Part shown: positions 1-64,000 of the stretch, piece by piece
How the letters are laid out: each line of letters starts with the position of its first letter
Numbering within the stretch: position 1 is the first letter of the stretch
Assembly (NCBI RefSeq): GCF_016862555.1
Contig: NZ_BONE01000038.1
Span: 1 to 64,000, forward strand
Reading direction: 5' to 3'
Length of the DNA stretch: 64,000 nucleotides
Source: Asanoa siamensis
GTDB lineage: Bacteria > Actinomycetota > Actinomycetes > Mycobacteriales > Micromonosporaceae
Notes under the pieces: model-generated
Seen by the model: only the letters and a program-made list of their open reading frames with translations
The model's database searches: none
What the model was told of the DNA's origin: nothing
Translations under genes and position numbers: made by a program

Positions 1-21
1 CCACCCCGGGACTCGGGGTGG
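1..21 (-). terminator. GC-rich hairpin after the ThuA/PQQ gene
   Basis: A perfect 8-bp stem (CCACCCCG paired with CGGGGTGG, loop of 5) lies just past the stop codon of the leftward gene. It could be an intrinsic terminator. The base run that should follow it falls outside the window, so a T-tract cannot be checked. Confidence 0.45.
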
Positions 22-42
22 CGGGCCGCCGTGTGGAAAGGG

Positions 43-3000
43 TCAGCCGAACTGGACCCAGTTGAGATTGACGAGGCCGGTCGTCGGGCCGCCGGTGACG
101 CCACCGAAGACCAGGTAGAGCTTGTGTGCCCCCGCCGGCTGGCTGACCGGCACCGAGGTCTCGACGAAGGCGCTGTTGCCCGTCGTCGCGTTCAGTGTCG
201 CCGTGCCGACCACCGGGCCCGTGGGCGAGTCGAACCGGAGCTCGACGGTGGCCCGCGGCGTGCCCGCCGTGGCCGCCGAGCCGCCCGAGTGCCGCAGCGT
301 CACGGTCGAGACGCCGGCCAGGTTGATCGGGTCGAAGGCGATGTTGTCGCCCACGTCGATGCCGTTGACGTGCTGGCCGCCGCCGGTGTCACCGGTGTTC
401 GCGACCGTCACGCCGGTCTGCACCTGCGCGAACTCCGCCTGCTGCCGCGGCGTCTGGATGACCGCCTGCGCCACCGTCGTCAGCGGCGGCTGGCCGCCAC
501 CACCGAGGTCGGTGTACGACGCGCTGACCGCACCGAACAGGTAGCCGCCCGCGTGGTCGGCGCCGTCCGCCGGGGACTGCACCGTGCCCGTACACCCGGT
601 GGTCGAGCCGTCCGGGTGGCCGTGGGTGTCGTGGCCGAGCACGAACGTCACGACGACCCGCGAGCAGTCGATCGGCCCGTCCTCGGGATCGGTGACCTCG
701 ACCGTGTAGGGAATCGAGTCACCCCAGTTGAACAACGTGCCGGCGATCGGCGTGGTGACGCGAACCGTGGGCGCGGTGTTGCCCACCACGATGACCGTCG
801 TCAGCACACCCGTCTTGCCGCTCGAGTCCGTCACCGTCAGCTTGGCCACATAGGAGCCGTTCTGGGTGTACGTGTACGAGGGGTTCGGGTCCGCCGAGTC
901 GACCGTGCCGTCGTTGGTGAAGTCCCAGGCGTACGAGATGGACTCGCCCGGGTCCGGGTCGTGGGTGCTGGCCGACGAGAACGCGACGGTCAGCGGTGCC
1001 TGCCCGGAGGTCGGCGTCGCGCTCACCTTGACGACCGGCGAGCGGGTGCCCTTGACGTAGCGGATGACGGAGAGCTGGGCGTCGGGGTTGGCGTTGAAGA
1101 AGCCGTCGCCGTACTCCAGGACGTAGAGCGCGCCGTCCGGCCCGAACTGCATCTCCATCGGGTTGTCGAAGACCGTGCCGGGCAGGAACTGCTCGACGCC
1201 GCTCAGGTTGCCCTTGCCGTCCGTCCGCATCATGAACAGCTTGTCGCGGGTGAACTCGCCGAACACCACGGCGTTGTCGAAGTACTCGGGGAACTTCACC
1301 TGCGAGTCGCTGTCCGCGTCGTACTTGTAGATCGGGCCGCCGTGCGGACCGACGCCGCCCGTGCCGATCACCGGCCACTTGAAGTCACACGGGATCGGCG
1401 GGTTCTGCAGGTACGCGCTGCCGCACGGCGTGCGCGCCTCGTACGTGTACCAGAACTGCGGCTGCTGCACCGCCGGCAGCACGGTCAGGCCCGTGTTGTG
1501 CCGCGAGTCGTTGACCGGAGCGCCGCAGTTGAACGGCTCACCGGACGTACGCGTGGCGAAGTCGAAGTCGAAGTACGGCAGGCTCGGCGACACACACAGC
1601 GGCCAGCCGTAGTTGCCGGCCTTGTTGGTGCTGAACCACCGACCGGTGCCCTCCGGGCCACGCGCGGGGTTGGAGGCGCGCGAGTCGGGGGAGTAGTCGG
1701 CGATGTAGAGCCGCCCGGTCGCGTCGACGTCGAAGCGGAACGGGTTGCGCAGGCCCATCAGGAAGATCTCCGGACGGGTCTTGCCGGTGAGGTCCTGCGC
1801 CTCCGGGAACAGGTTGCCGGCCGGCGACGTGTAGGTGCCGTTGGCCTTCACCTTGATCCGCAGCACCTTGCCGCGCAGGTCGTTGGTGTTGGCCGATGAA
1901 CGCCGCGCGTCGTACCCGGGGCCCTGGGTGGGCTGGTCGTTGATCGGCGTGAAGCCGTCCGAGCCACCGGCGTTGGTGTCGTCACCGGTGATCAGGAACA
2001 GGTTGCCCTTGCCGTCGAACTTGACCTGACCCGCCACGTGGCAGCAGATGCCGCGGTCGACGTCGACCCGGATGATCTGCTGCTCCGACGCCAGGTCGAG
2101 GTGCGGGGTGGGCGACTCCACCAGCTTGAACCGGGAAAGCTGGTTGTAGCCCTTGAACTTGTCCCACGTCGTCGGGTCGGCGTTGGTCGCCGGCGCGTCA
2201 CCCTCGTTGACACCCGGGGTGGCCGGGTCGTCGACCGGCGTATTCAATCGCGGCGAGTAGTAGACGTACACCCACTTGTTCGTGGCGAAGTCGGGGTCGA
2301 TCGCCACCGTCTGCAGGCCGTCCTCGTCGTGCGAGTAGACCTCCATCGTGGTGATCACCGGGCTGGCGTTGGTCTCCGGGTCGTAGAGCCGGATCTGGCC
2401 GCCGCGGGTGTTGTGCAGCACCCGGCCGTCGGGCAGCACGGCCAGCGACATCGGCTCGCCGGGCTCGTCGTTGAGGGTGACCTTCTCGTAGTTGGCCAGT
2501 ACGGTCGCGCCGCAGTCGCCCTCGACCACGCCGGAGGCCCACTGGATGCCGCCGAGCAGGTGCTTCCTGTAGGCCGCGGCCCGGTAGGTCTCGATGGAGT
2601 GCCCGAGTCCGGTGTAGAACGACCGGCCGCCCTGGTAGTCCTTGCACCAGCTCACCGGGTGGTCGAAGCCCATGGTGGCGCCGGTGATGCTGGCCGGGTC
2701 GACCGTGGCGAGCACGTGCGACTGCCCGCGGACGTTGGCGGTGAAGTTGTACCACTCCTCGGTCAGAGTCAGGTTCGCCGGCACGGTCTCGGTCGCCGGG
2801 TGGACCCGGTCGGCGACGTTCACGTTGCCCGCCTCGACGCCGGTCGCGCCGGCGACCTTCGCGCCGACCAGGGTCTGGTAGAACGCCCAGTCCGGCTCGG
2901 TCTCCGCGGCCGCGTGGACGCCGACGTAGCCGCCGCCGGCCTTGATGTATCCCTCGAACGCGGCCTGCTGGGTCGGGTTGAGGATGTCGCCGGTGGTGTT

Positions 3001-3381
3001 GAGGAACACGACGGCGCGGAACTTCGCCAGGTTCTCCGCGGTGAAGTCGGCCGCGTTCTGGCTGGCGGTGACGGTGAAACCGTTGTCCTGCGCCAGCGCG
3101 CGGATGGTGGCGACGCCGTCCTGGATGGACGGCCGGCGGACGCCGGCGGTCTTGGTGAAGACGAGGACCTTGTAGTTCTTCGGGGCGCGCGCCTGCGAGC
3201 GCAGGGCCGGTGGCCCGTTCTCGGCCGCGACGAGCGCCTCCGGCTCCGCGGTGCGGGAGCTGCCCGCCGCGGGATCGGTGGCTCGGGGATCCGCCTGGGC
3301 ACTGGCCGGAGCCAGCACCAGCGGTATCCCCACGGTCGCCGCGGCCAGCACGGCCAGCCGGCGACGAAGGGTGGTTGGCAT
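43..3381 (-). CDS. Secreted ThuA / PQQ-dependent sugar dehydrogenase / PKD / CBM6-like protein
   Basis: 1112 aa. A Sec signal peptide (residues 1-30, MPTTLRRRLAVL then a hydrophobic run to AQA) is followed by a ThuA-like class I amidotransferase-fold domain (about 67-285, with GGYVGVHAA and WASG). Next comes a glucose/sorbosone-dehydrogenase beta-propeller (about 300-780, with GICCHVAGQ, LRNPFRF and LEYGDGFF), a PKD domain (about 790-870, YAWDFTNDG), an Ig-like segment, and a C-terminal carbohydrate-binding CBM6-like beta-sandwich ending LNWVQFG. The family oxidises aldoses outside the cell using PQQ; ThuA domains belong to keto-sugar metabolism. The start has a GGAGG site 5 bases upstream. 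It is downstream of, and probably cotranscribed with, the Tat-exported isomerase-like gene. A second PQQ/PKD protein lies at the far end of the window. The substrate is unknown. Confidence 0.9.
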   Translation of the reverse strand: MPTTLRRRLAVLAAATVGIPLVLAPASAQADPRATDPAAGSSRTAEPEALVAAENGPPALRSQARAPKNYKVLVFTKTAGVRRPSIQDGVATIRALAQDNGFTVTASQNAADFTAENLAKFRAVVFLNTTGDILNPTQQAAFEGYIKAGGGYVGVHAAAETEPDWAFYQTLVGAKVAGATGVEAGNVNVADRVHPATETVPANLTLTEEWYNFTANVRGQSHVLATVDPASITGATMGFDHPVSWCKDYQGGRSFYTGLGHSIETYRAAAYRKHLLGGIQWASGVVEGDCGATVLANYEKVTLNDEPGEPMSLAVLPDGRVLHNTRGGQIRLYDPETNASPVITTMEVYSHDEDGLQTVAIDPDFATNKWVYVYYSPRLNTPVDDPATPGVNEGDAPATNADPTTWDKFKGYNQLSRFKLVESPTPHLDLASEQQIIRVDVDRGICCHVAGQVKFDGKGNLFLITGDDTNAGGSDGFTPINDQPTQGPGYDARRSSANTNDLRGKVLRIKVKANGTYTSPAGNLFPEAQDLTGKTRPEIFLMGLRNPFRFDVDATGRLYIADYSPDSRASNPARGPEGTGRWFSTNKAGNYGWPLCVSPSLPYFDFDFATRTSGEPFNCGAPVNDSRHNTGLTVLPAVQQPQFWYTYEARTPCGSAYLQNPPIPCDFKWPVIGTGGVGPHGGPIYKYDADSDSQVKFPEYFDNAVVFGEFTRDKLFMMRTDGKGNLSGVEQFLPGTVFDNPMEMQFGPDGALYVLEYGDGFFNANPDAQLSVIRYVKGTRSPVVKVSATPTSGQAPLTVAFSSASTHDPDPGESISYAWDFTNDGTVDSADPNPSYTYTQNGSYVAKLTVTDSSGKTGVLTTVIVVGNTAPTVRVTTPIAGTLFNWGDSIPYTVEVTDPEDGPIDCSRVVVTFVLGHDTHGHPDGSTTGCTGTVQSPADGADHAGGYLFGAVSASYTDLGGGGQPPLTTVAQAVIQTPRQQAEFAQVQTGVTVANTGDTGGGQHVNGIDVGDNIAFDPINLAGVSTVTLRHSGGSAATAGTPRATVELRFDSPTGPVVGTATLNATTGNSAFVETSVPVSQPAGAHKLYLVFGGVTGGPTTGLVNLNWVQFG

Positions 3382-3416
3382 TCGTTCCTCCGGGGTGGTG
3401 GGGTTATCGCCTCGGA

Positions 3417-3444
3417 GGCCGGGCGCGCGCCGCCGCGCCCGGCC
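3417..3444 (-). other. Intercistronic 10-bp hairpin
   Basis: GGCCGGGCGC at 3417-3426 pairs perfectly with GCGCCCGGCC at 3435-3444, between the isomerase-like gene and the ThuA/PQQ gene, which read in the same direction. It lacks a T-tract. I infer partial termination or mRNA stabilisation that sets the ratio of the two products, rather than full termination. Confidence 0.5.
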
Positions 3445-3467
3445 GGTGTCCCGAGTGGGACCGGACC

Positions 3468-4580
3468 TCAGTGCCCGCGCTTGTAGATGGTCAGCTCGGA
3501 CATGTTCTGGTAGGACAGTGCCGCGAAGTCCAGCGACTGGCCGGGGTTGGTCGCGCCGCCGGGAGCGGTGTCCTGCTCCCAGTTGGCGTGCCGCTCGTTG
3601 GCGTCGCCGATGGTCTCGAAGAACTGCTGGAAGTTGATGTCACCCTCGCCGAGCGGGGTCATCTCGTAGCCGTTGGCCAGCGCGCTGTTGCGGTTGCCGT
3701 CCTTGGCGTGGAACAGCGGGAACCGGTCGCCGCGGGCGGCCACGTTGAGGATCGGGTCGAACAGGTCGGTGCGCTCGAAGCCGCGCTTGTCGATGTACTT
3801 CTGGTGCTTGAAGCGCGCCACGTACGCCCAGTAGATGTCCAGCTCGAAGAACACGTACTTCGGGTCGGCCTTGCCGAAGAAGTACTCCAGCCGGCGGATG
3901 CCGGAGGAGCGGGTCGGCCGGCCGTTGGCGTCGAACGGGCCCTCGTCGAGCAGGAACGAGTACGCCGCGTCGTGGTTGTGCGTGTAGAGCTTCATGCCGC
4001 GCTTGCGGGCCTGCCGGCCGAGCTCGTTCCAGAGGTCGGCGGCCGCGTCCCAGTCCGACGCGTAGCTGGAGTTCGTCGGGTCGGAACCGGTGCCGATGTG
4101 CTTCATGCCCAACGTCTGGGCGATGTCCATCTGCTGGGTGAAGGTGGTCGCGTTGATCGACGCGTGGGTGCCGTTGGCCACCAGGCCGTTGTCGTCGAGG
4201 ATCTTGCGGATCTCCTCGGGCGTGATCTGCCGGCCCAGGATCGAGGTGTGCTGGTTGTAGCCGGCGAACTCGACCTCCTTGTAACCGAGCTCGGCGATCC
4301 GGGCCAGCACCCGCTCGAAGCCGTACGGGACGCCGCTGTCGTCCGGAGCGGCCGAGATCCGGTCGCGCACCGAGTAGAGGATGATGCCGCGCCGCTTCTC
4401 GGGGATCAGCTCCTCGGCCCGCAGCCCGCGGGTGCCGATGGCGGGCGTGCTGGTCGACAGCACCGGGAGCCCGGCGGCACCGAGCGCGGCGCCCGCCGCG
4501 GCCGAGGCCTTCAGGATGTTGCGCCGGGTGAGCCGGCGGCGCTCGGCGGGATCCATCGGCATAGCTGGGGTTTCGGTCAT
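3468..4580 (-). CDS. Tat-exported sugar phosphate isomerase/epimerase-like TIM-barrel protein
   Basis: 370 aa. The N-terminus carries a twin-arginine signal (RRLTRRNILK, then an Ala-rich hydrophobic stretch to about residue 45), so the protein is probably exported folded. The rest is an AP-endonuclease-2/xylose-isomerase-like TIM barrel, with KEVEFAGYN near the start of the barrel, GTHASIN, YTHNHD and LFHAKDGN as probable metal-binding strands. Exported members of this family occur beside oxidoreductases and ThuA proteins and are thought to act on oxidised (keto) sugars. The start has GAGAGGA 8 bases upstream. A LacI-type operator and two GC hairpins lie in its leader, and the ThuA/PQQ gene follows 86 bases downstream. 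The reaction is not established. Confidence 0.85.
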   Translation of the reverse strand: MTETPAMPMDPAERRRLTRRNILKASAAAGAALGAAGLPVLSTSTPAIGTRGLRAEELIPEKRRGIILYSVRDRISAAPDDSGVPYGFERVLARIAELGYKEVEFAGYNQHTSILGRQITPEEIRKILDDNGLVANGTHASINATTFTQQMDIAQTLGMKHIGTGSDPTNSSYASDWDAAADLWNELGRQARKRGMKLYTHNHDAAYSFLLDEGPFDANGRPTRSSGIRRLEYFFGKADPKYVFFELDIYWAYVARFKHQKYIDKRGFERTDLFDPILNVAARGDRFPLFHAKDGNRNSALANGYEMTPLGEGDINFQQFFETIGDANERHANWEQDTAPGGATNPGQSLDFAALSYQNMSELTIYKRGH

Positions 4581-4596
4581 CGTCGTCCGTCCTCTC

Positions 4597-4644
4597 GGCG
4601 GCTGGGCAGCCGCCAGCAGCGCGACGGCGAGGGTGAGCCGTCGC
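4597..4644 (-). other. Two consecutive leader hairpins
   Basis: GGCGGCTG/CAGCCGCC (4597-4604 with 4607-4614) and GCGACGGC/GCCGTCGC (4621-4628 with 4637-4644) are two perfect 8-bp stems between the operator and the ribosome-binding site of the Tat-exported isomerase-like gene. They could act as a translation or attenuation element. No aptamer of a known riboswitch class is recognisable. Confidence 0.45.
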
Positions 4645-4657
4645 GAAGGGATGAGCG

Positions 4658-4669
4658 TGAATCGATTCA
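4658..4669. promoter_or_regulatory. LacI-type operator TGAATCGATTCA
   Basis: A perfect 12-bp palindrome with the central CG typical of LacI/CcpA-family sites, 78 bases upstream of the Tat-exported isomerase-like gene. It is identical to the box upstream of the rhamnosidase at 29987-29998 and one base from the box at 27103-27114, suggesting control by the same regulator (inference). Confidence 0.65.
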
Positions 4670-4907
4670 GGCGCCGCCGATGCGCCCAGGTGCGTGGTCA
4701 GGTCCGACAGAGGCAGAACAGGCCGCGGTGCCACGCGCGGCGGGCGACCGGTCCTGGGATGACCGGGCGTCCCGTGGTGTGTCCTGTGTGTTACGAAGGA
4801 TAGGGAGACGATAATGTCAGGGGCGCCCAAAAAGATAGATGGTTGCTAACGAAAGTTCTTAGAAGATCGTCGTAACTTTTGCACGATCATCAGAAAGTCC
4901 GTCTGGG

Positions 4908-6116
4908 CTACCAACTGTGCAGCGTGCCGTCCTCGAGCCGGTTGACGGGCAGGGCGGCCGGCCGGTATGGATACCGCGCCGCGAGCTCCTCGTCGATGTC
5001 GACACCGAGGCCGGGCTCCTCCGCGGGGTGCAGGTAGCCGTCCGCGAAGTGGTAGCCGTGCGGGAACACCGCGTCGGTCTCCGCCGTGTGTCGCATGTAC
5101 TCCTGGAGCCCGAAGTTGGGGATCGAGATGTCCAGGTGCAGCGCCGCGGACATGCACACCGGCGACAGGTCGGTGGCGCCGTGCGAGCCGCTGCGCACCT
5201 GGTAGAGGGCGGCCAGGTCGAAGATCCGGCGCAGGTGCGTGAGGCCGCCCGCGTGCACCACGGTCGCGCGGATGTAGTCGACGAGCTGCTCGGTGATGAG
5301 CTGCTGGCAGTCCCAGATGCCGCTGAAGATCTCGCCGATCGCGATGGGTGTCGTCGTGTGCCGCCGGATCAGCCGCAGGCCCTCCTGCAGCTCGGCGGGG
5401 GTCGGGTCCTCGATCCAGGTCAGCGCGTACGGCTCGAGGCTCTTGCCCAGGCGGCCCGCCTCGATCGGGGTGAGCCGGTGGTGCACGTCGTGCAGCAGCC
5501 GCAGCGCCGGGCCGAACTCGTCGCGCACCCGGGCGAACACCGACGGCGTGTGGGCGAGGTAGCGCTCGGTCGACCAGACGTTCTCGCTCGGCACCGCGGC
5601 GTCGGCCGGCTCGTAGAACATCTTGTCGCCGCTGACGCCGTACGTGCTGGCCAGCCCCGGCACGCCGGTCTGCACCCGGACGGCCTTGTAGCCCAGGTCG
5701 ACGTAGCGGGCCACCTCGACCAGCACCTCGTCGACGGTCTCCGCGTTGGCGTGCCCGTACACGGTGACGCCCTCCCGGCTGCGACCGCCGAGCAGCTGGT
5801 AGACCGGCATGCCGGCGGCCTTGCCCTTGATGTCCCAGAGCGCCGTGTCCACCGCCGCGATCGCGGTCATCGTCACCGGGCCGCGCCGCCAGTAGGCACC
5901 CTTGTAGAGGTACTGCCAGGTGTCCTCGATGCGGCTCGCGTCGCGGCCGATCAGCGTCGGCACCACGTGGTCGCGCAGATAGCTCGCCACCGCGAGCTCG
6001 CGGCCGTTGAGCGTCGCGTCGCCGACACCGGTCAGGCCGTCGTCCGTCACGACTTTGAGGGTGACGAAGTTGCGACCGGGGCAGGTGACGATCACCCGCG
6101 CGTCGACGATCTTCAC
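4908..6116 (-). CDS. Mannonate dehydratase-type enolase superfamily protein (ManD/RspA)
   Basis: 402 aa from the GTG at 6116, which has GGAGGC 6 bases upstream; an ATG 75 bases further up lacks a site and would add an Arg-rich tail. The length matches characterised ManD proteins (about 400 aa). The barrel shows the ManD metal/catalytic signature HDVHHRLTP, then WIEDP, IGEIFSG and [10 protein letters not shown]. ManD enzymes dehydrate D-mannonate to 2-keto-3-deoxygluconate; some relatives act on D-gluconate or only weakly, so the exact substrate is uncertain. It is the last gene of a leftward seven-gene operon with a sugar ABC transporter, which points to use of a hexuronate, aldonate or a derived glycoside. 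No uxaC, uxuB or kdgK is in the window. Confidence 0.88.
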
Positions 6117-6171
6117 GGCTGCCTCCGTCGGCGATTCGTTCAGCGTCCTCCGCCGTCGCGAGGCTGTCGCC

Positions 6172-7026
6172 TCACGACGCCGTGCGGTCACCCGCGAGCG
6201 TGCGCAGGTAGGCGAGGTTGTCCCGGGTGCGCTCCGCCAACGGTAGCGCCGTCGAGAAGTCTTCCACGGTCAGCCAGCCGTCGTAACCGACCTCCCGCAG
6301 CGTCCGCAGGTAGGCGCCGATGTCGGCCTGGCCCTCGCGGAGCGGCGCCCAGTCCGCGGCCCACGCGGTCGACCCGTCCGGCCTCTTACCCACCACCTGC
6401 CAGGCCACGTTCTTCACGTGTACGTGGGCGAGGTACGGCCCGAGCATCTCGAAGGCCGCCCGGTGGTCCTCGTGGCCCTCGTAGATGAGGTTGCCGACGT
6501 CGTGGATGACGGCGACGCGGGCCGGGTCGAGCCCGTCGACCAGCCGAAGCGCGGACGACGCCGAGGCGGCGATGGTGCCGTGGTGCAGCTCGACCAGGGC
6601 GGTGACGCCGTGTGCGGTCGCCCGCTGCGCGACCCAGGCCAGGTCATCGCGGGTTTTCTCGAACAGCTCCGGGTACGGCGCGGTGCCCAGCTTCGGCATC
6701 GTGACCCGGACGCGGCCGGCTCGCAGGGTCGCCGTCGCGGCGAGCACGCGCTCGACGTCCTCGCGCGCGCTGCTGGGGACGTAGGCGCCGATGCCCGAGT
6801 AGTCGAGGCCCGCGGCGCGGGTGATCCGGTCGATCTCGGGCAGGCTCTCCTCCAGTCCGTTCAACGGCCAGGTGGCGCGATTGCCGGCCCAGAAGCCGGG
6901 CTCGGCCGCGTCGGCCTGGTCGGTGACCCGCCACTCGACGCCGTCCCAGCCCTGCGCGGCCAGCTCCCGGGCCGCCTCCGCCGGCGTCCACTGTGGTGTC
7001 GAAGCGGTGAACACCGAGAACCTCAC
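6172..7026 (-). CDS. Sugar phosphate isomerase/epimerase family protein
   Basis: 284 aa. An AP-endonuclease-2-like TIM barrel: WDGVEWRV on an early strand, VELHHG (metal ligand Glu/His), [15 protein letters not shown] and a closing VEDFS near the C-terminus follow the usual order of metal-binding strands. The cytosolic family includes isomerases, epimerases and lyases acting on sugars or keto-glycosides. The ATG overlaps the stop of the oxidoreductase gene by 4 bases (ATGA), so the two are translationally coupled. Pairing with a Gfo/Idh/MocA enzyme suggests sequential oxidation and isomerisation or cleavage (inference). The substrate is unknown. Confidence 0.85.
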
Positions 7027-8114
7027 TGGGCCACCTCCGCCAGGTCGTCGTGGTTGCCGGCCAGCACGTCGTCGAGCGTCACCGGGCGGCCCAGTGCCGC
7101 GGACGCGTACACCGCGTGCACGACGGCGACCGCGAGCAGCCCGTCGCGCAGTCCGACGCCAGGTCGCCGCCCCCCGTCGATGGCGGCGACCACGTCCGCG
7201 TACTGGCGCAGGTGGCCCAGCACGAAGCTGTCCTCGGGTTTCGGGGCGCCGCGCAGCTCACTCACGGGGACCGCGTCGGCGGCCCGCTCGACCGGGCGCG
7301 GGCCGGCGGTCGCCTGCAGGAACTCGAGCTGGTCGTCGTGGATGACCGCCGAGCCGGCCGTGCCGTGGAGCTGGAGCCGGACCCCGATGCCGGGATGGGC
7401 CGCGGTGGTGGCGTGCAGGGTGGCCAGCGCGCCGTCCGCGAACCGCAACGTGGCCGCGGCGACGTCCTCGACCTCGATGTCGTCGTGGGCCAGGCGGGCC
7501 GTGACGGCCGAGACCTCGACCGGTGCGCCGAGGAGCCAGACCAGCAGATCGACGGTGTGTACGCCCTGGTTCATCAGCGCCCCGCCGCCGTCGAGCTGCC
7601 AGGTGCCACGCCACGCGGCCGAGTCGTAGTAGGACTGTGCGCGCCACCACGGGACAGTGGCGACCGCGGAGGTGAGCCGGCCCAGGCCGCCGCCGTGCGC
7701 GGCCGCGGCGACCGCGACGCTGGCCGGGTCGAAGCGGTGCTGGCTGACGACCGAGGCGACCAGGCCGCCGGCGGTGAACTCGCCTTCCCGGTCGGCGAGA
7801 CGGCGGGCGGTCCGCGGGTTCACGTCCAGTGGCTTCTCGACCAGCACGTGGGCGCCCGCTTCCAGGGCCTGCTCGGCGAGGGCGGCGTGGGTGCCGGTGG
7901 GGGAGCAGACGGTGACGAGACCACCGGGCGTGACGGCCTCGGCCAGGGTGGCGAAGCGTTCCGGGTCACCTGTGCGGCCGGCCAGCGCTTCCCGGGCGGC
8001 CTCGTCCGGGTCGACGATCGCGGCGAGCCGCAGCCGCGGGTGGCGGAGCACGGCGTCGGCGTGGACCTCGCCGATGATGCCGGCTCCGACCACGGTGACG
8101 GGGATGTCGGTCAT
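7023..8114 (-). CDS. Gfo/Idh/MocA family NAD(P)-dependent oxidoreductase
   Basis: 363 aa. The N-terminal Rossmann fold shows VVGAGIIGEVHA, and the conserved EKPLD motif follows (VEKPLDVNPRTA). The C-terminal half is the beta-sheet substrate domain with NQGVHTVDLLVWLLG, whose His is the usual catalytic position. The family oxidises a sugar or inositol hydroxyl with NAD(P), often at C3 of a glycoside. It overlaps both neighbours by 4 bases in the ABC transporter/ManD operon. A real start at 8114 (ATGA overlap) is preferred; longer readings in this frame run through the neighbouring gene. Confidence 0.9.
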   Translation of the reverse strand: MTDIPVTVVGAGIIGEVHADAVLRHPRLRLAAIVDPDEAAREALAGRTGDPERFATLAEAVTPGGLVTVCSPTGTHAALAEQALEAGAHVLVEKPLDVNPRTARRLADREGEFTAGGLVASVVSQHRFDPASVAVAAAAHGGGLGRLTSAVATVPWWRAQSYYDSAAWRGTWQLDGGGALMNQGVHTVDLLVWLLGAPVEVSAVTARLAHDDIEVEDVAAATLRFADGALATLHATTAAHPGIGVRLQLHGTAGSAVIHDDQLEFLQATAGPRPVERAADAVPVSELRGAPKPEDSFVLGHLRQYADVVAAIDGGRRPGVGLRDGLLAVAVVHAVYASAALGRPVTLDDVLAGNHDDLAEVAQ

Positions 8115-8944
8115 CGGGTCTGCACTCCGATCTCGTGGGTGAGCGCGGCGAACGCGCGTGCGGCCCGGCCGAACGCGGCGGGGCCGGAGAAGCCGCCGGT
8201 CGCGGTCTGCAGCGCGAGGTGCGGTTCGAGGGACGCGAAGCCGGTGTATCCGTCGTCGCGCAGGGCGGTGAGGGTCTCCTTCAGCTCGCCGTCGCCGTCG
8301 CCGGCCGGGACGACCACCCCGGTCGCGGCGATCGCGTCCTTGACCTGGAGATATTCGAGGTACGGGCGGAGCTGGGCGTAGCCGTCGGTGAAGGGCCGGA
8401 CGCCGACCTGGACGAAGTTCGCGTTGTCCCAGGCGACCCGCAGCGCGGGCGAGCCGACCGACTCGACGATGTCCCGTACCCGCTCGGGTGTGTCGCCGTA
8501 GATCTCCTTCTCGTTCTCGTGGACGAGCACGACGCCCGCGGCCTCGGCGGTGGTGGCCCAGTCCCGCATCCGGCTCAGCACCTCGTCCCTCGTCTGCTCG
8601 GGCGGCACGCCCGGCGGCCGGTAGAAGGAGAACAGCCGGATGTAGCGGCAGTCGAGGCGGTGGGCGGCGGCGATCGCGCGGCGCAGGCGGTCGCGCTCGC
8701 CCTCGGGGTCGTCGGTGATGCTCACCTTGCCGATCGGTGAGGCGATCGCGGAGACCGCCATGTCGCGCTCCTCCAGGATTTTTTTGATCTTGGTGAGCTG
8801 CTCGTCGTCGAGGTCGACCACGTTGACGTTCCAGGCGCTGCGCAGCTCGAGATGCCGGGCGCCCAGCGCGGACAGCACCGCGAGCTGCACCACCGGGTCC
8901 GCGTCGATCTCGTCGCCGAAGCCGGACAGGGTCCACACCGTCAC
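8111..8944 (-). CDS. Sugar phosphate isomerase/epimerase family protein
   Basis: 277 aa from a GTG at 8944 that overlaps the permease stop (GTGA). TIM barrel of the AP-endonuclease-2 type: ARHLELRSAW, VLVHENEKEI (a metal Glu), VAWDNANF, LQVKDAI and a final SLEPH. It is the second such protein in the operon and only distantly similar to the one at 6172-7026, so the two probably catalyse different steps. The first strand carries VNVVDLDDEQL, typical of members found in carbohydrate operons. Function beyond the fold is not clear. Confidence 0.85.
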   Translation of the reverse strand: MTVWTLSGFGDEIDADPVVQLAVLSALGARHLELRSAWNVNVVDLDDEQLTKIKKILEERDMAVSAIASPIGKVSITDDPEGERDRLRRAIAAAHRLDCRYIRLFSFYRPPGVPPEQTRDEVLSRMRDWATTAEAAGVVLVHENEKEIYGDTPERVRDIVESVGSPALRVAWDNANFVQVGVRPFTDGYAQLRPYLEYLQVKDAIAATGVVVPAGDGDGELKETLTALRDDGYTGFASLEPHLALQTATGGFSGPAAFGRAARAFAALTHEIGVQTR

Positions 8945-9801
8945 CGCACGCCTCCCGTGGTCAGGCCCGCCACCAGGTACCTCTGGAAGACAAGGTAGAG
9001 CGCGACGACCGGCACGGCGCAGACCAACGCGGCCGCCATGAGCTGCCCGTACACCGGAAGTGCCCCGCCCTCCTGGCTGGCGCCGAAGATCTGCAGCTCG
9101 ACCGCCGCGGTGCGGGTGTCGGGGTTGGTCAGCACCGAGGCGAAGAGCACGTCGTTCCAGCCGAGCAGGAAGGCGAAGACGCCGCTGACCACGAGGCCGG
9201 GCCAGCTCAGCGGGGCGATGACCCGGGTGAGGACGCGCCACGGGCTCGCGCCGTCGACGCGGGCGGCCTCGTCGAGCTCCGGCGGGAGCTCGCGCAGGTA
9301 GGTGACCATCACCCAGGTGGAGAACGGCAGGGCGAAGGTGAGGTACGTGACGAGCACGGCCCAGCGGGTGCCGATGATGGTGACCCCGAGGGCGGTGGCG
9401 GCGCCGGCGAAGAGCACGAACACGGGCAGGAGCAGCAGCGTGCCGGGGATGCTCTGCAGCGCGAGGAGCGAGCGGAGCACCGCGATCCGGCCGCGGAAGG
9501 CATAGCGGACGAGGACGTACGCGGAGAGCAGCGCGACGAAGGCGCTGACGACCGCCACGGCGCCGGCGACCAGGAGGCTGTTGACGAGGCCGCGGCCGAG
9601 GTTGGTCGTCGACCAGATGCGGGCGTAGTTGTCGATGTGGAAGCCGTCGGGCCAGAGGGCGCCGCGGGCGACCGCGAGGTCGGAGCTGACGCTCGCGATG
9701 GCCATGTAGGCGAGCGGGCCGAGGACGATCAGCAGGAGGACGGCGAGGATGGCGTTTCTGACGCCGGTGGGCAGCAGGCGGGCGACGTCCTCGCTTCTCA
9801 T
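8941..9801 (-). CDS. Carbohydrate ABC transporter permease (CUT1, MalG-like)
   Basis: 286 aa with six predicted membrane segments. The first, after LLPTGVRNAILAV, spans about residues 15-35. The EAA loop for ATPase contact reads ELDEAARVDGASPWRVLTRVIAPLSWPG. It overlaps the upstream permease by 4 bases. No ATPase gene is present in the operon, as is usual for actinomycete CUT1 importers served by a shared MsiK-type ATPase. Confidence 0.93.
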   Translation of the reverse strand: MRSEDVARLLPTGVRNAILAVLLLIVLGPLAYMAIASVSSDLAVARGALWPDGFHIDNYARIWSTTNLGRGLVNSLLVAGAVAVVSAFVALLSAYVLVRYAFRGRIAVLRSLLALQSIPGTLLLLPVFVLFAGAATALGVTIIGTRWAVLVTYLTFALPFSTWVMVTYLRELPPELDEAARVDGASPWRVLTRVIAPLSWPGLVVSGVFAFLLGWNDVLFASVLTNPDTRTAAVELQIFGASQEGGALPVYGQLMAAALVCAVPVVALYLVFQRYLVAGLTTGGVR

Positions 9802-10682
9802 TTCTGGCCTCTTTCCGTGTCGAGCCGCACCGCTCGCAGGTAGACCGCCATCGGAATCGCCACCAGGATCAGCGAGACCACGGCCATGGCGACGCTGAGG
9901 CCGAACTCGAAGTTCTGGAAGCTCTCCACATAGGTCAGCACGGGCAGGACCTCCACGTCGTACGGGCTGGGCACGCCGAACAGGACGAACGGGAGCGTGA
10001 AGCTGTTGACGTTGTGCAGGAAGGAGATGACGAGGCCGAGCGAGACCGGGCCGCGGAGCTGGGGGAGCACCACGTGGCGCAGCTTGGCCCAGTGGCCGGC
10101 CCCGTCGAGGGCGGCGGCCTCGTGGACGGTGGTGTCCATCGACTGCAGGCCGGCGGCGGCGAGGAGATAGACCAGTGGCCAGCCGGCCCAGAGCTGGACG
10201 ATGACGAGGGCCCAGAAGCTGCGCGGGCCGTTGAGCCAGAGGCCTTCGGTGCCGAGGAGCCGGTTGGCGATGCCGTCGGGCTGCAGGATGATCCGCCAGG
10301 TGCTGCCGACCACGAAGGCGGGCAGCACGTACGGGATCAGCAGCGCCGAGCGGACCAGCCCGCGGCCCTTGAAGCGGTCCTGGGTGGCGACGGCGGCGGC
10401 GAGGCCGAGCGGGAGGCAGCCGAGGGTGACCAGGGCCGAGTAGCCGAGGCTGATGGTGATCGCGTGCGGCAGGTGCGAGTCACGGACCGCCTCGACGTAG
10501 TTCTCGAACCCGATGAACTCGGCGCCGACCCACTCACGGATCGAGTACTGGTCGAGGTCGAGCAGGGAGATGTAGAGGGCGAGGGCCAGCGGGACGACGA
10601 TGACGACGAGGGTGAGCAGACCGCCCGGCAGGAACATCCAGAGTGGACGCCCCTGCCTGGTCGCGCTGGTGTGCTTTCTCAT
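9798..10682 (-). CDS. Carbohydrate ABC transporter permease (CUT1, MalF-like)
   Basis: 294 aa with six predicted membrane segments, the first at about residues 14-36 (WMFLPGGLLTLVVIVV). The EAA loop reads TVHEAAALDGAGHWAKLRHV. Its ATG at 10682 overlaps the binding-protein stop (ATGA), and its stop overlaps the next permease start. It forms the heterodimeric channel with the gene at 8941-9801. Confidence 0.93.
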   Translation of the reverse strand: MRKHTSATRQGRPLWMFLPGGLLTLVVIVVPLALALYISLLDLDQYSIREWVGAEFIGFENYVEAVRDSHLPHAITISLGYSALVTLGCLPLGLAAAVATQDRFKGRGLVRSALLIPYVLPAFVVGSTWRIILQPDGIANRLLGTEGLWLNGPRSFWALVIVQLWAGWPLVYLLAAAGLQSMDTTVHEAAALDGAGHWAKLRHVVLPQLRGPVSLGLVISFLHNVNSFTLPFVLFGVPSPYDVEVLPVLTYVESFQNFEFGLSVAMAVVSLILVAIPMAVYLRAVRLDTERGQK

Positions 10683-12013
10683 TTGGCCTTGTCGAGCGCT
10701 TCCTGCGCGGTGGTCTGGGCCTGACCGAGCAGGCCGCTCAGCTTGGCGTCGTCGACCCTGCCGGCGGACAGGTCGGGGATCGACTGGACGACCACGTTGG
10801 TCAGGGCGAGCTGCACCTGGCCCCAGCCGCCGGTGAACGGGGTGTTGACCGACTTGCCGGCCGACTCGACAATCGCGGCCAGCGCCGGGTCCGCGCCGAG
10901 CGCGGTGGCGGCCGCCTGGTTGGTCGGCAGCTCGCCGAAGGTCTTGTAGTAGCTCGTCTGCATCTCCTCGCCGGTGAGCAGCTTGACGAGGGCGAGGCTG
11001 AGATCCTTGTGCTTGCTGTACTTCGCGACGACGACGTTGTCGCCGGAGAGGATGCTGGTCGCGGCCACGCCGCCGCCGGGGAGGCTGGTCGCGCCCGGCG
11101 GGATCGTGGGCATCACGGCGTACGCGTATTTGCCAGCCACTGTGGACTTGTCGAGGGTGACCTTCGAGCTGGCCGAGACCATCGGGAGGAAGGCCGCCTT
11201 GCCCGCACCGAACGCGGCGATGGCCTGGGCGTTCTTCCAGCCGACCGCGGCCGGGTCGACCACCTTGTCGGTGGCCAGCCAGCCCAGGTAGGACTCGTAG
11301 GCCCGCTTGGTGTCGGGGCCGTCGAGCGCCGCCTTGCCGTCCTTGACCACCGGGGCGCCGGCCTGGATCGTCATGGCCCAGATGAACTTCCACGGGTCGA
11401 AGCCGTCGGCGTAGCCGATCGCCAGGCCGTACGCGCCGTCCTTGGTCAGTTGCTTCGCCTGGTCGCGTAGGCCGTCCCAGCTGTCGGCGGGCTTGTCGAT
11501 CCCGGCCGCGGCCAGCATCTCCTTGTTGTAGGCCATGACGAACGGGCGGCTGGCGAACGGGACGCCGACCTCGTGGTCTTTGTCGGGGCCGGAGATGCCG
11601 AGGGTGGCGGGCAGGAAGCGGTCGCGGCCGCCGACCTTGTCCCAGTCCTCTTTTTTCAGTTCGACGAACGCGCCGGTCGCGTACGCGGTGGGGGTGAAGG
11701 TCGTGCCCAGCGCGTACACGTCGGGCCCTTGACCGGAGACCACGGAGGTCTGGATCTTGGTGAGCTCGTCGTTGGCGGACGCGAAGGTCTCGAAGCGGAC
11801 CGTGGCGCCGGTCTCCTGCTTGAACTTCGCGGAGACCTCGTCGAACCACTGCCGCTGCTGCTCGGGATAGATGTTGTTGACGCCCATGAGCATGGTGAGG
11901 GTGACGCCGGAGTTGTCGCCGGCGGCGCCGCCGCTGTCGTCGGATCCGCAGGCCGTCAACGCGGTGCCCAGCACGATCGCGCCGGCCAGCGCGACGAGTT
12001 TCCGTCTGTCCAT
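10679..12013 (-). CDS. Sugar ABC transporter substrate-binding lipoprotein
   Basis: 444 aa from the ATG at 12013, which has GAGGAG about 6 bases upstream. A lipoprotein signal (MDRRKLVALAG, hydrophobic core, lipobox LTAC) is followed by an extracellular solute-binding family 1 (MalE-type) domain, e.g. MLMGVNNIYPEQQRQWF and PDVYALGTTFTP. It captures a sugar or oligosaccharide outside the membrane for the two downstream permeases. It is the first gene of the seven-gene operon and lies divergent to the LacI regulator, with an operator-like palindrome between them. The ligand cannot be read from the sequence. Confidence 0.92.
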   Translation of the reverse strand: MDRRKLVALAGAIVLGTALTACGSDDSGGAAGDNSGVTLTMLMGVNNIYPEQQRQWFDEVSAKFKQETGATVRFETFASANDELTKIQTSVVSGQGPDVYALGTTFTPTAYATGAFVELKKEDWDKVGGRDRFLPATLGISGPDKDHEVGVPFASRPFVMAYNKEMLAAAGIDKPADSWDGLRDQAKQLTKDGAYGLAIGYADGFDPWKFIWAMTIQAGAPVVKDGKAALDGPDTKRAYESYLGWLATDKVVDPAAVGWKNAQAIAAFGAGKAAFLPMVSASSKVTLDKSTVAGKYAYAVMPTIPPGATSLPGGGVAATSILSGDNVVVAKYSKHKDLSLALVKLLTGEEMQTSYYKTFGELPTNQAAATALGADPALAAIVESAGKSVNTPFTGGWGQVQLALTNVVVQSIPDLSAGRVDDAKLSGLLGQAQTTAQEALDKAK

Positions 12014-12095
12014 GAGGTGCTCCTCGGGGCGGCGAGGGAGTGGGAATGGTCGATGGGTCGTGTGGTGGCCGACGCTAGTCATCCGGGTTCGGTGG

Positions 12096-12111
12096 TGACA
12101 ACCGTTTGCCA
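12096..12111. promoter_or_regulatory. LacI-type operator between the regulator and the ABC/ManD operon
   Basis: TGACAACCGTTTGCCA is symmetric at 12 of 16 positions around a central CG (TGNCAANCGNTTGNCA), the classical LacI-family pattern. It lies 83 bases from the binding-protein start and 31 bases before the preferred regulator start. A second palindrome, CCATCGATGG, lies at 12119-12128. It differs from the TGAAWCGWTTCA boxes, so it probably belongs to the adjacent LacI protein. Confidence 0.6.
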
Positions 12112-12141
12112 AGTGTTGCCATCGATGGTTTGCTGCGTTTC

Positions 12142-13149
12142 GTGGAGGGCGACGCGCGGAAGCGGCCGGTCACGATCGCGGACATCGCCGCGGCTACGGG
12201 CGTGGCGGTCTCGACGGTGTCCCGGGCGCTCTCCCGTCCTTCGCGTGTCAGCGCGGCGACCCGCGAGCGGATCCAGGCGGCGGCGCGGGACCTCGACTAC
12301 GTGCCGCACCCACCGGCCCGCGCGCTGGCCTCGGGCCGCACGGGGACGGTCGCGCTGGTCGTCTCGGACGTCACGAACCCGTTCTACTTCGGCATGATCC
12401 GCGGCACGCAACAACAGCTGAAGGCGGCCGGGTACGCGCACCTGCTGATCGACACGGAGGACTCGGCCGACCACGAGATCGCGATGCTGCACACGATGCG
12501 CCGCTCGCTCGACGGCGCGATCCTGGGCGCGTCCCGCCTGCCGGCCCGCGCCCTGGTCGCGTTGGCGGCGGAGATCCCGCTGGTCACGGTGAACCGCAAC
12601 GTCCGGGGGGTGCCCAGCGTCGTGATCGACACTCCGGCGGGCATCGCGCAGGCGGTCGAGCACCTGGTGTCGCTGGGGCACCGGTCGATCGTCTACGTCT
12701 CGGGCCCGACCCAGTCGTGGTCGAACCAGGCACGCTGGCAGGCGATGAAGGCGGCGCTGGACCGCCACCACCTGCCGGCGGCCCGGGTGGGCCCGTTCCC
12801 GTCGGGCCGGGGTTCGGGGGTAGCCGCCGCGGACGCGGTGGTGAACACGGGCGCGACGGCGTGCGTGGCGTTCAACGACCTGTTCGCCCTGGGCATGCTG
12901 GTCCGCCTCCGCGAACGCGGCGTCGCGGTGCCGGCGGACCTGAGCGTGGTGGGCTGCGACGACATCTTCGGGGCGGACTTCAGCAACCCGCCGCTGACCA
13001 CGTTGACGGCCCCGATCGAACAGGCGGGCAGGATGGCGGTCTCGCTGCTGGTGTCGCGCCTGGACCACCGAGCCCCCCAACCCCAACGCCGCGCGGTCGT
13101 CCTCCCGACCTACCTGACGGTCCGCGAATCAACGGGCCCACGCCCGTAG
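12142..13149 (+). CDS. LacI family transcriptional regulator of the ABC/ManD operon
   Basis: 335 aa. The N-terminal helix-turn-helix and hinge read VTIADIAAATGVAVSTVSRALSRP in part, followed by a periplasmic-binding-like effector domain (VALVVSDVTNPFYFG, VGCDDIF, LTTLTAPIEQ). The start is uncertain. I prefer GTG 12142, which puts the helix-turn-helix about 10 residues in; TTG codons at 12106 and 12130 are open, but 12106 lies inside the putative operator and neither has a ribosome-binding site. It is divergent from the sugar ABC/ManD operon and most simply represses it until the sugar binds. Confidence 0.9.
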   Translation: MEGDARKRPVTIADIAAATGVAVSTVSRALSRPSRVSAATRERIQAAARDLDYVPHPPARALASGRTGTVALVVSDVTNPFYFGMIRGTQQQLKAAGYAHLLIDTEDSADHEIAMLHTMRRSLDGAILGASRLPARALVALAAEIPLVTVNRNVRGVPSVVIDTPAGIAQAVEHLVSLGHRSIVYVSGPTQSWSNQARWQAMKAALDRHHLPAARVGPFPSGRGSGVAAADAVVNTGATACVAFNDLFALGMLVRLRERGVAVPADLSVVGCDDIFGADFSNPPLTTLTAPIEQAGRMAVSLLVSRLDHRAPQPQRRAVVLPTYLTVRESTGPRP

Positions 13150-13156
13150 ACCCGCG

Positions 13157-13169
13157 CGGGCGGAGCCCG
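13157..13169 (+). terminator. Weak hairpin after the LacI gene
   Basis: CGGGC and GCCCG form a 5-bp stem with a 3-base loop 8 bases after the LacI stop. There is no T-tract, so this is a weak candidate terminator. Confidence 0.25.
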
Positions 13170-13208
13170 GTCGTCCGGCCTAGGTAGCAGTCGGTGCGCC
13201 GGGCGGTT

Positions 13209-13670
13209 GTCTTGGCGTGCCGGGCGGTTCGCGGGTCGCGCGGCACGCGGCCGTGGGTCTGGGTCGGTCGGGCCGGGCCGTGTTGCCTGATCCGGTTGGG
13301 GTGCGGCGCTGCGGTTGTCTACCTGGCGTGTCTGGCGGTTCGCGGGTCGCGCAGCTCGCGACCGTGGTTCTGGCGGGGCGGGCCGTGTTGCCTGATCCGT
13401 TTAGCGGCGGTGCGGCGGTGCGGCCGCGCGTTTGTCCGCCTGACGTGCCTGGTGGTTCGCGGGTCGCCCGGCTCGCGGCTGTCGGTCAGTGCGGGCCGTG
13501 CGGCGTTGCCTGATCCGGTTGGGTGGGGTGGTGCGGCGGCGCGGTTGTCTTCCCGACGTGCCCGACGGCCGCGTGTCGGGTGCGGCGCGACGGTAGGTCT
13601 GCGTGCGCCGGCGTTCCCGGATCGGAGCCGTGCCGACCGGTCGTGCGCCCGGAGGGCGTCGCGCCGCCCG
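13209..13670. repeat. Degenerate tandem repeat, units of about 108-117 bp, nearly four copies
   Basis: Units begin at 13209, 13317, 13434 and 13547 (108, 117 and 113 bases, then a decayed partial copy). Each opens with GT(C/T)T..GACGTGC- or GGCGTGC-like sequence, has GGTTCGCGGGTCGC about 20 bases in (13228, 13339 and 13455), and near its end GTTGCCTGATCCG (13282, 13387 and 13505). The reading frame is not kept between units because the unit lengths are not all multiples of 3, so the open frames here are not convincing genes. The array fills the 535-base space between the LacI gene and the convergent gene at 13685. Origin and function are unknown. Confidence 0.8.
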
Positions 13671-13684
13671 GGACGCTAGGCGGG

Positions 13685-14875
13685 TCACCAGACTGACTGC
13701 TCGGGTGGGGGCGCGAGGTGTGGCTGGCGTAGGAAGAGCGTGGTCCCGTGGACCGCGACGATCGGCCCGGAGGCCAGCCCGGCCACGACCGTTGGCACGC
13801 CGGCGCAGCCCAGGTCCTCGCGTGTCCATTCGCCGGACGGCCGGGTGACCAGCCAGGCCGAGGCGCACTCGCGGTTGTCGCCGGTGTTCCGGCCCTCGCC
13901 GCTGCCGGCGACCGCGAGCATCTCGCCGCCGGGCAGGGACGTGGCGGCCCGGATCATCCGTACGCCGGCGGTCGCGGCGGTGTCATCCCGCTGCCAGGTC
14001 CGCCCGTCCGTCGAGGTGAGCACGAGGGCCGGGGCGCGGACGTCGCCGCTGGTGCCCCCGAGGGCGAAGAACCTGCGGCCGTCGTTGAGCAGCACCCGCA
14101 CCTGGGGCGCTCCGTCGAGGCCGGGGACCGGGTGGGGCCGCCAGGATCGGCCGTCGTCGGTCGACACCCAGGCGGTCACCTGGGAGGTGGCGTTCGGCCC
14201 GGTGCTCGTGCCGATCGCGACAAGCGGCGCGGCCGGCGCTTCCGCGACGGCCGTGACGTGGGTTTCGGTTGCTCCCGGAGGCGGTGGCAGCACGACGGTG
14301 CGCCAGGACTTGCCGTCGGTCGACAGCCAGGCCACGGCCCGCCCGTCACGCTGACCGACCGCGACGTAGCCAGGCCCCGCGATCGTCAACGGAACCGGGC
14401 CGCCGCCATCGCCCGGGCCGGGCCCGGCACCGGGCGCGATCCCGGCCACCTGCCGCCAGTCCTCGGGCGTGCCGTGCCTGTTGCCGAGCACATGGTGCCC
14501 GGTGACGGCCAGGTAGGCGCCCTCGTACTCGGACCCGACCGCCAGGACGGCATCGTCTCCGGCGCCGGCCGGCTCGACCACGCCGATGGTGGTGCAGGCG
14601 CCCGAGGCGAACCAGTATCCGCCGGACAGCCCGCCGGCGCCGAACCCGGTGAAACAGCCGGCGGAGTTGGGCAACAGCACCCGCGGCCCGCCCGTCCGCC
14701 GATCGTCGACCGCGAACGCCTCCCGGGCGACCCGCCACGGCCCGACCTGCTCGGTCCGCTGATCGGTCCACCGGGCCGGCGCACCGCCATCGTGCGCGCG
14801 CACCGCCACCGCACCGACCGCGAGCACACACACCACCAGCGCGGCTCCTACCAGTACCCCCGTTGATCTTCGCAC
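13685..14875 (-). CDS. Secreted or membrane-anchored Asp-box (BNR) beta-propeller-like protein
   Basis: 396 aa from a GTG start. The N-terminal membrane segment or signal (STGVLVGAALVVCVLAVGAV, about residues 4-25) is followed by repeated Asp-box motifs: WLSTDGKSW, WVSTDDGRSW and LTSTDGRTW. These turns are found in sialidase-like beta-propellers and similar exported proteins of unknown function. Cysteines in the mature part (AGCFTG, GACTTIG, RECASAW, LGCAGV) suggest disulfides outside the cell. It stands alone, convergent with the LacI gene across the tandem repeat. No enzymatic activity can be assigned. Confidence 0.75.
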   Translation of the reverse strand: MRRSTGVLVGAALVVCVLAVGAVAVRAHDGGAPARWTDQRTEQVGPWRVAREAFAVDDRRTGGPRVLLPNSAGCFTGFGAGGLSGGYWFASGACTTIGVVEPAGAGDDAVLAVGSEYEGAYLAVTGHHVLGNRHGTPEDWRQVAGIAPGAGPGPGDGGGPVPLTIAGPGYVAVGQRDGRAVAWLSTDGKSWRTVVLPPPPGATETHVTAVAEAPAAPLVAIGTSTGPNATSQVTAWVSTDDGRSWRPHPVPGLDGAPQVRVLLNDGRRFFALGGTSGDVRAPALVLTSTDGRTWQRDDTAATAGVRMIRAATSLPGGEMLAVAGSGEGRNTGDNRECASAWLVTRPSGEWTREDLGCAGVPTVVAGLASGPIVAVHGTTLFLRQPHLAPPPEQSVW

Positions 14876-15181
14876 GACCGCCAGCCTGCCACGCGGTCAC
14901 CGACCCGGGCATAGGCCCTCGTACCTATCCGCGGCGCGCCGACGACGACCACCACCCCGCCACCGGACCGTGCGTCCGCGGCTCGAACCGTCAGCCGAAA
15001 GCGATGCGAGCCGAGCAGCCGCTTCGGTCGAGCCGCGGCCCAAGGGGCGGCCCTGCCAGCTCGCCATGCGGCGACGGCGATGCAATGCCTCCTTCCGCCC
15101 CGGCCGCGATGCTGAGGCAATGTGAGTTACCTGCACACCTCCCCACGCAAGGGCGAGCCGCTGCTTCGGTCGAGGCGCGGT
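14876..15181. other. Intergenic region with a degraded copy of the neighbouring gene's 3' end
   Basis: No gene is supported in these 306 bases. The stretch at about 15013-15075 (AGCCGCTTCGGTCGAG, then CGGCCCTGCCAG) closely resembles 15147-15215, which runs into the last codons of the PCD-like/VOC gene (AGCCGCTGCTTCGGTCGAG, then CGGCCCTGCCAG). This looks like an old local duplication of roughly 65 bases with small insertions and deletions. Confidence 0.5.
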
Positions 15182-15874
15182 CTAGGGGGCGTCTCGGCCC
15201 TGCCAGGTCGTGATGCAGGCTTCGTTGTCTTCCGGGTCCGCCAGAACCCAGAAGGCGGGCGCGCTGTCCGCGGAGACGAGGCGCCCGCCCGCGGCCAGGG
15301 TTGCGGCGATGCGGGTTGGAGCTTCGTCGTGGGGGACCGAGATGTCCAGGTGGATGCGGTTGCGTTGTGGGCGTGGCGCGTCCATCTGTTGGAACCAGAT
15401 CGCCGGGCCCTGCCCGGCCGGGTCGACGACCGCGTCCGTCGGGCCGGCGCCCGGCTCGTCGGTGTAGCCGAGCACCGTCTTCCAGAACGGCCGGACCGCC
15501 GGAATGTCGAGCGCGTCGATCGCGATCTCCAGCAGCTGCACCGATCGGGCGCCCGCGGCGCCGACCTCGGGGTCGGTCCGGAAGCCCGCCGCCTCGACGG
15601 CGATGCTGATCCGGGCCGCCAGATCGGCGTCCCGGGCCGTCACCGCGGCGCGGTCGAGCGTTTGCAGGCTCAGGGATAGTCGCCCCGCGCGTAGGTCAAG
15701 GCCCAGGTGACCGTCGGCGTCGTCGCCGCAGGCCGCGACGACCTGCCCGGCGAGCGCCGCCGCCCGGGACAGCGACCCGACCCGTACGGATGTGCACAGC
15801 GTGCCCAGCACGAAGCGCCAGCCGAGGTCGTTGACCGCGTCCGAGGCCTGCTGGCGGGTGAGCTTCCGGTCCAT
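15182..15874 (-). CDS. Pterin-carbinolamine-dehydratase-like / VOC (glyoxalase-like) fusion protein
   Basis: 230 aa from ATG 15874 (GAGGAT 8 bases upstream); an ATG 36 bases further up has no site. Residues 1-100 resemble a 4a-hydroxytetrahydrobiopterin dehydratase domain (LTRQQASDAV..LGW, HLGLDLRAGRLSLSLQT, DLAARIS), but the catalytic His-His-Pro region is not recognisable, so this half may be inactive. Residues about 115-230 form a glyoxalase-like domain (LEIAIDALD, NRIHLDISVP, VLADPEDNEACI). Such fusions are common in actinomycetes and have no established reaction. It follows the MFS gene by 45 bases and could be the last gene of the rha operon. Confidence 0.8.
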   Translation of the reverse strand: MDRKLTRQQASDAVNDLGWRFVLGTLCTSVRVGSLSRAAALAGQVVAACGDDADGHLGLDLRAGRLSLSLQTLDRAAVTARDADLAARISIAVEAAGFRTDPEVGAAGARSVQLLEIAIDALDIPAVRPFWKTVLGYTDEPGAGPTDAVVDPAGQGPAIWFQQMDAPRPQRNRIHLDISVPHDEAPTRIAATLAAGGRLVSADSAPAFWVLADPEDNEACITTWQGRDAP

Positions 15875-15919
15875 GACGGCATCCTCGCAGCCACCACCGA
15901 CACTTTTCACACGGCGCCG

Positions 15920-17076
15920 TCAGCGGGCACCGACCGGGCGGAGCGCGCCGCTGAGGAGCGCGCCCAGACCGAACAGCGCCGCGATCACCAGCAGGGCCCG
16001 CAACACCGTCAGGCGGTCCCCGAGCAGGCCGAGCAGCGGCGGCCCAGCAAGGAACGCGCAGTAGCCGATCGTCGCGACCACGCTGACCCGGCCCGCGGCC
16101 GCCGAAGGGTCCTCGGCGGCTGCGCTCATGCCCACCGGGAAGCCCAACGCCGTGCCGACCCCCCAGAGCAACGCCCCCACGAGCGCCAGCGGCAGCCCCG
16201 GCGCGAACACGAACAGCGCGGTCCCCGCCAGGCCGGTCAACGCGAGCAGCCGCAGCACCGCCACCCGGCCCCAGCGGTCCAGCAGCCACGGGCCGCACCA
16301 GCGGCCCGCCGTCATCGCCGCCACGAACGTCGCGAAGGCCAGTGTGCCCAGGGCCGCCGGTGCCTCGTGGTCGTCGACCGCGGCGATGACGATCCAGTCG
16401 TGGCCCGCGCCCTCCGCCATCGTGAACGCCAGCACGAACAGGCCGATCAGGATCGTCCGCGGCTCGCGCCACGCGGCGAAACCCGTGCGGGGGGCCGCGA
16501 CCGACGACGCCGCGCCGTCGGGCAGGAAGGCCCGCCCGAAGATCGGCACGAACACCGCCACGACCAGAGCGATCCCGACCAGGTGCACGCGCACCGGCAC
16601 CCGCAGGGCGACCATCGCCGTGCCCAGCAGCGCGCCGGCCACGCTGCCGACCGAGAAGCCCGCGTGCAGGCGGGACATGATCGAGCGCCGCAGGTGCCGC
16701 TCCAGCACCGTGCCCTGCAGGTTCATCGCGACGTCCCAGGCACCCGTGCCCAGACCGAGCGCGACCAGCCCCACCACCGTCAGCGCGACGTCACCGGTCG
16801 CGCCGACGGCGGCCGTCGCCAGGCCGACCGCGAACAGCACCGCGCTGACCGCGACCACCCGCCGCGAGCCGTGCCGGGCGACGACCGGACCCGACAGAAC
16901 GAGCGCGAGCACGGCCCCGCCCGACGCGGCCAGCAGCGTCAGCCCGAGCGCGCCGGGGGAGAGGTGGAGCTGGTCGCGGATCTGCGGTACGCGGGCGAAC
17001 AGGCTGGCGAACGCGAGGCCCGAGGCGCCGAAGGCCGCGAACGTCGCGACAGTCGCGCGGTGGACCGGCGCCGCGG

Positions 17077-17080
<4 letters not shown>
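15920..17080 (-). CDS. MFS transporter (YbjJ-like)
   Basis: 386 aa with 11-12 predicted membrane helices. The A-motif-like loop reads GPVVARHGSRRVV after helix 2, and GTGAWDVAMNLQG is typical of the YbjJ branch. The GTG start overlaps the rhaB stop (GTGA), so it is coupled to the rhamnose operon. It could carry rhamnose or export a by-product, but this branch has no well-established substrate and the link rests on position alone. A separate CUT1 ABC importer for the same regulon lies at 23987-27072. Confidence 0.88.
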
Positions 17081-18488
<1,408 letters not shown>

Positions 18489-18492
<4 letters not shown>

Positions 18493-20513
18493 CGCAGGAA
18501 CGCCGCGGCGACACCGGCGTCGACGGGAACGTGCAGCCCGGTGGTGTGCGTGAGGTCGCCGGCGGTGAGCGCGAAGACCGCGTTGGCCACGTGCTCGGGC
18601 AGCACCTCCCGCTTGAGCAGGGTCCGCTGGGCGTAGTACGCGCCGAGCTCCTCTTCGGGCACCCCGTAGACGGCGGCCCGCTGGGCGCCCCAGCCGCCGG
18701 CGAAGATGCCGGAGCCGCGGACGACACCGTCGGGGTTGACGCCGTTGACCCGGATGCCGTGCGCGCCGAGCTCCGCGGCCAGCAGGCGGACCTGGTGCGC
18801 CTGGTCGGCCTTGGCGGCACCGTACGCGACGTTGTTGGGGCCGGCGAACACCGCGTTCTTGGAGGAGATGTAGATGATGTCGCCGCCGAGGCCCTGGTCG
18901 ACGAGGATCCGGGCGGCCTCGCGGGAGACCAGGAACGAGCCGCGGGCCATCACGCCGTGCTGCAGGTCCCAGTCGGCCTCGGTGGTCTCCAGCAGCGGCT
19001 TGGAGATCGACAGGCCGGCGTTGTTGACGACCAGGTCGACACCCCCGAACGCGAGGGACGCCGTCCGGAGGGCGAGGACGATGGCGGCCGTGTCGGTGAC
19101 GTCGGCGGTGACCGGGATCGCGACGTCGGTGCCGCCGATCTCCGCGGCCACCCGGGCGGCGGCCTCGCCGTCGCGGTCGGCGACGACCACGCAGGCGCCC
19201 TCGACAGCCAGCCGGTGGGCGATCGCCCGGCCGATGCCGGAGCCGCCGCCGGTGACGAACGCGACCCGCGTCGCGAGGGCCTTCGGCTTGGGCCGCCGGG
19301 CGAGCTTGGCCTCCTCGAGGGCCCAGTACTCGATGCGGAACTTCTCGGCCTCGTCGATCGGGGCGTACCGGGAGACGGCTTCGGCGCCGCGCATCACGTT
19401 GACGGCGTTGACGTAGAACTCCCCGGCGACCCGCGCGGTCTGCTTGTCGGCGCCGAACGAGAACATCCCGACACCGGGTACGAGCACGATGGCCGGATCG
19501 GCTCCCCGCATCGCCGGCGAGGACGGGGTGGCGTGCCGCTGGTAGTAGGCCGCGTAGTCGTCGCGGTAGGCCGCGTGCAGCTCCGTCAATCGTGCGACCA
19601 CATCGGACAGCTCGGCCGTGGGCGGGAGGTCGAGAACGAGCGGGCGGACCTTCGTACGCAGGAAGTGGTCCGGACAGGAGGTGCCGAGCGCGGCCAGGCG
19701 CGAGTGCTCGGCCCGGGAGAGGAAGTCGAGCACCTCCGGGCTGTCGGTGAAGTGGCCGACCACGCGGCGGTCGGTCGACGCCAGCCCGCGGATCACCGGA
19801 GCCAGGGCCGCGGCCCGCGCCCGCCGTTCGGCGTCGGGCAGCGGTTCGTGCACGACCGGGCCGAACGGTTCAGGCCGGCCGTGCGACGCGATGTAGTCCG
19901 CCGCGGTGCGGATGATCTCCAGCGAGTTGGCCTCGCACTCGGCGCTGGTGGCGCCCCAGGCCGTGATGCCGTGCCCGCCGAGGATCACGCCGATCGCGGC
20001 CGGGTTGGCCCGCTTGACCGCCGCGATGTCCAGGCCGAGCTGGAAACCGGGACGGCGCCAGGGCACCCAGACCACCCGGTCCCCGAAGATCTCCTTGGTC
20101 AGCGCCGGCCCGTCCGCCGCGGTCGCGAGCGCGATGCCCGAGTCGGGGTGCAGGTGGTCGACGTGCGCGGCGTCGACGAGCCCGTGCATCGCCGTGTCGA
20201 TCGACGGCGCCGCCCCGCCGCGCCCGTGCAGGCAGTAGTCGAACGCCGCGACCATCTCGTCCTCGCGCTCGACGCCCGGGTAGACGTCGACCAGCGCACG
20301 CAGCCGGTCGAGCCGCAGCACCGCGAGCCCGGCCGGCGTCAGCGTGCCGAGGTCGCCGCCGGAGCCCTTGACCCACAACAGCTCCACGTCGCCGCCGGTC
20401 ACCGGGTCGGTGCCGGTGCCCTTCGCCGAGGTGTTGCCGCCCGCGTAGTTGGTGTTCCGCGGGTCGGCGCCGAGGCGGTTGGACCGTTCGATCAGCTCTT
20501 CCACCGTGGACAT
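18489..20513 (-). CDS. rhaEW: Bifunctional rhamnulose-1-phosphate aldolase / short-chain dehydrogenase
   Basis: 674 aa. The N-terminal 400 residues are a class II aldolase domain with GNTSAKGTG and the zinc HxH in VDHLHPDSG. The C-terminal 250 are an SDR domain with TGGGSGIG, NNAG and the catalytic YGAAK. In Bacillus and many actinomycetes this fusion cleaves rhamnulose-1-phosphate to DHAP and L-lactaldehyde and oxidises the lactaldehyde. The ATG follows rhaI by 6 bases and its stop overlaps rhaB. Ends and domain order agree with the full-length family; no damage is seen. Confidence 0.94.
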
Positions 20514-20519
20514 CGGTCG

Positions 20520-21701
20520 TTACGCTCCCCAGCCGGCGGCTTCGCCACCGACACGCTCGGCTTTGACGGTCTCGTAGTAGCCCGACCGCTTGTAGGCCGC
20601 GATCGGGTCCGGGTCGAGGCCCATCTCGCCGCGCAGGTCGCGCAGGAGCGGACGGACGTCGGTGTGGTAGGCGTCCATCAGCACCTCGTTGGCCTCCAGC
20701 ACGTCGCCGTCGCGCTGCGCCGCGGCCAGCGCGGCGGTGTCGACCAGCAACGCCTTGGCGGTGGCCTCCTGGACGTTCATGACCGACCGGATCACCGCCT
20801 GGATCTTCGGCTCGATGTTGTGGCACTGGTCGAGCATGAACGCGATGCCCGCCTCGGGCTTGAGGACGTCGGCCGAGACGATCTCGCACATGATGCGGAA
20901 GAGCTGGAAGGGATCCGCGGCACCGACCATCAGGTCGTCGTCGGCGTAGAAACGCGAGTTGAAGTCGAACGCGCCGAGCTTCCCGGCCCGGATCAGGACC
21001 GCGACGATGAACTCGATGTTCGTGCCCGGTGCGTGGTGCCCGGTGTCGATCACGACCTGCGCCCGGTCGCCCAGGGCGAGACAGTGGGCGTACGCGGTGC
21101 CCCAGTCCGGGACGTCGGTCGTGTAGAAGGCCGGCTCGAACAGCTTGTATTCCAGCAGCATCCGTTGCGCGGGACCGAGCCGCTCGTAGGTGGCCGCGAG
21201 CGCGTCGGCGAGCCGGTCCTGCCGGGCCCGGATGCTGTCCTGGCCGGGGTAGTTGGTCCCGTCGGCGAACCAGAGTTTGAGGTCGCGCGAACCCGTGGCG
21301 TCCATGATGTCCACACACTCGAACATGTGGGCCAGCGCCTTCGCCCGGATCCGCGGGTCGGGGTTGGTGACCGAGCCGAGCCGGTAGTCGTCGTCCTGGA
21401 ACACGTTCGTGTTGATCGCCCCGAGGCCGATGCCGCGCTCCTTGGCATAGGCGGCGAGGGCGGCGTAGTCGTCGAGCTTGTCCCACGGGATGTGCAGCGC
21501 GACGGTCGGGGCGACACCGGTGAAGCGGTGCACGGTGGCGGCGTCGGCGATCTTCTCGTACGGGTCGCGCGGCACGCCCTCCTGCGCGAACACCTTGAAC
21601 CGGGTGCCGGAGTTCCCGAACGCCCACGACGCCGTCTCGATCCGTTGCGCACGCAGGGCCGCCAGGACGCGGCTCCGGGTTGGCGGGGCAAGCTCGGTCA
21701 T
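20520..21701 (-). CDS. rhaI: L-rhamnose isomerase
   Basis: 393 aa from ATG 21701, which has GGAGGA 7 bases upstream. The frame stays open to an ATG at 21743, but that one would lie in the operator. TIM barrel of the RhaI type, with metal-site segments LLEYKLFEPAFY, VIDTGHHAPG and AFDFNSRFYADDDL. It converts L-rhamnose to L-rhamnulose. It is the first gene of the leftward operon and divergent from a LacI regulator, with two LacI-type palindromes in the shared promoter region. Confidence 0.93.
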   Translation of the reverse strand: MTELAPPTRSRVLAALRAQRIETASWAFGNSGTRFKVFAQEGVPRDPYEKIADAATVHRFTGVAPTVALHIPWDKLDDYAALAAYAKERGIGLGAINTNVFQDDDYRLGSVTNPDPRIRAKALAHMFECVDIMDATGSRDLKLWFADGTNYPGQDSIRARQDRLADALAATYERLGPAQRMLLEYKLFEPAFYTTDVPDWGTAYAHCLALGDRAQVVIDTGHHAPGTNIEFIVAVLIRAGKLGAFDFNSRFYADDDLMVGAADPFQLFRIMCEIVSADVLKPEAGIAFMLDQCHNIEPKIQAVIRSVMNVQEATAKALLVDTAALAAAQRDGDVLEANEVLMDAYHTDVRPLLRDLRGEMGLDPDPIAAYKRSGYYETVKAERVGGEAAGWGA

Positions 21702-21730
21702 GTTTCGTCCTCCGCGCGGGGCCTCGTACA

Positions 21731-21742
21731 TGAAACGTTTCA
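21731..21742. promoter_or_regulatory. LacI-type operator TGAAACGTTTCA (rhaI side)
   Basis: The symmetry extends to a perfect 16-bp palindrome, CATGAAACGTTTCATG (21729-21744). It lies 30 bases upstream of the rhaI start, a position suited to blocking transcription of the rha operon. Confidence 0.75.
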
Positions 21743-21788
21743 TGCGATGGATGGACGATATCGGCCCCTGTCCGGGGGAGTCAAGGTA

Positions 21789-21800
21789 TGAGACGTTTCA
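21789..21800. promoter_or_regulatory. LacI-type operator TGAGACGTTTCA (regulator side)
   Basis: One mismatch from full symmetry and 58 bases from the first box. It lies 25 bases before the LacI start, consistent with autoregulation and possibly with looping between the two boxes. Confidence 0.65.
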
Positions 21801-21824
21801 GCGGATCGCGTACGCTGATCGACC

Positions 21825-22850
21825 ATGGCGGCGAGCATCAAGGAGGTCGCGCAGCGTGCCGGCGTGTCGCTGGGCACGGTGAGCAACGTGCTCAACCGCC
21901 CCGACATCGTCTCGCCGCAGACGCGCAAGCGCGTCCTGGAGGCCATCGAGGAGCTGGGCTTCGTCCGCAACGACTCGGCCCGGCAGCTCCGCGCGGGCCG
22001 CAGCCGCACGGTCGCCATCGTGGTGCTCGACGTGTCGAACCCCTTCTTCACCGACGTCGTACGCGGCGCGGAGGCGGTCGTCGAAGGCGCCGGCGGCATG
22101 GTGGTCGTCTGCAACAGCGGCGGCGGCGCCTCGCGGGAGCACCGGCACCTGGACGTGCTCGAGGAGCAACGGGTCCAGGGCCTGCTGGTGACCCCGGTCA
22201 GCGACGGCCGGCAGCCCCGCCTGGACCGGATGGTCAAGCGCGGCATCCCGGTGGTCCTGGTCGACCGCGGCGCCGGCCTCGCCAACCAGTGCTCGGTCGC
22301 GGTCGACGACGTCCTCGGCGGCCGCCTGGCGGCGGAGCACCTCGCGGAGCGCGGCCACCGCCGGATCGCCTTCGTCGGCGGCCCGGCCGGCCTGCGCCAG
22401 GTGGCCGACCGCCTGGCGGGCGCCGAGGCGGCCCTGGCGGAGCGCGACCTGCCCGCGCCGCACGTGGTCGAGACCCCGGTCCTGTCGGTCTCGACGGGCC
22501 GCACGGCCGCCGACGAGATCGTCACCCTGCCGGCGTCCCGCCGCCCGACGGCCATCTTCTGCGCCAACGACCTGGTCGCCCTCGGCGCCCTGCAGGCCCT
22601 GACGGCCCACGGCCTGAAGGTCCCGGACGACATCGCCCTGGTCGGCTACGACGACATCGAGTTCGCGGCGGGCGCGGCCGTGCCCCTCTCGTCGATCCGC
22701 CAGCCCCGCGAGCAGCTGGGCCGCACGGCGGCGCAGCTCCTCCTGGAGGAGTCCACGGACCCGGAGCACCACGAGCACCGCCACGTGGTCTTCCAGCCGG
22801 AGCTGGCGGTACGCCAGTCCAGCGAACACAAACGCCGCCGCACCCGCTGA
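21825..22850 (+). CDS. LacI family regulator of the rhamnose regulon
   Basis: 341 aa. Helix-turn-helix SIKEVAQRAGVSLGTVSNVLNRP at the extreme N-terminus, hinge-region ARQLRAG, then the effector domain (VAIVVLDVSNPFFTDVV, FVGGPAGLRQVADR, LVGYDDIEFA, LSSIRQPREQ). The ATG has no clear ribosome-binding site, so the mRNA may be leaderless. It is divergent from rhaI, with two palindromes between. I infer that it represses rhaI-rhaEW-rhaB, the ABC importer and the rhamnosidase, which share the same box. The ligand is probably L-rhamnose or a pathway intermediate. Confidence 0.9.
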   Translation: MAASIKEVAQRAGVSLGTVSNVLNRPDIVSPQTRKRVLEAIEELGFVRNDSARQLRAGRSRTVAIVVLDVSNPFFTDVVRGAEAVVEGAGGMVVVCNSGGGASREHRHLDVLEEQRVQGLLVTPVSDGRQPRLDRMVKRGIPVVLVDRGAGLANQCSVAVDDVLGGRLAAEHLAERGHRRIAFVGGPAGLRQVADRLAGAEAALAERDLPAPHVVETPVLSVSTGRTAADEIVTLPASRRPTAIFCANDLVALGALQALTAHGLKVPDDIALVGYDDIEFAAGAAVPLSSIRQPREQLGRTAAQLLLEESTDPEHHEHRHVVFQPELAVRQSSEHKRRRTR

Positions 22851-22860
22851 GCGGGCTGCC

Positions 22861-23649
22861 GTGCCCGATCGCGAGTCACCTCTTCCGTCGGGCCGGATGA
22901 CGTCGGGCATCACCCGGCGCGGCAGCAGCGTGCTGCGACCGGTCGGGCCGTGGAGCGCGGCGGTGCACGAGTACCTGCGGCACCTGGCCGCGGCGGGCTT
23001 CGACGGCGCACCCCGCGTGCTGGGCGTGCGGGACGGCCGCGAGGAGCTGACGTTCCTCGCGGGCGAGGTCCCGGCCGATCCCGCCTGGGAGCCGGGCCGG
23101 GGCGCGCGGCTGCCGGACCACGCGCGCGGCGAGGAGGCGCTGGTCGCCGCCGCGCGACTGGTCCGCCGGCTGCACGGGGCCTCCCGCGGGTTCACACCGC
23201 GGCGGGTCGACTACCGCTTCCACCCGCACCCACCGCGCGACGGCGAGCTGGTGTGCCACGGCGACCTGGGTCCGTGGAACACCGTGTACCGGGCCGGCCT
23301 CCCGGTGGCCTTCATCGACTGGGACGCGGCCGGCCCCCGCGAACCGCTGGTCGACCTCGCGGCCGCCGCCAAGGCTTTCGTGCCCCTGGAACCCGACCAC
23401 CGGTTGCGCGAGGTCGACCCGGTCCCGGACCGCGGCGCGCGGCTGCGCCTGTTCGTCGACGCCTACGGCCTCACGGACCGCCGCGCGATCCTGCCCGCCC
23501 TGCGCGACGCGACCCTGACGCCGGTCGAGAGCCTGCGCCACTGGCCCCTGGACGCGGCCGGCGCCGCCGGCGCCCTGGAGTTCGTCGCCGGCGAGCTCCG
23601 CTGGCTCCACGCCGCGATGCCCGAGCTCGAACGGGCACTCAAGCCGTAG
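22861..23649 (+). CDS. Aminoglycoside phosphotransferase-like (APH) family protein
   Basis: 262 aa from a GTG 11 bases after the LacI stop; no good ribosome-binding site is seen. The kinase-like fold shows the catalytic loop HGDLGPWN and the metal Asp in AFIDWDAAGPREPLVDLA. Family members phosphorylate antibiotics, choline, homoserine or other small molecules; this one has no recognisable substrate signature. The gene is read with the rha regulator, and its end overlaps the frameshifted small gene on the other strand by 11 bases. Confidence 0.82.
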   Translation: MPDRESPLPSGRMTSGITRRGSSVLRPVGPWSAAVHEYLRHLAAAGFDGAPRVLGVRDGREELTFLAGEVPADPAWEPGRGARLPDHARGEEALVAAARLVRRLHGASRGFTPRRVDYRFHPHPPRDGELVCHGDLGPWNTVYRAGLPVAFIDWDAAGPREPLVDLAAAAKAFVPLEPDHRLREVDPVPDRGARLRLFVDAYGLTDRRAILPALRDATLTPVESLRHWPLDAAGAAGALEFVAGELRWLHAAMPELERALKP

Positions 23650-23876
23650 GTTGGCGGTCCCACCAGCGCGGAAGGTCGAGGTCCGCGGTGTCAGGACTCG
23701 CGAAGAAGAACGGAACCCCGAGCAGCCGCGCGACGCCGGCGCCCGCCTCGCCCGCGTCGCGGGCCTCCGCCCAGCCCGGCGCCGGACCCCCGAACCGGGC
23801 GCCCTCGCCGCCGTCTCAGATCGTCGATCCGCCACCGCGCCTCAGCACTCAGCGCGTTCCACAAGGGCACGGGCAT
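23639..23876 (-). pseudogene. Small frameshifted gene of unknown function
   Basis: Starting at ATG 23876 the frame reads MPVPLWNALSAEARWRIDDL with normal composition, then turns into an Arg/Gly-rich run. Shifting by one base near 23815 restores protein-like sequence (EGARFGG.., VARLLGVPFFF, LPRWWDRQPTA) down to a TGA at 23639. Together this is a protein of about 78 aa with one frameshift in the GGCGGCGAGGGCGCC run, either a real mutation or a sequencing error. GGGAGGAAGG lies about 12 bases upstream of the ATG. I do not recognise the family. The remaining 110 bases to the permease gene at 23986 hold nothing I can name. Confidence 0.5.
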
Positions 23877-23986
23877 CCCGTCATTGTCCTTCCTCCCACC
23901 GCGGACGTGGCAGCGCAGCGAAGCGGAGCGGTGTCTCGCGGGAGGAACGGTCCGGACCACAACGGACCCGAGCACGAATCCCGAAT

Positions 23987-24814
23987 CTAGCCTTTGATCG
24001 CTCCGGAAGTCATGCCGGAGACGATGCGGCGGTTGAAGAACAGGAACATGATCAGCGGCGGAATCGTGATGAGCAGGATGTTCATGAAGAGCAGGTTGTA
24101 CTGCGACGTGAACTGGCTCGAGAAGTTGTAGAGCGTCAGCTGCACCGTCGCGTTCTGGTCGCCGGGCAGGAAATACAACGGGTTCACGAAGTCGTTGAAG
24201 ACCGTGACCGACTGCACGACGATGACCGTGATCGCGACCGAGCGCAGCAGCGGGAAGATGACCCTGAAGAACAGGCGGAACGGGGACGCGCCGTCGATGA
24301 TGGCCGCCTCGTCGAGCTCGCGGGGGATCGTCGCGATGAACGCGCGGAAGAGCAGGATCGCGAACGAGATGCCGAACGCCACCTCGACCAGGATCAGGCC
24401 CGGCATCGTCCGGAAGAGGCCGAGCTTCTGCAGCACCCAGATCGTGGGTACGACCGCCGGCGGGATGATGAGGCCGGAGAGCACCAGGAAGTTGATCAGC
24501 ACGTTCCAGCGGCTCTTGCGGCGTTGCAGCACGTAGGCCACCATCGCCGCGAGGACGACCATGATGGCCACGCTGCTGACCGTCAGGATGGTGCTGTTGA
24601 TGAACGCGATGATGAGCATGTAGTCGCGCGCCTCGACCACGTCGACGAAGTTCCGCACGATCTGGAAGTTCTCGGGCCAGGAGAAGTCCAGCAGTGCCGC
24701 CTGCTGCCGCGATTTCACCGCCGTCAGCACGATGAAGGCGAACGGCACCAGGAAGACCACGATGGACAGCAGGATCGCGACGCCGCTGAGCCAGTAGTTG
24801 CGCCGGCCGGTCAC
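23987..24814 (-). CDS. Carbohydrate ABC transporter permease (CUT1, MalG-like)
   Basis: 275 aa from a GTG overlapping the upstream permease stop (GTGA). Six predicted membrane segments, the first at about residues 8-30 (WLSGVAILLSIVVFLV). The EAA loop reads ELDEAAIIDGASPFRLFFRVIFP in part. It is the third gene of the importer operon that lies downstream of the rhamnosidase gene and carries the same operator. Confidence 0.93.
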   Translation of the reverse strand: MTGRRNYWLSGVAILLSIVVFLVPFAFIVLTAVKSRQQAALLDFSWPENFQIVRNFVDVVEARDYMLIIAFINSTILTVSSVAIMVVLAAMVAYVLQRRKSRWNVLINFLVLSGLIIPPAVVPTIWVLQKLGLFRTMPGLILVEVAFGISFAILLFRAFIATIPRELDEAAIIDGASPFRLFFRVIFPLLRSVAITVIVVQSVTVFNDFVNPLYFLPGDQNATVQLTLYNFSSQFTSQYNLLFMNILLITIPPLIMFLFFNRRIVSGMTSGAIKG

Positions 24815-25686
24815 AGCTCGACCTCCTTGCGGGTCAGGAACCAGTACAGCGGCAGGATGACGGCCGTCACGACCAGGAACAGGATCACGTTGCCGGCCGT
24901 GGACAGGCCGTAGAAGCCCGCCTGGTACTGCTTGTAGATGACCGACGCGATGACGTCCGACGTGAAACCGGGACCACCGCGGGTCATCGCCCAGATCAGG
25001 TCGAACGACCGCAGCCCGCCGATCAGCGACAGGATCACGACCGTGACCGTCGCGGGGCGGGCCAGCGGCAGCACGATGCGGAAGAAGCTGGCCGTGGCGC
25101 CGGCGCCGTCGACCCGCGCCGCCTCGAAATATTCCTGCGGGATCGACACGATGCCCGCGATGTAGATGAGCGTGGCCAGGCCGACGCCCTTCCACACGTC
25201 GACGAGCGCGACCGACAGCAGCGCGAGGTCCGGGTCGGTCAGCCAGCCCGGGCCCTGGACGCCGATGGCCGCGAGGGACTCGTTGATGAGCCCGCGTTCC
25301 GGGTTCATCAGGACGGTGAACGTCAGCCCGACGCCGATCGTGCTGACGAGCACCGGGAAGAAGACGACCGACCGCAGGTAGCCGCGGCCGATGATCTGCG
25401 AGGTGAGCAGCACCGCGAGCAGCAGCCCGAGCACCACCTTGAGCCCCGACGTGACCACCGCGTAGATCAGGGTGTTGGTCAGGCCGGAGACGAGCGCGGG
25501 CTCACGGAAGAAGTTGACGAAGTTCTCGAAGCCGATGAAGTGCGAGTCGAAGATGGTCCAGCGGGTCAGGCTGAAGTAGAACGACGCGAACGTCGGCACG
25601 AGGAACAGCACCCCGTAGACGAGGGCTGCCGGCAGATAGAACCAGGAGGGGTACGGGCTGCGCCTGCGGGCCCGGATCGTCGTCAT
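24811..25686 (-). CDS. Carbohydrate ABC transporter permease (CUT1, MalF-like)
   Basis: 291 aa with six predicted membrane segments (first at about 17-38). The EAA loop YFEAARVDGAGATASFFRIV is the ATPase docking site. A strong hairpin separates it from the binding-protein gene upstream, while its stop overlaps the next permease. It probably imports rhamnose or rhamnosides, judged from the operator shared with the rha genes (inference). Confidence 0.93.
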   Translation of the reverse strand: MTTIRARRRSPYPSWFYLPAALVYGVLFLVPTFASFYFSLTRWTIFDSHFIGFENFVNFFREPALVSGLTNTLIYAVVTSGLKVVLGLLLAVLLTSQIIGRGYLRSVVFFPVLVSTIGVGLTFTVLMNPERGLINESLAAIGVQGPGWLTDPDLALLSVALVDVWKGVGLATLIYIAGIVSIPQEYFEAARVDGAGATASFFRIVLPLARPATVTVVILSLIGGLRSFDLIWAMTRGGPGFTSDVIASVIYKQYQAGFYGLSTAGNVILFLVVTAVILPLYWFLTRKEVEL

Positions 25687-25705
25687 CGCACGGCCTCTCG
25701 TGGCG

Positions 25706-25737
25706 GGTGCCGCGCGACACCGGGGCCGCGCGGCACC
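25706..25737 (-). other. Intercistronic 11-bp hairpin between binding-protein and permease genes
   Basis: GGTGCCGCGCG (25706-25716) pairs perfectly with CGCGCGGCACC (25727-25737), loop of 10. This position resembles the malE-malF type of arrangement, where a stem-loop protects the abundant binding-protein mRNA and lowers permease expression. There is no T-tract, so full termination is unlikely. Confidence 0.6.
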
Positions 25738-25743
25738 GACTGG

Positions 25744-27072
25744 CTACCAGCCCGGCAGGCCGAGCTGTTGGGCCTGCTTCTCGACGTCACGGTCGTACAG
25801 CGCGGCACCGTCCGGCGCCTTGCGGATGCCGGAACCCACCTCGACGCAGATCTGCTCGAGCGACGGACCCTTCACCGGGGAGAGGAACTCCAGCGCCAGG
25901 CTGGACCCGCCCTCCCGGTCGATGTAGGGCTGCATGTCCTTGATCGACTGTGGCACGTCGGCCGGCAGCTCACAACCCTTGACCGCGAACGGGCCGGTCG
26001 GCGGTGAGGCCTTGGCCTGCGAGGTGCAGCCGTCCGGGCTCGCGATGAAGGCGAGCAGCTTCCTGGCCGCCTCGAGCTTGGCGCCGCTCGTGGAGGCCGG
26101 GATGTAGGCGCCGCCGGGTGCCCAGACGGTCAGGCCGTTGGTGGCGGCGTCCGTGCCCGGCAGGGCGAACAGGCCGACGTCGTTGACCTTGTCGGGGTTG
26201 TTGATGGCGATGTTGGCGACCGCGGCCGTCAGCATCGGGTAGTGCGCGCCCTCACCGAGCGCGATCATCCGCTGGCCGTCCTCGTACTTCGCCGACGCGA
26301 AGTCCTTGTTGAGGTAGCCGGCGTCGAAGACCTCCTGCAGGTGCGCGAAGCCCTCCAGCGCCGCCGGGGTGGTCGCGTACTTGGCCTGGTTCTTGGTGTA
26401 CTTCTCGGCGAAGGCGGAGTCGGCGGCCGAGACGTTGTGGAAGTCGCCCAGGATGAACAGCTGCGAGGTCCAGGTCTCCTGGTAGGTCTGGATGACCGGC
26501 GCGGCCTTGCCGTCCGCCTTGATCTTCGCGTTGTTGGCCATGAACTCGGACCAGGTCTTCGGCACCTGCAGGCCCAGCCGCTCGTAGACCTTGCGGTTGT
26601 AGAGGACCGCGCCGCCCATGAACGTGCCGAACGGCGCGCCGTAGACCTTGCCGCCCGCGGTGACGGTCGTCTTGAAGTTGGCGTCGAGCTGGCCGACGTA
26701 GGACTGGTCGTCGAGCGCGACCAGGTTCTGCTCGGGCTTGAGGGCCTGGAACAGCGAACCGGAGTTGTAGATGAAGACGTCGCTCATGTCGCCTGTGGAC
26801 AGCCGGGTCTTGACGATGTTGTCGCCCTCGGTGCCCTGCGGCCGGGTCTCGACCTTGACGGTGATGTCGGGGTTCTTCGCGGTGAAGTCGCCGACGACCT
26901 GCTCGGCCGTCTTGACGGTGGCTTCCGCGTTGTCGACCAGGAGCGAGATGGCGGTCTTGCCGCCCTCATCGCTGGAGCCGAGGCTCCCGGCACTGCACGC
27001 CGTGAGCGCCAGCGCGCTCGCGACGGCGGCGGCCGCGAACGCACCCAGGCGCCGCGGCGGGACGTCGAACAT
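25744..27072 (-). CDS. Sugar ABC transporter substrate-binding lipoprotein (rhamnoside importer)
   Basis: 442 aa. Signal with lipobox LTAC at about residues 22-25, then a MalE-type solute-binding fold (LLVDNAEATVKTAEQ, DVFIYNSGSLFQAL, YGAPFGTFMGGAVLYNRK). GGGAGGTAC precedes the ATG closely. It heads a three-gene CUT1 importer operon with no ATPase. The TGAATCGTTTCA operator 31 bases upstream ties it to the rha regulator. A ligand of rhamnose or rhamno-oligosaccharides is inferred from this and from the adjacent GH78 enzyme. Confidence 0.92.
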   Translation of the reverse strand: MFDVPPRRLGAFAAAAVASALALTACSAGSLGSSDEGGKTAISLLVDNAEATVKTAEQVVGDFTAKNPDITVKVETRPQGTEGDNIVKTRLSTGDMSDVFIYNSGSLFQALKPEQNLVALDDQSYVGQLDANFKTTVTAGGKVYGAPFGTFMGGAVLYNRKVYERLGLQVPKTWSEFMANNAKIKADGKAAPVIQTYQETWTSQLFILGDFHNVSAADSAFAEKYTKNQAKYATTPAALEGFAHLQEVFDAGYLNKDFASAKYEDGQRMIALGEGAHYPMLTAAVANIAINNPDKVNDVGLFALPGTDAATNGLTVWAPGGAYIPASTSGAKLEAARKLLAFIASPDGCTSQAKASPPTGPFAVKGCELPADVPQSIKDMQPYIDREGGSSLALEFLSPVKGPSLEQICVEVGSGIRKAPDGAALYDRDVEKQAQQLGLPGW

Positions 27073-27102
27073 GGCCGTACCTCCCTATTTTGGCGAATTC
27101 TG

Positions 27103-27114
27103 TGAATCGTTTCA
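27103..27114. promoter_or_regulatory. LacI-type operator TGAATCGTTTCA
   Basis: One mismatch from perfect symmetry, in the 90-base space upstream of the importer operon. It belongs to the same TGAAWCGWTTCA family as the boxes at 21731, 29987 and 4658. Confidence 0.7.
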
Positions 27115-27161
27115 GATTTGGTTACCAGACCTTAACGGGAGCATCCATCAGGGTCAACCCC

Positions 27162-29963
27162 TCAGCCGAGCAGCGCCGCCAGCCGCGTGCGGAAGGCCTC
27201 GGCCTCCGGCGCGATGACCGGCGGCGCGATCGCCGCCGCCAGCTCGTGCGCCGGCGCGTCCAGATAGGGCACCGCCCGCGCGGCCGCCTCCCGGTCGTTG
27301 GCCACGGCACCGACCTCGACCGCCGCCGCCACGATCGCGGCCCAGGTGGGCTCGTGGTCGAGGATGTCGCGCACGGTCGGGTCCGCGGGCAGTTCCGGCA
27401 CGCGGGGGTACGGGTCGGCGCAGGCGAACTCGTGGCTGCCGTGGGAGACCTCGACGGGCGCGCTGCCGTCCGGCAGGTGCACGGTCGCCGCGCTGCCCAC
27501 CGGCACCTGGACCGACAGCGTGAACCGGCCGTCCGCCCGCCGCCAGGACACGACGGCCTCGCCGTACGGCGTGAGATGCCGCGCGGCCGCGGAGGTGAGC
27601 ACCGGTCCGGGCCGCGGCCGCACGGTGATCCGCCGGTAGCCCGGCTCGGCCGGCGCGAGCCCGGCGACCGTCCGGTGCAGCCAGTCGGCCACCGCGCCCA
27701 GCGCGTAGTGGTTGAAGGACGTCATCTCGCCCGGGTTGATCCGCCCGTCCGGCAGCATGCTGTCCCAGCGCTCCCAGACCGTGGTCGCGCCCATGGTGAC
27801 CGCGTAGAGCCAGGACGGCACGCCGGTCTGCAGCAGCAGCCGGTGCGCCACGTCGACGGCGCCGGCCGAGGTCAGCGCGTCCGCGATCAGCGGCGTCCCG
27901 ACGAAGCCGGTGCTGATCCGGAAGCCGGAGGTGCGCACGAGGTCGGCCAGCCGCCGGGCCGCGCCCAGCCGCTCGCGCTCGCCGGGCAGCAGCGCCCACT
28001 CCAGCGCCAGCGCGTAGACCGTCTGCGCGTCGCTGATCACGCGGCCGCCGGCGGTGACGTACTCCCGGGCGAACGCCTCCCGGGTCCGCGCGGCCAGGTC
28101 GGCGTAGTGCCGTTCCACGTCGTGGTCGCCCAGCACCCCGGCGGCCGCCGCCACGAGCGAGGCCGAGCGGGCCAGGTGCGCCGTCGCGATGACGTCCGGG
28201 TCGGCCTTCGCGGCGGCGGGCGCCTCGGGCGGCGCGGTCGGGTCGAGCCAGTCGCCGAACTGGAAGCCGCCGGTCCACAGGCAGTCCTTGCCGGCCAGAT
28301 CGGCGAGCCCGTCGACCCATGCGCGCATGCTGGGCAGCTGCCGCTCGAGGATGCCGGCGTCGCCGGTGCGCTGGTACAGCACCCACGGCACGATGGTCGC
28401 GGCGTCGCCCCAGGCGGCCGCGGCCGGGCGCGCGGTGTGCAGCACGTCCGGGACGACGAACGGCACGGAGCCGTCGGCGTGCTGCTCGGCGGCCAGGTCG
28501 GCGAGCCAGTTCGTCAGGAAGCCGGCCGCGTCGAAGAGGAACGTCGCGGTCGGCGCGAAGACCTGGATGTCGCCGGTCCAGCCGAGCCGCTCGTCGCGCT
28601 GCGGGCAGTCGGTCGGCACGTCGAGGAAGTTGCCCCGCGCGCTCCAGACCACGTTGTCGTGGAACCGGTCGAGCAGCGCGTGCGACGACTCGAACCAGCC
28701 GGTGCGGCGCAGGTCGGTGCCGACGACGACCGCCTCGACGTCGGCGGCGGCCAGGTCGTCCACGCCCGAGACCTCGGCGTAGCGGAAACCGTGGAAGGTG
28801 AACATGGGCTCCAGTACGACCTCGTCCGGCCCGGCGAGCACGTACGCGTCGGTGGCCTGCGCGGTCTTGAGCGGGCGTACGCCCAGCTCGCCGTCCTCCA
28901 GCACCTCGGCGTGCCGGACGCTGACCTCGGTGCCGGCGGCCAGGCCGCGCACCCGCAGGCGGACCCACCCGACGAGGTTCTGTCCGAAGTCGACGAGCGT
29001 GCGACCGGCCGGGGACTTCGAGACCGCGACCGCCGGCAGCACCTCGGTCACCCGAACCGGCGGCCCCTCGGGGGCGACCAGCCGGCCGAGGTCGGCGTCG
29101 ACCACGTCGACCGGATCGGTGGTCTCGGCCGGGCGGGCCGGCCGGCGCAGGTCGGTGCGCTGCCCGTCGTAGTTGTCGTCGGCCAGGATCCCGGTCTCGC
29201 CGGCCGTCCAGCTCTCGTCGGTGGCCAGCAGGTGGACGCGGCCGTCCGCCGTGGTTACCTCGAGCTGGGCGAGCAGCGCCAGCCGGTCGCCGTAAAGCGC
29301 GCGACCGCCGCGGAAGCCGAGCCGGCCGCGGAACCAGCCGTTGCCGAGCACGACGTCGAGCTCGTTGGCGCCGGCACGGACCAGATCGGTGACGTCGTAC
29401 GCGCGGTAGCGCAGCCGGTTGGGGTAACTCGTCCAGCCGGGCGCGAGCTCGTCGTCGCCGACCCGCCGCCCGTTGAGCGCCGCGCGGTGCAGGCCGTGGC
29501 TGGTGACGTAGAGCCGGGCGCGGGTCACCTCACCGGGCACGTCGAGCCGGCCGCGCAGCAGTGGCGCGGGCGCGCCGGCCCCACCCAGGGTGCGGGGGCT
29601 GACGAAGCGGGCGGTCCAGTCGTCCGGGTCGAAGAGGCCGCCCTCGGCGTGGGCCGGCGGGCTCCAGTCGGTCCACTCGCCGGCCGTGTCGCGGACCCGG
29701 ACGCGGACCGCGACCTCCTGCCGCGAGGCGATCGGGGCCGCGGGCCAGGGGACCAGGACCTGGTCGGCCGACTCGACCGTGAAGGTCGCCGGCCGTCCAC
29801 CGTCGACGGTGACCTCCAGCTCGTAGGCGGCCGCCGCGAACGTCGCGGGCGCGGTGGGGATGTGCCAGGACAGCCGGGGGGTGCGGCTCGGCACGGCGAG
29901 GACGGTGCCGTCGTCGGTGCGGTGCGCGAAGCGGACGGGTGTCGGGGCGTACGGACGGGTCAT
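27162..29963 (-). CDS. Alpha-L-rhamnosidase, GH78
   Basis: 933 aa from ATG 29963 (GGGAG 9 bases upstream); the frame is open a further 72 bases but that part overlaps the operator. N-terminal beta-sandwich domains (fibronectin-like, then a Bac_rhamnosid_N type) come before the six-hairpin barrel. The catalytic Asp/Glu-rich motif is TDCPQRDERLGWTGD, and later GATTVWERWDS and MTSFNHYALGAVADWL are classic GH78. The C-terminal beta domain is followed by an extra stretch of about 90 Ala-rich residues. No signal peptide is seen, so it acts inside the cell on imported rhamnosides. It is controlled by the shared LacI-type box. Confidence 0.95.
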   Translation of the reverse strand: MTRPYAPTPVRFAHRTDDGTVLAVPSRTPRLSWHIPTAPATFAAAAYELEVTVDGGRPATFTVESADQVLVPWPAAPIASRQEVAVRVRVRDTAGEWTDWSPPAHAEGGLFDPDDWTARFVSPRTLGGAGAPAPLLRGRLDVPGEVTRARLYVTSHGLHRAALNGRRVGDDELAPGWTSYPNRLRYRAYDVTDLVRAGANELDVVLGNGWFRGRLGFRGGRALYGDRLALLAQLEVTTADGRVHLLATDESWTAGETGILADDNYDGQRTDLRRPARPAETTDPVDVVDADLGRLVAPEGPPVRVTEVLPAVAVSKSPAGRTLVDFGQNLVGWVRLRVRGLAAGTEVSVRHAEVLEDGELGVRPLKTAQATDAYVLAGPDEVVLEPMFTFHGFRYAEVSGVDDLAAADVEAVVVGTDLRRTGWFESSHALLDRFHDNVVWSARGNFLDVPTDCPQRDERLGWTGDIQVFAPTATFLFDAAGFLTNWLADLAAEQHADGSVPFVVPDVLHTARPAAAAWGDAATIVPWVLYQRTGDAGILERQLPSMRAWVDGLADLAGKDCLWTGGFQFGDWLDPTAPPEAPAAAKADPDVIATAHLARSASLVAAAAGVLGDHDVERHYADLAARTREAFAREYVTAGGRVISDAQTVYALALEWALLPGERERLGAARRLADLVRTSGFRISTGFVGTPLIADALTSAGAVDVAHRLLLQTGVPSWLYAVTMGATTVWERWDSMLPDGRINPGEMTSFNHYALGAVADWLHRTVAGLAPAEPGYRRITVRPRPGPVLTSAAARHLTPYGEAVVSWRRADGRFTLSVQVPVGSAATVHLPDGSAPVEVSHGSHEFACADPYPRVPELPADPTVRDILDHEPTWAAIVAAAVEVGAVANDREAAARAVPYLDAPAHELAAAIAPPVIAPEAEAFRTRLAALLG

Positions 29964-29986
29964 CGATGCGCTCCCTGGAAGGTCCG

Positions 29987-29998
29987 TGAATCGATTCA
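29987..29998. promoter_or_regulatory. LacI-type operator TGAATCGATTCA (rhamnosidase)
   Basis: A perfect palindrome 24 bases upstream of the rhamnosidase start, identical over 12 bases to the box at 4658-4669. Confidence 0.75.
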
Positions 29999-30048
29999 AG
30001 GCCCCATCCTTCAATCCCTCGGGCCGAACCGTCAAGGGCGTCCCGCGC

Positions 30049-30684
30049 TCAGCGCGCGATGACCACGCCGCCCGGGAGCGGGTCGTACGGATCGAGCAGC
30101 AGCTCCGCCCCGACCGTGAATCCCGCGTCGCGCACCCAGCCGCCGACCCGGGCGAGCGGCCGGCGGTGGACCCAGACGTTCATCGGGTGACCGCCGTATC
30201 CCTCCGTCTTGTGCGTCGACCGGTCGCCGACGTGGAAGCCGACCAGCAGCGGGCCGCCGGGCCGCACCACCCGCCGGAACTCCGCGAGGATGCCGGGCAC
30301 GTCGGCGTCCGGCACGTGCACCAGCGACCAGAAGGCCAGCAGCCCGGCGACGGCACCGTCGGCGAGGTCGAGGCGGGTCATCGAGCCGACCTCGAACCGC
30401 AGGCCGGGATGGTCGCGCCGGGCGACCTCGACCATGCCGGGGGAGAGGTCGACGCCGAACGCGTCGAGGCCCAGGCCGGCCAGCAGCGCGGTGACGTGCC
30501 CGGGTCCGCAGCCCACGTCGGCGACCGGCCCGCCGCCCGCCCGGCGCACGAGGTCGGCGAAGAGCGCGAACGTCGCGGCGAGGTAGGGCTGGTCGTCCAG
30601 CGTGTGCCTGACCTGGTCGGCGTAGCTCTCGGCGACCGTGTCGTAGGAGATCCGGGTGTCCGCGACCCAACCGTCCAGCGTCAT
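30049..30684 (-). CDS. Class I SAM-dependent methyltransferase
   Basis: 211 aa from ATG 30684 (a GTG at 30693 is also possible). SAM-binding motif I reads VADVGCGPGHVTALLA, then FGVDLSPGMVEVAR, and post-motif LLAFWSLVHV. It resembles Methyltransf_11 proteins acting on small molecules. It follows the SRPBCC gene by about 10 bases, so the two are probably cotranscribed. The substrate is unknown. Confidence 0.85.
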   Translation of the reverse strand: MTLDGWVADTRISYDTVAESYADQVRHTLDDQPYLAATFALFADLVRRAGGGPVADVGCGPGHVTALLAGLGLDAFGVDLSPGMVEVARRDHPGLRFEVGSMTRLDLADGAVAGLLAFWSLVHVPDADVPGILAEFRRVVRPGGPLLVGFHVGDRSTHKTEGYGGHPMNVWVHRRPLARVGGWVRDAGFTVGAELLLDPYDPLPGGVVIAR

Positions 30685-30694
30685 GCCGGACACC

Positions 30695-31135
30695 CTAGTG
30701 GCCGCGGTGCACCGCGATGTCGTCCAGGCGGGCGAGGGCCTCGGCGTTGCGGGGCTTGAGCACCATCGCCTGGACCGGCTCGGGGAGCACGCGGCCCGCG
30801 CCGGAGACGACCGACTCGACGATCGACACCTGGGTCGCCTCGGCCGAGACGGGTTCCAGGGTCAGCCGGATGATCGCGCGGCCGACCGGCCACATGCGCG
30901 CGTCGAGCTCGAGGAACCGGTCGGGCTCCATCGCGCGTACCGACGTCTCGTCGTCGATCTGGATCGGCCACGGGCCGACCCGGTGGTGGATCCGGGTGCC
31001 GACCGCCGGCCAGCCGGCGTCGACGTCGCGGATGTGCGCGGCACCCACCACCCAGCTCGCGTAGCTCCAGCCGTCGGCGAGGACGGCGAAGATCCGGTCA
31101 GGGGTGGTGTGGATGATCCGGCGCGTTTCGCTCAC
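30695..31135 (-). CDS. SRPBCC family protein (polyketide cyclase/START-like)
   Basis: 146 aa from a GTG start with GGAGAA upstream. A helix-grip fold typical of polyketide_cyc2 proteins: IIHTTPDRIFAVLADGWSYASWV at the N-terminus, FLELDARMWPVGRA in the sheet, and a C-terminal helix QAMVLKPRNAEALARLDDIA. Such proteins bind hydrophobic ligands. It is the first gene of a pair with the methyltransferase and divergent from the FAD oxidoreductase gene. A role in modifying the same lipid-like compound is only a guess. Confidence 0.82.
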   Translation of the reverse strand: MSETRRIIHTTPDRIFAVLADGWSYASWVVGAAHIRDVDAGWPAVGTRIHHRVGPWPIQIDDETSVRAMEPDRFLELDARMWPVGRAIIRLTLEPVSAEATQVSIVESVVSGAGRVLPEPVQAMVLKPRNAEALARLDDIAVHRGH

Positions 31136-31248
31136 GGGGTTCTCCTTACCCGGGCATCGCGTCGTGAACCCGCCACCAGATTACGTATCGGACGCCCGGA
31201 TATGGGTAGGTTCGGGGAAGCGGCGGGTCGGGCGGAAGGCGGCAAGCG

Positions 31249-32832
31249 GTGCGGACAGTCGACGCGGTGGTCATCGGGGCCGGGCACAACGGGTTGGTGG
31301 CGGCGAACCTGCTCGCCGACGCCGGCTGGGAGGTGCTGGTCCTGGAGGCGACCGACACCGCCGGGGGAGCGGTACGGACGGCGGAGATCACCGCGCCCGG
31401 TTTCCACCACGACGTCTACAGCGCCTTCTATCCTCTGGGCTACGCCTCGCCGGTGCTGCGCGGGCTCGACCTCGAGGCGTACGGGCTGAAGTGGCACCAC
31501 GCGCCGGCCGTGCTCGCGCACGTGCTGCCCGACGACCGCTGCGCGGTGCTCTCCCGCGACCCCGAGCGGACCGCGGCCTCGCTGGCCACCTTCGACCCGC
31601 GCGACGGCACGGCCTGGCTGCACGAGGTGCGCCGGTGGAAGCGGATCGGCGCGCCGTTCCTCGACGCGATCCTGCGCCCGTTCCCGCCGGTGCGCGCGGG
31701 TGCCCGGCTGGCGGCCCGGCTCGGCGTCCCCGGTGCGCTGGACTTCGCCCGGCTGTCGGTGCTGCCGGTGCACGAGTTCGGCCGGGAGACCTTCCAGGGC
31801 GCCGGCGGTCAACTGCTGCTGGCCGGCAACGCGCTGCACACCGACCTCGGGCCGGAGCAGGCGGGCAGTGCCCTCTACGGCTGGCTCCTGGCGATGCTGG
31901 GCCAGGACGTGGGCTTCCCGGTGCCGGTCGGCGGCTCCGCCCGGCTGGTCGAGGCGTTGTCGCGGCGGCTGGCCGAGCGCGGCGGGGCGGTGGAGTTCCG
32001 CCGTCCCGTGACCCGGGTGCTGCACGCCCGCGGGACCGCGGTCGGCGTCGAGGACACCCATGGCGAGCGGATCCGGGCCCGCCGGGCGGTGCTGGCCGAC
32101 GTGCCCGCGCCGGCGCTCTACGAGAACCTGGTCGGCCTCGACGCGCTGCCGCCCGCGTTCGCCCGCCACCTGCGGCGGTTCCAGTGGGACAACAGCACCA
32201 TAAAGGTCGACTGGGCGCTGTCGAAGCCGCTCCAGTGGACGGCCCGGGAGGCCCGCGAGGCGGGCACCGTCCACCTCGGCGACCTGGGGACCCTGAGCGC
32301 CTACAGCGCGGCGCTGGGCCGGGGCGAGGTCCCGACGGACCCGTTCGTCCTGGTCGGACAGATGACCACCAGCGATCCGAGCCGGTCGCCGGCGGGCACG
32401 GAGTCGCTCTGGGCCTACACCCACGTGCCGCAGCGCACCATCGGTGACGCCGACCGGATGCGGGAGCAGGCGGAACGGCTGGAGGAGACGCTCGAGCGGC
32501 ACGCGCCGGGCTTCCGCGCCTCGATCCTGGCCCGCCACGTGCAGCTCCCCGGCGACCTGGAACGCGGTGACCCCAGCCTGTTCGGCGGCGCCCTCAACGG
32601 CGGCACCGCGGCCCTGCACCAGCAGCTCTTCTTCCGGCCGGTGCCGGGGCTGGGCCGGGCGGACACGCCGATCGACCGCCTCTACCTGGCCAGCTCGTCG
32701 GCCCACCCGGGCGGCGGGGTGCACGGCGGCCCCGGCTCCAACGCGGCCCAGGCGGCCCTGGCCCGCAACGGCCTGGGCGGCTCGGCGTACGCGAGCGTCA
32801 TCGGCGCCCTGCACCGCCGCCTCTACGGCTGA
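31249..32832 (+). CDS. FAD-dependent oxidoreductase, phytoene-desaturase (CrtI/PYROXD2)-like
   Basis: 527 aa from a GTG start. The FAD-binding motif VVIGAGHNGLVAANLLADAG is at the very N-terminus and LEATDTAGGAV follows. The C-terminal FAD-contact region HPGGGVHGGPG is typical of CrtI-like enzymes. It groups with NAD(P)/FAD oxidoreductases of unknown substrate rather than true carotenoid desaturases, and no crtB or crtE is near. It lies divergent to the SRPBCC/methyltransferase pair and convergent with a second SRPBCC gene. Confidence 0.85.
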   Translation: MRTVDAVVIGAGHNGLVAANLLADAGWEVLVLEATDTAGGAVRTAEITAPGFHHDVYSAFYPLGYASPVLRGLDLEAYGLKWHHAPAVLAHVLPDDRCAVLSRDPERTAASLATFDPRDGTAWLHEVRRWKRIGAPFLDAILRPFPPVRAGARLAARLGVPGALDFARLSVLPVHEFGRETFQGAGGQLLLAGNALHTDLGPEQAGSALYGWLLAMLGQDVGFPVPVGGSARLVEALSRRLAERGGAVEFRRPVTRVLHARGTAVGVEDTHGERIRARRAVLADVPAPALYENLVGLDALPPAFARHLRRFQWDNSTIKVDWALSKPLQWTAREAREAGTVHLGDLGTLSAYSAALGRGEVPTDPFVLVGQMTTSDPSRSPAGTESLWAYTHVPQRTIGDADRMREQAERLEETLERHAPGFRASILARHVQLPGDLERGDPSLFGGALNGGTAALHQQLFFRPVPGLGRADTPIDRLYLASSSAHPGGGVHGGPGSNAAQAALARNGLGGSAYASVIGALHRRLYG

Positions 32833-32843
32833 GCCGGCGGGAG

Positions 32844-33308
32844 TCAGCCGGCTTCGCTGACCGTCCGCAGGCGGTCGAGGCCCTTCTCGAAGTCGGGACC
32901 GATCATCTTGTCCATCGGCCTGACCAGCGACATCAGCCGGATGGCGACGGTGTTCGGACCGACCATCGTCCAGGTGACCGTCGCACCGGCGTCGGTCGGT
33001 CGGACCGCGAAGCGGATCTCGTTGCGGGACTTGAACGGCTTCTCGAAGGCCAGGTCGATCGTCACGTCGGACGGCTCCTGGGCGGAGACGATCTCCATTC
33101 GGCCCTTGCCGGCCTTGCTGTTGCCCGACCACGCGTACGCCGCGCCCGGGCCGGACGCCGCGCCCGAGTAGGAACGCTCCATCGCGGGGTCGACGTCCTC
33201 CCACGGCGACCAGCGCGTCCAGTGGTGGAAATCCGCGATCTGCTCGTAGATCCGGGCCGGTGGCGCCGCGATCTCGATCGACCGGGTAACGGTGTAGGTA
33301 TCAGCCAC
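32844..33308 (-). CDS. SRPBCC family protein
   Basis: 154 aa from GTG 33308. Pattern IEIAAPPARIYEQIADFHHWTRWSPWED is the standard start of polyketide_cyc2/SRPBCC domains, and the last helix contains MDKMIGPDFEKGLDRLRTV. It probably binds a hydrophobic ligand in the cytosol. The gene stands alone between the CrtI-like gene (convergent, gap 11) and the response-regulator gene. Confidence 0.85.
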   Translation of the reverse strand: MADTYTVTRSIEIAAPPARIYEQIADFHHWTRWSPWEDVDPAMERSYSGAASGPGAAYAWSGNSKAGKGRMEIVSAQEPSDVTIDLAFEKPFKSRNEIRFAVRPTDAGATVTWTMVGPNTVAIRLMSLVRPMDKMIGPDFEKGLDRLRTVSEAG

Positions 33309-33364
33309 GGCCAGTCAGCGTACGCCGGTCGGACCGTCCATGGTGGTCACTCGCCGGAGGGACG

Positions 33365-34012
33365 TCACGGCGTCTCCAGGAAGTTGAGCACGGCCAGCAC
33401 GCGGCGGTTGTCGTCCTGGTCGGGCAGCAGGCCGAGCTTCCCGAAGATGTTGTTGATGTGCTTGTTGACCGCCTTCTCCGTGACGCCGAGCCGGTGCGCG
33501 ATGCCCGCGTTGGCCCGGCCCTCGGCCATCAGCCGCAACACCTCGCGCTCGCGCGGCGTCAGGCGCCCGATGCCGTCCTCCTGGCCGCGCCGGGTCAGCA
33601 GGTCGGCCACCACGTCGGGGTCGAGGACCGTGCCGCCGGCGGCGACGATCCGGACCGCCTCGACGAACCGCGCCACGTCGGCGACCCGGTCCTTGAGCAG
33701 GTAACCGAGCCCGCCCTGCCCGGCGGAGAGCAGCTCCCGCGCGTAGAGGACCTCGACGTGCTGGGACAGGACCAGGATCGGGAAGCCAGGGGTACGCGCG
33801 CGGGCCCGGGTCGCCACCCGCAACCCCTCGTCGGTGAACGACGGCGGCAGGCGGACGTCGACGATCGCCACGTCGGGCGCGAGGTCGTCGATCGCCGCCG
33901 CCAGCTCCGGCGCCGTGGCCACCGCCGCCACCACGGTCTCGCCGTACGCGGTCAGGATCCGTTCCAGGCCGTCGCGCAGCAGTGCCTGGTCCTCGCCGAT
34001 CACGACCCGCAC
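33365..34012 (-). CDS. NarL/FixJ-type response regulator
   Basis: 215 aa from GTG 34012. Receiver domain with phospho-acceptor Asp in VAIVDVRLP and the conserved Lys in YLLKDRV. The C-terminal LuxR helix-turn-helix reads LTPREREVLRLMAEGRANAGIA, with VTEKAVNKHI as the recognition part. It overlaps the kinase gene by 13 bases and so is translated with it. The targets are unknown; the pair is divergent from the Liv-type ABC operon. Confidence 0.92.
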   Translation of the reverse strand: MRVVIGEDQALLRDGLERILTAYGETVVAAVATAPELAAAIDDLAPDVAIVDVRLPPSFTDEGLRVATRARARTPGFPILVLSQHVEVLYARELLSAGQGGLGYLLKDRVADVARFVEAVRIVAAGGTVLDPDVVADLLTRRGQEDGIGRLTPREREVLRLMAEGRANAGIAHRLGVTEKAVNKHINNIFGKLGLLPDQDDNRRVLAVLNFLETP

Positions 34013-35187
34013 GGCACCTCCATGCTCAGCACCGTCGGGCCGCCGGGCGGGCTGGTCACCGCGAGCCGGCCGTCGAACGCGCCCAGCCGCCGGCGCACCC
34101 CGGCCAGGCCGCCGGCCGGTGGGACCTGCGCACCGCCCGTACCGTCGTCGCCGACCTCGACCACCAGCAGGCCCGACGGGGCGCGCAGCGTCACCCAGGC
34201 CCGCGCCGCCCGGCTGTGCTTGGCCACGTTGGCCAGCGCCTCGGCGACCGCGAAGTAGAGCGCCGCCTCGATCGGCGGGGCGCCGCGCACGTCGTCGTCG
34301 GCGAAGACGGTGGTCGGCACCGGCAGCACGACCGCGAGCGCCCGGACCGCCTCGACCAGCCCGCGCTCGGCCAGTACCGGCGGGTGGATGCCGCGGACCA
34401 GCCGGCGCAGGTCGGCCAGGGCCTGGCCGCTGGTGTCGCGGGCCTCGGCGAGCAGCGCCTCGGCCCTCGCGGGGTCGGTGCGGACGAGCTGCTCCGCGAG
34501 GCCGATGGTCATGCCGAGGGCGGCGATCCGGGCCTGGGCGCCGTCGTGCAGGTCCTTCTCGATCCGGCGCAGCTCGGCGGCGCCGGCGTCGACCGCGTCG
34601 GCCCGGGTCTCCTCGAGCCGGTCGACCCGCGCCTCCAGGGCCCGCCGCGGCGGGCTGAGCAGCGCGGCGCTGAACCGGGCGTGCAGCTCCAGGACCAGCG
34701 GCGGGACGATCACCAGCAGGGCGGCCGCGAGGACGCCGATGCCGACCGCGACCGGCCAGAACTCGCCCTCGGCGCCGCTGGTGATGACGATCGGGACGAT
34801 CACGACCCCGAAGACGGTCCAGGCGGTGAGGGCGACCGGCACAAGCCCGGTGGCGACCGCGACCGGCAGGTTGACCACGAGCCAGAGCAGGTCGCGCCAG
34901 GTCGCCGGGTCGAGCAGGGGACGCAGGCCGCGGGCCGGGCCACGGTACGGGCGGTCGACCCGCACCCCGGACCACGCCTGGCCGCGCTCGCGCTGCTCGT
35001 CGGCGAACCGCCGCAGGGCCGCCAGCGCGCGCGGCGCGAGCAGCACGCCGATGCCCGCCGGCACGAGTGCGATCGAGACGACCGTGGCCACGAACAGGGG
35101 CAGGCCGACGACGAGCGCGCGCAGCGCGAGCCCCAGGCCGCGCAGGCCGGCGGCCCGCGCCGTGCGGATCCGTTCCTCCCAGTCCAT
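34000..35187 (-). CDS. Two-component sensor histidine kinase (HisKA_3)
   Basis: 395 aa if the ATG at 35187 is used (GGGGAG 10 bases upstream); an ATG 9 bases earlier is too close to that site. Two pairs of membrane segments (about residues 20-60 and 125-185) form a sensor-like N-terminus. The phospho-His lies in RIEKDLHDGAQARIAALG, and the ATPase domain has AVAEALANVAKHS and GGLAGVRRRLGAFDG. It phosphorylates the overlapping NarL-type regulator. The signal is unknown. Confidence 0.92.
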   Translation of the reverse strand: MDWEERIRTARAAGLRGLGLALRALVVGLPLFVATVVSIALVPAGIGVLLAPRALAALRRFADEQRERGQAWSGVRVDRPYRGPARGLRPLLDPATWRDLLWLVVNLPVAVATGLVPVALTAWTVFGVVIVPIVITSGAEGEFWPVAVGIGVLAAALLVIVPPLVLELHARFSAALLSPPRRALEARVDRLEETRADAVDAGAAELRRIEKDLHDGAQARIAALGMTIGLAEQLVRTDPARAEALLAEARDTSGQALADLRRLVRGIHPPVLAERGLVEAVRALAVVLPVPTTVFADDDVRGAPPIEAALYFAVAEALANVAKHSRAARAWVTLRAPSGLLVVEVGDDGTGGAQVPPAGGLAGVRRRLGAFDGRLAVTSPPGGPTVLSMEVPCGS

Positions 35188-35222
35188 CGCCGCCATTCTC
35201 CCCGCCCGGGGTGCCGTTGTCG

Positions 35223-35238
35223 GTAGGGCTAACCCCAC
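35223..35238. promoter_or_regulatory. Palindromic box GTAGGGCTAACCCCAC in the divergent promoter region
   Basis: Fourteen of 16 positions form 6 matched pairs plus the centre TA. It lies 36 bases upstream of the kinase start and 128 bases before the livG-like gene, making it a candidate site for the NarL regulator. A second palindrome, CGATCCTGATCG, is at 35252-35263. Confidence 0.4.
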
Positions 35239-35365
35239 CACCAGCACACATCGATCCTGATCGGTTTATGTGGCCGATCGACATATCGACCCGCGCCCAT
35301 GGGCTCGTAGGTTTCCGGAATGCGTCGAACGGGTGTGGCGCGGGACACAGAACGGGAGGCGGCGG

Positions 35366-36124
35366 ATGGCTGAGCCGATGCTGGCCACCCATGGCCTGAC
35401 CCGCGACTTCCGCGGGTTCCGGGCGGTCGACGGCGTGGACCTCGCGGTGGCGCCCGGCACCGTGCACGCGCTGGTCGGCCCCAACGGTGCCGGCAAGACG
35501 ACCCTGTTCAACCTGCTCACCGGCTTCCTGAAGCCGAGCGGCGGGCGGATCGAGGTGGCCGGGCGGGACATCACCGGCCTGCCGCCCGAGCGGATCGCGG
35601 CGCGCGGCGTCGCCCGCTCGTTCCAGATCACCAGCCTCTTCCCGATGCTCACCGCCCGCGAGCACGTCGAGCTGGCGCTGCAGGGCCGGGGCCGGCTCGG
35701 CTGGCGGTTCTGGCGGTCGGCGAAGCTGCTCGACCGCTACCGCGGGCGGGCCGACGAGCTGCTGGCCATGGTCGGCCTCGACGGGCTGGCCGAGGTGCCG
35801 TCGGACGCGCTGCCCTACGGCCGCAAGCGGGCCCTCGAGCTGGCGCTGGCGCTCGCCCTCGAACCCGACGTGCTGCTGCTCGACGAGCCGACCGCCGGGA
35901 TGGGCATGGAGGACGTCGACCGCACCGTCGAGCTGGTCGACCGGGTCCGGGCCGGCCGCACGGTCGTGCTGGTCGAGCACAACATGAGCGTCGTCGGCCG
36001 GCTCGCCGACCGGGTCACGGTGCTCCAGGCGGGCCGGGTGCTCGCCGAGGGCCCGTACGACGAGGTCCGCGCGGACGAGCGGGTCGTCACCGCCTACCTG
36101 GGAGCGGCCGATGCTGCGGGTTGA
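35366..36124 (+). CDS. livG: Branched-chain-amino-acid-type ABC transporter ATPase LivG-like
   Basis: 252 aa from ATG 35366 (GGGAGG 6 bases upstream); the frame is open 96 bases further up without a better site. Walker A GPNGAGKTT, signature LPYGRKRALELA as usual for LivG, Walker B LLLDEPTAG and switch His in LVEHNMSV. With LivF it powers the importer formed by the downstream genes. First gene of the operon; overlaps livF by 14 bases. Confidence 0.92.
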   Translation: MAEPMLATHGLTRDFRGFRAVDGVDLAVAPGTVHALVGPNGAGKTTLFNLLTGFLKPSGGRIEVAGRDITGLPPERIAARGVARSFQITSLFPMLTAREHVELALQGRGRLGWRFWRSAKLLDRYRGRADELLAMVGLDGLAEVPSDALPYGRKRALELALALALEPDVLLLDEPTAGMGMEDVDRTVELVDRVRAGRTVVLVEHNMSVVGRLADRVTVLQAGRVLAEGPYDEVRADERVVTAYLGAADAAG

Positions 36125-36803
36125 GGGACTGCACGCCTGGTACGGCGAGGCCACGGTGCTGCGCGATGTCGCGCTCACGGTCGCGCCCGGCGAGGTGGTC
36201 ACGCTGGTCGGCCGCAACGGCGCGGGCAAGTCGACCCTGCTGCGCTGCGTGATGGGGCTGCACCCGGGCCGGCGCGGCACGATCTCGCTCGACGACCGGG
36301 ACATCGGGTCGCTGCCGGCCCACCGGCGGGCCCGGCTCGGGCTCGGCTGGGTGCCGGACGACCGCGGCGCGTACGCCTCGCTCTCGGTCACCGAGAACCT
36401 GACCCTGCCCCCGGCCGTCGGCCCCGACCCGTGGTCCCTGGACCGGGTCTACGAGACCTTCCCGGTGCTGCACGAGCGCCGGAACTCCGCCGCGACCCAG
36501 CTCTCCGGCGGCGAGCAGCAGATGCTCGCGCTGGCCCGGGTGCTGCGGATGGGCGCCCGCGTGCTGCTCTGCGACGAGCCGACCGAAGGGCTGGCCCCGC
36601 TGCTGGTCGCCCGGGTCGCCGACATCCTGCGCCAGGTCCGCGACCAGGGCACCGCGGTGCTGCTGGTCGAGCAGAACCTGCGCTTCGCGACCGGCGTCGC
36701 CGACCGCCACCACCTCCTCGCCGAGGGCCGGGTGGTCGAGACGCTCCGCAACGACGAGGTCCGGGAGCGGGAAGGCGAGCTGCTCACGTACCTCGGTATC
36801 TGA
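36111..36803 (+). CDS. livF: Branched-chain-amino-acid-type ABC transporter ATPase LivF-like
   Basis: 230 aa. Walker A GRNGAGKST, ABC signature LSGGEQQMLALAR, Walker B LLCDEPTEGLAP and LLVEQNLRFA with the LivF-typical Gln-Asn after the switch. It pairs with the LivG-like protein on the cytosolic face. Its start lies inside the end of livG. Confidence 0.92.
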   Translation: MLRVEGLHAWYGEATVLRDVALTVAPGEVVTLVGRNGAGKSTLLRCVMGLHPGRRGTISLDDRDIGSLPAHRRARLGLGWVPDDRGAYASLSVTENLTLPPAVGPDPWSLDRVYETFPVLHERRNSAATQLSGGEQQMLALARVLRMGARVLLCDEPTEGLAPLLVARVADILRQVRDQGTAVLLVEQNLRFATGVADRHHLLAEGRVVETLRNDEVREREGELLTYLGI

Positions 36804-36823
36804 CTACACAGTGGAGGCAGCTG

Positions 36824-38062
36824 ATGAGGAAACGGGCCATAGCCGTAGGTGCCGTCGCGCTCCTGCTCGCCGGTTGCGGCGGTGGGGGACCGCAGGGGTC
36901 GTCGGACAGCAAGCTCTCCGGCGACCGGATCGTGCTCGGCGTGCTCAACGACCAGTCGGGCGTCTATCTCGCGCTCTCGGGCACCAACTCGGTCAAGGCC
37001 GTGGAGATGGCCATCGCCGACTTCAAGGCGAAGCACGGCGGTGACGCGATCGCGAAGGACATCACCGTCGAGACCGCGGACCACCAGAACAAGCCGGACG
37101 TGGCCAACACCAAGGCCGCCGAGATGTACGACAGGTTGGGCGTCGACGCGATCCTCGACGTGCCCACCTCGTCGGCGGCGCTGAAGGTGGCCGACGTCGC
37201 GAAGGAGAAGAAGAAGCTCTACTTCAACATCAGCGGCGCGACCACGGACCTGACGGGCAAGTCCTGCAACCGATACACGTTCCATTACGCGTACGACACG
37301 TACATGCTGGCCAACGGCACCGGTCGCACCGTCACCGAGCAGGGCGCGAAGAACTGGTACATCGTCTACCCGAACTACGCGTTCGGGCAGGACATGGAGA
37401 AGAGCTTCTCGACCGCCGTCACCGGCGCGGGCGGCACGATCGTCGGCAAGGACGCGACGCCGTTCCCCAACGACAACTTCTCCTCGTTCCTGCTGAAGGC
37501 GCCGACGCTGAACCCGAAGCCGGACGTGCTCGGCACGATGCAGGCCGGTGGCGACCTGGTCAACCTCGTCAAGCAGTACAACGAGTTCAAGCTCCGGGAG
37601 AAGGGCGTGGGGCTCTCGGTCGGGCTGATGTTCCTCACCGACATCCACTCGCTGACGCCCGCGGCGCTGGCGGGCACCACCTACACCGACGCCTGGTACT
37701 GGAACTTCGACGCCGAGAACCGGGCGTTCGCCGACCGGTTCCTGAAGGAGACCGGCTCGCGGCCGACGTTCGCGCACGCGGCCAACTACTCGGCGGCCCT
37801 GCAGTATCTCGAGGCGGTGCAGGCGGCCGGCACCGACGACGCCGACGCCGTGGTGAAGCAACTCGAGGGCAAGGCCGTGAACGACGTGTTCCTGCGCAAC
37901 GGGAAGATCCGGGCCGAGGACCACCGGGTCATCCACGACGCCTACCTGGCCCAGGTGAAGCCGGCGGCCGAGGTCACCGAGGACTGGGACTACGTGAAGA
38001 TCCTGAAGACCATCCCCGCGGCCGAGGCCTTCCGCACCCCCTCGGCCGACTGCAAGCTATGA
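36824..38062 (+). CDS. LivK-like ABC transporter substrate-binding lipoprotein
   Basis: 412 aa from ATG 36824 (GTGGAGG 8 bases upstream). Lipobox LLAGC at residues 14-18, then a type I periplasmic-binding fold: LGVLNDQSGVYLALSG, VDAILDVPTSSAAL, YIVYPNYAFGQDM. Relatives bind branched-chain amino acids, amides, urea or aromatic acids. The YPNYAFGQD segment is frequent in members binding non-standard ligands, so the substrate is open. It sits between ATPase and permease genes, and its stop overlaps livH (ATGA). Confidence 0.9.
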   Translation: MRKRAIAVGAVALLLAGCGGGGPQGSSDSKLSGDRIVLGVLNDQSGVYLALSGTNSVKAVEMAIADFKAKHGGDAIAKDITVETADHQNKPDVANTKAAEMYDRLGVDAILDVPTSSAALKVADVAKEKKKLYFNISGATTDLTGKSCNRYTFHYAYDTYMLANGTGRTVTEQGAKNWYIVYPNYAFGQDMEKSFSTAVTGAGGTIVGKDATPFPNDNFSSFLLKAPTLNPKPDVLGTMQAGGDLVNLVKQYNEFKLREKGVGLSVGLMFLTDIHSLTPAALAGTTYTDAWYWNFDAENRAFADRFLKETGSRPTFAHAANYSAALQYLEAVQAAGTDDADAVVKQLEGKAVNDVFLRNGKIRAEDHRVIHDAYLAQVKPAAEVTEDWDYVKILKTIPAAEAFRTPSADCKL

Positions 38063-38940
38063 GCTCTTTCCTCCAGCACACCTTCGACGGCCTGGTGAGC
38101 GGGGCGTTCCTCGCCCTGCTCGCCCTCGGCCTGTCGGTCATCTTCGGCATGCTGCGGGTGGTGAACTTCGCCCACGGCGCCTGCTACATGCTCGGCGCGG
38201 TCGGCACCTACCTGCTGCTGACCGAGTTCGGGATCCCGTTCTGGTGGGCGTTGCTGATCGTCCCGCTGGTGCTGGGCGCGTTCGGGATGGCCGTCGAGCG
38301 CACGCTGGTGCATCCGCTGGCCCGGCTCGACCCGCTCTACAACTTCCTGCTCACCTTCGGTCTCACGCTGGTGCTGCAGGACCTGGTGAAGCTGCGGTAC
38401 GGCACGACGTCGAGCCCGTACGCGACCCCGGCCGGCCTGACCGGCACCGTCGACTTCGGACTGTTCGACTTCCCGGCCTACCGGGTGTTCGTGCTCGCGT
38501 TCGCGGCCGTGGCCTGTGCGGGCGTCTGGTGGCTGCTCGGGCACACCCGCGTCGGCATGGTGGTGCGGGCCGCGACGGAGCGGCCCGAGCTGACCCGGGC
38601 GCTCGGCATCGACGTCGGGCGGTGGGTGACGCCGGTGTTCGGCTTCGGCATCGCGCTCGCGGCCGTGGCCGGCGTGCTGGCCGCCCCGATGCGGGCGGTG
38701 AACCCGCTGATGGGCGCCGACCTGGTGATCGTGGTGTTCGCCGTCGTGGTGATCGGCGGCCTCGGCTCCATCTTCGGCTCGGTGGCCGCCGGCTTCGGGA
38801 TCGGCCTCGTGCAGGCCTGGGGCGAGTCCTATCTGGACCAGTGGCCGATCGTCGCACAGACGTCGGTGTTCGTCATCATGGCGGTCGTGCTGCTCTGGCG
38901 GCCGGCCGGGCTGTTCGGGCGCGAGGAGGCACCGGCATGA
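38059..38940 (+). CDS. livH: Branched-chain-amino-acid-type ABC permease LivH-like
   Basis: 293 aa with 8 or so membrane segments. Typical LivH start: DGLVSGAFLALLALGLSVIFGMLRVVNFAHGACYM in part. Cytoplasmic-loop motif RAATERPELTRALGIDV and the closing VVIGGLGSIFGSVAAGF match the family. It overlaps both neighbours by 4 bases. Confidence 0.93.
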   Translation: MSSFLQHTFDGLVSGAFLALLALGLSVIFGMLRVVNFAHGACYMLGAVGTYLLLTEFGIPFWWALLIVPLVLGAFGMAVERTLVHPLARLDPLYNFLLTFGLTLVLQDLVKLRYGTTSSPYATPAGLTGTVDFGLFDFPAYRVFVLAFAAVACAGVWWLLGHTRVGMVVRAATERPELTRALGIDVGRWVTPVFGFGIALAAVAGVLAAPMRAVNPLMGADLVIVVFAVVVIGGLGSIFGSVAAGFGIGLVQAWGESYLDQWPIVAQTSVFVIMAVVLLWRPAGLFGREEAPA

Positions 38941-39953
38941 GCGTCGCCACGAAACCGCGCCGGGCACCGTCGTTGCTGCGCGCCGCCTCCGGTGCGCCGC
39001 CCTGGCTGCGCTGGGCCCTGCTGGCCGCCGGCCTGGCGGTCGCGCTCTGGCTGCCGAACGGCCTCTATCCGGCGGTCGCCGTGGACATCCTGTGCTGGGC
39101 GCTGTTCGCGGTCGCGGTCGACCTGCTGCTCGGCTACACCGGCCTGCTCTCGTTCGGGCACGCCGCGTTCTGGGGCACGTCCGCGTACGCCAGCGGTCTG
39201 GTCGCCATCCACGCCGGTGTGCCGTTCCCGGTGGCCGTGCTGGCCGGGGCGTTGGTCGCCGCCGCGCTCGCGGTGCCGATCGGCTACCTCGCGGTGCGCC
39301 GCACCGGGATCTACTTCGCGATGGTGACGCTGGCCTTCGCGCAACTGGTCTACTACGTCGCCAACAACCGGCGCGGGCTGACCGGCGGCGAGAACGGCCT
39401 GCAGAGCGTGCCGCGCGAGCTGTTCGGGCTCGACCTGACCGACGCGTACTACTTCTACTACGCCGCCCTGCCGGTCGTGCTGCTCGGGCTCTGGGCGGCC
39501 TGGCGGATCGTCAACTCGCCGTTCGGCCGCGTGCTGGTCGGCATCCGGGACAACCCGGCCCGGGCCCGGGCACTCGGCTACCCCGTGCACCGCTACAAGC
39601 TGCTGGCGTTCGTCCTGTCGGCGTTCCTCGCCGGGTTGGGCGGCGGCCTGTTCGCCATGGGGCACCGCTTCGTCACCCTGGACACGTTGCACTGGACCAC
39701 CTCCGGCAAGGCGGTGGTGATGGTCGTGCTCGGCGGCATCGGCACGCTCTGGGGCGGTGTGCTCGGCGCCGGGCTGCTGGTGCGGCTCGAGGACTGGCTG
39801 TCGTTCTCCGGCTTCGAGGCGGTCGGCCTGGTCACCGGTGCCCTGTTCGTCGTGGTGGTGCTGGTCTTCCGGCGCGGGCTCTGGGGCACCGCCGCGGATC
39901 TGCTGCGCCGCCGTGCCCGCAAATCGGTGGCGCCCTCGGAGGGCGATGGCTAG
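38937..39953 (+). CDS. livM: Branched-chain-amino-acid-type ABC permease LivM-like
   Basis: 338 aa with about 9 membrane segments. LLGYTGLLSFGHAAFWG, GIYFAMVTLAFAQLVYY and VVLGGIGTLWGGVLGA are standard LivM stretches; the cytoplasmic loop reads GIRDNPARARALGYPV. It forms the heterodimeric channel with LivH. The short Arg-rich C-terminal tail overlaps the methyltransferase start. Confidence 0.93.
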   Translation: MSVATKPRRAPSLLRAASGAPPWLRWALLAAGLAVALWLPNGLYPAVAVDILCWALFAVAVDLLLGYTGLLSFGHAAFWGTSAYASGLVAIHAGVPFPVAVLAGALVAAALAVPIGYLAVRRTGIYFAMVTLAFAQLVYYVANNRRGLTGGENGLQSVPRELFGLDLTDAYYFYYAALPVVLLGLWAAWRIVNSPFGRVLVGIRDNPARARALGYPVHRYKLLAFVLSAFLAGLGGGLFAMGHRFVTLDTLHWTTSGKAVVMVVLGGIGTLWGGVLGAGLLVRLEDWLSFSGFEAVGLVTGALFVVVVLVFRRGLWGTAADLLRRRARKSVAPSEGDG

Positions 39954-40707
39954 CGTCCCGGCCGTGACCGACGCTCCCACGCCCGGGACGGGCGCCCACC
40001 TCGAGTTCAACGGCCCGCTGTCGGGCGCACGGGCCGACCGGCTCGCCGCCGACCTCGCGGCCCGCCGACCCACCACCGTGGTCGATCTGGGCTGTGGCTG
40101 GGGCGAGTTGCTGCTGCGGGTGGTGGCCCGCTGCCCGGACGCCCACGGCGTCGGGGTCGAGAGCCACGGTCCCGACGTCCTCCGCGGCCGGGCCAACGCG
40201 GCCGCCCGCGGCCTCGCCGATCGGGTGACGTTCGTCGAGGGGTCGGCCGCCGCGCACCGGGAGCCCGCCGACGTGGTGCTGAGCATCGGCGCCTGGCACG
40301 CGCTCGGCGACCTCGACGAGGCCCTGCGCGCGCTGCGCGGTCTGGTCAACCCCGGCGGCCGGGTGCTCTTCGGTGTCGAGTTCTGGGAGCAGCCGCCGCC
40401 GCCCGAGCGGCTGGCCCGGATGTGGCCGGGCGCCAAGGCCGACGACTGCGACGACCTGGCGGGCCTGGTCGACCGGGCGATCGCCGCCGGGTTCCGCCCG
40501 CTCCGCGTCGAGCACGCGACGGCCGACGAGTGGGCGGAGTTCGAGTCCGGCCTGGCGGCCGAGGGGGAGGAGTGGCTGCTCACGCACGCCGACCACCCCG
40601 ACGCCGCCGACCTGCGGTCGCGGCTCGACAGCCAGCGCGACATGTGGCTGCGCGGCCACCGTGGCCTGCTGGGCCTCGCCTATCTGACGCTCGGCCCGGT
40701 CGGCTGA
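39946..40707 (+). CDS. Class I SAM-dependent methyltransferase
   Basis: 253 aa from ATG 39946, overlapping the LivM end by 8 bases; GGAGGG is only 2 bases upstream, so the GTG at 39964 is an alternative. Motif I TVVDLGCGWGELLLRV, then VGVESHGPDVL and ADVVLSIGAWHAL. It has the layout of Methyltransf_25 proteins. Coupling to the transporter operon suggests it may act on the imported compound, but this is inference only. Confidence 0.83.
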   Translation: MASVPAVTDAPTPGTGAHLEFNGPLSGARADRLAADLAARRPTTVVDLGCGWGELLLRVVARCPDAHGVGVESHGPDVLRGRANAAARGLADRVTFVEGSAAAHREPADVVLSIGAWHALGDLDEALRALRGLVNPGGRVLFGVEFWEQPPPPERLARMWPGAKADDCDDLAGLVDRAIAAGFRPLRVEHATADEWAEFESGLAAEGEEWLLTHADHPDAADLRSRLDSQRDMWLRGHRGLLGLAYLTLGPVG

Positions 40708-40708
40708 C

Positions 40709-40743
40709 ACTACGCTTGTAGTCTACGACACTACGGATGTAGT
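40709..40743. promoter_or_regulatory. Two ACTAC-N4-GTAGT operators before the TetR gene
   Basis: ACTACGCTTGTAGT (40709-40722) and ACTACGGATGTAGT (40730-40743) are inverted repeats with 5-bp arms spaced exactly 21 bases apart (two helical turns). The second ends 8 bases before the GTG start. The layout suggests two dimers of the TetR protein bind side by side and shut off its own gene. Confidence 0.7.
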
Positions 40744-40751
40744 CTCGCGGC

Positions 40752-41318
40752 GTGGGCCGCCGGACCGAGGTCCTCGACGCCGCGATCACCCTGCTCGGCG
40801 CGGGCGGGGTCCGCGCGGTGACCCATCGCGCGGTGGATGCCGAGGCGGGCCTGCCGGCCGGCGCCACGTCCAACCTGTTCCGGACCCGCGACGCGCTGCT
40901 CCGCGGCGTGGTCGACCGGTTCGCCGAGCGGGAGAGGGCGGTCTGGGACGAGATCGCCGCCGACCGCGCGCCGGCCACGCCCGCCGACCTCGCCGCGGCG
41001 CTGGCCACGGTCGCCCGCGAGGCGGTCGGCCCGCACCGCACGCTGACGCTGGCCCGCTACGTCATCCTCGTCGAGGCCGCGCACCACCCGGCGCTGCGCG
41101 CCCACCTGCTCGCCACCGGCCGGCGGGTCGACGCCTGGTTCACGATGTGGATGCGGGTGTCCGGCTCGCGGGACCCGGGGCGCGACGCGGCCATCATCGC
41201 GAACGCGTACACCGGCCTGGTCCTGCACGAGCTCGCCAACCCCGACCCCGCCTTCGATCCGGGCGGGCGCCTCACCCCGTTGGTGGAAGCGTTGCTGGGA
41301 GGCCCCGATGGACCGTGA
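40752..41318 (+). CDS. TetR family transcriptional regulator
   Basis: 188 aa from a GTG start. The N-terminal helix-turn-helix reads EVLDAAITLLGAGGVRAVTHR, then VDAEAGLPAGATSNLFRTRDALL with the usual recognition helix. The C-terminal ligand domain is short. It overlaps the MDMPI gene by 11 bases, so that enzyme is the likely regulated partner, with the tandem palindromes just upstream as the operator. Confidence 0.9.
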   Translation: MGRRTEVLDAAITLLGAGGVRAVTHRAVDAEAGLPAGATSNLFRTRDALLRGVVDRFAERERAVWDEIAADRAPATPADLAAALATVAREAVGPHRTLTLARYVILVEAAHHPALRAHLLATGRRVDAWFTMWMRVSGSRDPGRDAAIIANAYTGLVLHELANPDPAFDPGGRLTPLVEALLGGPDGP

Positions 41319-41928
41319 CGAGCTGTGGCGGGTGGTCGACGCCCAACGCCGCGCGCTGACCGACCAGCTCCAGGAGCTGTCCGACGACGAGTGGCGGCAG
41401 CCGTCGCTGTGCGCGGAGTGGACCGTGCGGGACGTCGTCGCGCACCTGACGTTCCAGCACATCCGGGTGGGGCAGGCGCTGCGCGACGTGGTTCGCGCGC
41501 GGGGCGACGTCGACCGGGCCGTCCGCGACGCACCACTCGTCAAGGCGGCGACGCCGACCACCGCGCTGATCGCCGAGATCCGGGGGCACATCGGCTCGCG
41601 CCGGCACATGCCGTTCATGACCGACAACGAGGCGCTGATCGACGTGCTGGTGCACAGCCAGGACATCATGCTGCCGCTGGGTCGGCGGCACGAGATGCCG
41701 CCGCACGCGGCCGCGGCGGCCGCCGCCCGGATCTGGTCGCGCCCGTGGCTGTTCCGCGCCATGAAACCGTTGCGGGCTTACGCGTTCGTCGCCACCGACG
41801 CCGACTTCCGGGTGGGCGCGGGGCCGGTCGTGGAGGGCCCGGTGGACGCGATCCTGCTGCTGATGACAGGGCGCCCCGTGGGACTGCCGCGGCTCACCGG
41901 GGCTGGTGCGCAGACGCTGCGGCGGTAG
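41308..41928 (+). CDS. DinB/maleylpyruvate isomerase (MDMPI)-family mycothiol-dependent-type protein
   Basis: 206 aa. MDMPI N-terminal four-helix bundle: LSDDEWRQPSLCAEWTVRDVVAHLTF, with metal-ligand His in VVAHL and VLVHSQDI. Family members bind a divalent metal and often use mycothiol to isomerise or conjugate substrates; many are detoxification enzymes. It overlaps the TetR gene, suggesting an inducible detoxification pair. The exact reaction is unknown. Confidence 0.85.
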   Translation: MDRDELWRVVDAQRRALTDQLQELSDDEWRQPSLCAEWTVRDVVAHLTFQHIRVGQALRDVVRARGDVDRAVRDAPLVKAATPTTALIAEIRGHIGSRRHMPFMTDNEALIDVLVHSQDIMLPLGRRHEMPPHAAAAAAARIWSRPWLFRAMKPLRAYAFVATDADFRVGAGPVVEGPVDAILLLMTGRPVGLPRLTGAGAQTLRR

Positions 41929-41971
41929 CGTGGAAGGCGAACCGATCCGCGCCGCTGCCGAGGAGGTCGCG

Positions 41972-42334
41972 ATGAAGGGGTTGGAGAGCCGTACGTTCGA
42001 CAAGCCGGACGAGACACGGCCGTTCGAGGGCAAGGGTTTCGCGGAGCTCGTGACGGTGGCCGGGCGGCCGATCAGCCGCGCCACGTTCGAGCCGGGCTGG
42101 CAGTGGTCGACCAACGTCAAGCCGATCGCCGGCACGCCGTCGTGCCTGACCTCGCACCTGGGCTATGTCCTATCCGGACGGATGCGCATCACGATGGACG
42201 ACGGTCCCACGATGGAGGTGGGCCCGGGCGACGTGCTGGCCATCGAGCCGGGCCACGACGCGGAGGTGCTCGGCGACGAGTCCTGCGTCATGCTCGACTT
42301 CGGTGAGATCGGCGACTACGCGCGGCGCCGTTGA
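41972..42334 (+). CDS. Cupin domain protein
   Basis: 120 aa from ATG 41972 (AGGAGG 5 bases upstream). Cupin beta-barrel: [12 protein letters not shown], then [17 protein letters not shown] for motif 1 (the first His pair is weak) and [17 protein letters not shown] for motif 2. Small single-domain cupins like this have varied or unknown roles. It follows the MDMPI gene by 43 bases and could be cotranscribed. Confidence 0.85.
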
Positions 42335-42383
42335 CCCTACAGGGTGTTTCCGCTGGCCAGGGGCACGGTGGATACTGGTTCCC

Positions 42384-42671
42384 GTGACAGCGCAACGAGG
42401 TGTGCTCGACAGGGAGTTCCGCGCGACGCTGGTGAAGAGCCCGGCGAAGGGCGGACACACCTATGTGGTCTGGCCCGAGTCCGTCGCGTTCTTCGGCACC
42501 CGGGGTCTGGTGAAGGTGCGCGGGACGATCGACGGGCAGCCGTTCGAGAGCTCGTTCATGGCGATGGGCGACGGCCGGCACAAGCTTCCGGTCAAGGCCG
42601 AGGTCCGCAAGGCGATCGGCAAGGAAGCGGGCGCCACCGTGACGGTCGTGCTCGTGGAGCGGCTCGGCTAG
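42384..42671 (+). CDS. DUF1905 domain protein
   Basis: 95 aa from GTG 42384. Core pattern [71 protein letters not shown] (in parts) matches DUF1905, a small beta-barrel found alone or fused to YdeI-like domains. Function unknown. The gene lies alone in the same direction as its neighbours. Confidence 0.85.
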
Positions 42672-42707
42672 TCGCGCCACCCGCCGGCGTGGTCTACCGT
42701 TCCCGTC

Positions 42708-43736
42708 ATGCGGGTTGACTGGCGGGGCTTCACCGCGATGGGTGTCGCACTGGGCGCGGCGGTTCTCTGGGCCGTCGACATGGCGTACTGGCAGCCGCTC
42801 GTCGACCTGCAGGGCGAGTTCGCCTTCGACTACGCCGAGAACAACACCTACTGGGCGCGCGACCTACGCTTCTCCGCGATCGTCGCGATCGCGCTGGCGA
42901 TCGTGCTCGCCGGCCGCGGTGGCCGGCTGGCGCGCTGGCTCGGCCCGGCCACCGGTGTCGCCTGGATCGCCACCGACCTGCTCGTCGACCGGGCAGACGT
43001 CGCGGGAGGCGGGGCGGCGGCGGTGCTCGCGATCGCGGGCGCGCTGGTCGCGGTCGCGGTGACGGGCCTCGTCCACCTCCGGGCCGGCCGCGGCGAGCCC
43101 CGCCTGCGTTCGCTGGTGATCAGCGCCGCGATCGCGGCGGCGCTGACGCCGCTCGTCTCCGGCACCGAGTCGCCGACCGACGCGGAGGCCGCCCTGACCC
43201 CCGCCGCCGCGACGCTCGGCGCCCTGCTGGCGGTGCTGACCCTGGCGCTGGCCGCCACCGCGGCGCCCGACCGGGCGAAGGTCAGGTGGACGGTCGGCGG
43301 CGTGGTCGCGCTCGGCACGGTCGTGGCGATCGTGCTCTGCCGCGTGCTCTCGCCCAGCAGCCGGCTCACGCCGATGATGCTGCTCGGCACGCTGCTGCTG
43401 GTCGGTGTGGCGCTGCTGAGCAGCGACCTCCCGCGCGGTCCACCGCCGTGGCTGGGCCAGCTGCCCAAGCTGCTGGTGCTCCTCGTGCTCTATCCGGCCC
43501 TCGTGCTGTTCATGCTGCTCGGCACGGTCTACGCCGTCCCCGTGGCGTCGTGGTTCACCGCCCTGTCCGGGAACCTCGCGGTCAACGCGGCCGACTCCGA
43601 CACCCTCTACGCGCTGATCGGGGTCATCACCGGCACCGTGATCGGTTGGCTGCTGCTCGCGGTCAACCGGGTGCTCGTGCCCGCCCCGGCCCCGGCTCCC
43701 GCTCCCGCGCCGGAGGTCACCACCGCGGCCCGGTGA
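42708..43736 (+). CDS. Multi-pass membrane protein of unknown function
   Basis: 342 aa with about 8-9 predicted membrane helices, the first at residues 9-29 (AMGVALGAAVLWAVDMAYW). The N-terminal outer segment contains FDYAENNTYWARDLRF. The C-terminus is a Pro-Ala tail (PAPAPAPAPAPE). I recognise no family. The intergenic distance to katG is 142 bases and contains katG control sequences. Confidence 0.7.
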   Translation: MRVDWRGFTAMGVALGAAVLWAVDMAYWQPLVDLQGEFAFDYAENNTYWARDLRFSAIVAIALAIVLAGRGGRLARWLGPATGVAWIATDLLVDRADVAGGGAAAVLAIAGALVAVAVTGLVHLRAGRGEPRLRSLVISAAIAAALTPLVSGTESPTDAEAALTPAAATLGALLAVLTLALAATAAPDRAKVRWTVGGVVALGTVVAIVLCRVLSPSSRLTPMMLLGTLLLVGVALLSSDLPRGPPPWLGQLPKLLVLLVLYPALVLFMLLGTVYAVPVASWFTALSGNLAVNAADSDTLYALIGVITGTVIGWLLLAVNRVLVPAPAPAPAPAPEVTTAAR

Positions 43737-43788
43737 CCCGCGACACGCCCGGGAACCACACGTGACGAGGAACCCGCCCGCGCCTTTC

Positions 43789-43856
43789 TTGACTCAGTCC
43801 AGAAAAGTGATCAGACTCTGATCCTGCGCCCGTCGCACGGGCCGCCCGCTTTTCTG
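43789..43856 (+). promoter_or_regulatory. katG promoter region with a 15-bp palindrome and a long inverted repeat
   Basis: A TTGACT (43789-43794) can serve as a -35 element. GATCAGACTCTGATC (43809-43823) is a perfect interrupted palindrome (7-bp arms), and CAGAAAAG (43800-43807) pairs with CTTTTCTG (43849-43856). No furA gene precedes katG, so the controller of these sites is not in the window. Confidence 0.5.
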
Positions 43857-43857
43857 A

Positions 43858-46023
<2,166 letters not shown>

Positions 46024-46035
46024 CCTGAACACGAG

Positions 46036-46066
46036 AAGGCGCCGGGCGATCCGCCCGGCGCCTTTT
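46036..46066 (+). terminator. Rho-independent terminator of katG
   Basis: AAGGCGCCGGGCG and CGCCCGGCGCCTTTT form a perfect GC-rich stem of 10 or more base pairs with a 4-base loop, ending in TTTT, 12 bases after the katG stop. This is the clearest terminator in the window. Confidence 0.9.
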
Positions 46067-46146
46067 CCGTGCCTTCGCCGACCGTCCACACCGGACCCGC
46101 GCGGCGCGGCGGGTGCGCCGGCGCCGGCCCGCGTAGAGTGCGCGGC

Positions 46147-46824
46147 GTGGCCCTCGACCGCGTCGCGCTCGCGTTGCCGTTCCGGGGCACCTGGCTCGCG
46201 CGCAACAGCCCGGCGCGGCGGGTGCCGAGCCACGGCACCGACCTGTTCGCGACGACGTACGCGATGGACTTCGTCGCCGTGCGCGGCCGCCGCACCGCCA
46301 CCGTCCGCGACTGGCGGGCGCTGCTGTCCACCGAGCCGGTCGACCGGTTCTACGCCTTCGGCCAACCGGTGCTGGCGCCCGCGGCCGGCCGTGTGGTGGC
46401 GGTGTTCGACGGCCGGTCCGACGAGGTCGCGCGCCGCTCGGTCGTGGCGAAGGTGCCGTACGCGCTGACCCAGGCGACCCGGGTGCGGGCGGGCGCCGGC
46501 GCGATCGCCGGCAACCACGTCGTGCTCGCCCTGCCCGACGGCGGCGCCCACGTGCTGCTGGCGCACCTGCGGGCCGGGTCGGTCCGGGTCCGCGTGGGCG
46601 ACGTCGTGACGACCGGTGACCAGATCGGGTCCTGCGGCAACTCGGGCAACTCCACGCAGCCGCACCTGCACATCCAGGCCATGGACGGACCCGATGCGTA
46701 CGTCGCGACGGGGCTGCCCATGGCCTTCCGGTCCTACCGGGCGTGGCGCCGGCGGGGCGCGCGCCCGGTCGAGGTGGCCGAGGGCGTGCCCCGCGAGTCC
46801 GAGGTCGTCGAGGCGCTGACCTAG
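46147..46824 (+). CDS. M23 (LytM-like) family protein
   Basis: 225 aa from a GTG start. The C-terminal half carries the M23 signature: IAGNHVVLALPDGGAHVLLAHLRAGS, VGDVVTTGDQIGSCGNSGNSTQPHLHIQ with the HxH zinc/catalytic motif. The first metal ligands lie in SHGTDLFATTYAMDFV, slightly unlike the usual HxxxD. No signal peptide is apparent, unusual for a peptidoglycan hydrolase, so it may be a cytosolic relative of unknown substrate. Its stop shares CTAG with the convergent VOC gene. Confidence 0.8.
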   Translation: MALDRVALALPFRGTWLARNSPARRVPSHGTDLFATTYAMDFVAVRGRRTATVRDWRALLSTEPVDRFYAFGQPVLAPAAGRVVAVFDGRSDEVARRSVVAKVPYALTQATRVRAGAGAIAGNHVVLALPDGGAHVLLAHLRAGSVRVRVGDVVTTGDQIGSCGNSGNSTQPHLHIQAMDGPDAYVATGLPMAFRSYRAWRRRGARPVEVAEGVPRESEVVEALT

Positions 46825-47423
46825 GTGGGGAGGTCCTCGCCGGACTGCTCGCGCACCATGTACAACGCGTACCAGTCGGGCCAGTTCGCGTCCTCCTGGC
46901 CGGTCCGCTTCTCGTGCTCGCCGTGCGCGGCCGACGCGCGGCGCATGGCGTTGGCCAGGTCCTCGACCGACGCGTACGCGGTGGCTGCCGCGTCGACCCG
47001 CCCGGGCAGCCGCGTCGTGACCTCCTGGACCAGCCAGCTGTTGCCGTCGGGGTCGCGGAACATCGTGAACGTCGTGTAGCTGCGGCTCTGCGGAGCCGGC
47101 CCGCTCGCCCGCCCCTCCGGCGTCACGTGGAACACCTCCTCCGCCTCGACCCCCGCGGCCCGCAGCGCGGCCCGGGCCTCCTGCGCGTCCGTGACGACGA
47201 GGTAGTTGTTCTGCGCCGAGCCGGGCGCGGCCGTCGTCTTGTTGCGGCCGAACTGCACGGAGCACGGCGAGCCCGGCGGCGTGAACTGGATCGTCCGCAC
47301 GTCGCCCTGGGCCAGGTCGGCGTCGAGGCGCCACCCGATACCCGCGTAGAACTCCTTGGATCGGTCGGGGTCGGCCACCGGGATGACGACGACTTCGAGC
47401 TTCATGTCGACTGTCGCGGGCAT
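46821..47423 (-). CDS. VOC (glyoxalase/bleomycin-resistance-like) family protein
   Basis: 200 aa from ATG 47423 (GGAGG 5 bases upstream). Glyoxalase-like fold with KLEVVVIPVADPDRSKEFYAGIGWRLD, IQFTPPGSPCSVQFG and FRDPDGNSWLVQEV in the usual places, plus an extra 55-residue C-terminal helix-rich extension with WPDWYALYMVREQSG. The reaction is unknown; members include dioxygenases and fosfomycin-type resistance proteins. Divergent from the SDR gene across a 72-base promoter region. Confidence 0.85.
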   Translation of the reverse strand: MPATVDMKLEVVVIPVADPDRSKEFYAGIGWRLDADLAQGDVRTIQFTPPGSPCSVQFGRNKTTAAPGSAQNNYLVVTDAQEARAALRAAGVEAEEVFHVTPEGRASGPAPQSRSYTTFTMFRDPDGNSWLVQEVTTRLPGRVDAAATAYASVEDLANAMRRASAAHGEHEKRTGQEDANWPDWYALYMVREQSGEDLPT

Positions 47424-47439
47424 CGAGCCTCCAATTTGT

Positions 47440-47467
47440 GCCAGTATCGTCGTTATTGGCCAGTATC
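47440..47467. promoter_or_regulatory. Direct repeats GCCAGTATC in the VOC/SDR divergent promoter
   Basis: GCCAGTATC occurs at 47440-47448 and 47459-47467, 19 bases apart, midway between two divergent genes. Candidate regulator-binding half-sites for shared control; no regulator gene is adjacent. Confidence 0.4.
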
Positions 47468-47495
47468 CCGCCGGTACGTCGAAGGGGGCGTAGCC

Positions 47496-48218
47496 ATGCC
47501 GGAACTCGCCGGCCAGACCGTGGTGCTGATCGGCGGCAGCGCGGGCATCGGGCTGGAGACGGCCCGCCGCGCCCGCGCCGAGGGCGCCGAGGTCGTGCTC
47601 ACCGGCCGCGACCAGGGCCGGCTGGACCGGGCGGCCCGCGACGTCGGCGCCGCGCGTACGGCCTCCTTCGACGCCACCGACCCGGCGGCGATCGCCGGCT
47701 TCTTCGAGGACCTGCCCGGGCAGGTCGACCACGTGCTGGTCACCGCCGGCGGCCCGAACTACAAACCGCTGCTGGAGATGGAGCCCGCGGAGATCAGCGC
47801 GGCCATCGGCGACCACGCGGTCCAGGCCGTGGTCGTCGCCCGCCACGCCCGCGACCGCATGCGGCCCGGCGGCACGCTGCTGTTCATGGGCGGCACCGGC
47901 GGTCGGCGGATCAGCCGGGAGATCGGGATCGTCTCGGCGGCGTCGGCCGCGCTGCCACCCCTGATCGCCACGCTGGCGCTGGAGCTCGCGCCGATCCGGG
48001 TCAACCTGATCGCGGCCGGCTTCGTCGACACCCCGCTCTCCGCGCGGCTGCTCGGCCAGGCGATCGAGGAGCGCCGGGCCGAGCTGCGCGCGACGCTGCC
48101 GATCGCCCGCGTGGTGGAGGCCGCCGACGTCGCGGCGCTTGCCGTGCACCTCATGGCGAACACCGCGCTCACCGGCGCGACCTACGACATCGACGGCGGG
48201 CAGCAGTTCACCCGGTGA
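47496..48218 (+). CDS. Atypical short-chain dehydrogenase/reductase (lacks Tyr-Lys)
   Basis: 240 aa from ATG 47496. NAD(P)-binding motif VLIGGSAGIGLETA and TAGGPN in the Asn-Asn-Ala-Gly position. Where the catalytic YxxxK should be, the sequence reads GIVSAASAALPPL, so Tyr and Lys are replaced by Val and Ser; this marks a divergent SDR group of uncertain activity. The rest of the fold (RVNLIAAGFVDTPLS, YDIDGGQQF) is intact. Its 3' end overlaps a broken gene on the other strand. Confidence 0.85.
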   Translation: MPELAGQTVVLIGGSAGIGLETARRARAEGAEVVLTGRDQGRLDRAARDVGAARTASFDATDPAAIAGFFEDLPGQVDHVLVTAGGPNYKPLLEMEPAEISAAIGDHAVQAVVVARHARDRMRPGGTLLFMGGTGGRRISREIGIVSAASAALPPLIATLALELAPIRVNLIAAGFVDTPLSARLLGQAIEERRAELRATLPIARVVEAADVAALAVHLMANTALTGATYDIDGGQQFTR

Positions 48219-48390
48219 CCTCGCCGGCCGCGGCCACGGAGCCCGCCGGCGCCGTCACCGTCAACTCGTCGCGCCCGGCCGCGTAGATCCGGGCGTGCAC
48301 GACCGCGGAGCTGAAACACCAGTCGTGCGTGGCCTCGTGGACGAAGGTGAGCAGCCGGTCGTCGCCGCGGCCCGTCCCGACCAGGGTCCT
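48208..48390 (-). pseudogene. Remnant of a broken gene, about 60 codons
   Basis: Read leftward, this stretch has protein-like composition: GRGDDRLLTFVHEATHDW, then CFSSAVVHARIYAAGRDEL and a TGA at 48208. The frame lacks ATG, GTG or TTG in its upstream part, and further upstream it turns into Arg-rich antisense sequence of the next gene. It overlaps the end of the SDR gene by 11 bases, as neighbouring convergent genes do. I infer a gene cut at its 5' end. The family is not recognised. Confidence 0.4.
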
Positions 48391-48458
48391 GGCGGGTTGA
48401 CGTCTGCGCCGGCCGGGGACATTGTTGGCGGCAACCTTTGTCGGTTCGACGAAAGGCG

Positions 48459-49124
48459 ATGGATATGAGCGTGCCGCCGATCGACGTCGCCGGGTGGAAG
48501 ATCGACGATCCGCTGGAGGTGGTCGCGGGCTGGTGCCGCGCGAATCCCGGCGTGCTGCGACGGTTCGACTTCGTCGCGGGGACGGCGCCGGCCCTCACCC
48601 CCGAACTGGTCGCGGCGACGCTGGCGGCCGACAGCCGGACCAACCGCGCCCAGGCGGCCTGGCTGCTGACGAAGTCGGCCGGCGCGCCGTGGGACGTGGT
48701 CCCGCCGGCGGCGACCCTGGCGGAGGCGGACCCGCTGGAGCAAGGCGGCCTCTACGAGGCGGCGGAGGCGCTGTACGGGCACTTCTACCGCGACCGGCCG
48801 CGCGGGATCGACCACACGAAGATCAGCACCTGCCTCTACCTGACGCGGCCGGCGCTGTTCCCGGTCCTGGACTACGGGGTCCTGCAGCGCTACCACCAGC
48901 CGGCCCGATCGGCGGCGCGCGACCTGGAGGACAGGCGCCGCGACCGCCGCTGGGTGCGCCGCACCTACTGGGCCGCGATCCGCGCGGACGTGCTGCGCGC
49001 GGTCGGCGCCCTGGACGACCTGCGGGCGGCGTTGCGCGCGGAGGGCGACCTCGTCGGCGAGGCCGGCGAACGCCTGAGCGACATCCGCCTGATCGACATC
49101 CTGGGCCGCGCCGCGGGCCGCTAG
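48459..49124 (+). CDS. Uncharacterised protein, DUF6308-like
   Basis: 221 aa from ATG 48459 (AAAGG 4 bases upstream); another ATG lies 6 bases on. The C-terminal half (KISTCLYLTRPALFPVLDYGVLQRYH, read in parts) has the look of DUF6308-type proteins, where a short helix before VLD is conserved. Cytosolic, no membrane segment. Its stop overlaps the convergent end of the 509-aa gene by 4 bases. Function unknown and family assignment tentative. Confidence 0.7.
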   Translation: MDMSVPPIDVAGWKIDDPLEVVAGWCRANPGVLRRFDFVAGTAPALTPELVAATLAADSRTNRAQAAWLLTKSAGAPWDVVPPAATLAEADPLEQGGLYEAAEALYGHFYRDRPRGIDHTKISTCLYLTRPALFPVLDYGVLQRYHQPARSAARDLEDRRRDRRWVRRTYWAAIRADVLRAVGALDDLRAALRAEGDLVGEAGERLSDIRLIDILGRAAGR

Positions 49125-50650
49125 GCCGACATGCCCGAGTAGGTCAGCCAGCGTTCGCGCGGTGACAGGCGGAGGCGGACCCGGGCCGCGCCCGCCCAGC
49201 GCATGTCCGTCAGTTGTTCGAGGGTGCGTTCCTGCACCCGTTCCGCCACCTCGTTGAGCACCGCCTGCGCGTCGGCCACGTCGCGCGGCGCGTGCGTCAG
49301 CAGCACCACCAGTTTCGCCCGGCCGCGGACGAGGTCGCCGCGGCCGACGCGGGCCCGGGCGTACGCCACCTCGGTGTGCTCGGCGTAGACGCCGAGGTTA
49401 TCGGCCACCATCGCCAGCAGGCGGGGTGAGCCGACCGTGCGGTTGGGGATCTCCCAGCGCAGCCAGAGCGGGTACGGCACCCGGCCCGTGACCGACGCGC
49501 CCGTGCGCCGGCTCGACTGCGGGAACGAGCAGCGCATCGGCTGGCTCAGCGCCACCTTGTAACCGGCGAACGCGCCGTCGTCGCCGTGGTCGGCGCCGTC
49601 CGCGTCCCACAGGCCGCCGCGTTCCGCGATCAGCTTCAGGCCGTCGTCCCAGCCGCCCGACCAGGCCGGCGCCGCGACGTCCGCGCCCTCCGCCAACGGC
49701 ACCACGAGATTGATGAAACCGATCTTGCGTACGCTCGACAGCGCCGCCGCCAGCACGCCCGCGCCGCTGGACCGGATGCGGGCGACCACGTCCGCGGCCA
49801 TGCCCAGCCGGGCCGGGCCCATCACCGTGGCGATCATCGCGTGCTTCGGCAGGTGCATCGGGGTCTCGGGGAAGAGTCGGGCCCGCACCTGCCGGTAGCG
49901 TTCGCGGTCGAAGCCCCGGATCGTGAACCACTCGCCCGGCACCCGGTTGAACCGGCGGTCGTTGAGCTTCAGCCCCAGGCCGAACTCCTCCGCGAGCTCG
50001 ACCAGGCCGCGCTCGAAGTCCAGCCGGGCGGTCGGCTCGTGCGGGTTCACCGCGACCGACAGCCGTACGCACGGACCGATGGCGTCCCGCAGCCGCTCGT
50101 GCGACCCGTCGCCGCGCGCCGAGATCTGCTGGTCGACGAACGGCGCCACCGGCGAGTGCAGGTGCACGACCGGCCCGCGCCCCCGGTCGACGGCGAGCTG
50201 GCAGACCCGGGTCAGCACGGCGCCGGTCACCAGACTGTCGCGATAGGACGGTGACCAGTGCGTGCTGTTGAGTGTCAGCAGCGCGTCGATCCGCCGGTTC
50301 GGCTCGTTGAGGAAGCCGGGGTTGGGCACGGAGAAGCCGTCGTACGCGTGGGTGTCGTCCCGATCCGTCCGCAGTGGCGTACCCACCTCGAACGGCTCGC
50401 TGAACACCGTCGCGGCCGCCGGCCAGGCCGACACGCACATCGCGAGGCCGGCGACCGAGAACAGCCAGAAGTCGCTCGGCCACTGGGCCAGGTCGGGCGG
50501 CGGCGGGTCGGCGGTGGGCTCGGACAGCCCGTCGGCCGTGAAGCCGGCCGGGCCGTGCACCAACCGCAGCCGGACCGACGACGTGTCGGCGCCCGCCGCC
50601 TCGGCCGCGATCGTCGCGAGCTCCGACGACCTCGACGTCCGTCGCTCCAT
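49121..50650 (-). CDS. Uncharacterised 509-aa protein, partner of the upstream membrane protein
   Basis: 509 aa. I do not recognise any family. No signal peptide or membrane segment is evident. Conserved-looking islands are LNSTHWSPSYRDSLVTGAVL, VVHLHSPVAPFVDQQIS and RLSVAVNPHEPTARLDFERG, plus a region with LPKHAMIATVMGPARLG. Its start lies 1 base after the stop of the 683-aa membrane protein gene, so the two are translationally coupled. Strong codon bias and absence of frameshifts say the gene is real. The product may be a cytosolic component working with the membrane protein. Confidence 0.8.
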   Translation of the reverse strand: MERRTSRSSELATIAAEAAGADTSSVRLRLVHGPAGFTADGLSEPTADPPPPDLAQWPSDFWLFSVAGLAMCVSAWPAAATVFSEPFEVGTPLRTDRDDTHAYDGFSVPNPGFLNEPNRRIDALLTLNSTHWSPSYRDSLVTGAVLTRVCQLAVDRGRGPVVHLHSPVAPFVDQQISARGDGSHERLRDAIGPCVRLSVAVNPHEPTARLDFERGLVELAEEFGLGLKLNDRRFNRVPGEWFTIRGFDRERYRQVRARLFPETPMHLPKHAMIATVMGPARLGMAADVVARIRSSGAGVLAAALSSVRKIGFINLVVPLAEGADVAAPAWSGGWDDGLKLIAERGGLWDADGADHGDDGAFAGYKVALSQPMRCSFPQSSRRTGASVTGRVPYPLWLRWEIPNRTVGSPRLLAMVADNLGVYAEHTEVAYARARVGRGDLVRGRAKLVVLLTHAPRDVADAQAVLNEVAERVQERTLEQLTDMRWAGAARVRLRLSPRERWLTYSGMSA

Positions 50651-50651
50651 C

Positions 50652-52703
50652 TCACACCTCCCCGCGTGCGTCGAAGACCGCGTCCGGCGCGTACGCCCGG
50701 CGGGACCGACTCCGGGTGGCCAGCAACCAGCGCGGCAGCCGGGCCGACCGGGACACCGCGCTGCGCCGCCGGGCCCGCCGCGCGACGAACTCGAGCAGGC
50801 AGCAGACCAGGATGAGGCAGAGCACCGCCATGCCGATCTGGAACGCGCGGGTGATCCCCAGGTCGGTGTGCACCGTGCCGGCCGCGATCGCGAGCCCGGT
50901 GGTCACCGCGACCGAGACGAACGCCAGCGAGCGCTGGAACTGGCGCAGCTGTCCCAGCACCGAGTGGGTGCTGGGCAGGTCGAGCCGCGCGATCAGCAGG
51001 CCCGGCACCAGCAGCAGCACCGCGACGACCGCGTCGGCCTGCTCCGGCACCGAGTTCGGCGTGACCGCACCCGAGTAGAGCCAGGCCAGCCCGCCGGTCA
51101 GCAGGGTGCCGATGCCGAGCACCACCGCGACGAGGCCGGCGACCATCCGGGTGATGCCCTCGATCAGCGCCGGCGCCTCGTCGGCCAGCGACAGGTAGGC
51201 CACGGCCCGCACCGGTTGTGTCGAGTGTGGACTGAGGTCGACGTTCGGGCGGCGCCAGTGCGCGTGGGCGCCGTGCTCGCGCGGGTCGTTGTCGGTGGTG
51301 ATGTCATGGCCGAGCTGGTAGTCCCGGATGCCCGACGCGAGGGCGGGCAGCGCCGCGCCGGCCAGCGGGCCGCGGGCGAGGTGGCGCATGCCGTCCGCCG
51401 AGTAGTGCGCGGCGAACGCGGCCAGCACCGGGACGGTGCAGTCGCCCCGGCCGAGCGCGGCGACCACCTCGTCGCCGGTCATGCCGGGCGGCCCGCCGTT
51501 GGCCGGCTCCGCGCCGAGGGACCGGTGCCGCTCGGCGATGTAGCGCCGGTAGCTGGTCAGGTCGGTCAGCCGCCGCCGGCCGATCTCGGCGAGCCGGGAG
51601 GCGATGCCCTGCAGCTCCAGCTCGAGCAGCTTCCGGTGCGGCGCGGCCCCGGCGCTCGCCTCGGCGAGCATCTCCACGTCCTGGGTCAGCGCCTGCACGA
51701 AGTCGTCGTCGACGTCGCTGGACAGCACGAACCGGCGGACGTTGACCTCCTCGTTGACCTCGACCGTGAGGTGGTAGGCGCCGACGGAGCGCGGGATGGC
51801 GGTCTCGTACTCGACGACGAACTCGCGGTTGACCGGGAGCACGCTCTGCGCCAGCCGTTGCAGCGGCGCGCTCGGGCGGCGGCCGGGCAGCAGCGGCGCG
51901 TCCCAGGCCAGGAACCGGCGCGGATGGGCGGCGTCGAGCAGCACGATGAGCATGTACTGACTGCAGGCGAGGCTGAGCAGGTGCGCGAAGGGCAACCGGA
52001 TCCCGTTTCGCCCGTCGGCCGGCCACAGCTCGTCGAGCCCGGCGAGCGCGAGGTCGCGGACGGCCCGGGCGTCGGCCTCGCGCCCGTCCGCCGAGGAGGC
52101 CAGGAGGCGGGCGTAGTCGAGCGGCGTGCGCACACCCGTCTCCGGCAGCGACCCGGCGGTGACGAGCTCGGCCAGCGCCGCCTCGACCAGCCAGCGCGAC
52201 CGCTGGTGGGTGTGCCGGAGCTTGTGCACCACGGTGTCGCGGACGGTCACGTCGCGGTGGGCGTCGATCAGCATCGTCAGCAGCCGGACGAACGCGGCCG
52301 CGGTCACCCGGTTGGAGTCGCGGTGGGTGAACCGCGGCACCACCTCGCCGGTCGAGTCCTTGACCACCACCGGCGCGAGGTCGCTGCGGCTGTAGCGGGA
52401 GATCGGGATCCACAGCGCGTTGCCGTGCAGGCTTTCCGCCGGAGCCATGATCCGGCGGCGCTGCGCGTCCGCGATCGCCGCCAGGTCCACGTCGACGCTG
52501 ACGGAGCGGGTCATGTGGCCGCGGTCGATCAGCGTGAGATGCTCCGCGACCCGCGGGACGTGGTCGAGCCGCAGCGATAGGTCCATCAGGGCGAGCCCGA
52601 GCGCCGCCTCGCGCTGGGTGTAGGTGGGCGGCGCCGAGGGCACCGGCAACGTCTCGATCAGCGCGCGGAGGTCATCGAACGGATCTCTGCTGTCTGTCGG
52701 CAT
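50652..52703 (-). CDS. Uncharacterised 683-aa membrane protein with four C-terminal helices
   Basis: 683 aa from ATG 52703 (weak GAGG upstream); the frame extends 162 bases further without a good site. About 515 residues of soluble sequence are followed by four predicted membrane helices at about 520-542, 556-571, 592-609 and 620-641 and a basic tail (RRARRR). The soluble part contains RGHMTRSVSVDVDL, WIPISRYSRSDLAPVVVKD and VRDTVVHKLRHTHQ. I recognise no domain. Topology with a large N-terminal domain on a four-helix anchor suggests a sensor or assembly role (inference). Coupled to the 509-aa gene. Confidence 0.8.
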   Translation of the reverse strand: MPTDSRDPFDDLRALIETLPVPSAPPTYTQREAALGLALMDLSLRLDHVPRVAEHLTLIDRGHMTRSVSVDVDLAAIADAQRRRIMAPAESLHGNALWIPISRYSRSDLAPVVVKDSTGEVVPRFTHRDSNRVTAAAFVRLLTMLIDAHRDVTVRDTVVHKLRHTHQRSRWLVEAALAELVTAGSLPETGVRTPLDYARLLASSADGREADARAVRDLALAGLDELWPADGRNGIRLPFAHLLSLACSQYMLIVLLDAAHPRRFLAWDAPLLPGRRPSAPLQRLAQSVLPVNREFVVEYETAIPRSVGAYHLTVEVNEEVNVRRFVLSSDVDDDFVQALTQDVEMLAEASAGAAPHRKLLELELQGIASRLAEIGRRRLTDLTSYRRYIAERHRSLGAEPANGGPPGMTGDEVVAALGRGDCTVPVLAAFAAHYSADGMRHLARGPLAGAALPALASGIRDYQLGHDITTDNDPREHGAHAHWRRPNVDLSPHSTQPVRAVAYLSLADEAPALIEGITRMVAGLVAVVLGIGTLLTGGLAWLYSGAVTPNSVPEQADAVVAVLLLVPGLLIARLDLPSTHSVLGQLRQFQRSLAFVSVAVTTGLAIAAGTVHTDLGITRAFQIGMAVLCLILVCCLLEFVARRARRRSAVSRSARLPRWLLATRSRSRRAYAPDAVFDARGEV

Positions 52704-52879
52704 GGCGGATCCGGGCCTCGCCTTCGATGCGTCTGTCGTGAACCTATGCGAGGAGGAGACTGATGACCACCGATCAGATCTCCGGATGTCCGAAAGCGGA
52801 CAGGTCGCCGGCGACGTCACGGAGCGGCCGGGGGAACGCGTCGACGAGCGCCGGGCTCTAGCCATCGACGGTGATCACT

Positions 52880-52918
52880 AATAGTATTTGTGCGGATACC
52901 GTCCGAGAGGAGACTGTC
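52880..52918 (+). promoter_or_regulatory. AT-rich promoter and ribosome-binding site of the SCO5389-like gene
   Basis: ACTAATAGTATTTG is an AT-rich block unlike its surroundings and can supply a -10 element (TAGTAT). GAGGAG lies 6 bases before the GTG start. The 214-base gap to the membrane-protein gene holds nothing else I can name. Confidence 0.45.
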
Positions 52919-53311
52919 GTGTCGCTCACCGTTCCGCCCGACCTGCTCGCCGAAGCCGAACGCGGCGAGGTCGCGCCCGAGGACTTCGTCGCGTGTGTCC
53001 GCACGTCGCTGCCGTATGCCTGGGAGCTGATCAGCCGCGTCGCCGGCGACCTGTCCACGAGCGACGCCGAGTTCGCCGACAACGTGCTGCCACCACCGTC
53101 CGAACAGGAGCGTGGACAGCTGCTGCGAGCGCTGGCCAGCGACGCGATCCGCGGCGGCCTCGAGCGCCACTTCGGCGTCAAGCTCGCCTTCCAGAACTGC
53201 CACCGGGTCGCGGCGTTCCGCCCGTCGGCGGTCGGCGGCGAGACCTACCGGCGGTTCACCTCGGCCCGCGGCCAGCTCCTCAACCAGTCGCCCGAGCTGC
53301 GTGACTGCTGA
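52919..53311 (+). CDS. SCO5389 family protein
   Basis: 130 aa from GTG 52919, the normal length of this conserved actinomycete family. Typical stretches: SLTVPPDLLAEAERGEV, FVACVRTSLPYAWELIS, LLRALASDAIRGGLERHFG and GVKLAFQNCHRVA with the final LLNQSPELRDC. Soluble; function unknown. Overlaps the LLM oxidoreductase gene by 11 bases, as seen for the SCO5389-SCO5390 pair elsewhere, which suggests a conserved functional link. Confidence 0.92.
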   Translation: MSLTVPPDLLAEAERGEVAPEDFVACVRTSLPYAWELISRVAGDLSTSDAEFADNVLPPPSEQERGQLLRALASDAIRGGLERHFGVKLAFQNCHRVAAFRPSAVGGETYRRFTSARGQLLNQSPELRDC

Positions 53312-54290
53312 CCACCACCTGTTCCTGCTCGCCGGCCGGTTCCCCGGCGTCAGCGACGCGGAGACGCTCGCCTCGGCGGTCAGCTACGCGCTGGCCGCCG
53401 AGCGCCTCGGGTTCGCGGGCGTCTGGCTGGCCGAGCACCATTTCATCTCGTACGGGACGTGCCCGTCCGCGACCGCGCTGGCCGGCAACCTGCTCGGCGC
53501 GACGCGTCGCATCCGGGTCGGCACCGCCGCCTGCGTGCTCTCCAACCGCCACCCGGTGGCCCTGGCGGAGGAGGCGGTGCTGCTCGACGAGCTGTCCGGC
53601 GGCCGGTTCGCGCTCGGCGTCGCCCGCGGCGGCCCGTGGGTCGACCTGGAGGTGTTCGGCACCGGGCTCGACCGCTTCACGACCGGCTTCCCGGAGGCCC
53701 TCGACCTGCTGCTCCGATGGCTCTCCGGGGCACCGCGGGTCGGCGCCGGCGGCCCGGTGTTTCGGTTCCGCCCGGTCGCCGTCGTGCCGCGGCCACGCCG
53801 GCCGATGCCCGTCTGGGTCGCCGCGACCTCACCGTCCACGGTGGAGACAGCGGCCGCCCGCGGCCTGCCGCTCCTGCTCGGGATGCACGCGACCGACGCG
53901 GAGCACGCCGACCTGCTCGCCCGCTACCGCCGGGTGGCGGCCGCCCACGGGCACGACCCGGCGGCGGTGCCGCACGCCAGCGCCCACCTCGCCCAGGTGG
54001 GCGACGGGGCCACCGAGCTGGTCCGCGAACGACTGCCGGCCCTGCTCGCGGGAACCCGCGAGTACGTCCGGCTGGACGGCTCGGAGCCGGCCCAGCGCGA
54101 CCTGACGGCGTACACCGCGCACCTGCTCGACGTCGGCGCGGTCGGCCACGCGCGGGAGGTGCGCCGGCGGCTCGCGGACTCGGCCGCCGCCACCGGCGTA
54201 CGCCATCAGCTCCTGATGGTCGAGGCCGCCGGCACGCGGCCCGAGGTGACCGCGAACATCGAGGCCCTCGCCGCCGCCCTGCTCCACTAG
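53301..54290 (+). CDS. LLM class flavin-dependent oxidoreductase (SCO5390-like)
   Basis: 329 aa from a GTG inside the end of the SCO5389-like gene. Luciferase-like monooxygenase TIM barrel: VWLAEHHFISYG near the N-terminus, RIRVGTAACVLSNRHPVALAEEA (read in parts), LDELSGGRFALGVARGG and PVWVAATSP. Such enzymes use reduced flavin or F420 for oxidation or reduction; which cofactor applies here cannot be read. The stop shares CTAG with the convergent aldo-keto reductase gene. Confidence 0.88.
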   Translation: MTADHHLFLLAGRFPGVSDAETLASAVSYALAAERLGFAGVWLAEHHFISYGTCPSATALAGNLLGATRRIRVGTAACVLSNRHPVALAEEAVLLDELSGGRFALGVARGGPWVDLEVFGTGLDRFTTGFPEALDLLLRWLSGAPRVGAGGPVFRFRPVAVVPRPRRPMPVWVAATSPSTVETAAARGLPLLLGMHATDAEHADLLARYRRVAAAHGHDPAAVPHASAHLAQVGDGATELVRERLPALLAGTREYVRLDGSEPAQRDLTAYTAHLLDVGAVGHAREVRRRLADSAAATGVRHQLLMVEAAGTRPEVTANIEALAAALLH

Positions 54291-55369
54291 TAGCGGACGT
54301 CGCTCTGCAGCAGCGGCGGGTACACGGTGGACTCCCGGCCGTCGACCGTCGCGCCGGCGAACTGCAGCATGGCCTGCTGCGCGCCGTGCATGGGTGCCGG
54401 GTAGTCCAGGTCGGGGGCGGACACCTCGTCGAGCGTGCGGAGGTGGTCGTCGCCCAGCGCGACCTCCAGACCGTCCAGGTTGGACTCCAGGTGCGCGACC
54501 CGGCGGGCGCCGACCAGCGGGACGACCGTGCCCGGACGGGCGCGCAGCCAGGCCAGCGACACCGCGGCCACGCTGGTGCCCAGCTCGTCGGCGATCGCCG
54601 CGGCCGCCTCGATCACGGCGTAGTCGGCGTCGCTGGGCCCGCCCACGTACGCGCTGCGGGCCGAGTCCGTGACCTGCGTGCCGCGCCGGTACTTGCCCGA
54701 CAGGAAGCCGTTGCGCAGCGGGCTCCACGGCGTCAGCGCCAGGCCCTGGTCGCGGGCGAACGGTGCCAGCTCACCCTCGACGGTCCGGGCGAGCAGAGAA
54801 TATTCCACCTGCAGCGCGATCAGCGGCGTCCAGCCGCGCAGCTGGGCCATGGTCTGCGCCTGCGCGGTCACCCACGCCGGCGTGTTGGAGAAGCCGACGT
54901 ACCGGATCTTCCCCGCCCGGACCAGGTCGTCGAGGGTCTGCATGGTCTCCTCGATCGGGGTGTGCCGGTCCCAGTTGTGCATCCAGTAGAGGTCGACGCG
55001 GTCGGTCTGGAGCCGGCGCAGCGACTCGTCGAGCTGCGCGATGATCGAGCTCCGGCCCGCGCCGCCGCCGTTGGGGTCGCCGGGGAACATGTTGAAGAAG
55101 AACTTCGTCGCGAGTACGACGCGGTCGCGCAGCCCTGGCCGGGCGGCGAACCAGTCGCCGAGGATCTTCTCCGAGTGGCCGTTGGTGTAGAAGTTGGCGG
55201 TGTCGACGAAGTTGCCGCCGCGCTCCAGGTAGGTCGCCAGGATCTTCTCGGACTCCGCGACGTCGCAGCCGGCGCCGCCGGGGTCGCTGCCGAAGGTCAT
55301 CGCGCCGAGGGCGAACGGGCTGACCCGGAGTCCGGACCGGCCGAGGGTGACGTAGTTGTCGAGTGCCAT
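54287..55369 (-). CDS. Aldo/keto reductase
   Basis: 360 aa. AKR barrel with catalytic tetrad: Asp in FVDTANFY (with the Tyr at its end), Lys in VVLATKFF and His in LYWMHNWD. The NADP-binding GARRVAHLES segment is present near the C-terminus. It resembles YajO/Tas-type general reductases rather than a specific pathway enzyme. An AraC regulator gene follows in the same direction upstream (gap 73). Confidence 0.92.
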   Translation of the reverse strand: MALDNYVTLGRSGLRVSPFALGAMTFGSDPGGAGCDVAESEKILATYLERGGNFVDTANFYTNGHSEKILGDWFAARPGLRDRVVLATKFFFNMFPGDPNGGGAGRSSIIAQLDESLRRLQTDRVDLYWMHNWDRHTPIEETMQTLDDLVRAGKIRYVGFSNTPAWVTAQAQTMAQLRGWTPLIALQVEYSLLARTVEGELAPFARDQGLALTPWSPLRNGFLSGKYRRGTQVTDSARSAYVGGPSDADYAVIEAAAAIADELGTSVAAVSLAWLRARPGTVVPLVGARRVAHLESNLDGLEVALGDDHLRTLDEVSAPDLDYPAPMHGAQQAMLQFAGATVDGRESTVYPPLLQSDVRY

Positions 55370-55442
55370 GGGTCAATCGAACGCCGCGGGCACGGCCGCG
55401 GGTAGACCGATCGGCGCCGGCTCTTGCCCGATCCTGCCGATC

Positions 55443-56327
55443 TCAGGGCAGGGCGGTCGCCGGGGCCAGCAGGCGGGCGGCGTCCCGGCTCGGCGGGGCA
55501 CCGAACTCGCGCCGGTACTCGCGGCTGAACTGCGACGGGCTGTCGTACCCGACGCGGTGGCCGACCTGGCTGATCTCGCCCGGGTGGCTGGCCAGCAGCA
55601 GCCGCGCCTGTTGCAGCCGGATCCGCTTCTGGAACTGGATCGGGCTCATGGCGGTGACCGTCTGGAAGTTGCGGTGGAAGGCGGAGACGCTCATCCCGGC
55701 GAGCCGGGCCAGGTCCTCGACCCGGAACGGCTGCGCGTAGTTGTCGCGGATCCAGCGCACGGCCCGCTCGACGTGCCGCAGCCCGCTGTCGGGCAGGCCG
55801 AGCTGGCGGACCAGGCCGCCCTGCTCGCCGGTCATCACGCGCCAGAGGATCTCCCGCTTCACCAGCGGGGCGAGCACCGCCCGGTCGCGCGGCTGGTCGA
55901 GCAGCCGGAGCAGGCGGACCACCGCGTCGACCAGCTCGGCGGACGCGTCGCTGACCGCGATGCCGGGTGGCGCGGCCGCCGGCACCTCGCCGGGGCCGGC
56001 ACCCACGAGCAGGTCCGCGATCTCGTCCGGGCGCAGCACGAGCCCGAAGCCCAGCGCGGGGCTCGCCACGGTGGCGCCGACGAAGTGCCCGGTGACCGGC
56101 AGGTCGACCGAGGCGACGAGGTACTGGCCGGCCGCGTACTCGTGGACCCGGTCGCCCAGCGACAACCGCTTGGCGCCCTGCGCGATGAGCGCGAGGACGG
56201 TGCCGGACATCGACGGCGACGGCGGCAGCGAGCGGTCGACCTTGGAGATCAACACTCCGTCGATGTCGGTCGTCCAGTCGGGCCGGGCGTGCCGCGCCAG
56301 CAGGGCGCGAAGCTCGTCGAGCTGCAT
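55443..56327 (-). CDS. AraC family transcriptional regulator
   Basis: 294 aa from ATG 56327, one base into the upstream VOC stop (TGATG); a GTG at 56330 is also possible. N-terminal AraC_N-like ligand domain (LALIAQGAKRLSLGDRVHEYAAGQYLVASVDLP in parts), then the two-part helix-turn-helix: RVEDLARLAGMSVSAFHRNFQ and SHPGEISQVGHRVGYDSPSQFSREYRREFG in parts. Likely regulates the downstream aldo-keto reductase gene (inference from position). Confidence 0.92.
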   Translation of the reverse strand: MQLDELRALLARHARPDWTTDIDGVLISKVDRSLPPSPSMSGTVLALIAQGAKRLSLGDRVHEYAAGQYLVASVDLPVTGHFVGATVASPALGFGLVLRPDEIADLLVGAGPGEVPAAAPPGIAVSDASAELVDAVVRLLRLLDQPRDRAVLAPLVKREILWRVMTGEQGGLVRQLGLPDSGLRHVERAVRWIRDNYAQPFRVEDLARLAGMSVSAFHRNFQTVTAMSPIQFQKRIRLQQARLLLASHPGEISQVGHRVGYDSPSQFSREYRREFGAPPSRDAARLLAPATALP

Positions 56328-56707
56328 CACCCGATTTCAGCACACACCGGGTCGGCCCAGCTCGGGAGTGGGATCAGGCAGAAGGGATGGCCGGCCGGGT
56401 CGGCGTAGACGCCCGCACCGTCGAGCTTGCGGGCGCCCAGCGCCAGCACGGCCGCTCCGGCGGCCACTGGGTCGTCGACCATGACGTCGAGGTGGATCTG
56501 CTGCGGCACGGCGGGATCGGGCCAGGTCGGCGGGCGGTGGTCGGGTGCGCGCTGGAAGGCCAGGCCGGACGCGCGGTCGGAGGTGGCGACGACGGCGAAG
56601 TCGTCGTCGCGGTAGGTGATCGGCAACCCGAGCAGCGCGCTGTAGAAGCGGGCGGACGCGTCGGGATCCGGGCAGTCGAGGATCGTGTGGTGCAGACGTC
56701 CGATCAT
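56327..56707 (-). CDS. VOC (glyoxalase-like) family protein
   Basis: 126 aa. Single glyoxalase-like domain: RLHHTILDCPDPDASARFYSALLGLP (in parts) and the closing YADPAGHPFCLIPLPSW, typical of the small VOC proteins widespread in actinomycetes. Substrate unknown. Its stop overlaps the AraC start, so they are coupled; the oxidoreductase gene ends 10 bases upstream. Confidence 0.88.
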   Translation of the reverse strand: MIGRLHHTILDCPDPDASARFYSALLGLPITYRDDDFAVVATSDRASGLAFQRAPDHRPPTWPDPAVPQQIHLDVMVDDPVAAGAAVLALGARKLDGAGVYADPAGHPFCLIPLPSWADPVCAEIG

Positions 56708-56717
56708 CGACCAGACG

Positions 56718-57617
56718 TTATACGGTGAGGACGACCTTGCCCCGCCCGTGCCCGGGTTCGACGTCGCGGTGCGCGTCGGCCGCGGCCGCCAGGGGATAGG
56801 TCCGGCGGACGTGGATCTTCAGGGCGCCGCGGTCCTGCAGGTCGGCCAGCGCGGCCAGGCGGGCGGCCGACCGGGCCGGCGGGGTGACCCGGACGCCCAG
56901 TGCGGCGGCCCGGCCGTGGTCGACCAGCGTCAGGATCCGGTCGCGGTCGCGCACCAGCTCGAGGGAGACGTCCAGGGCCGCGCCGCCGGCGCCGTCCAGG
57001 GCCGCGTCGAAGCCACCCGGAGCCGCCGCCGTCAGCCGGTCGGCAAGGCCTGCCCCGTAGGCGACCGGGACCGCGCCCAGGTCGCGCAGGTAGGCGTGGT
57101 TCTCCGGGCGGGCGGTCGCGACGACCGTCGCACCGGCCGCTACCGCGAGCTGCACCGCGACCGTGCCGACCGCGCCCGCGGCGCCGTGCACCAGCAGCGT
57201 CTCGCCCGCGCCCGGCCGGATCTCCGCGAGCGCGATGTGCGCCGTCTGCGCGCCCGCGGAGAAGCCGCCCCCGATCTCCCACGGCATGCCCGCCGGCTTG
57301 ACGACGACCTGGTCGGCGGGCACCGCGATCAGCTCGGCGTACGCGCCGAGCTGGCCGAAGCCGAGCACCTCGGTGCCTGCCGCGAGGTCGGCGGTGCCCA
57401 CCTCGACCACCCCGGCGAACTCGTTGCCCGGCACGCGCGGGAACGTCGGCGGGACACCGGCCGGCAGCCAGCCGGCGCGGACCGCGCAGTCGTAGGGCTG
57501 CACGCCCGCGGCGCGTACCCGGACCAGCACCTGCCCTTCGGCCGGGACCGGATCGGGCAGCTCCATCAACCGGAGCACGTCGGGACCACCTGGCGCGGTG
57601 AAGGCAGCGGCACGCAT
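56718..57617 (-). CDS. NADP-dependent quinone-oxidoreductase-like protein (zinc-less MDR)
   Basis: 299 aa. Medium-chain dehydrogenase fold: N-terminal GroES-like barrel (MRAAAFTAPGGPDVLRLMELPDPVP) and NADP-binding HGAAGAVGTVAVQLA. No zinc-ligand Cys cluster, so it belongs with QOR-type reductases acting on quinones or enones. Length and motifs are complete. In the same direction as the VOC and AraC genes and probably cotranscribed. Confidence 0.9.
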   Translation of the reverse strand: MRAAAFTAPGGPDVLRLMELPDPVPAEGQVLVRVRAAGVQPYDCAVRAGWLPAGVPPTFPRVPGNEFAGVVEVGTADLAAGTEVLGFGQLGAYAELIAVPADQVVVKPAGMPWEIGGGFSAGAQTAHIALAEIRPGAGETLLVHGAAGAVGTVAVQLAVAAGATVVATARPENHAYLRDLGAVPVAYGAGLADRLTAAAPGGFDAALDGAGGAALDVSLELVRDRDRILTLVDHGRAAALGVRVTPPARSAARLAALADLQDRGALKIHVRRTYPLAAAADAHRDVEPGHGRGKVVLTV

Positions 57618-57658
57618 GCGGGCCAGTCTGCGACCTCAACCCGGCTTGAGGTCAACGC

Positions 57659-58117
57659 TCAGTGTGTCGGCAGGTCCGGCTCGTCGGAGCCCTGGGGGCG
57701 CGACCCGAAGATGCGGCGCTCCGACTCGTCGATGCGGTGGTCGTTGATGCTCGCCTCGCGCCGGCGCATCAGCCCGTGCTCGTCGAACTCCCACAGCTCG
57801 TTGCCGTAGCTGCGCCACCACTGGCCGGTGCCGTCGTGCGACTCGTACTGGAAGCGGACCGCGACCCGGTCGTCGGTGAACGACCACAGGTTCTTGCGCA
57901 GCGCGTAGTCGAGCTCGCGGGACCACTTGTCGGTCAGGAACTCGACGATCGCCGGGCGCCCGACGATGAACAGGTCGCGGTTGCGCCAGACCGAGTCCTC
58001 CGTGTACGCGAGCGAGACGCGCCGCGGATCACGGGTGTTCCAGGCGTCCTCCGCGGCCTGCACCTTCTGGCGCGCGCTGGCCTCGTCGAACGGCGGCAGT
58101 GGTGGTCGGTCGGTCAT
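57659..58117 (-). CDS. DUF1348 (SnoaL/NTF2-like) family protein
   Basis: 152 aa from ATG 58117 with GGAGGGGG about 8 bases upstream. NTF2-like cone fold: [22 protein letters not shown], then [20 protein letters not shown] and [23 protein letters not shown], matching DUF1348. Function of the family is unclear. The gene is 41 bases upstream of the oxidoreductase gene in the same direction. Confidence 0.92.
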
Positions 58118-58151
58118 CGCGGACACCCCCTCCGACCGACCGTAACGCCGT

Positions 58152-58778
58152 CTAGGACTGCCCGGGGGCGAACTGGGCCAGGGCCATCTGCCGGCCGGCC
58201 TCGGTCTCGTCGGCGGTGGCGGTGCCGGACGCCTCGACCACGGCCACCCACTCGTCGATCGAGCCGCGGGAGAACTCCTGGACCTCGGGGGAGCCCGCCG
58301 CCGCGATCGGGTCCTCGAACACCTCGCCGGCCAGGAACAGGGCCAGGCCGAGCAGGGCGCCGTCCCAGCCGGGGCCGACGAACAGCGCGCCGGCGCCGCT
58401 GCCGGCCATCTCGATCGGCACCGTGTGCGTGAACGCGAGCTCGGTGTCGTCGCCGGCGCCGGGGGAGAGGGTCAGGTCGACCACGCTGGTGGGGCCGCCG
58501 AAGGTGATGGTCAGCCGGTGCGGCGGCTCGCAGTGCCGGATCTCGCCGCCGGCGTTGCCCTCGAGCTGGAACGAGCCGCCGGGGCGCAGGTCGCCGCTCA
58601 CGGGATAGAACCAGCGCCTGACCCGGTCGGGGTCGGTGATCGCGTCCCAGACGTCGGCGACCGGCGCCTGGTAGGTCCGGCGGAGCGTCACGCGGACCTC
58701 CTCGCCACCGCCGCCCGCGGCGGGGCCGGTGCCGACCTCGCGGTGGATCGCCTTGAGGTGCTGGGCGATGTCGATCAT
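58152..58778 (-). CDS. SRPBCC domain protein (AHSA1-like)
   Basis: 208 aa from ATG 58778 (AAGGA upstream). AHSA1-type START fold: [43 protein letters not shown] in parts, and [19 protein letters not shown]. Proteins of this type often sit next to ArsR repressors, but no ArsR gene is seen here. An AT-rich palindrome lies 67 bases upstream and probably controls the gene. Ligand unknown. Confidence 0.88.
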
Positions 58779-58845
58779 CCGCCTGTCCTTCCTGTCGGCG
58801 GCGGGCGGGCGCCCGCCGGTGCCGTGCCACAGTCTTGCAGCAGCC

Positions 58846-58857
58846 ACTTATATAAGT
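58846..58857. promoter_or_regulatory. Perfect AT-rich palindrome ACTTATATAAGT
   Basis: A 12-bp palindrome with 10 A/T bases in a window that is overwhelmingly GC, between the SRPBCC start and the end of the radical-SAM gene. It may contain the -10 element (TATAAG) as well as an operator, since SRPBCC genes of this kind are usually ArsR-controlled. Confidence 0.6.
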
Positions 58858-58871
58858 CCAGAGTTAATTCT

Positions 58872-59462
58872 CTACAGGTCGGCCAGCAGCGCGTCGAGGC
58901 GGTCGGTGTCGAGCCAGCCGTTCACCGCGACCGTGCCGGCGGCGTCGACGTCCACCTGGACCCGGTCGACGGTGCCGTCGTCCGGAATGTGGTCGCCGAG
59001 CACGACGAACTCCTGGTTGGTCGAACCGGCCCAGGGGCGGTCGTGGTCGATCCGGTCCCGCAGGAAGGGTCCCGCGATCAGCAGATCGGTGGCGGCGAGC
59101 AGGCGGGCCACGCCCGGCTGCCGGGTGGCCTGGCGGCGCAGGGCGGCGTAGGTGTAGCCCGAGAACGTGAGCATCGACCGGCCACCGGCGCGCACCCGCC
59201 GGGCCACCTCGGCCAGCCCGTCCGCCTGTTCGAACGGCTCGCCACCGAGCAGGGTCAGCCCCGTCGACGGCTCGCCGAGCACCCGGGCCGCCAGCGCGGC
59301 GGCCGTCCAGCGGATGCCGCCTTCGGCCGCGAAGAGGTGCGGGTTGAAGCACCCGGCACACCGGATGGTGCAACCCCGCACCCAGACGGCGGTACGCACG
59401 CCGGGACCTTCGGCCGTCGTGGTCGCCAGGTAGCGGGCGACGGTGACGGTCGGCTCAGACAT
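58872..59462 (-). CDS. Radical-SAM activase-like protein (NrdG-type, 4Fe-4S)
   Basis: 196 aa from ATG 59462. The cluster motif CTIRCAGC (C31-x3-C35-x2-C38) binds a 4Fe-4S centre that cleaves SAM; LLGGEPFEQADGL is the usual SAM-contact motif. It has the size and layout of ribonucleotide-reductase activases (NrdG) but has no nrdD neighbour. Its start overlaps the end of the helix-hairpin-helix gene by 8 bases. It is the last gene of the Ycf46-like operon and probably modifies or activates a partner in it (inference). Confidence 0.9.
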   Translation of the reverse strand: MSEPTVTVARYLATTTAEGPGVRTAVWVRGCTIRCAGCFNPHLFAAEGGIRWTAAALAARVLGEPSTGLTLLGGEPFEQADGLAEVARRVRAGGRSMLTFSGYTYAALRRQATRQPGVARLLAATDLLIAGPFLRDRIDHDRPWAGSTNQEFVVLGDHIPDDGTVDRVQVDVDAAGTVAVNGWLDTDRLDALLADL

Positions 59463-60111
59463 CGACGATGCGGTCCGGATAGGCGGCCGGGTTCTGCGGC
59501 GGGGGCGGCGGGGGCGGCTGCGCCGGGTGGGCGACGATCAGCGGGAGGACCCGGACGTACTCGTGGGGCTGCAGGCCCGCGACGTCGGAGAACTGGTAGA
59601 CGTCCGTGAAGCCGCCGAGCCGGTCCCGGGCGGCGAGGGCGAGCGCGGCCCGCCGGATGTCGAAGTGGGGCAGGGCGGCGATCTCGTCGACGCCGGCCGC
59701 GTTGACGTCGACGGGCTCGGCCGGGGGAGCGGGCCGGTCCGGGGGCGCAGTGGCGTAGCCCGGCGGCGGCACCAGGGGCGGTGTGGCGGCCCCGGGCCGG
59801 GTGCGCCACCGGAGCCACTCCGCGTTGACGAAGAACGCCTGGACGGCGCTGAACAGCCAGGCCAGCGCCAGCACGCCGGTGATCCACTCGTACGCGGTGG
59901 AGCCCTCCGCCACCGTCCCGAAGGCGATGTAGGCCGGGAACGCGACGGCGACGTACAGGATCCCGCTGATCCAGATCGACCTGCGGCGCATCACGGCGCC
60001 CAGCACGATGAACGCGCCACCGCCCAGGCAGCCGAGGCCGCCGATCGCCAGCAGGAGCCAGGAACTCTGGCCGAGCCGCCACCAGAAGCCGCGGTCAGTG
60101 CCGGTCGACAT
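59455..60111 (-). CDS. Membrane protein with a helix-hairpin-helix (ComEA-like) domain
   Basis: 218 aa from ATG 60111. Three or four predicted membrane segments lie in residues 13-100 (LGQSSWLLLAIGGLGCLGGGAFIVLGA, then WISGILYVAVAFPAYIAF in parts). A Pro-rich linker is followed by a helix-hairpin-helix-like domain VDVNAAGVDEIAALPHFDIRRA (about 135-200), in which the LNxAxxxEL pattern of ComEA is partly kept. A second Pro run precedes the C-terminus (PPPPPPPQNP). It joins a DNA-binding-like or protein-binding domain to the membrane. Overlaps the DUF2997-like gene by 17 bases. Confidence 0.85.
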   Translation of the reverse strand: MSTGTDRGFWWRLGQSSWLLLAIGGLGCLGGGAFIVLGAVMRRRSIWISGILYVAVAFPAYIAFGTVAEGSTAYEWITGVLALAWLFSAVQAFFVNAEWLRWRTRPGAATPPLVPPPGYATAPPDRPAPPAEPVDVNAAGVDEIAALPHFDIRRAALALAARDRLGGFTDVYQFSDVAGLQPHEYVRVLPLIVAHPAQPPPPPPPQNPAAYPDRIVDV

Positions 60112-60313
60112 CGGGCACCACCTCCGTCGCGTCGACCCGGGTCCGCGCGCGGTGGATGTCCGCGGTGTAGGCGCTGGACACCGTGGTCGCGTCCAGCAGG
60201 TCCTCGAGCACCGCGATGTGGTCGAGGCAGCCGGGCCCGTGCACGCCGTCGGTCCGCGCGCTGACCGTGCCGTCGGCGGCCACCACCACCGTCACCGTCT
60301 CCCGCGCGGTCAC
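60095..60313 (-). CDS. DUF2997-like small protein
   Basis: 72 aa from a GTG overlapping the Ycf35-like stop (GTGA). Pattern VTVVVAADGTVSARTDGVHGPGCLDH with EDLL resembles DUF2997: a beta-hairpin (DGxVxxxTxGxxGxxC) and then a short helix. In cyanobacteria and other bacteria DUF2997 genes sit directly beside Ycf35/DUF1257 genes, as here, which supports the match. Function unknown. Confidence 0.78.
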   Translation of the reverse strand: MTARETVTVVVAADGTVSARTDGVHGPGCLDHIAVLEDLLDATTVSSAYTADIHRARTRVDATEVVPDVDRH

Positions 60314-60747
60314 CCGCGCCGCCGTTCGACCGCGAAGACCATCCGCACCGCCGCGTCGTCGGTGACCGTCTCGGACTCCAGCCGCAGCCCGGCCGCCGGG
60401 GCGCGGTTTCGCAGCCGCTCGACGACCGCCGCCTGCACCTTCCGGCCGTACGCGACGTCGAGCCGACGGACGATCTCGACCGCCCGCTCCTCGTCGACGC
60501 CGCCGCGGAAGTGTGCCGCCCAGACGCCCTCGGCGTCGCGGGTGAACGCGGCGGTGACGCCGGCCCAGAGCGCGTCGATCCGGTCGGTGGCGTCGGTGAC
60601 GACGGCCCCGGTCTCCCGCAGCGCCGCCGCGAGCAGGCCGCTGTCGCGCATCCGGGTGGAGACCGTGCAGGTGGTGCCGCCCGCGCGGGCCTGGATCACC
60701 GCGGCCGCCGCGAGGGCCGCCGGGACCAGGATCAGGGACACGCTCAT
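60310..60747 (-). CDS. Ycf35/DUF1257-like protein
   Basis: 145 aa from ATG 60747. It has a hydrophobic N-terminus (SLILVPAALAAAAVIQARAG), which most Ycf35 proteins lack, so it may be membrane-tethered. The core shows the DUF1257 order: STRMRDSGLLAAALRETG, then ERAVEIVRRLDVAYGRKVQAAVVERL and AGLRLESETVTDDAAVRMVF, matching the family's RYAYxxVxxxAxxxGFxVxEE pattern. Its partner protein DUF2997 and the Ycf46-like ATPase are next to it. Biological role is not established. Confidence 0.75.
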   Translation of the reverse strand: MSVSLILVPAALAAAAVIQARAGGTTCTVSTRMRDSGLLAAALRETGAVVTDATDRIDALWAGVTAAFTRDAEGVWAAHFRGGVDEERAVEIVRRLDVAYGRKVQAAVVERLRNRAPAAGLRLESETVTDDAAVRMVFAVERRRG

Positions 60748-60774
60748 CGCACCCTCCCGCGCTCGTCGCGCACG

Positions 60775-62406
60775 TCAGAACTCGACATGGCGCCCGCCGT
60801 GGGGGCGCTGCCGCCCGTCGGCGCCGGGCCGCACCGGGCCCGGCTCGGGGTCGAGGTCCTCGGCGGCGGTCGCGGCGACCGCGCGGGCGTCGGCCCAGGC
60901 CCGCACGGCCGCGATCCGTTCGGCCTGGGTGACGCTGAGCGGCACCATGTTGGCCAGGGCCCGGACCACGTCGTCGCGGCGCAGCGGCCGTCGCTCGGCG
61001 AACGCGTCGTAGACCGCCGCGACGAGCGCGTGCTCGATCTCGGCGCCGGAGCAGCCCGCGCTGAGCCCGGTCAGCTCCGCGACCAGTCCGGCGTCGACCG
61101 TGAGGGGGGCGCCCACCCGCGGGTGGCGTAGCCACCGTCCGAGATGGAGCGTCCAGATCGCGTCGCGCTCGGCGCGGGTCGGCAGGTCGACGAAGAACAC
61201 CTCGTCGAACCGGCCCTTGCGGAGCAGCTCGGGTGGCAGGTGCTCGATCTGGTTGGCGGTGGCGATGACGAACACCGGGCGGCTCTTCTCCTGCATCCAG
61301 GTCAGGAACGAGCCGAACACCCGTGACGAGGTGCCGGAGTCGTTGGCGCCGGTGTCGGCGAAGCCCTTCTCGATCTCGTCGATCCAGAGCACGCAGGGCG
61401 AGACGGCCTCGGCGGTCCGGATCGCCCCGCGCATGTTCTGCTCGCTCGACCCGACCAGCCCGGCGAACACCCGGCCGATGTCGAGGCGCAGCAGCGGGAT
61501 GCCCCACGCGGCGGCGACCGCCTTGGCGGTCAGCGACTTGCCGCAGCCGGGCACGCCGGTGATCAGCACGCCGCGCGGCGCCGGCAGGCCGTAGTCCGCG
61601 GCGTCGGCCAACCAGGCGCCCTCGCGCCGGCCGAGCCAGCGCTTGAGGGTCTCCAGGCCGCCGATGTCGGTCAGGCGCGGGCCGCTGTCGACGAACTCGA
61701 GCAGGCCCGCCTTGCGTACCGTCTGCCGCTTCTCCTCCAGGATCACGGGGAGGTCGGCCAGGTGCAGCACGCCGTCGTCGACCATCGCGCGGGCGAAGGC
61801 GTTCTCGGCCTCGTGCAGCGTCAGACCGAGCGCGGCCTTGGCGAACCGCTCGCGGCCGGCGTCGTCGAGGTCGACACGCAGGCGCGGTGAGCCCGCGTTC
61901 GCGCGCAGCATGCCGTCGAGCACGCCGCGGATCTCCTGTTCGGACGGCAGTGGGAAGTCCGCGACGGTGACGTCCTTCTCCAGCTCCACCGGCACCCGGC
62001 TCACCGGCGATACCAGCACGAGCGTGCGGGGCTCGGATTCGGAGCGGAAGGCGGTCGCGACGTCGCGGAGCCGGCGGATCACGGCGGGGTCGCCGGGGTG
62101 ACCGGGCCCGCCCAGCACGGGGTGGAGGTCGCGGAAGACCGCGACCAGCGGCTGCCCCACCCGCAGCAGCGCGTCGAGCGCGTCGGCCGGGTCCGTGGTG
62201 CGGGCCTGTTCCTCGCCGTCGTCGCGGCGCAGGCCGTCGGTCAGCGACCAGGTCCACACCGGACGGGGCTTGCGGACGAGGTCGGCGTCGCCGGCGACGG
62301 CGCGCACCTCGAAGAGCACCCGCAGCTCCTCGTGCGACTCGATGGAGACGATGGGGAAGCGGGCCTTGAGCAACTGGGCGAGGGTGGTCCGGAAGGGCTG
62401 CTCCAC
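60775..62406 (-). CDS. Ycf46-like AAA+ ATPase
   Basis: 543 aa from GTG 62406; no clear ribosome-binding site. N-terminal 230 residues resemble the Ycf46 lead domain (FPIVSIESHEE, PLPSEQEIRGVL, LGLTLHEAENAFA). The linker EEKRQTVRKAGLLEF and IGGLETLKRWLGRR are hallmarks. AAA+ core: Walker A GVPGCGKS (284-291), Walker B VLWIDE (339-344), sensor IATANQIEHLP, arginine-finger RKGRFDEVF and sensor-2 SGAEIEHALVAA. Ycf46 is otherwise known from plastid and cyanobacterial genomes. It starts the five-gene operon, 46 bases from the PQQ-dehydrogenase stop. Confidence 0.9.
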   Translation of the reverse strand: MEQPFRTTLAQLLKARFPIVSIESHEELRVLFEVRAVAGDADLVRKPRPVWTWSLTDGLRRDDGEEQARTTDPADALDALLRVGQPLVAVFRDLHPVLGGPGHPGDPAVIRRLRDVATAFRSESEPRTLVLVSPVSRVPVELEKDVTVADFPLPSEQEIRGVLDGMLRANAGSPRLRVDLDDAGRERFAKAALGLTLHEAENAFARAMVDDGVLHLADLPVILEEKRQTVRKAGLLEFVDSGPRLTDIGGLETLKRWLGRREGAWLADAADYGLPAPRGVLITGVPGCGKSLTAKAVAAAWGIPLLRLDIGRVFAGLVGSSEQNMRGAIRTAEAVSPCVLWIDEIEKGFADTGANDSGTSSRVFGSFLTWMQEKSRPVFVIATANQIEHLPPELLRKGRFDEVFFVDLPTRAERDAIWTLHLGRWLRHPRVGAPLTVDAGLVAELTGLSAGCSGAEIEHALVAAVYDAFAERRPLRRDDVVRALANMVPLSVTQAERIAAVRAWADARAVAATAAEDLDPEPGPVRPGADGRQRPHGGRHVEF

Positions 62407-62451
62407 AGGAGAGCAGTCTGCCGCACCCGGACCACCCCGCCCACGCCCTGC

Positions 62452-64000
62452 CTAGGGCGTCGCGCTCGGGGTCAGGACGACCTGGTCGGTGCCGGTCAGG
62501 CCGTCGGGGTCGGTGTAGGTCGCCACGAACACGCCGAACAGGTCGTCACCCGGACCGTGCCCGGGCGCCGACGTGGTGATGGTGCCGGTGCACCCGGTCG
62601 CCGAGGTGATCGGGTGGCCGTGCTCGTCGTGGCCGAGGATGTAGTTGACCGTGACGTTCGCGCAGTTCACGGGGTCGTTGTCGACCACGCTCACCTCGAA
62701 GGTGACCGTGTCGCCGAACTCGAACGGCTGCCCGTCGGCCGGCTGCACGAGCTCGACCTCCGGCGGGCGGGGGCCGACGACGAACTCGGGGATCTCGGCC
62801 GAGGCCGACCGGCCGGTGCTGTCGGTGACCTTCAGCGTGGGTCGGTAGGTGCCGGCCGCCGTGAACGTGTAGGACGGGTTGGGCGCGGTCGAGTCGACCC
62901 GGCCGTCGGCGTTGAAGTCCCACGCGTACCGCAGCGGGTCGCCGTCGGGGTCGACGGTGCCGGCGCTGGAGAACTGGACGACCAACGGCGGGTCACCCGC
63001 CAGCGGGGCGGCGCTGATCACCGGGATCGGCGTGCGGTTGCCGCGCACGAAGTCGAACCGGGCCAGCTGTGCGTCGGGGTTCTCCGAGAAGAAGCCGTCG
63101 CCGTATTCCAGAACGTAGAGCGCGCCGTCGGGGCCGAACTCCATGTCCATCGGGTTGTCGAAGACGAGCGACGGCAGCACCGGGCGGATGTCGTCGACGT
63201 TGCCGCGCCGGTCGAGCCGGAACTCCTTGGTGTAGTCGCGGCTCCACTCGTAGAACAGCGGCACGCCGTCATAGTATTCGGGCCACTTGACCCGCGATTT
63301 GTTGCGCCTGTCGTAGTCGTAGGCGGGGCCGCCCATCGGGCCGATGCCGCCCTCGCCCAGCTCGGGGAACTCCTGCGACACGCCGTACGAGTAGTTCACC
63401 TCGGCCTTCTCGACCGGAGGCAGCCGGGTGAGCCCCGTGTTGTGCGGCGAGTTGTTGACCGGCCGGCGGCAGTCGAACGGTGCGCCCGAGGTGCCGGTGG
63501 CGAAGTCGTAGTCCACATAGGCCAGATCCGGACCGACGCAGTACGGCCAGCCGTAGTTGGCCGGCTTGTCGACGCGCATCCAGCGGCCGTGCCCCGCCGG
63601 GCCACGGGCCGGGTCGGGTTCGCCCGCGTCCGGCGAGTAGTCGCCGACGTAGACGTCGTTGGTCTGCCGGTTGACCGCGAACCGGAACGGGTTGCGGAAG
63701 CCCATCGCGAAGATCTCGGGCCGGGTCTTGGGCGTGCCGGCCCGGAACAGGTTGCCGGACGGGACGGTGTAGCCGCCGTTGGGCTTCACCCTGATCCGCA
63801 GCAGCTTGCCGCGCAGGTCGTTGGTGTTCGCCGACGTCCGCTGGGCGTCGAACGCCGGGTTGCGGTTGGCCCGCTCGTCGATCGGCACGTACCCGTCGGA
63901 GAAGAACGGGTTGGTGTCGTCGCCGGTGGACAGGTAGAGGTTGCCCTTGCCGTCGAAGTCGATCTGGCCGCCGACGTGGCAGCAGATGCCGCGGTCGGTG
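62452..64000 (-). CDS. PQQ-dependent sugar dehydrogenase with PKD domain (5' end beyond the window)
   Basis: The gene runs off the right edge; the reading frame stays open to 64000. The visible 516 codons include the propeller (GICCHVGGQIDFDGKG, LRGKLLRIRVKPNG, FRNPFRFAVN, LEYGDGFFSENPDAQLARF in parts), a PKD domain (YAWDFNADGRVDS) and an Ig-like segment ending in VVLTPSATP. It is a paralogue of the gene at 43-3381 but lacks the C-terminal CBM6-like part; a ThuA domain may lie outside the window. Secreted, oxidising aldoses with PQQ. Followed closely by the Ycf46-like gene. Confidence 0.9.
   Translation of the reverse strand, partial: TDRGICCHVGGQIDFDGKGNLYLSTGDDTNPFFSDGYVPIDERANRNPAFDAQRTSANTNDLRGKLLRIRVKPNGGYTVPSGNLFRAGTPKTRPEIFAMGFRNPFRFAVNRQTNDVYVGDYSPDAGEPDPARGPAGHGRWMRVDKPANYGWPYCVGPDLAYVDYDFATGTSGAPFDCRRPVNNSPHNTGLTRLPPVEKAEVNYSYGVSQEFPELGEGGIGPMGGPAYDYDRRNKSRVKWPEYYDGVPLFYEWSRDYTKEFRLDRRGNVDDIRPVLPSLVFDNPMDMEFGPDGALYVLEYGDGFFSENPDAQLARFDFVRGNRTPIPVISAAPLAGDPPLVVQFSSAGTVDPDGDPLRYAWDFNADGRVDSTAPNPSYTFTAAGTYRPTLKVTDSTGRSASAEIPEFVVGPRPPEVELVQPADGQPFEFGDTVTFEVSVVDNDPVNCANVTVNYILGHDEHGHPITSATGCTGTITTSAPGHGPGDDLFGVFVATYTDPDGLTGTDQVVLTPSATP

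Follow-up and report, generated by a model that had tools for sequence, protein, structure and literature searches.

Ycf46, Ycf35/DUF1257 and DUF2997 proteins are kept in cyanobacteria and algal plastids, yet the available portions of the literature on these families yielded no settled function for them. A cyanobacterial duf2997-ycf35-fed7 cluster has been described (extracts of PMC4284462), while the slr0373-slr0374-slr0376 operon of Synechocystis reacts to several stresses, iron deficiency and oxidative stress among them (extracts of PMC7496141, which also support the name Ycf46 through Slr0374). Inactivation of slr0374 is reported to reduce EcaB activity (Jiang et al. 2015, cited in PMC7496141). 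From another setting, the C-terminal PIM of p97 is common to OTULIN and SPATA2 (extracts of PMC6995525). A module that joins the three families to a radical-SAM enzyme and a membrane protein was not found in the accessible part, mainly open papers, of the literature on Ycf46, Ycf35/DUF1257 and DUF2997; literature searches on ycf46 with radical SAM, and on the 4Fe-4S single cluster domain with AAA and HHH, gave no match either.

The window analyzed here, 64,000 nucleotides of Asanoa siamensis, carries such a module as a real and intact operon of five genes on the minus strand (58872-62406). Each of the five ORFs reads in frame from start to stop, and from the AAA gene to the radical-SAM gene the coordinates give a 27-bp gap followed by overlaps of 4, 17 and 8 bp, which bears out the first-pass annotation of a complete operon of overlapping or nearly abutting genes on one strand. 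GC3 is 0.93-0.97 across the five genes, like that of the two flanking genes measured, and the window contains no tRNA.

The first gene (60775..62406, minus strand) encodes a 543-aa AAA+ ATPase (PF00004, 2.6e-31) of the Ycf46 type. It is similar over its full length to cyanobacterial AAA proteins adjacent to DUF1257 genes (for example those of L070, L072 and L075, with which it is 43-44% identical across about 500 residues) and has a single Walker A, GVPGCGKS, which lies only at residue ~284 and is accompanied by the Walker B WIDE. The first AAA-like domain lacks a Walker A, and the one active-looking AAA site follows it. The AF2 model (pLDDT 84.4) aligns in Foldseek along p97/Cdc48/NVL chains with a best E of 1.2e-21, the p97 match having a TM of 0.46-0.61 at an rmsd of about 7-12 A. 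With one Walker A and 89.2 bits against the TIGR01243 cut-off of 802.65, the ATPase falls outside the Cdc48/p97 family, and p97-like here refers to a modelled working likeness only. In the AF2 monomer the tail comes out disordered, with residues 522-543 at pLDDT<50, and a docking site for it is absent from the model.

The second gene (60310..60747, minus strand) encodes a 145-aa protein starting Met-Ser that has no Pfam match at E<=1 and hence fails the PF06868 gathering cut-off; in its alignment A1, 5 of the 29 members match DUF1257 at E<=1. Comparison by hhalign of profile A5 with A6, a small profile of 7 bona fide DUF1257 sequences, gave E=7e-7 with a probability of 92 over 89 aligned columns, an iterated search from the protein reaches classic cyanobacterial DUF1257 genes beside Ycf46-type AAA genes, and the DUF1257-like protein of the viral module L133 exceeds the Pfam cut-off (25.1 vs 22.2). 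By profile-level homology, the protein thus qualifies as a divergent DUF1257 member. The third gene (60095..60313, minus strand, GTG start) encodes a 72-aa DUF2997 protein (PF11211, 3.6e-12) scoring 46.4 bits against a gathering cut-off of 24.1. The earlier assignment of the two small proteins to these families consequently stood outright for DUF2997 and at the profile level for DUF1257; the direct family match by which it was to be judged failed in one half, since the 145-aa protein has none in Pfam. The hydrophobic N-terminus ascribed to the Ycf35-like protein was recovered by hydropathy (residues 1-23), but the AlphaFold model (pLDDT 86.7) has a beta strand at residues 2-7 and is of low confidence at 11-20, so that this stretch cannot be taken as an established membrane anchor. 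Foldseek of this model returned no PDB match at E<=0.001, and the search of solved structures gave nothing for DUF2997 and, for the 145-aa family, no more than two matches near E=1 and one to a designed protein at 0.0026.

Gly15, Gly26 and Cys29 of DUF2997 (Gly26-x2-Cys29) are identical in 32/32 sequences of alignment A2, and the invariant cysteine brings in a reading that we regard as rather unlikely, namely that the operon serves to mature a redox or Fe-S protein or to insert it, a process in which DUF1257 and DUF2997 would carry a cluster or thiol, the AAA protein would remodel the client, and the radical-SAM enzyme or a ferredoxin would supply chemistry or electrons. The fed7-containing cluster (extracts of PMC4284462) and the iron and oxidative stress response of the slr0373-slr0374-slr0376 operon (extracts of PMC7496141) agree with it; however, one conserved cysteine by itself is not a cluster site, and an unsystematic look at the five-gene loci noticed no redox client.

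The fourth gene (59455..60111, minus strand) encodes a 218-aa protein with three hydrophobic segments (17-41, 45-69 and 76-95; hydropathy), a linker and a helix-hairpin-helix domain (PF12836, HHH_3, 1.2e-7), in agreement with its previous description as a membrane HHH protein. The fifth (58872..59462, minus strand) encodes a 196-aa NrdG-like protein (PF13353, Fer4_12, 9.7e-29) whose motifs CTIRCAGC, GGEPF and GSTNQ are conserved in an alignment of 23. The Radical_SAM Pfam model gives 0.0027, under its own cut-off, and phmmer against PFL-activating enzyme structures gives 2.6e-5; the CxxxCxxC motif and AdoMet-domain similarity nevertheless place the protein, as predicted from sequence, in the radical SAM superfamily. 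NrdG (TIGR02491) is its best named family, which would favor an orphan or diverged NrdG that activates a ribonucleotide reductase and is clustered here by chance. This explanation is largely refuted and highly improbable: the score of 86.3 bits lies below the equivalog cut-off of 126.1, 49 loci among the matches listed pair the gene with these same four partner families, and the genome has no match to NRDD (PF13597) or Gly_radical (PF01228), which speaks against service as the NrdG of an NrdD or other glycyl-radical enzyme and upholds the earlier observation of a radical-SAM enzyme without a ribonucleotide reductase partner.

Co-occurrence of the five genes in other genomes, as the first-pass annotation had expected, was found readily. 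Among the matches listed, all five families lie on one strand in 49/86 loci with a Ycf46-type AAA match, in 17 arrangements, or 12 when extra neighboring membrane-gene copies are ignored. The chromosomal loci are the best 80 of at least 550 relatives by score, and the sample therefore favors this subfamily. Judged from gene order and sequence, the clustering is far beyond chance and the module is robust. Sequence distances are correlated among the AAA, SAM, DUF1257 and DUF2997 families (Mantel r 0.79-0.87, 0/2000 permutations), which may reflect shared descent alone. The five-gene form occurs in six phyla, as named in the record titles, and in 0/12 cyanobacterial loci surveyed (among the matches listed), one of which, L062, has a radical-SAM gene beside the AAA gene only; the term "plastid-type" applied to the operon at first is therefore misleading, and a cyanobacterial or plastid framing too narrow. 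Plasmid copies were found in Rhodococcus aetherivorans and Paenarthrobacter ureafaciens, where the HMMs used for the other loci recognized each of the five families, and 11/80 viral loci combine AAA, DUF1257, DUF2997 and radical-SAM genes (9 distinct ATPases). These plasmid and viral versions, as well as the shared C-terminal tail, had been missed in the first-pass annotation.

The ATPase and membrane proteins end alike, in R-x-[ILV]-[DE]-[FLIVY]-stop. In the window, the ATPase ends in GRHVEF-stop (60775..60795, minus strand; motif R-x-[ILV]-[DE]-F) and the membrane protein in DRIVDV-stop (59455..59475, minus strand; motif R-x-[ILVMA]-[DE]-[FLIVYMW]-stop). In a blind test, in which the search did not see the final 12 residues, the latter, wider motif was present in 69/71 membrane-family matches, while the strict motif occurs in 110/16,026 ORF frames, comprising 65 membrane-family, 42 AAA, 1 DUF2997 and 2 unassigned frames. 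Of 66 less-redundant membrane proteins drawn from 72 of 73, 63 have Arg(-5) and 62 have Asp(-2), and no position from -7 to -21 exceeds 0.9 bit. A genome-wide sorting signal was considered and is unsupported by counts of the GR pattern, which covers glycine-bearing tails and which the window's HHH tail escapes: the DNA pattern occurs at 3 places in the genome itself, followed by a stop only at the AAA gene, against 10 in the reversed control, and a slightly wider pattern at 126 places in 12 other actinomycete genomes against 178.

The AAA tail tracks DUF2997, which is found in 50/53 tailed rows versus 6/33 untailed ones among the matches listed, kinship being ignored. Sanguibacter and Flavimobilis, however, whose genomes give no match to DUF2997, have the AAA protein, its tail degenerate or missing, together with a membrane protein that bears the tail. 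In a Methanosphaera MAG, both tails are present although DUF2997 has no match, and conversely the AAA protein is untailed in five genomes that do contain DUF2997. With genomes contradicting the association on both sides, DUF2997 is at most a doubtful candidate for the tail receptor. Among viruses, the 10 SAM+ loci without a membrane protein (8 distinct ATPases) lack the AAA tail, whereas L126, the single SAM+ locus with one, has it; as L126 resembles Gastranaerophilales chromosomal modules, this contrast rests on one case. The tail is also carried by 14 viral AAA proteins that lack both SAM and HHH in their vicinity.

The target of NrdG-like enzymes is a glycine close to the protein C-terminus (NrdD/PFL), and the radical-SAM enzyme might likewise have the Gly-Arg tails on the ATPase and membrane proteins as its substrate, modifying them for example at the glycine. 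A GR tail is present in 46/54 SAM+ AAA rows versus 3/32 SAM- ones among the matches listed, and the three exceptions sit on short contigs (L018, L023 and L073). The reading is weakened by the tailless viral SAM+ modules, however, and also by AAA tails without SAM in L059, L060, L064 and L090, by a membrane-protein tail without SAM in L047, and by the residue preceding the tail arginine, which is glycine in only 35/66 membrane proteins and aspartate in that of the window. We therefore consider it unlikely.

The tail is not confined to the two operon proteins; it is also found on an Mrr_cat nuclease and a TPR protein, both in L027, on GYF_2+HHH proteins in operons, and on a SWIM-like protein of the viral locus L163 (SWIM assigned by eye). 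The nuclease suggests a mobile conflict system directed against phages or plasmids, with the tailed proteins as effectors that the AAA machine receives or releases, a view with which the plasmid and viral versions and a patchy distribution (DUF2997 in 50/300 genomes of the family) are in line. It appears improbable, since this is the single tailed nuclease seen, PADLOC matches the AAA protein alone (IetA and mad8 models) with no convincing match of the five operon proteins to known defense systems, and the two flanking genes scanned are AHSA1-like and glucose/sorbosone-dehydrogenase-like (Pfam scan). Nor did BLAST clustering of neighbor genes reveal a recurrent defense neighbor, but it returned mostly shadow ORFs and lineage-specific neighbors in Gastranaerophilales and so is not a strong negative.

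Starting from the five-gene unit, the tail, the conserved catalytic motifs and a genome without an NrdD or glycyl-radical match, we give roughly even chances to a single p97-like machine with DUF1257/DUF2997 adaptors, tail docking to membrane clients and a radical-SAM enzyme that modifies a core component. The ATPase would be a p97/Cdc48-like AAA+ remodeller, its first ring probably inactive and its second active, with DUF1257 and DUF2997 as two small adaptors, and the NrdG-like enzyme may make a radical or backbone modification on the ATPase body, DUF1257 or DUF2997. The flexible tail of the ATPase and those of the operon's membrane, and sometimes other, proteins may be the same docking motif, so that a common receptor would bring the machine to its membrane clients or partners, by analogy with the p97 C-terminal PIM and the OTULIN/SPATA2 PIMs, which share PUB domains. 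Ring formation, unfolding, docking and the identity of the receptor are predicted elements of this machine, as are the radical step with its target and the physiological client. The ATP-driven membrane system using radical chemistry that was originally suspected is, as far as the sequences go, plausible. More tentatively, and with the odds against it, the locus might represent an undescribed class of radical-controlled AAA+ machines, p97-like with a core activated by radical SAM, in which the dedicated NrdG-like enzyme would give the ATPase, DUF1257 or DUF2997 a glycyl-radical-type activating modification, the C-terminal tag of the ATPase and of operon membrane or effector proteins would switch the machine between partners, and phages would carry their own stripped-down core beside a RecA-like protein. 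If the radical-SAM enzyme does modify the AAA machine or its adaptors, radical chemistry would be tied to a protein-remodelling motor. In named, non-cyanobacterial strains, the five-gene form supplies the Ycf46, DUF1257 and DUF2997 families with fixed partners, a radical-SAM enzyme and membrane proteins bearing the tail, and the shared tail offers a concrete handle, a five-residue peptide for direct receptor fishing.

Compared with known systems, the operon contains the same families as cyanobacterial Ycf46, Ycf35 (DUF1257) and DUF2997. Among the matches listed, 11 cyanobacterial loci have AAA followed by DUF1257, and their AAA proteins end in a related [QK]R[ML]EF tail, shifted by one residue relative to that of the module. 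Unlike the module, these 11 loci show neither a radical-SAM gene nor a tailed membrane protein, and their DUF1257 proteins begin with MSHF, that of the window with MSVSLIL. No tailed partner was found with the QR-EF pattern in 5 cyanobacterial genomes (14 matches vs 13 in the control, comprising 4 Ycf46-type AAA proteins, 5 frames of 6-14 residues and 5 without a stop), and what has been described beside cyanobacterial DUF2997/DUF1257 is a ferredoxin (extracts of PMC4284462). The radical-SAM protein has the CxxxCxxC, GGEP and GS-x-N motifs and the Fer4_12 domain of an NrdG activase, but not its equivalog score or cognate NrdD. The GS-x-N motif is a feature of NrdG. The anti-phage ATPase IetA is similar in its AAA domain (75 bits, PADLOC), but the window ATPase reaches 68.4 of the 510 bits of the NCBIfam cut-off and the four other operon proteins have no PADLOC match at E<=1, which places the operon outside IetAS. 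With Cdc48/p97, the ATPase shares a two-domain AAA fold (Foldseek), a flexible C-terminal tail (AF2) and a tail motif common to other proteins (for p97, extracts of PMC6995525); it differs in its first domain without a Walker A, in a 543-aa chain that would leave no room for the p97 N-domain, in the tail sequence itself, and in its place in a bacterial operon with a radical-SAM enzyme.

All five ORFs of the operon are intact on the minus strand at 58872-62406, so that the operon is complete as the first-pass annotation had proposed, with 27 bp between genes 1 and 2 and later overlaps of 4, 17 and 8 bp as calculated from the coordinates, and a GC3 of 0.93-0.97. The Ycf46-type ATPase (543 aa, 60775-62406) matches Pfam AAA (2.6e-31), the 218-aa membrane protein HHH_3 (1.2e-7) and the 196-aa radical-SAM (rSAM) protein Fer4_12/radical-SAM (9.7e-29), and the 72-aa protein, previously labelled DUF2997-like, matches DUF2997 above the cut-off (3.6e-12). 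The rSAM protein is closest to NrdG among NCBIfam models, under the cut-off (86.3 vs 126.1 bits), and PADLOC matched the AAA protein and none of the other four operon proteins. A glucose/sorbosone-dehydrogenase-like gene with a PKD domain (62452-63888) lies 45 bp upstream on the same strand.

The 145-aa protein had been called Ycf35/DUF1257-like, a label which holds at the profile level, although the Pfam search returned no direct match. A profile of 24 family members, taken from rSAM modules plus one short-contig relative, matched a profile of 7 DUF1257 proteins (E=7e-7, probability 92, 89 columns); a set overlapping the latter matched PF06868 in 8/8, and another comparison with that overlapping set was set aside because two sequences were common to both sides. 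Moreover, an iterated search from the window protein reached the classic cyanobacterial 'MSHFSTLRTKI' proteins, which directly adjoin AAA. Because of these two results, the protein is, judging from sequence comparison, a divergent DUF1257 despite failing the direct Pfam test. Its AlphaFold model is confident (pLDDT 86.7), with residues 2-7 forming a beta strand, and Foldseek found no solved relative at E<=0.001. Met-Ser are the first two residues in 24/24 and 7/7 proteins of the two profiles; of the 69 DUF1257-like proteins of the loci, 55 start with Met-Ser by automatic start choice, and in 11 of the other 14 a plausible start with Met-Ser lies in frame. This nearly invariant start suggests that the free N-terminus matters. 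In the window, the start of the gene lies at 60742-60747, and across the DUF1257 family a start other than Met-Ser is rare.

Searching GTDB contigs with the AAA yielded 80 loci, the best 80 of 550 relatives, and the sample is therefore skewed to this subfamily; with the window and six further genome stretches, 87 loci were scanned. An AAA match was present in 86 of the 87 (including the best 80 of 550), one of which, L092, is a piece of the AAA gene of the window itself. Across the loci, again including the best 80 of 550, 69 have DUF1257-like proteins, 57 the membrane family, 55 DUF2997 and 54 SAM; AAA, SAM, DUF1257 and DUF2997 coincide in 49 of the 86, each of which also has the membrane family, all five lying on one strand in one of 17 arrangements (12 without counting extra neighbouring membrane-gene copies), which confirms the anticipated co-occurrence of the five genes in other genomes. 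Contig edges truncate some of the loci that miss a gene. By record title, bearers include Candidatus Melainabacteria (Gastranaerophilales), a Sebaldella MAG, a Tannerellaceae MAG, an uncultured Tenacibaculum and an Armatimonadota MAG; we take the further phyla to be Actinomycetota, Bacillota, Fusobacteriota (Sebaldella), Bacteroidota (Tannerellaceae and Tenacibaculum) and Armatimonadota. On this sequence evidence, the module is genuine and widespread. Sequence distances correlate among the four core proteins (r 0.79-0.87; loci including the best 80 of 550), a sign of co-inheritance rather than of interaction. In the window's order DUF2997 is sparse (4/200 genomes), as it is in a phylum sample (3/396, 2 above the Pfam cut-off), and in the window's family it is denser (50/300), the own genome counted each time.

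Seven tailed HHH-family genes lie upstream of one rSAM-AAA-DUF1257-DUF2997 set in L038 (2296-7338), and an Omnitrophota pair (L059/L060) has an AAA-DUF1257-DUF2997 set without rSAM and, downstream of AAA, a protein whose paired CxxC stretches resemble zinc ribbons and whose C-terminus has a hydrophobic segment (by eye). In L090 (a 5.9-kb contig of a 1.4-Mb genome), AAA-DUF1257-DUF2997 sits amid mobile-element-like genes, the neighbours being RadC-like, SWIM-like, toxin-antitoxin-like and primase-like by eye.

All five families are also carried by plasmids of Rhodococcus aetherivorans, where the plasmid is predicted to be conjugative, and Paenarthrobacter ureafaciens. On a Treponema succinifaciens plasmid (L208, 2603-9572), a related rSAM and AAA (tail RKLEM) adjoin an annotated phage baseplate assembly protein V gene, which may point to an association with contractile tail or secretion structures; a gene upstream is VgrG-like by eye. 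For viral contigs, neighbours within about 6 kb were surveyed in the best 80 of 290 loci with a related AAA, using DUF1257 and DUF2997 HMMs rebuilt once on viral matches. Among these best 80 of 290, AAA+DUF1257+DUF2997+SAM occurs in 10 loci, all five families in one (L126, similar to Gastranaerophilales modules), AAA+DUF1257+DUF2997 in 11, AAA+DUF2997 in 3, AAA+DUF1257 in 2 and AAA alone within about 6 kb in 53. The AAA is identical in L133, L135 and L136, thus the 11 SAM-bearing loci hold 9 distinct AAA. Read along their whole length, three phage modules (L130, L133, L134) share the order AAA, RecA-like, DUF2997, a small ORF in two of three, rSAM, DUF1257; in L133 the RecA-like protein matches RecA (1.4e-16) and DUF1257 clears the Pfam cut-off.

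The most testable new fact on the module is a C-terminal tail, R-x-[ILV]-[DE]-[FLIVY]-stop, that the ATPase has in common with the membrane protein (GRHVEF and DRIVDV, respectively, in the window; GRTFEF and GRRLEF on the Rhodococcus aetherivorans plasmid; GRRIDF and GRTLDL on that of Paenarthrobacter ureafaciens). The strict form, R-x-[ILVM]-D-[FLIVYM]-stop, ends 110 of 16,026 ORF frames of the loci, namely 65/73 membrane-family, 42/87 AAA, 1/55 DUF2997 and 2/15,688 unassigned frames. In a blind test against selection by the tail, with the last 12 residues cut from query and targets, 69 of 71 recovered proteins bore the relaxed form. Arg(-5) is kept in 63/66 and Asp(-2) in 62/66 less-redundant membrane-family proteins (a crude 3-mer filter on 72 of 73), and the upstream linkers are weakly conserved. 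Genome-wide pattern searches of the own and 12 other actinomycete genomes found no enrichment of the tail. The HHH domain is optional, as the L047 protein and a short L013 paralogue are tailed without a Pfam domain; the tail also ends GYF_2+HHH proteins, a TPR protein and an Mrr_cat nuclease in L027, and a SWIM-like protein (by eye) between DUF1257 and DUF2997 in viral L163. The L027 gene at 7809-8549, in a Gastranaerophilales module, is predicted to encode an Mrr-type restriction endonuclease, which has stretches of hydrophobic residues at its N-terminus and ends in the tail GRRLDV.

With kinship ignored and the best 80 of 550 included, the AAA tail preceded by Gly occurs in 46/54 SAM-bearing rows vs 3/32 without SAM, and in 48/57 rows with the membrane protein vs 1/29 without, and DUF2997 accompanies 50/53 tailed vs 6/33 untailed AAA. 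Viral loci separate some of these associations: in the best 80 of 290, the AAA tail is found in 0/10 SAM-bearing loci without the membrane protein and in 1/1 with it, and 14 other viral AAA are tailed with neither SAM nor membrane gene nearby. Loci of two actinomycetes, Sanguibacter and Flavimobilis, retain AAA and a tailed membrane protein as sole module genes; no DUF1257-like or significant rSAM match was found at the locus and no DUF2997 match in the genomes searched, and the AAA has a degenerate tail (GRKVVF) in L047 and lacks one in L056. In a Methanosphaera MAG both tails occur, with no DUF2997 match in its genome, whereas five other genomes (L061, L062, L065, L068, L084) combine DUF2997 with an AAA that lacks the tail. 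Genomes on both sides thus run counter to DUF2997 as the tail receptor; candidates are the AAA itself or DUF1257. The Methanosphaera AAA (L023, 46% identity) lies at a contig end with the gene of the tailed membrane protein on the other strand, and its archaeal origin is possibly contig mis-binning.

The rSAM protein bears NrdG-type motifs, and no NrdD or glycyl-radical match was found in the genome, in agreement with the earlier view of an rSAM enzyme without a ribonucleotide reductase partner; its target is for this reason probably a protein of the module. As viral rSAM modules except L126 are untailed, the ATPase body, DUF1257 or DUF2997 are likelier targets, and rSAM would modify one of these core proteins. 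In DUF2997, Gly15, Gly26 and Cys29 are identical in 32/32.

In cyanobacteria, a duf2997-ycf35-fed7 cluster appears in PMC4284462, and PMC7496141 places Slr0374/Ycf46 in a stress-responsive operon and reports, citing Jiang et al. 2015, that Slr0374 inactivation lowers EcaB activity; plastid ycf35/ycf46 loss is treated in PMC5940233. The literature searched gave no work on ycf46 together with radical SAM and no prior description of the five-gene module, the function of which we infer. Among the 50 Foldseek matches listed, the ATPase model aligned over about 525-592 columns with p97, Cdc48, NVL, Rix7 and Drg1 chains (best E 1.2e-21, TM 0.46-0.61, rmsd of about 7-12 A), so the likeness lies more in the fold and the order of the domains than in their exact placement. 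By pattern, the first AAA domain lacks Walker A in the window and in 30/31 aligned members; the second ATP site is intact, and the monomer model leaves the tail disordered. According to PMC6995525, the C-terminal PIM of p97 binds PUB domains, and OTULIN and SPATA2 bear PIMs for the HOIP PUB domain; by analogy, the ATPase and membrane proteins might dock on one common site, as with p97-type PIM/PUB.
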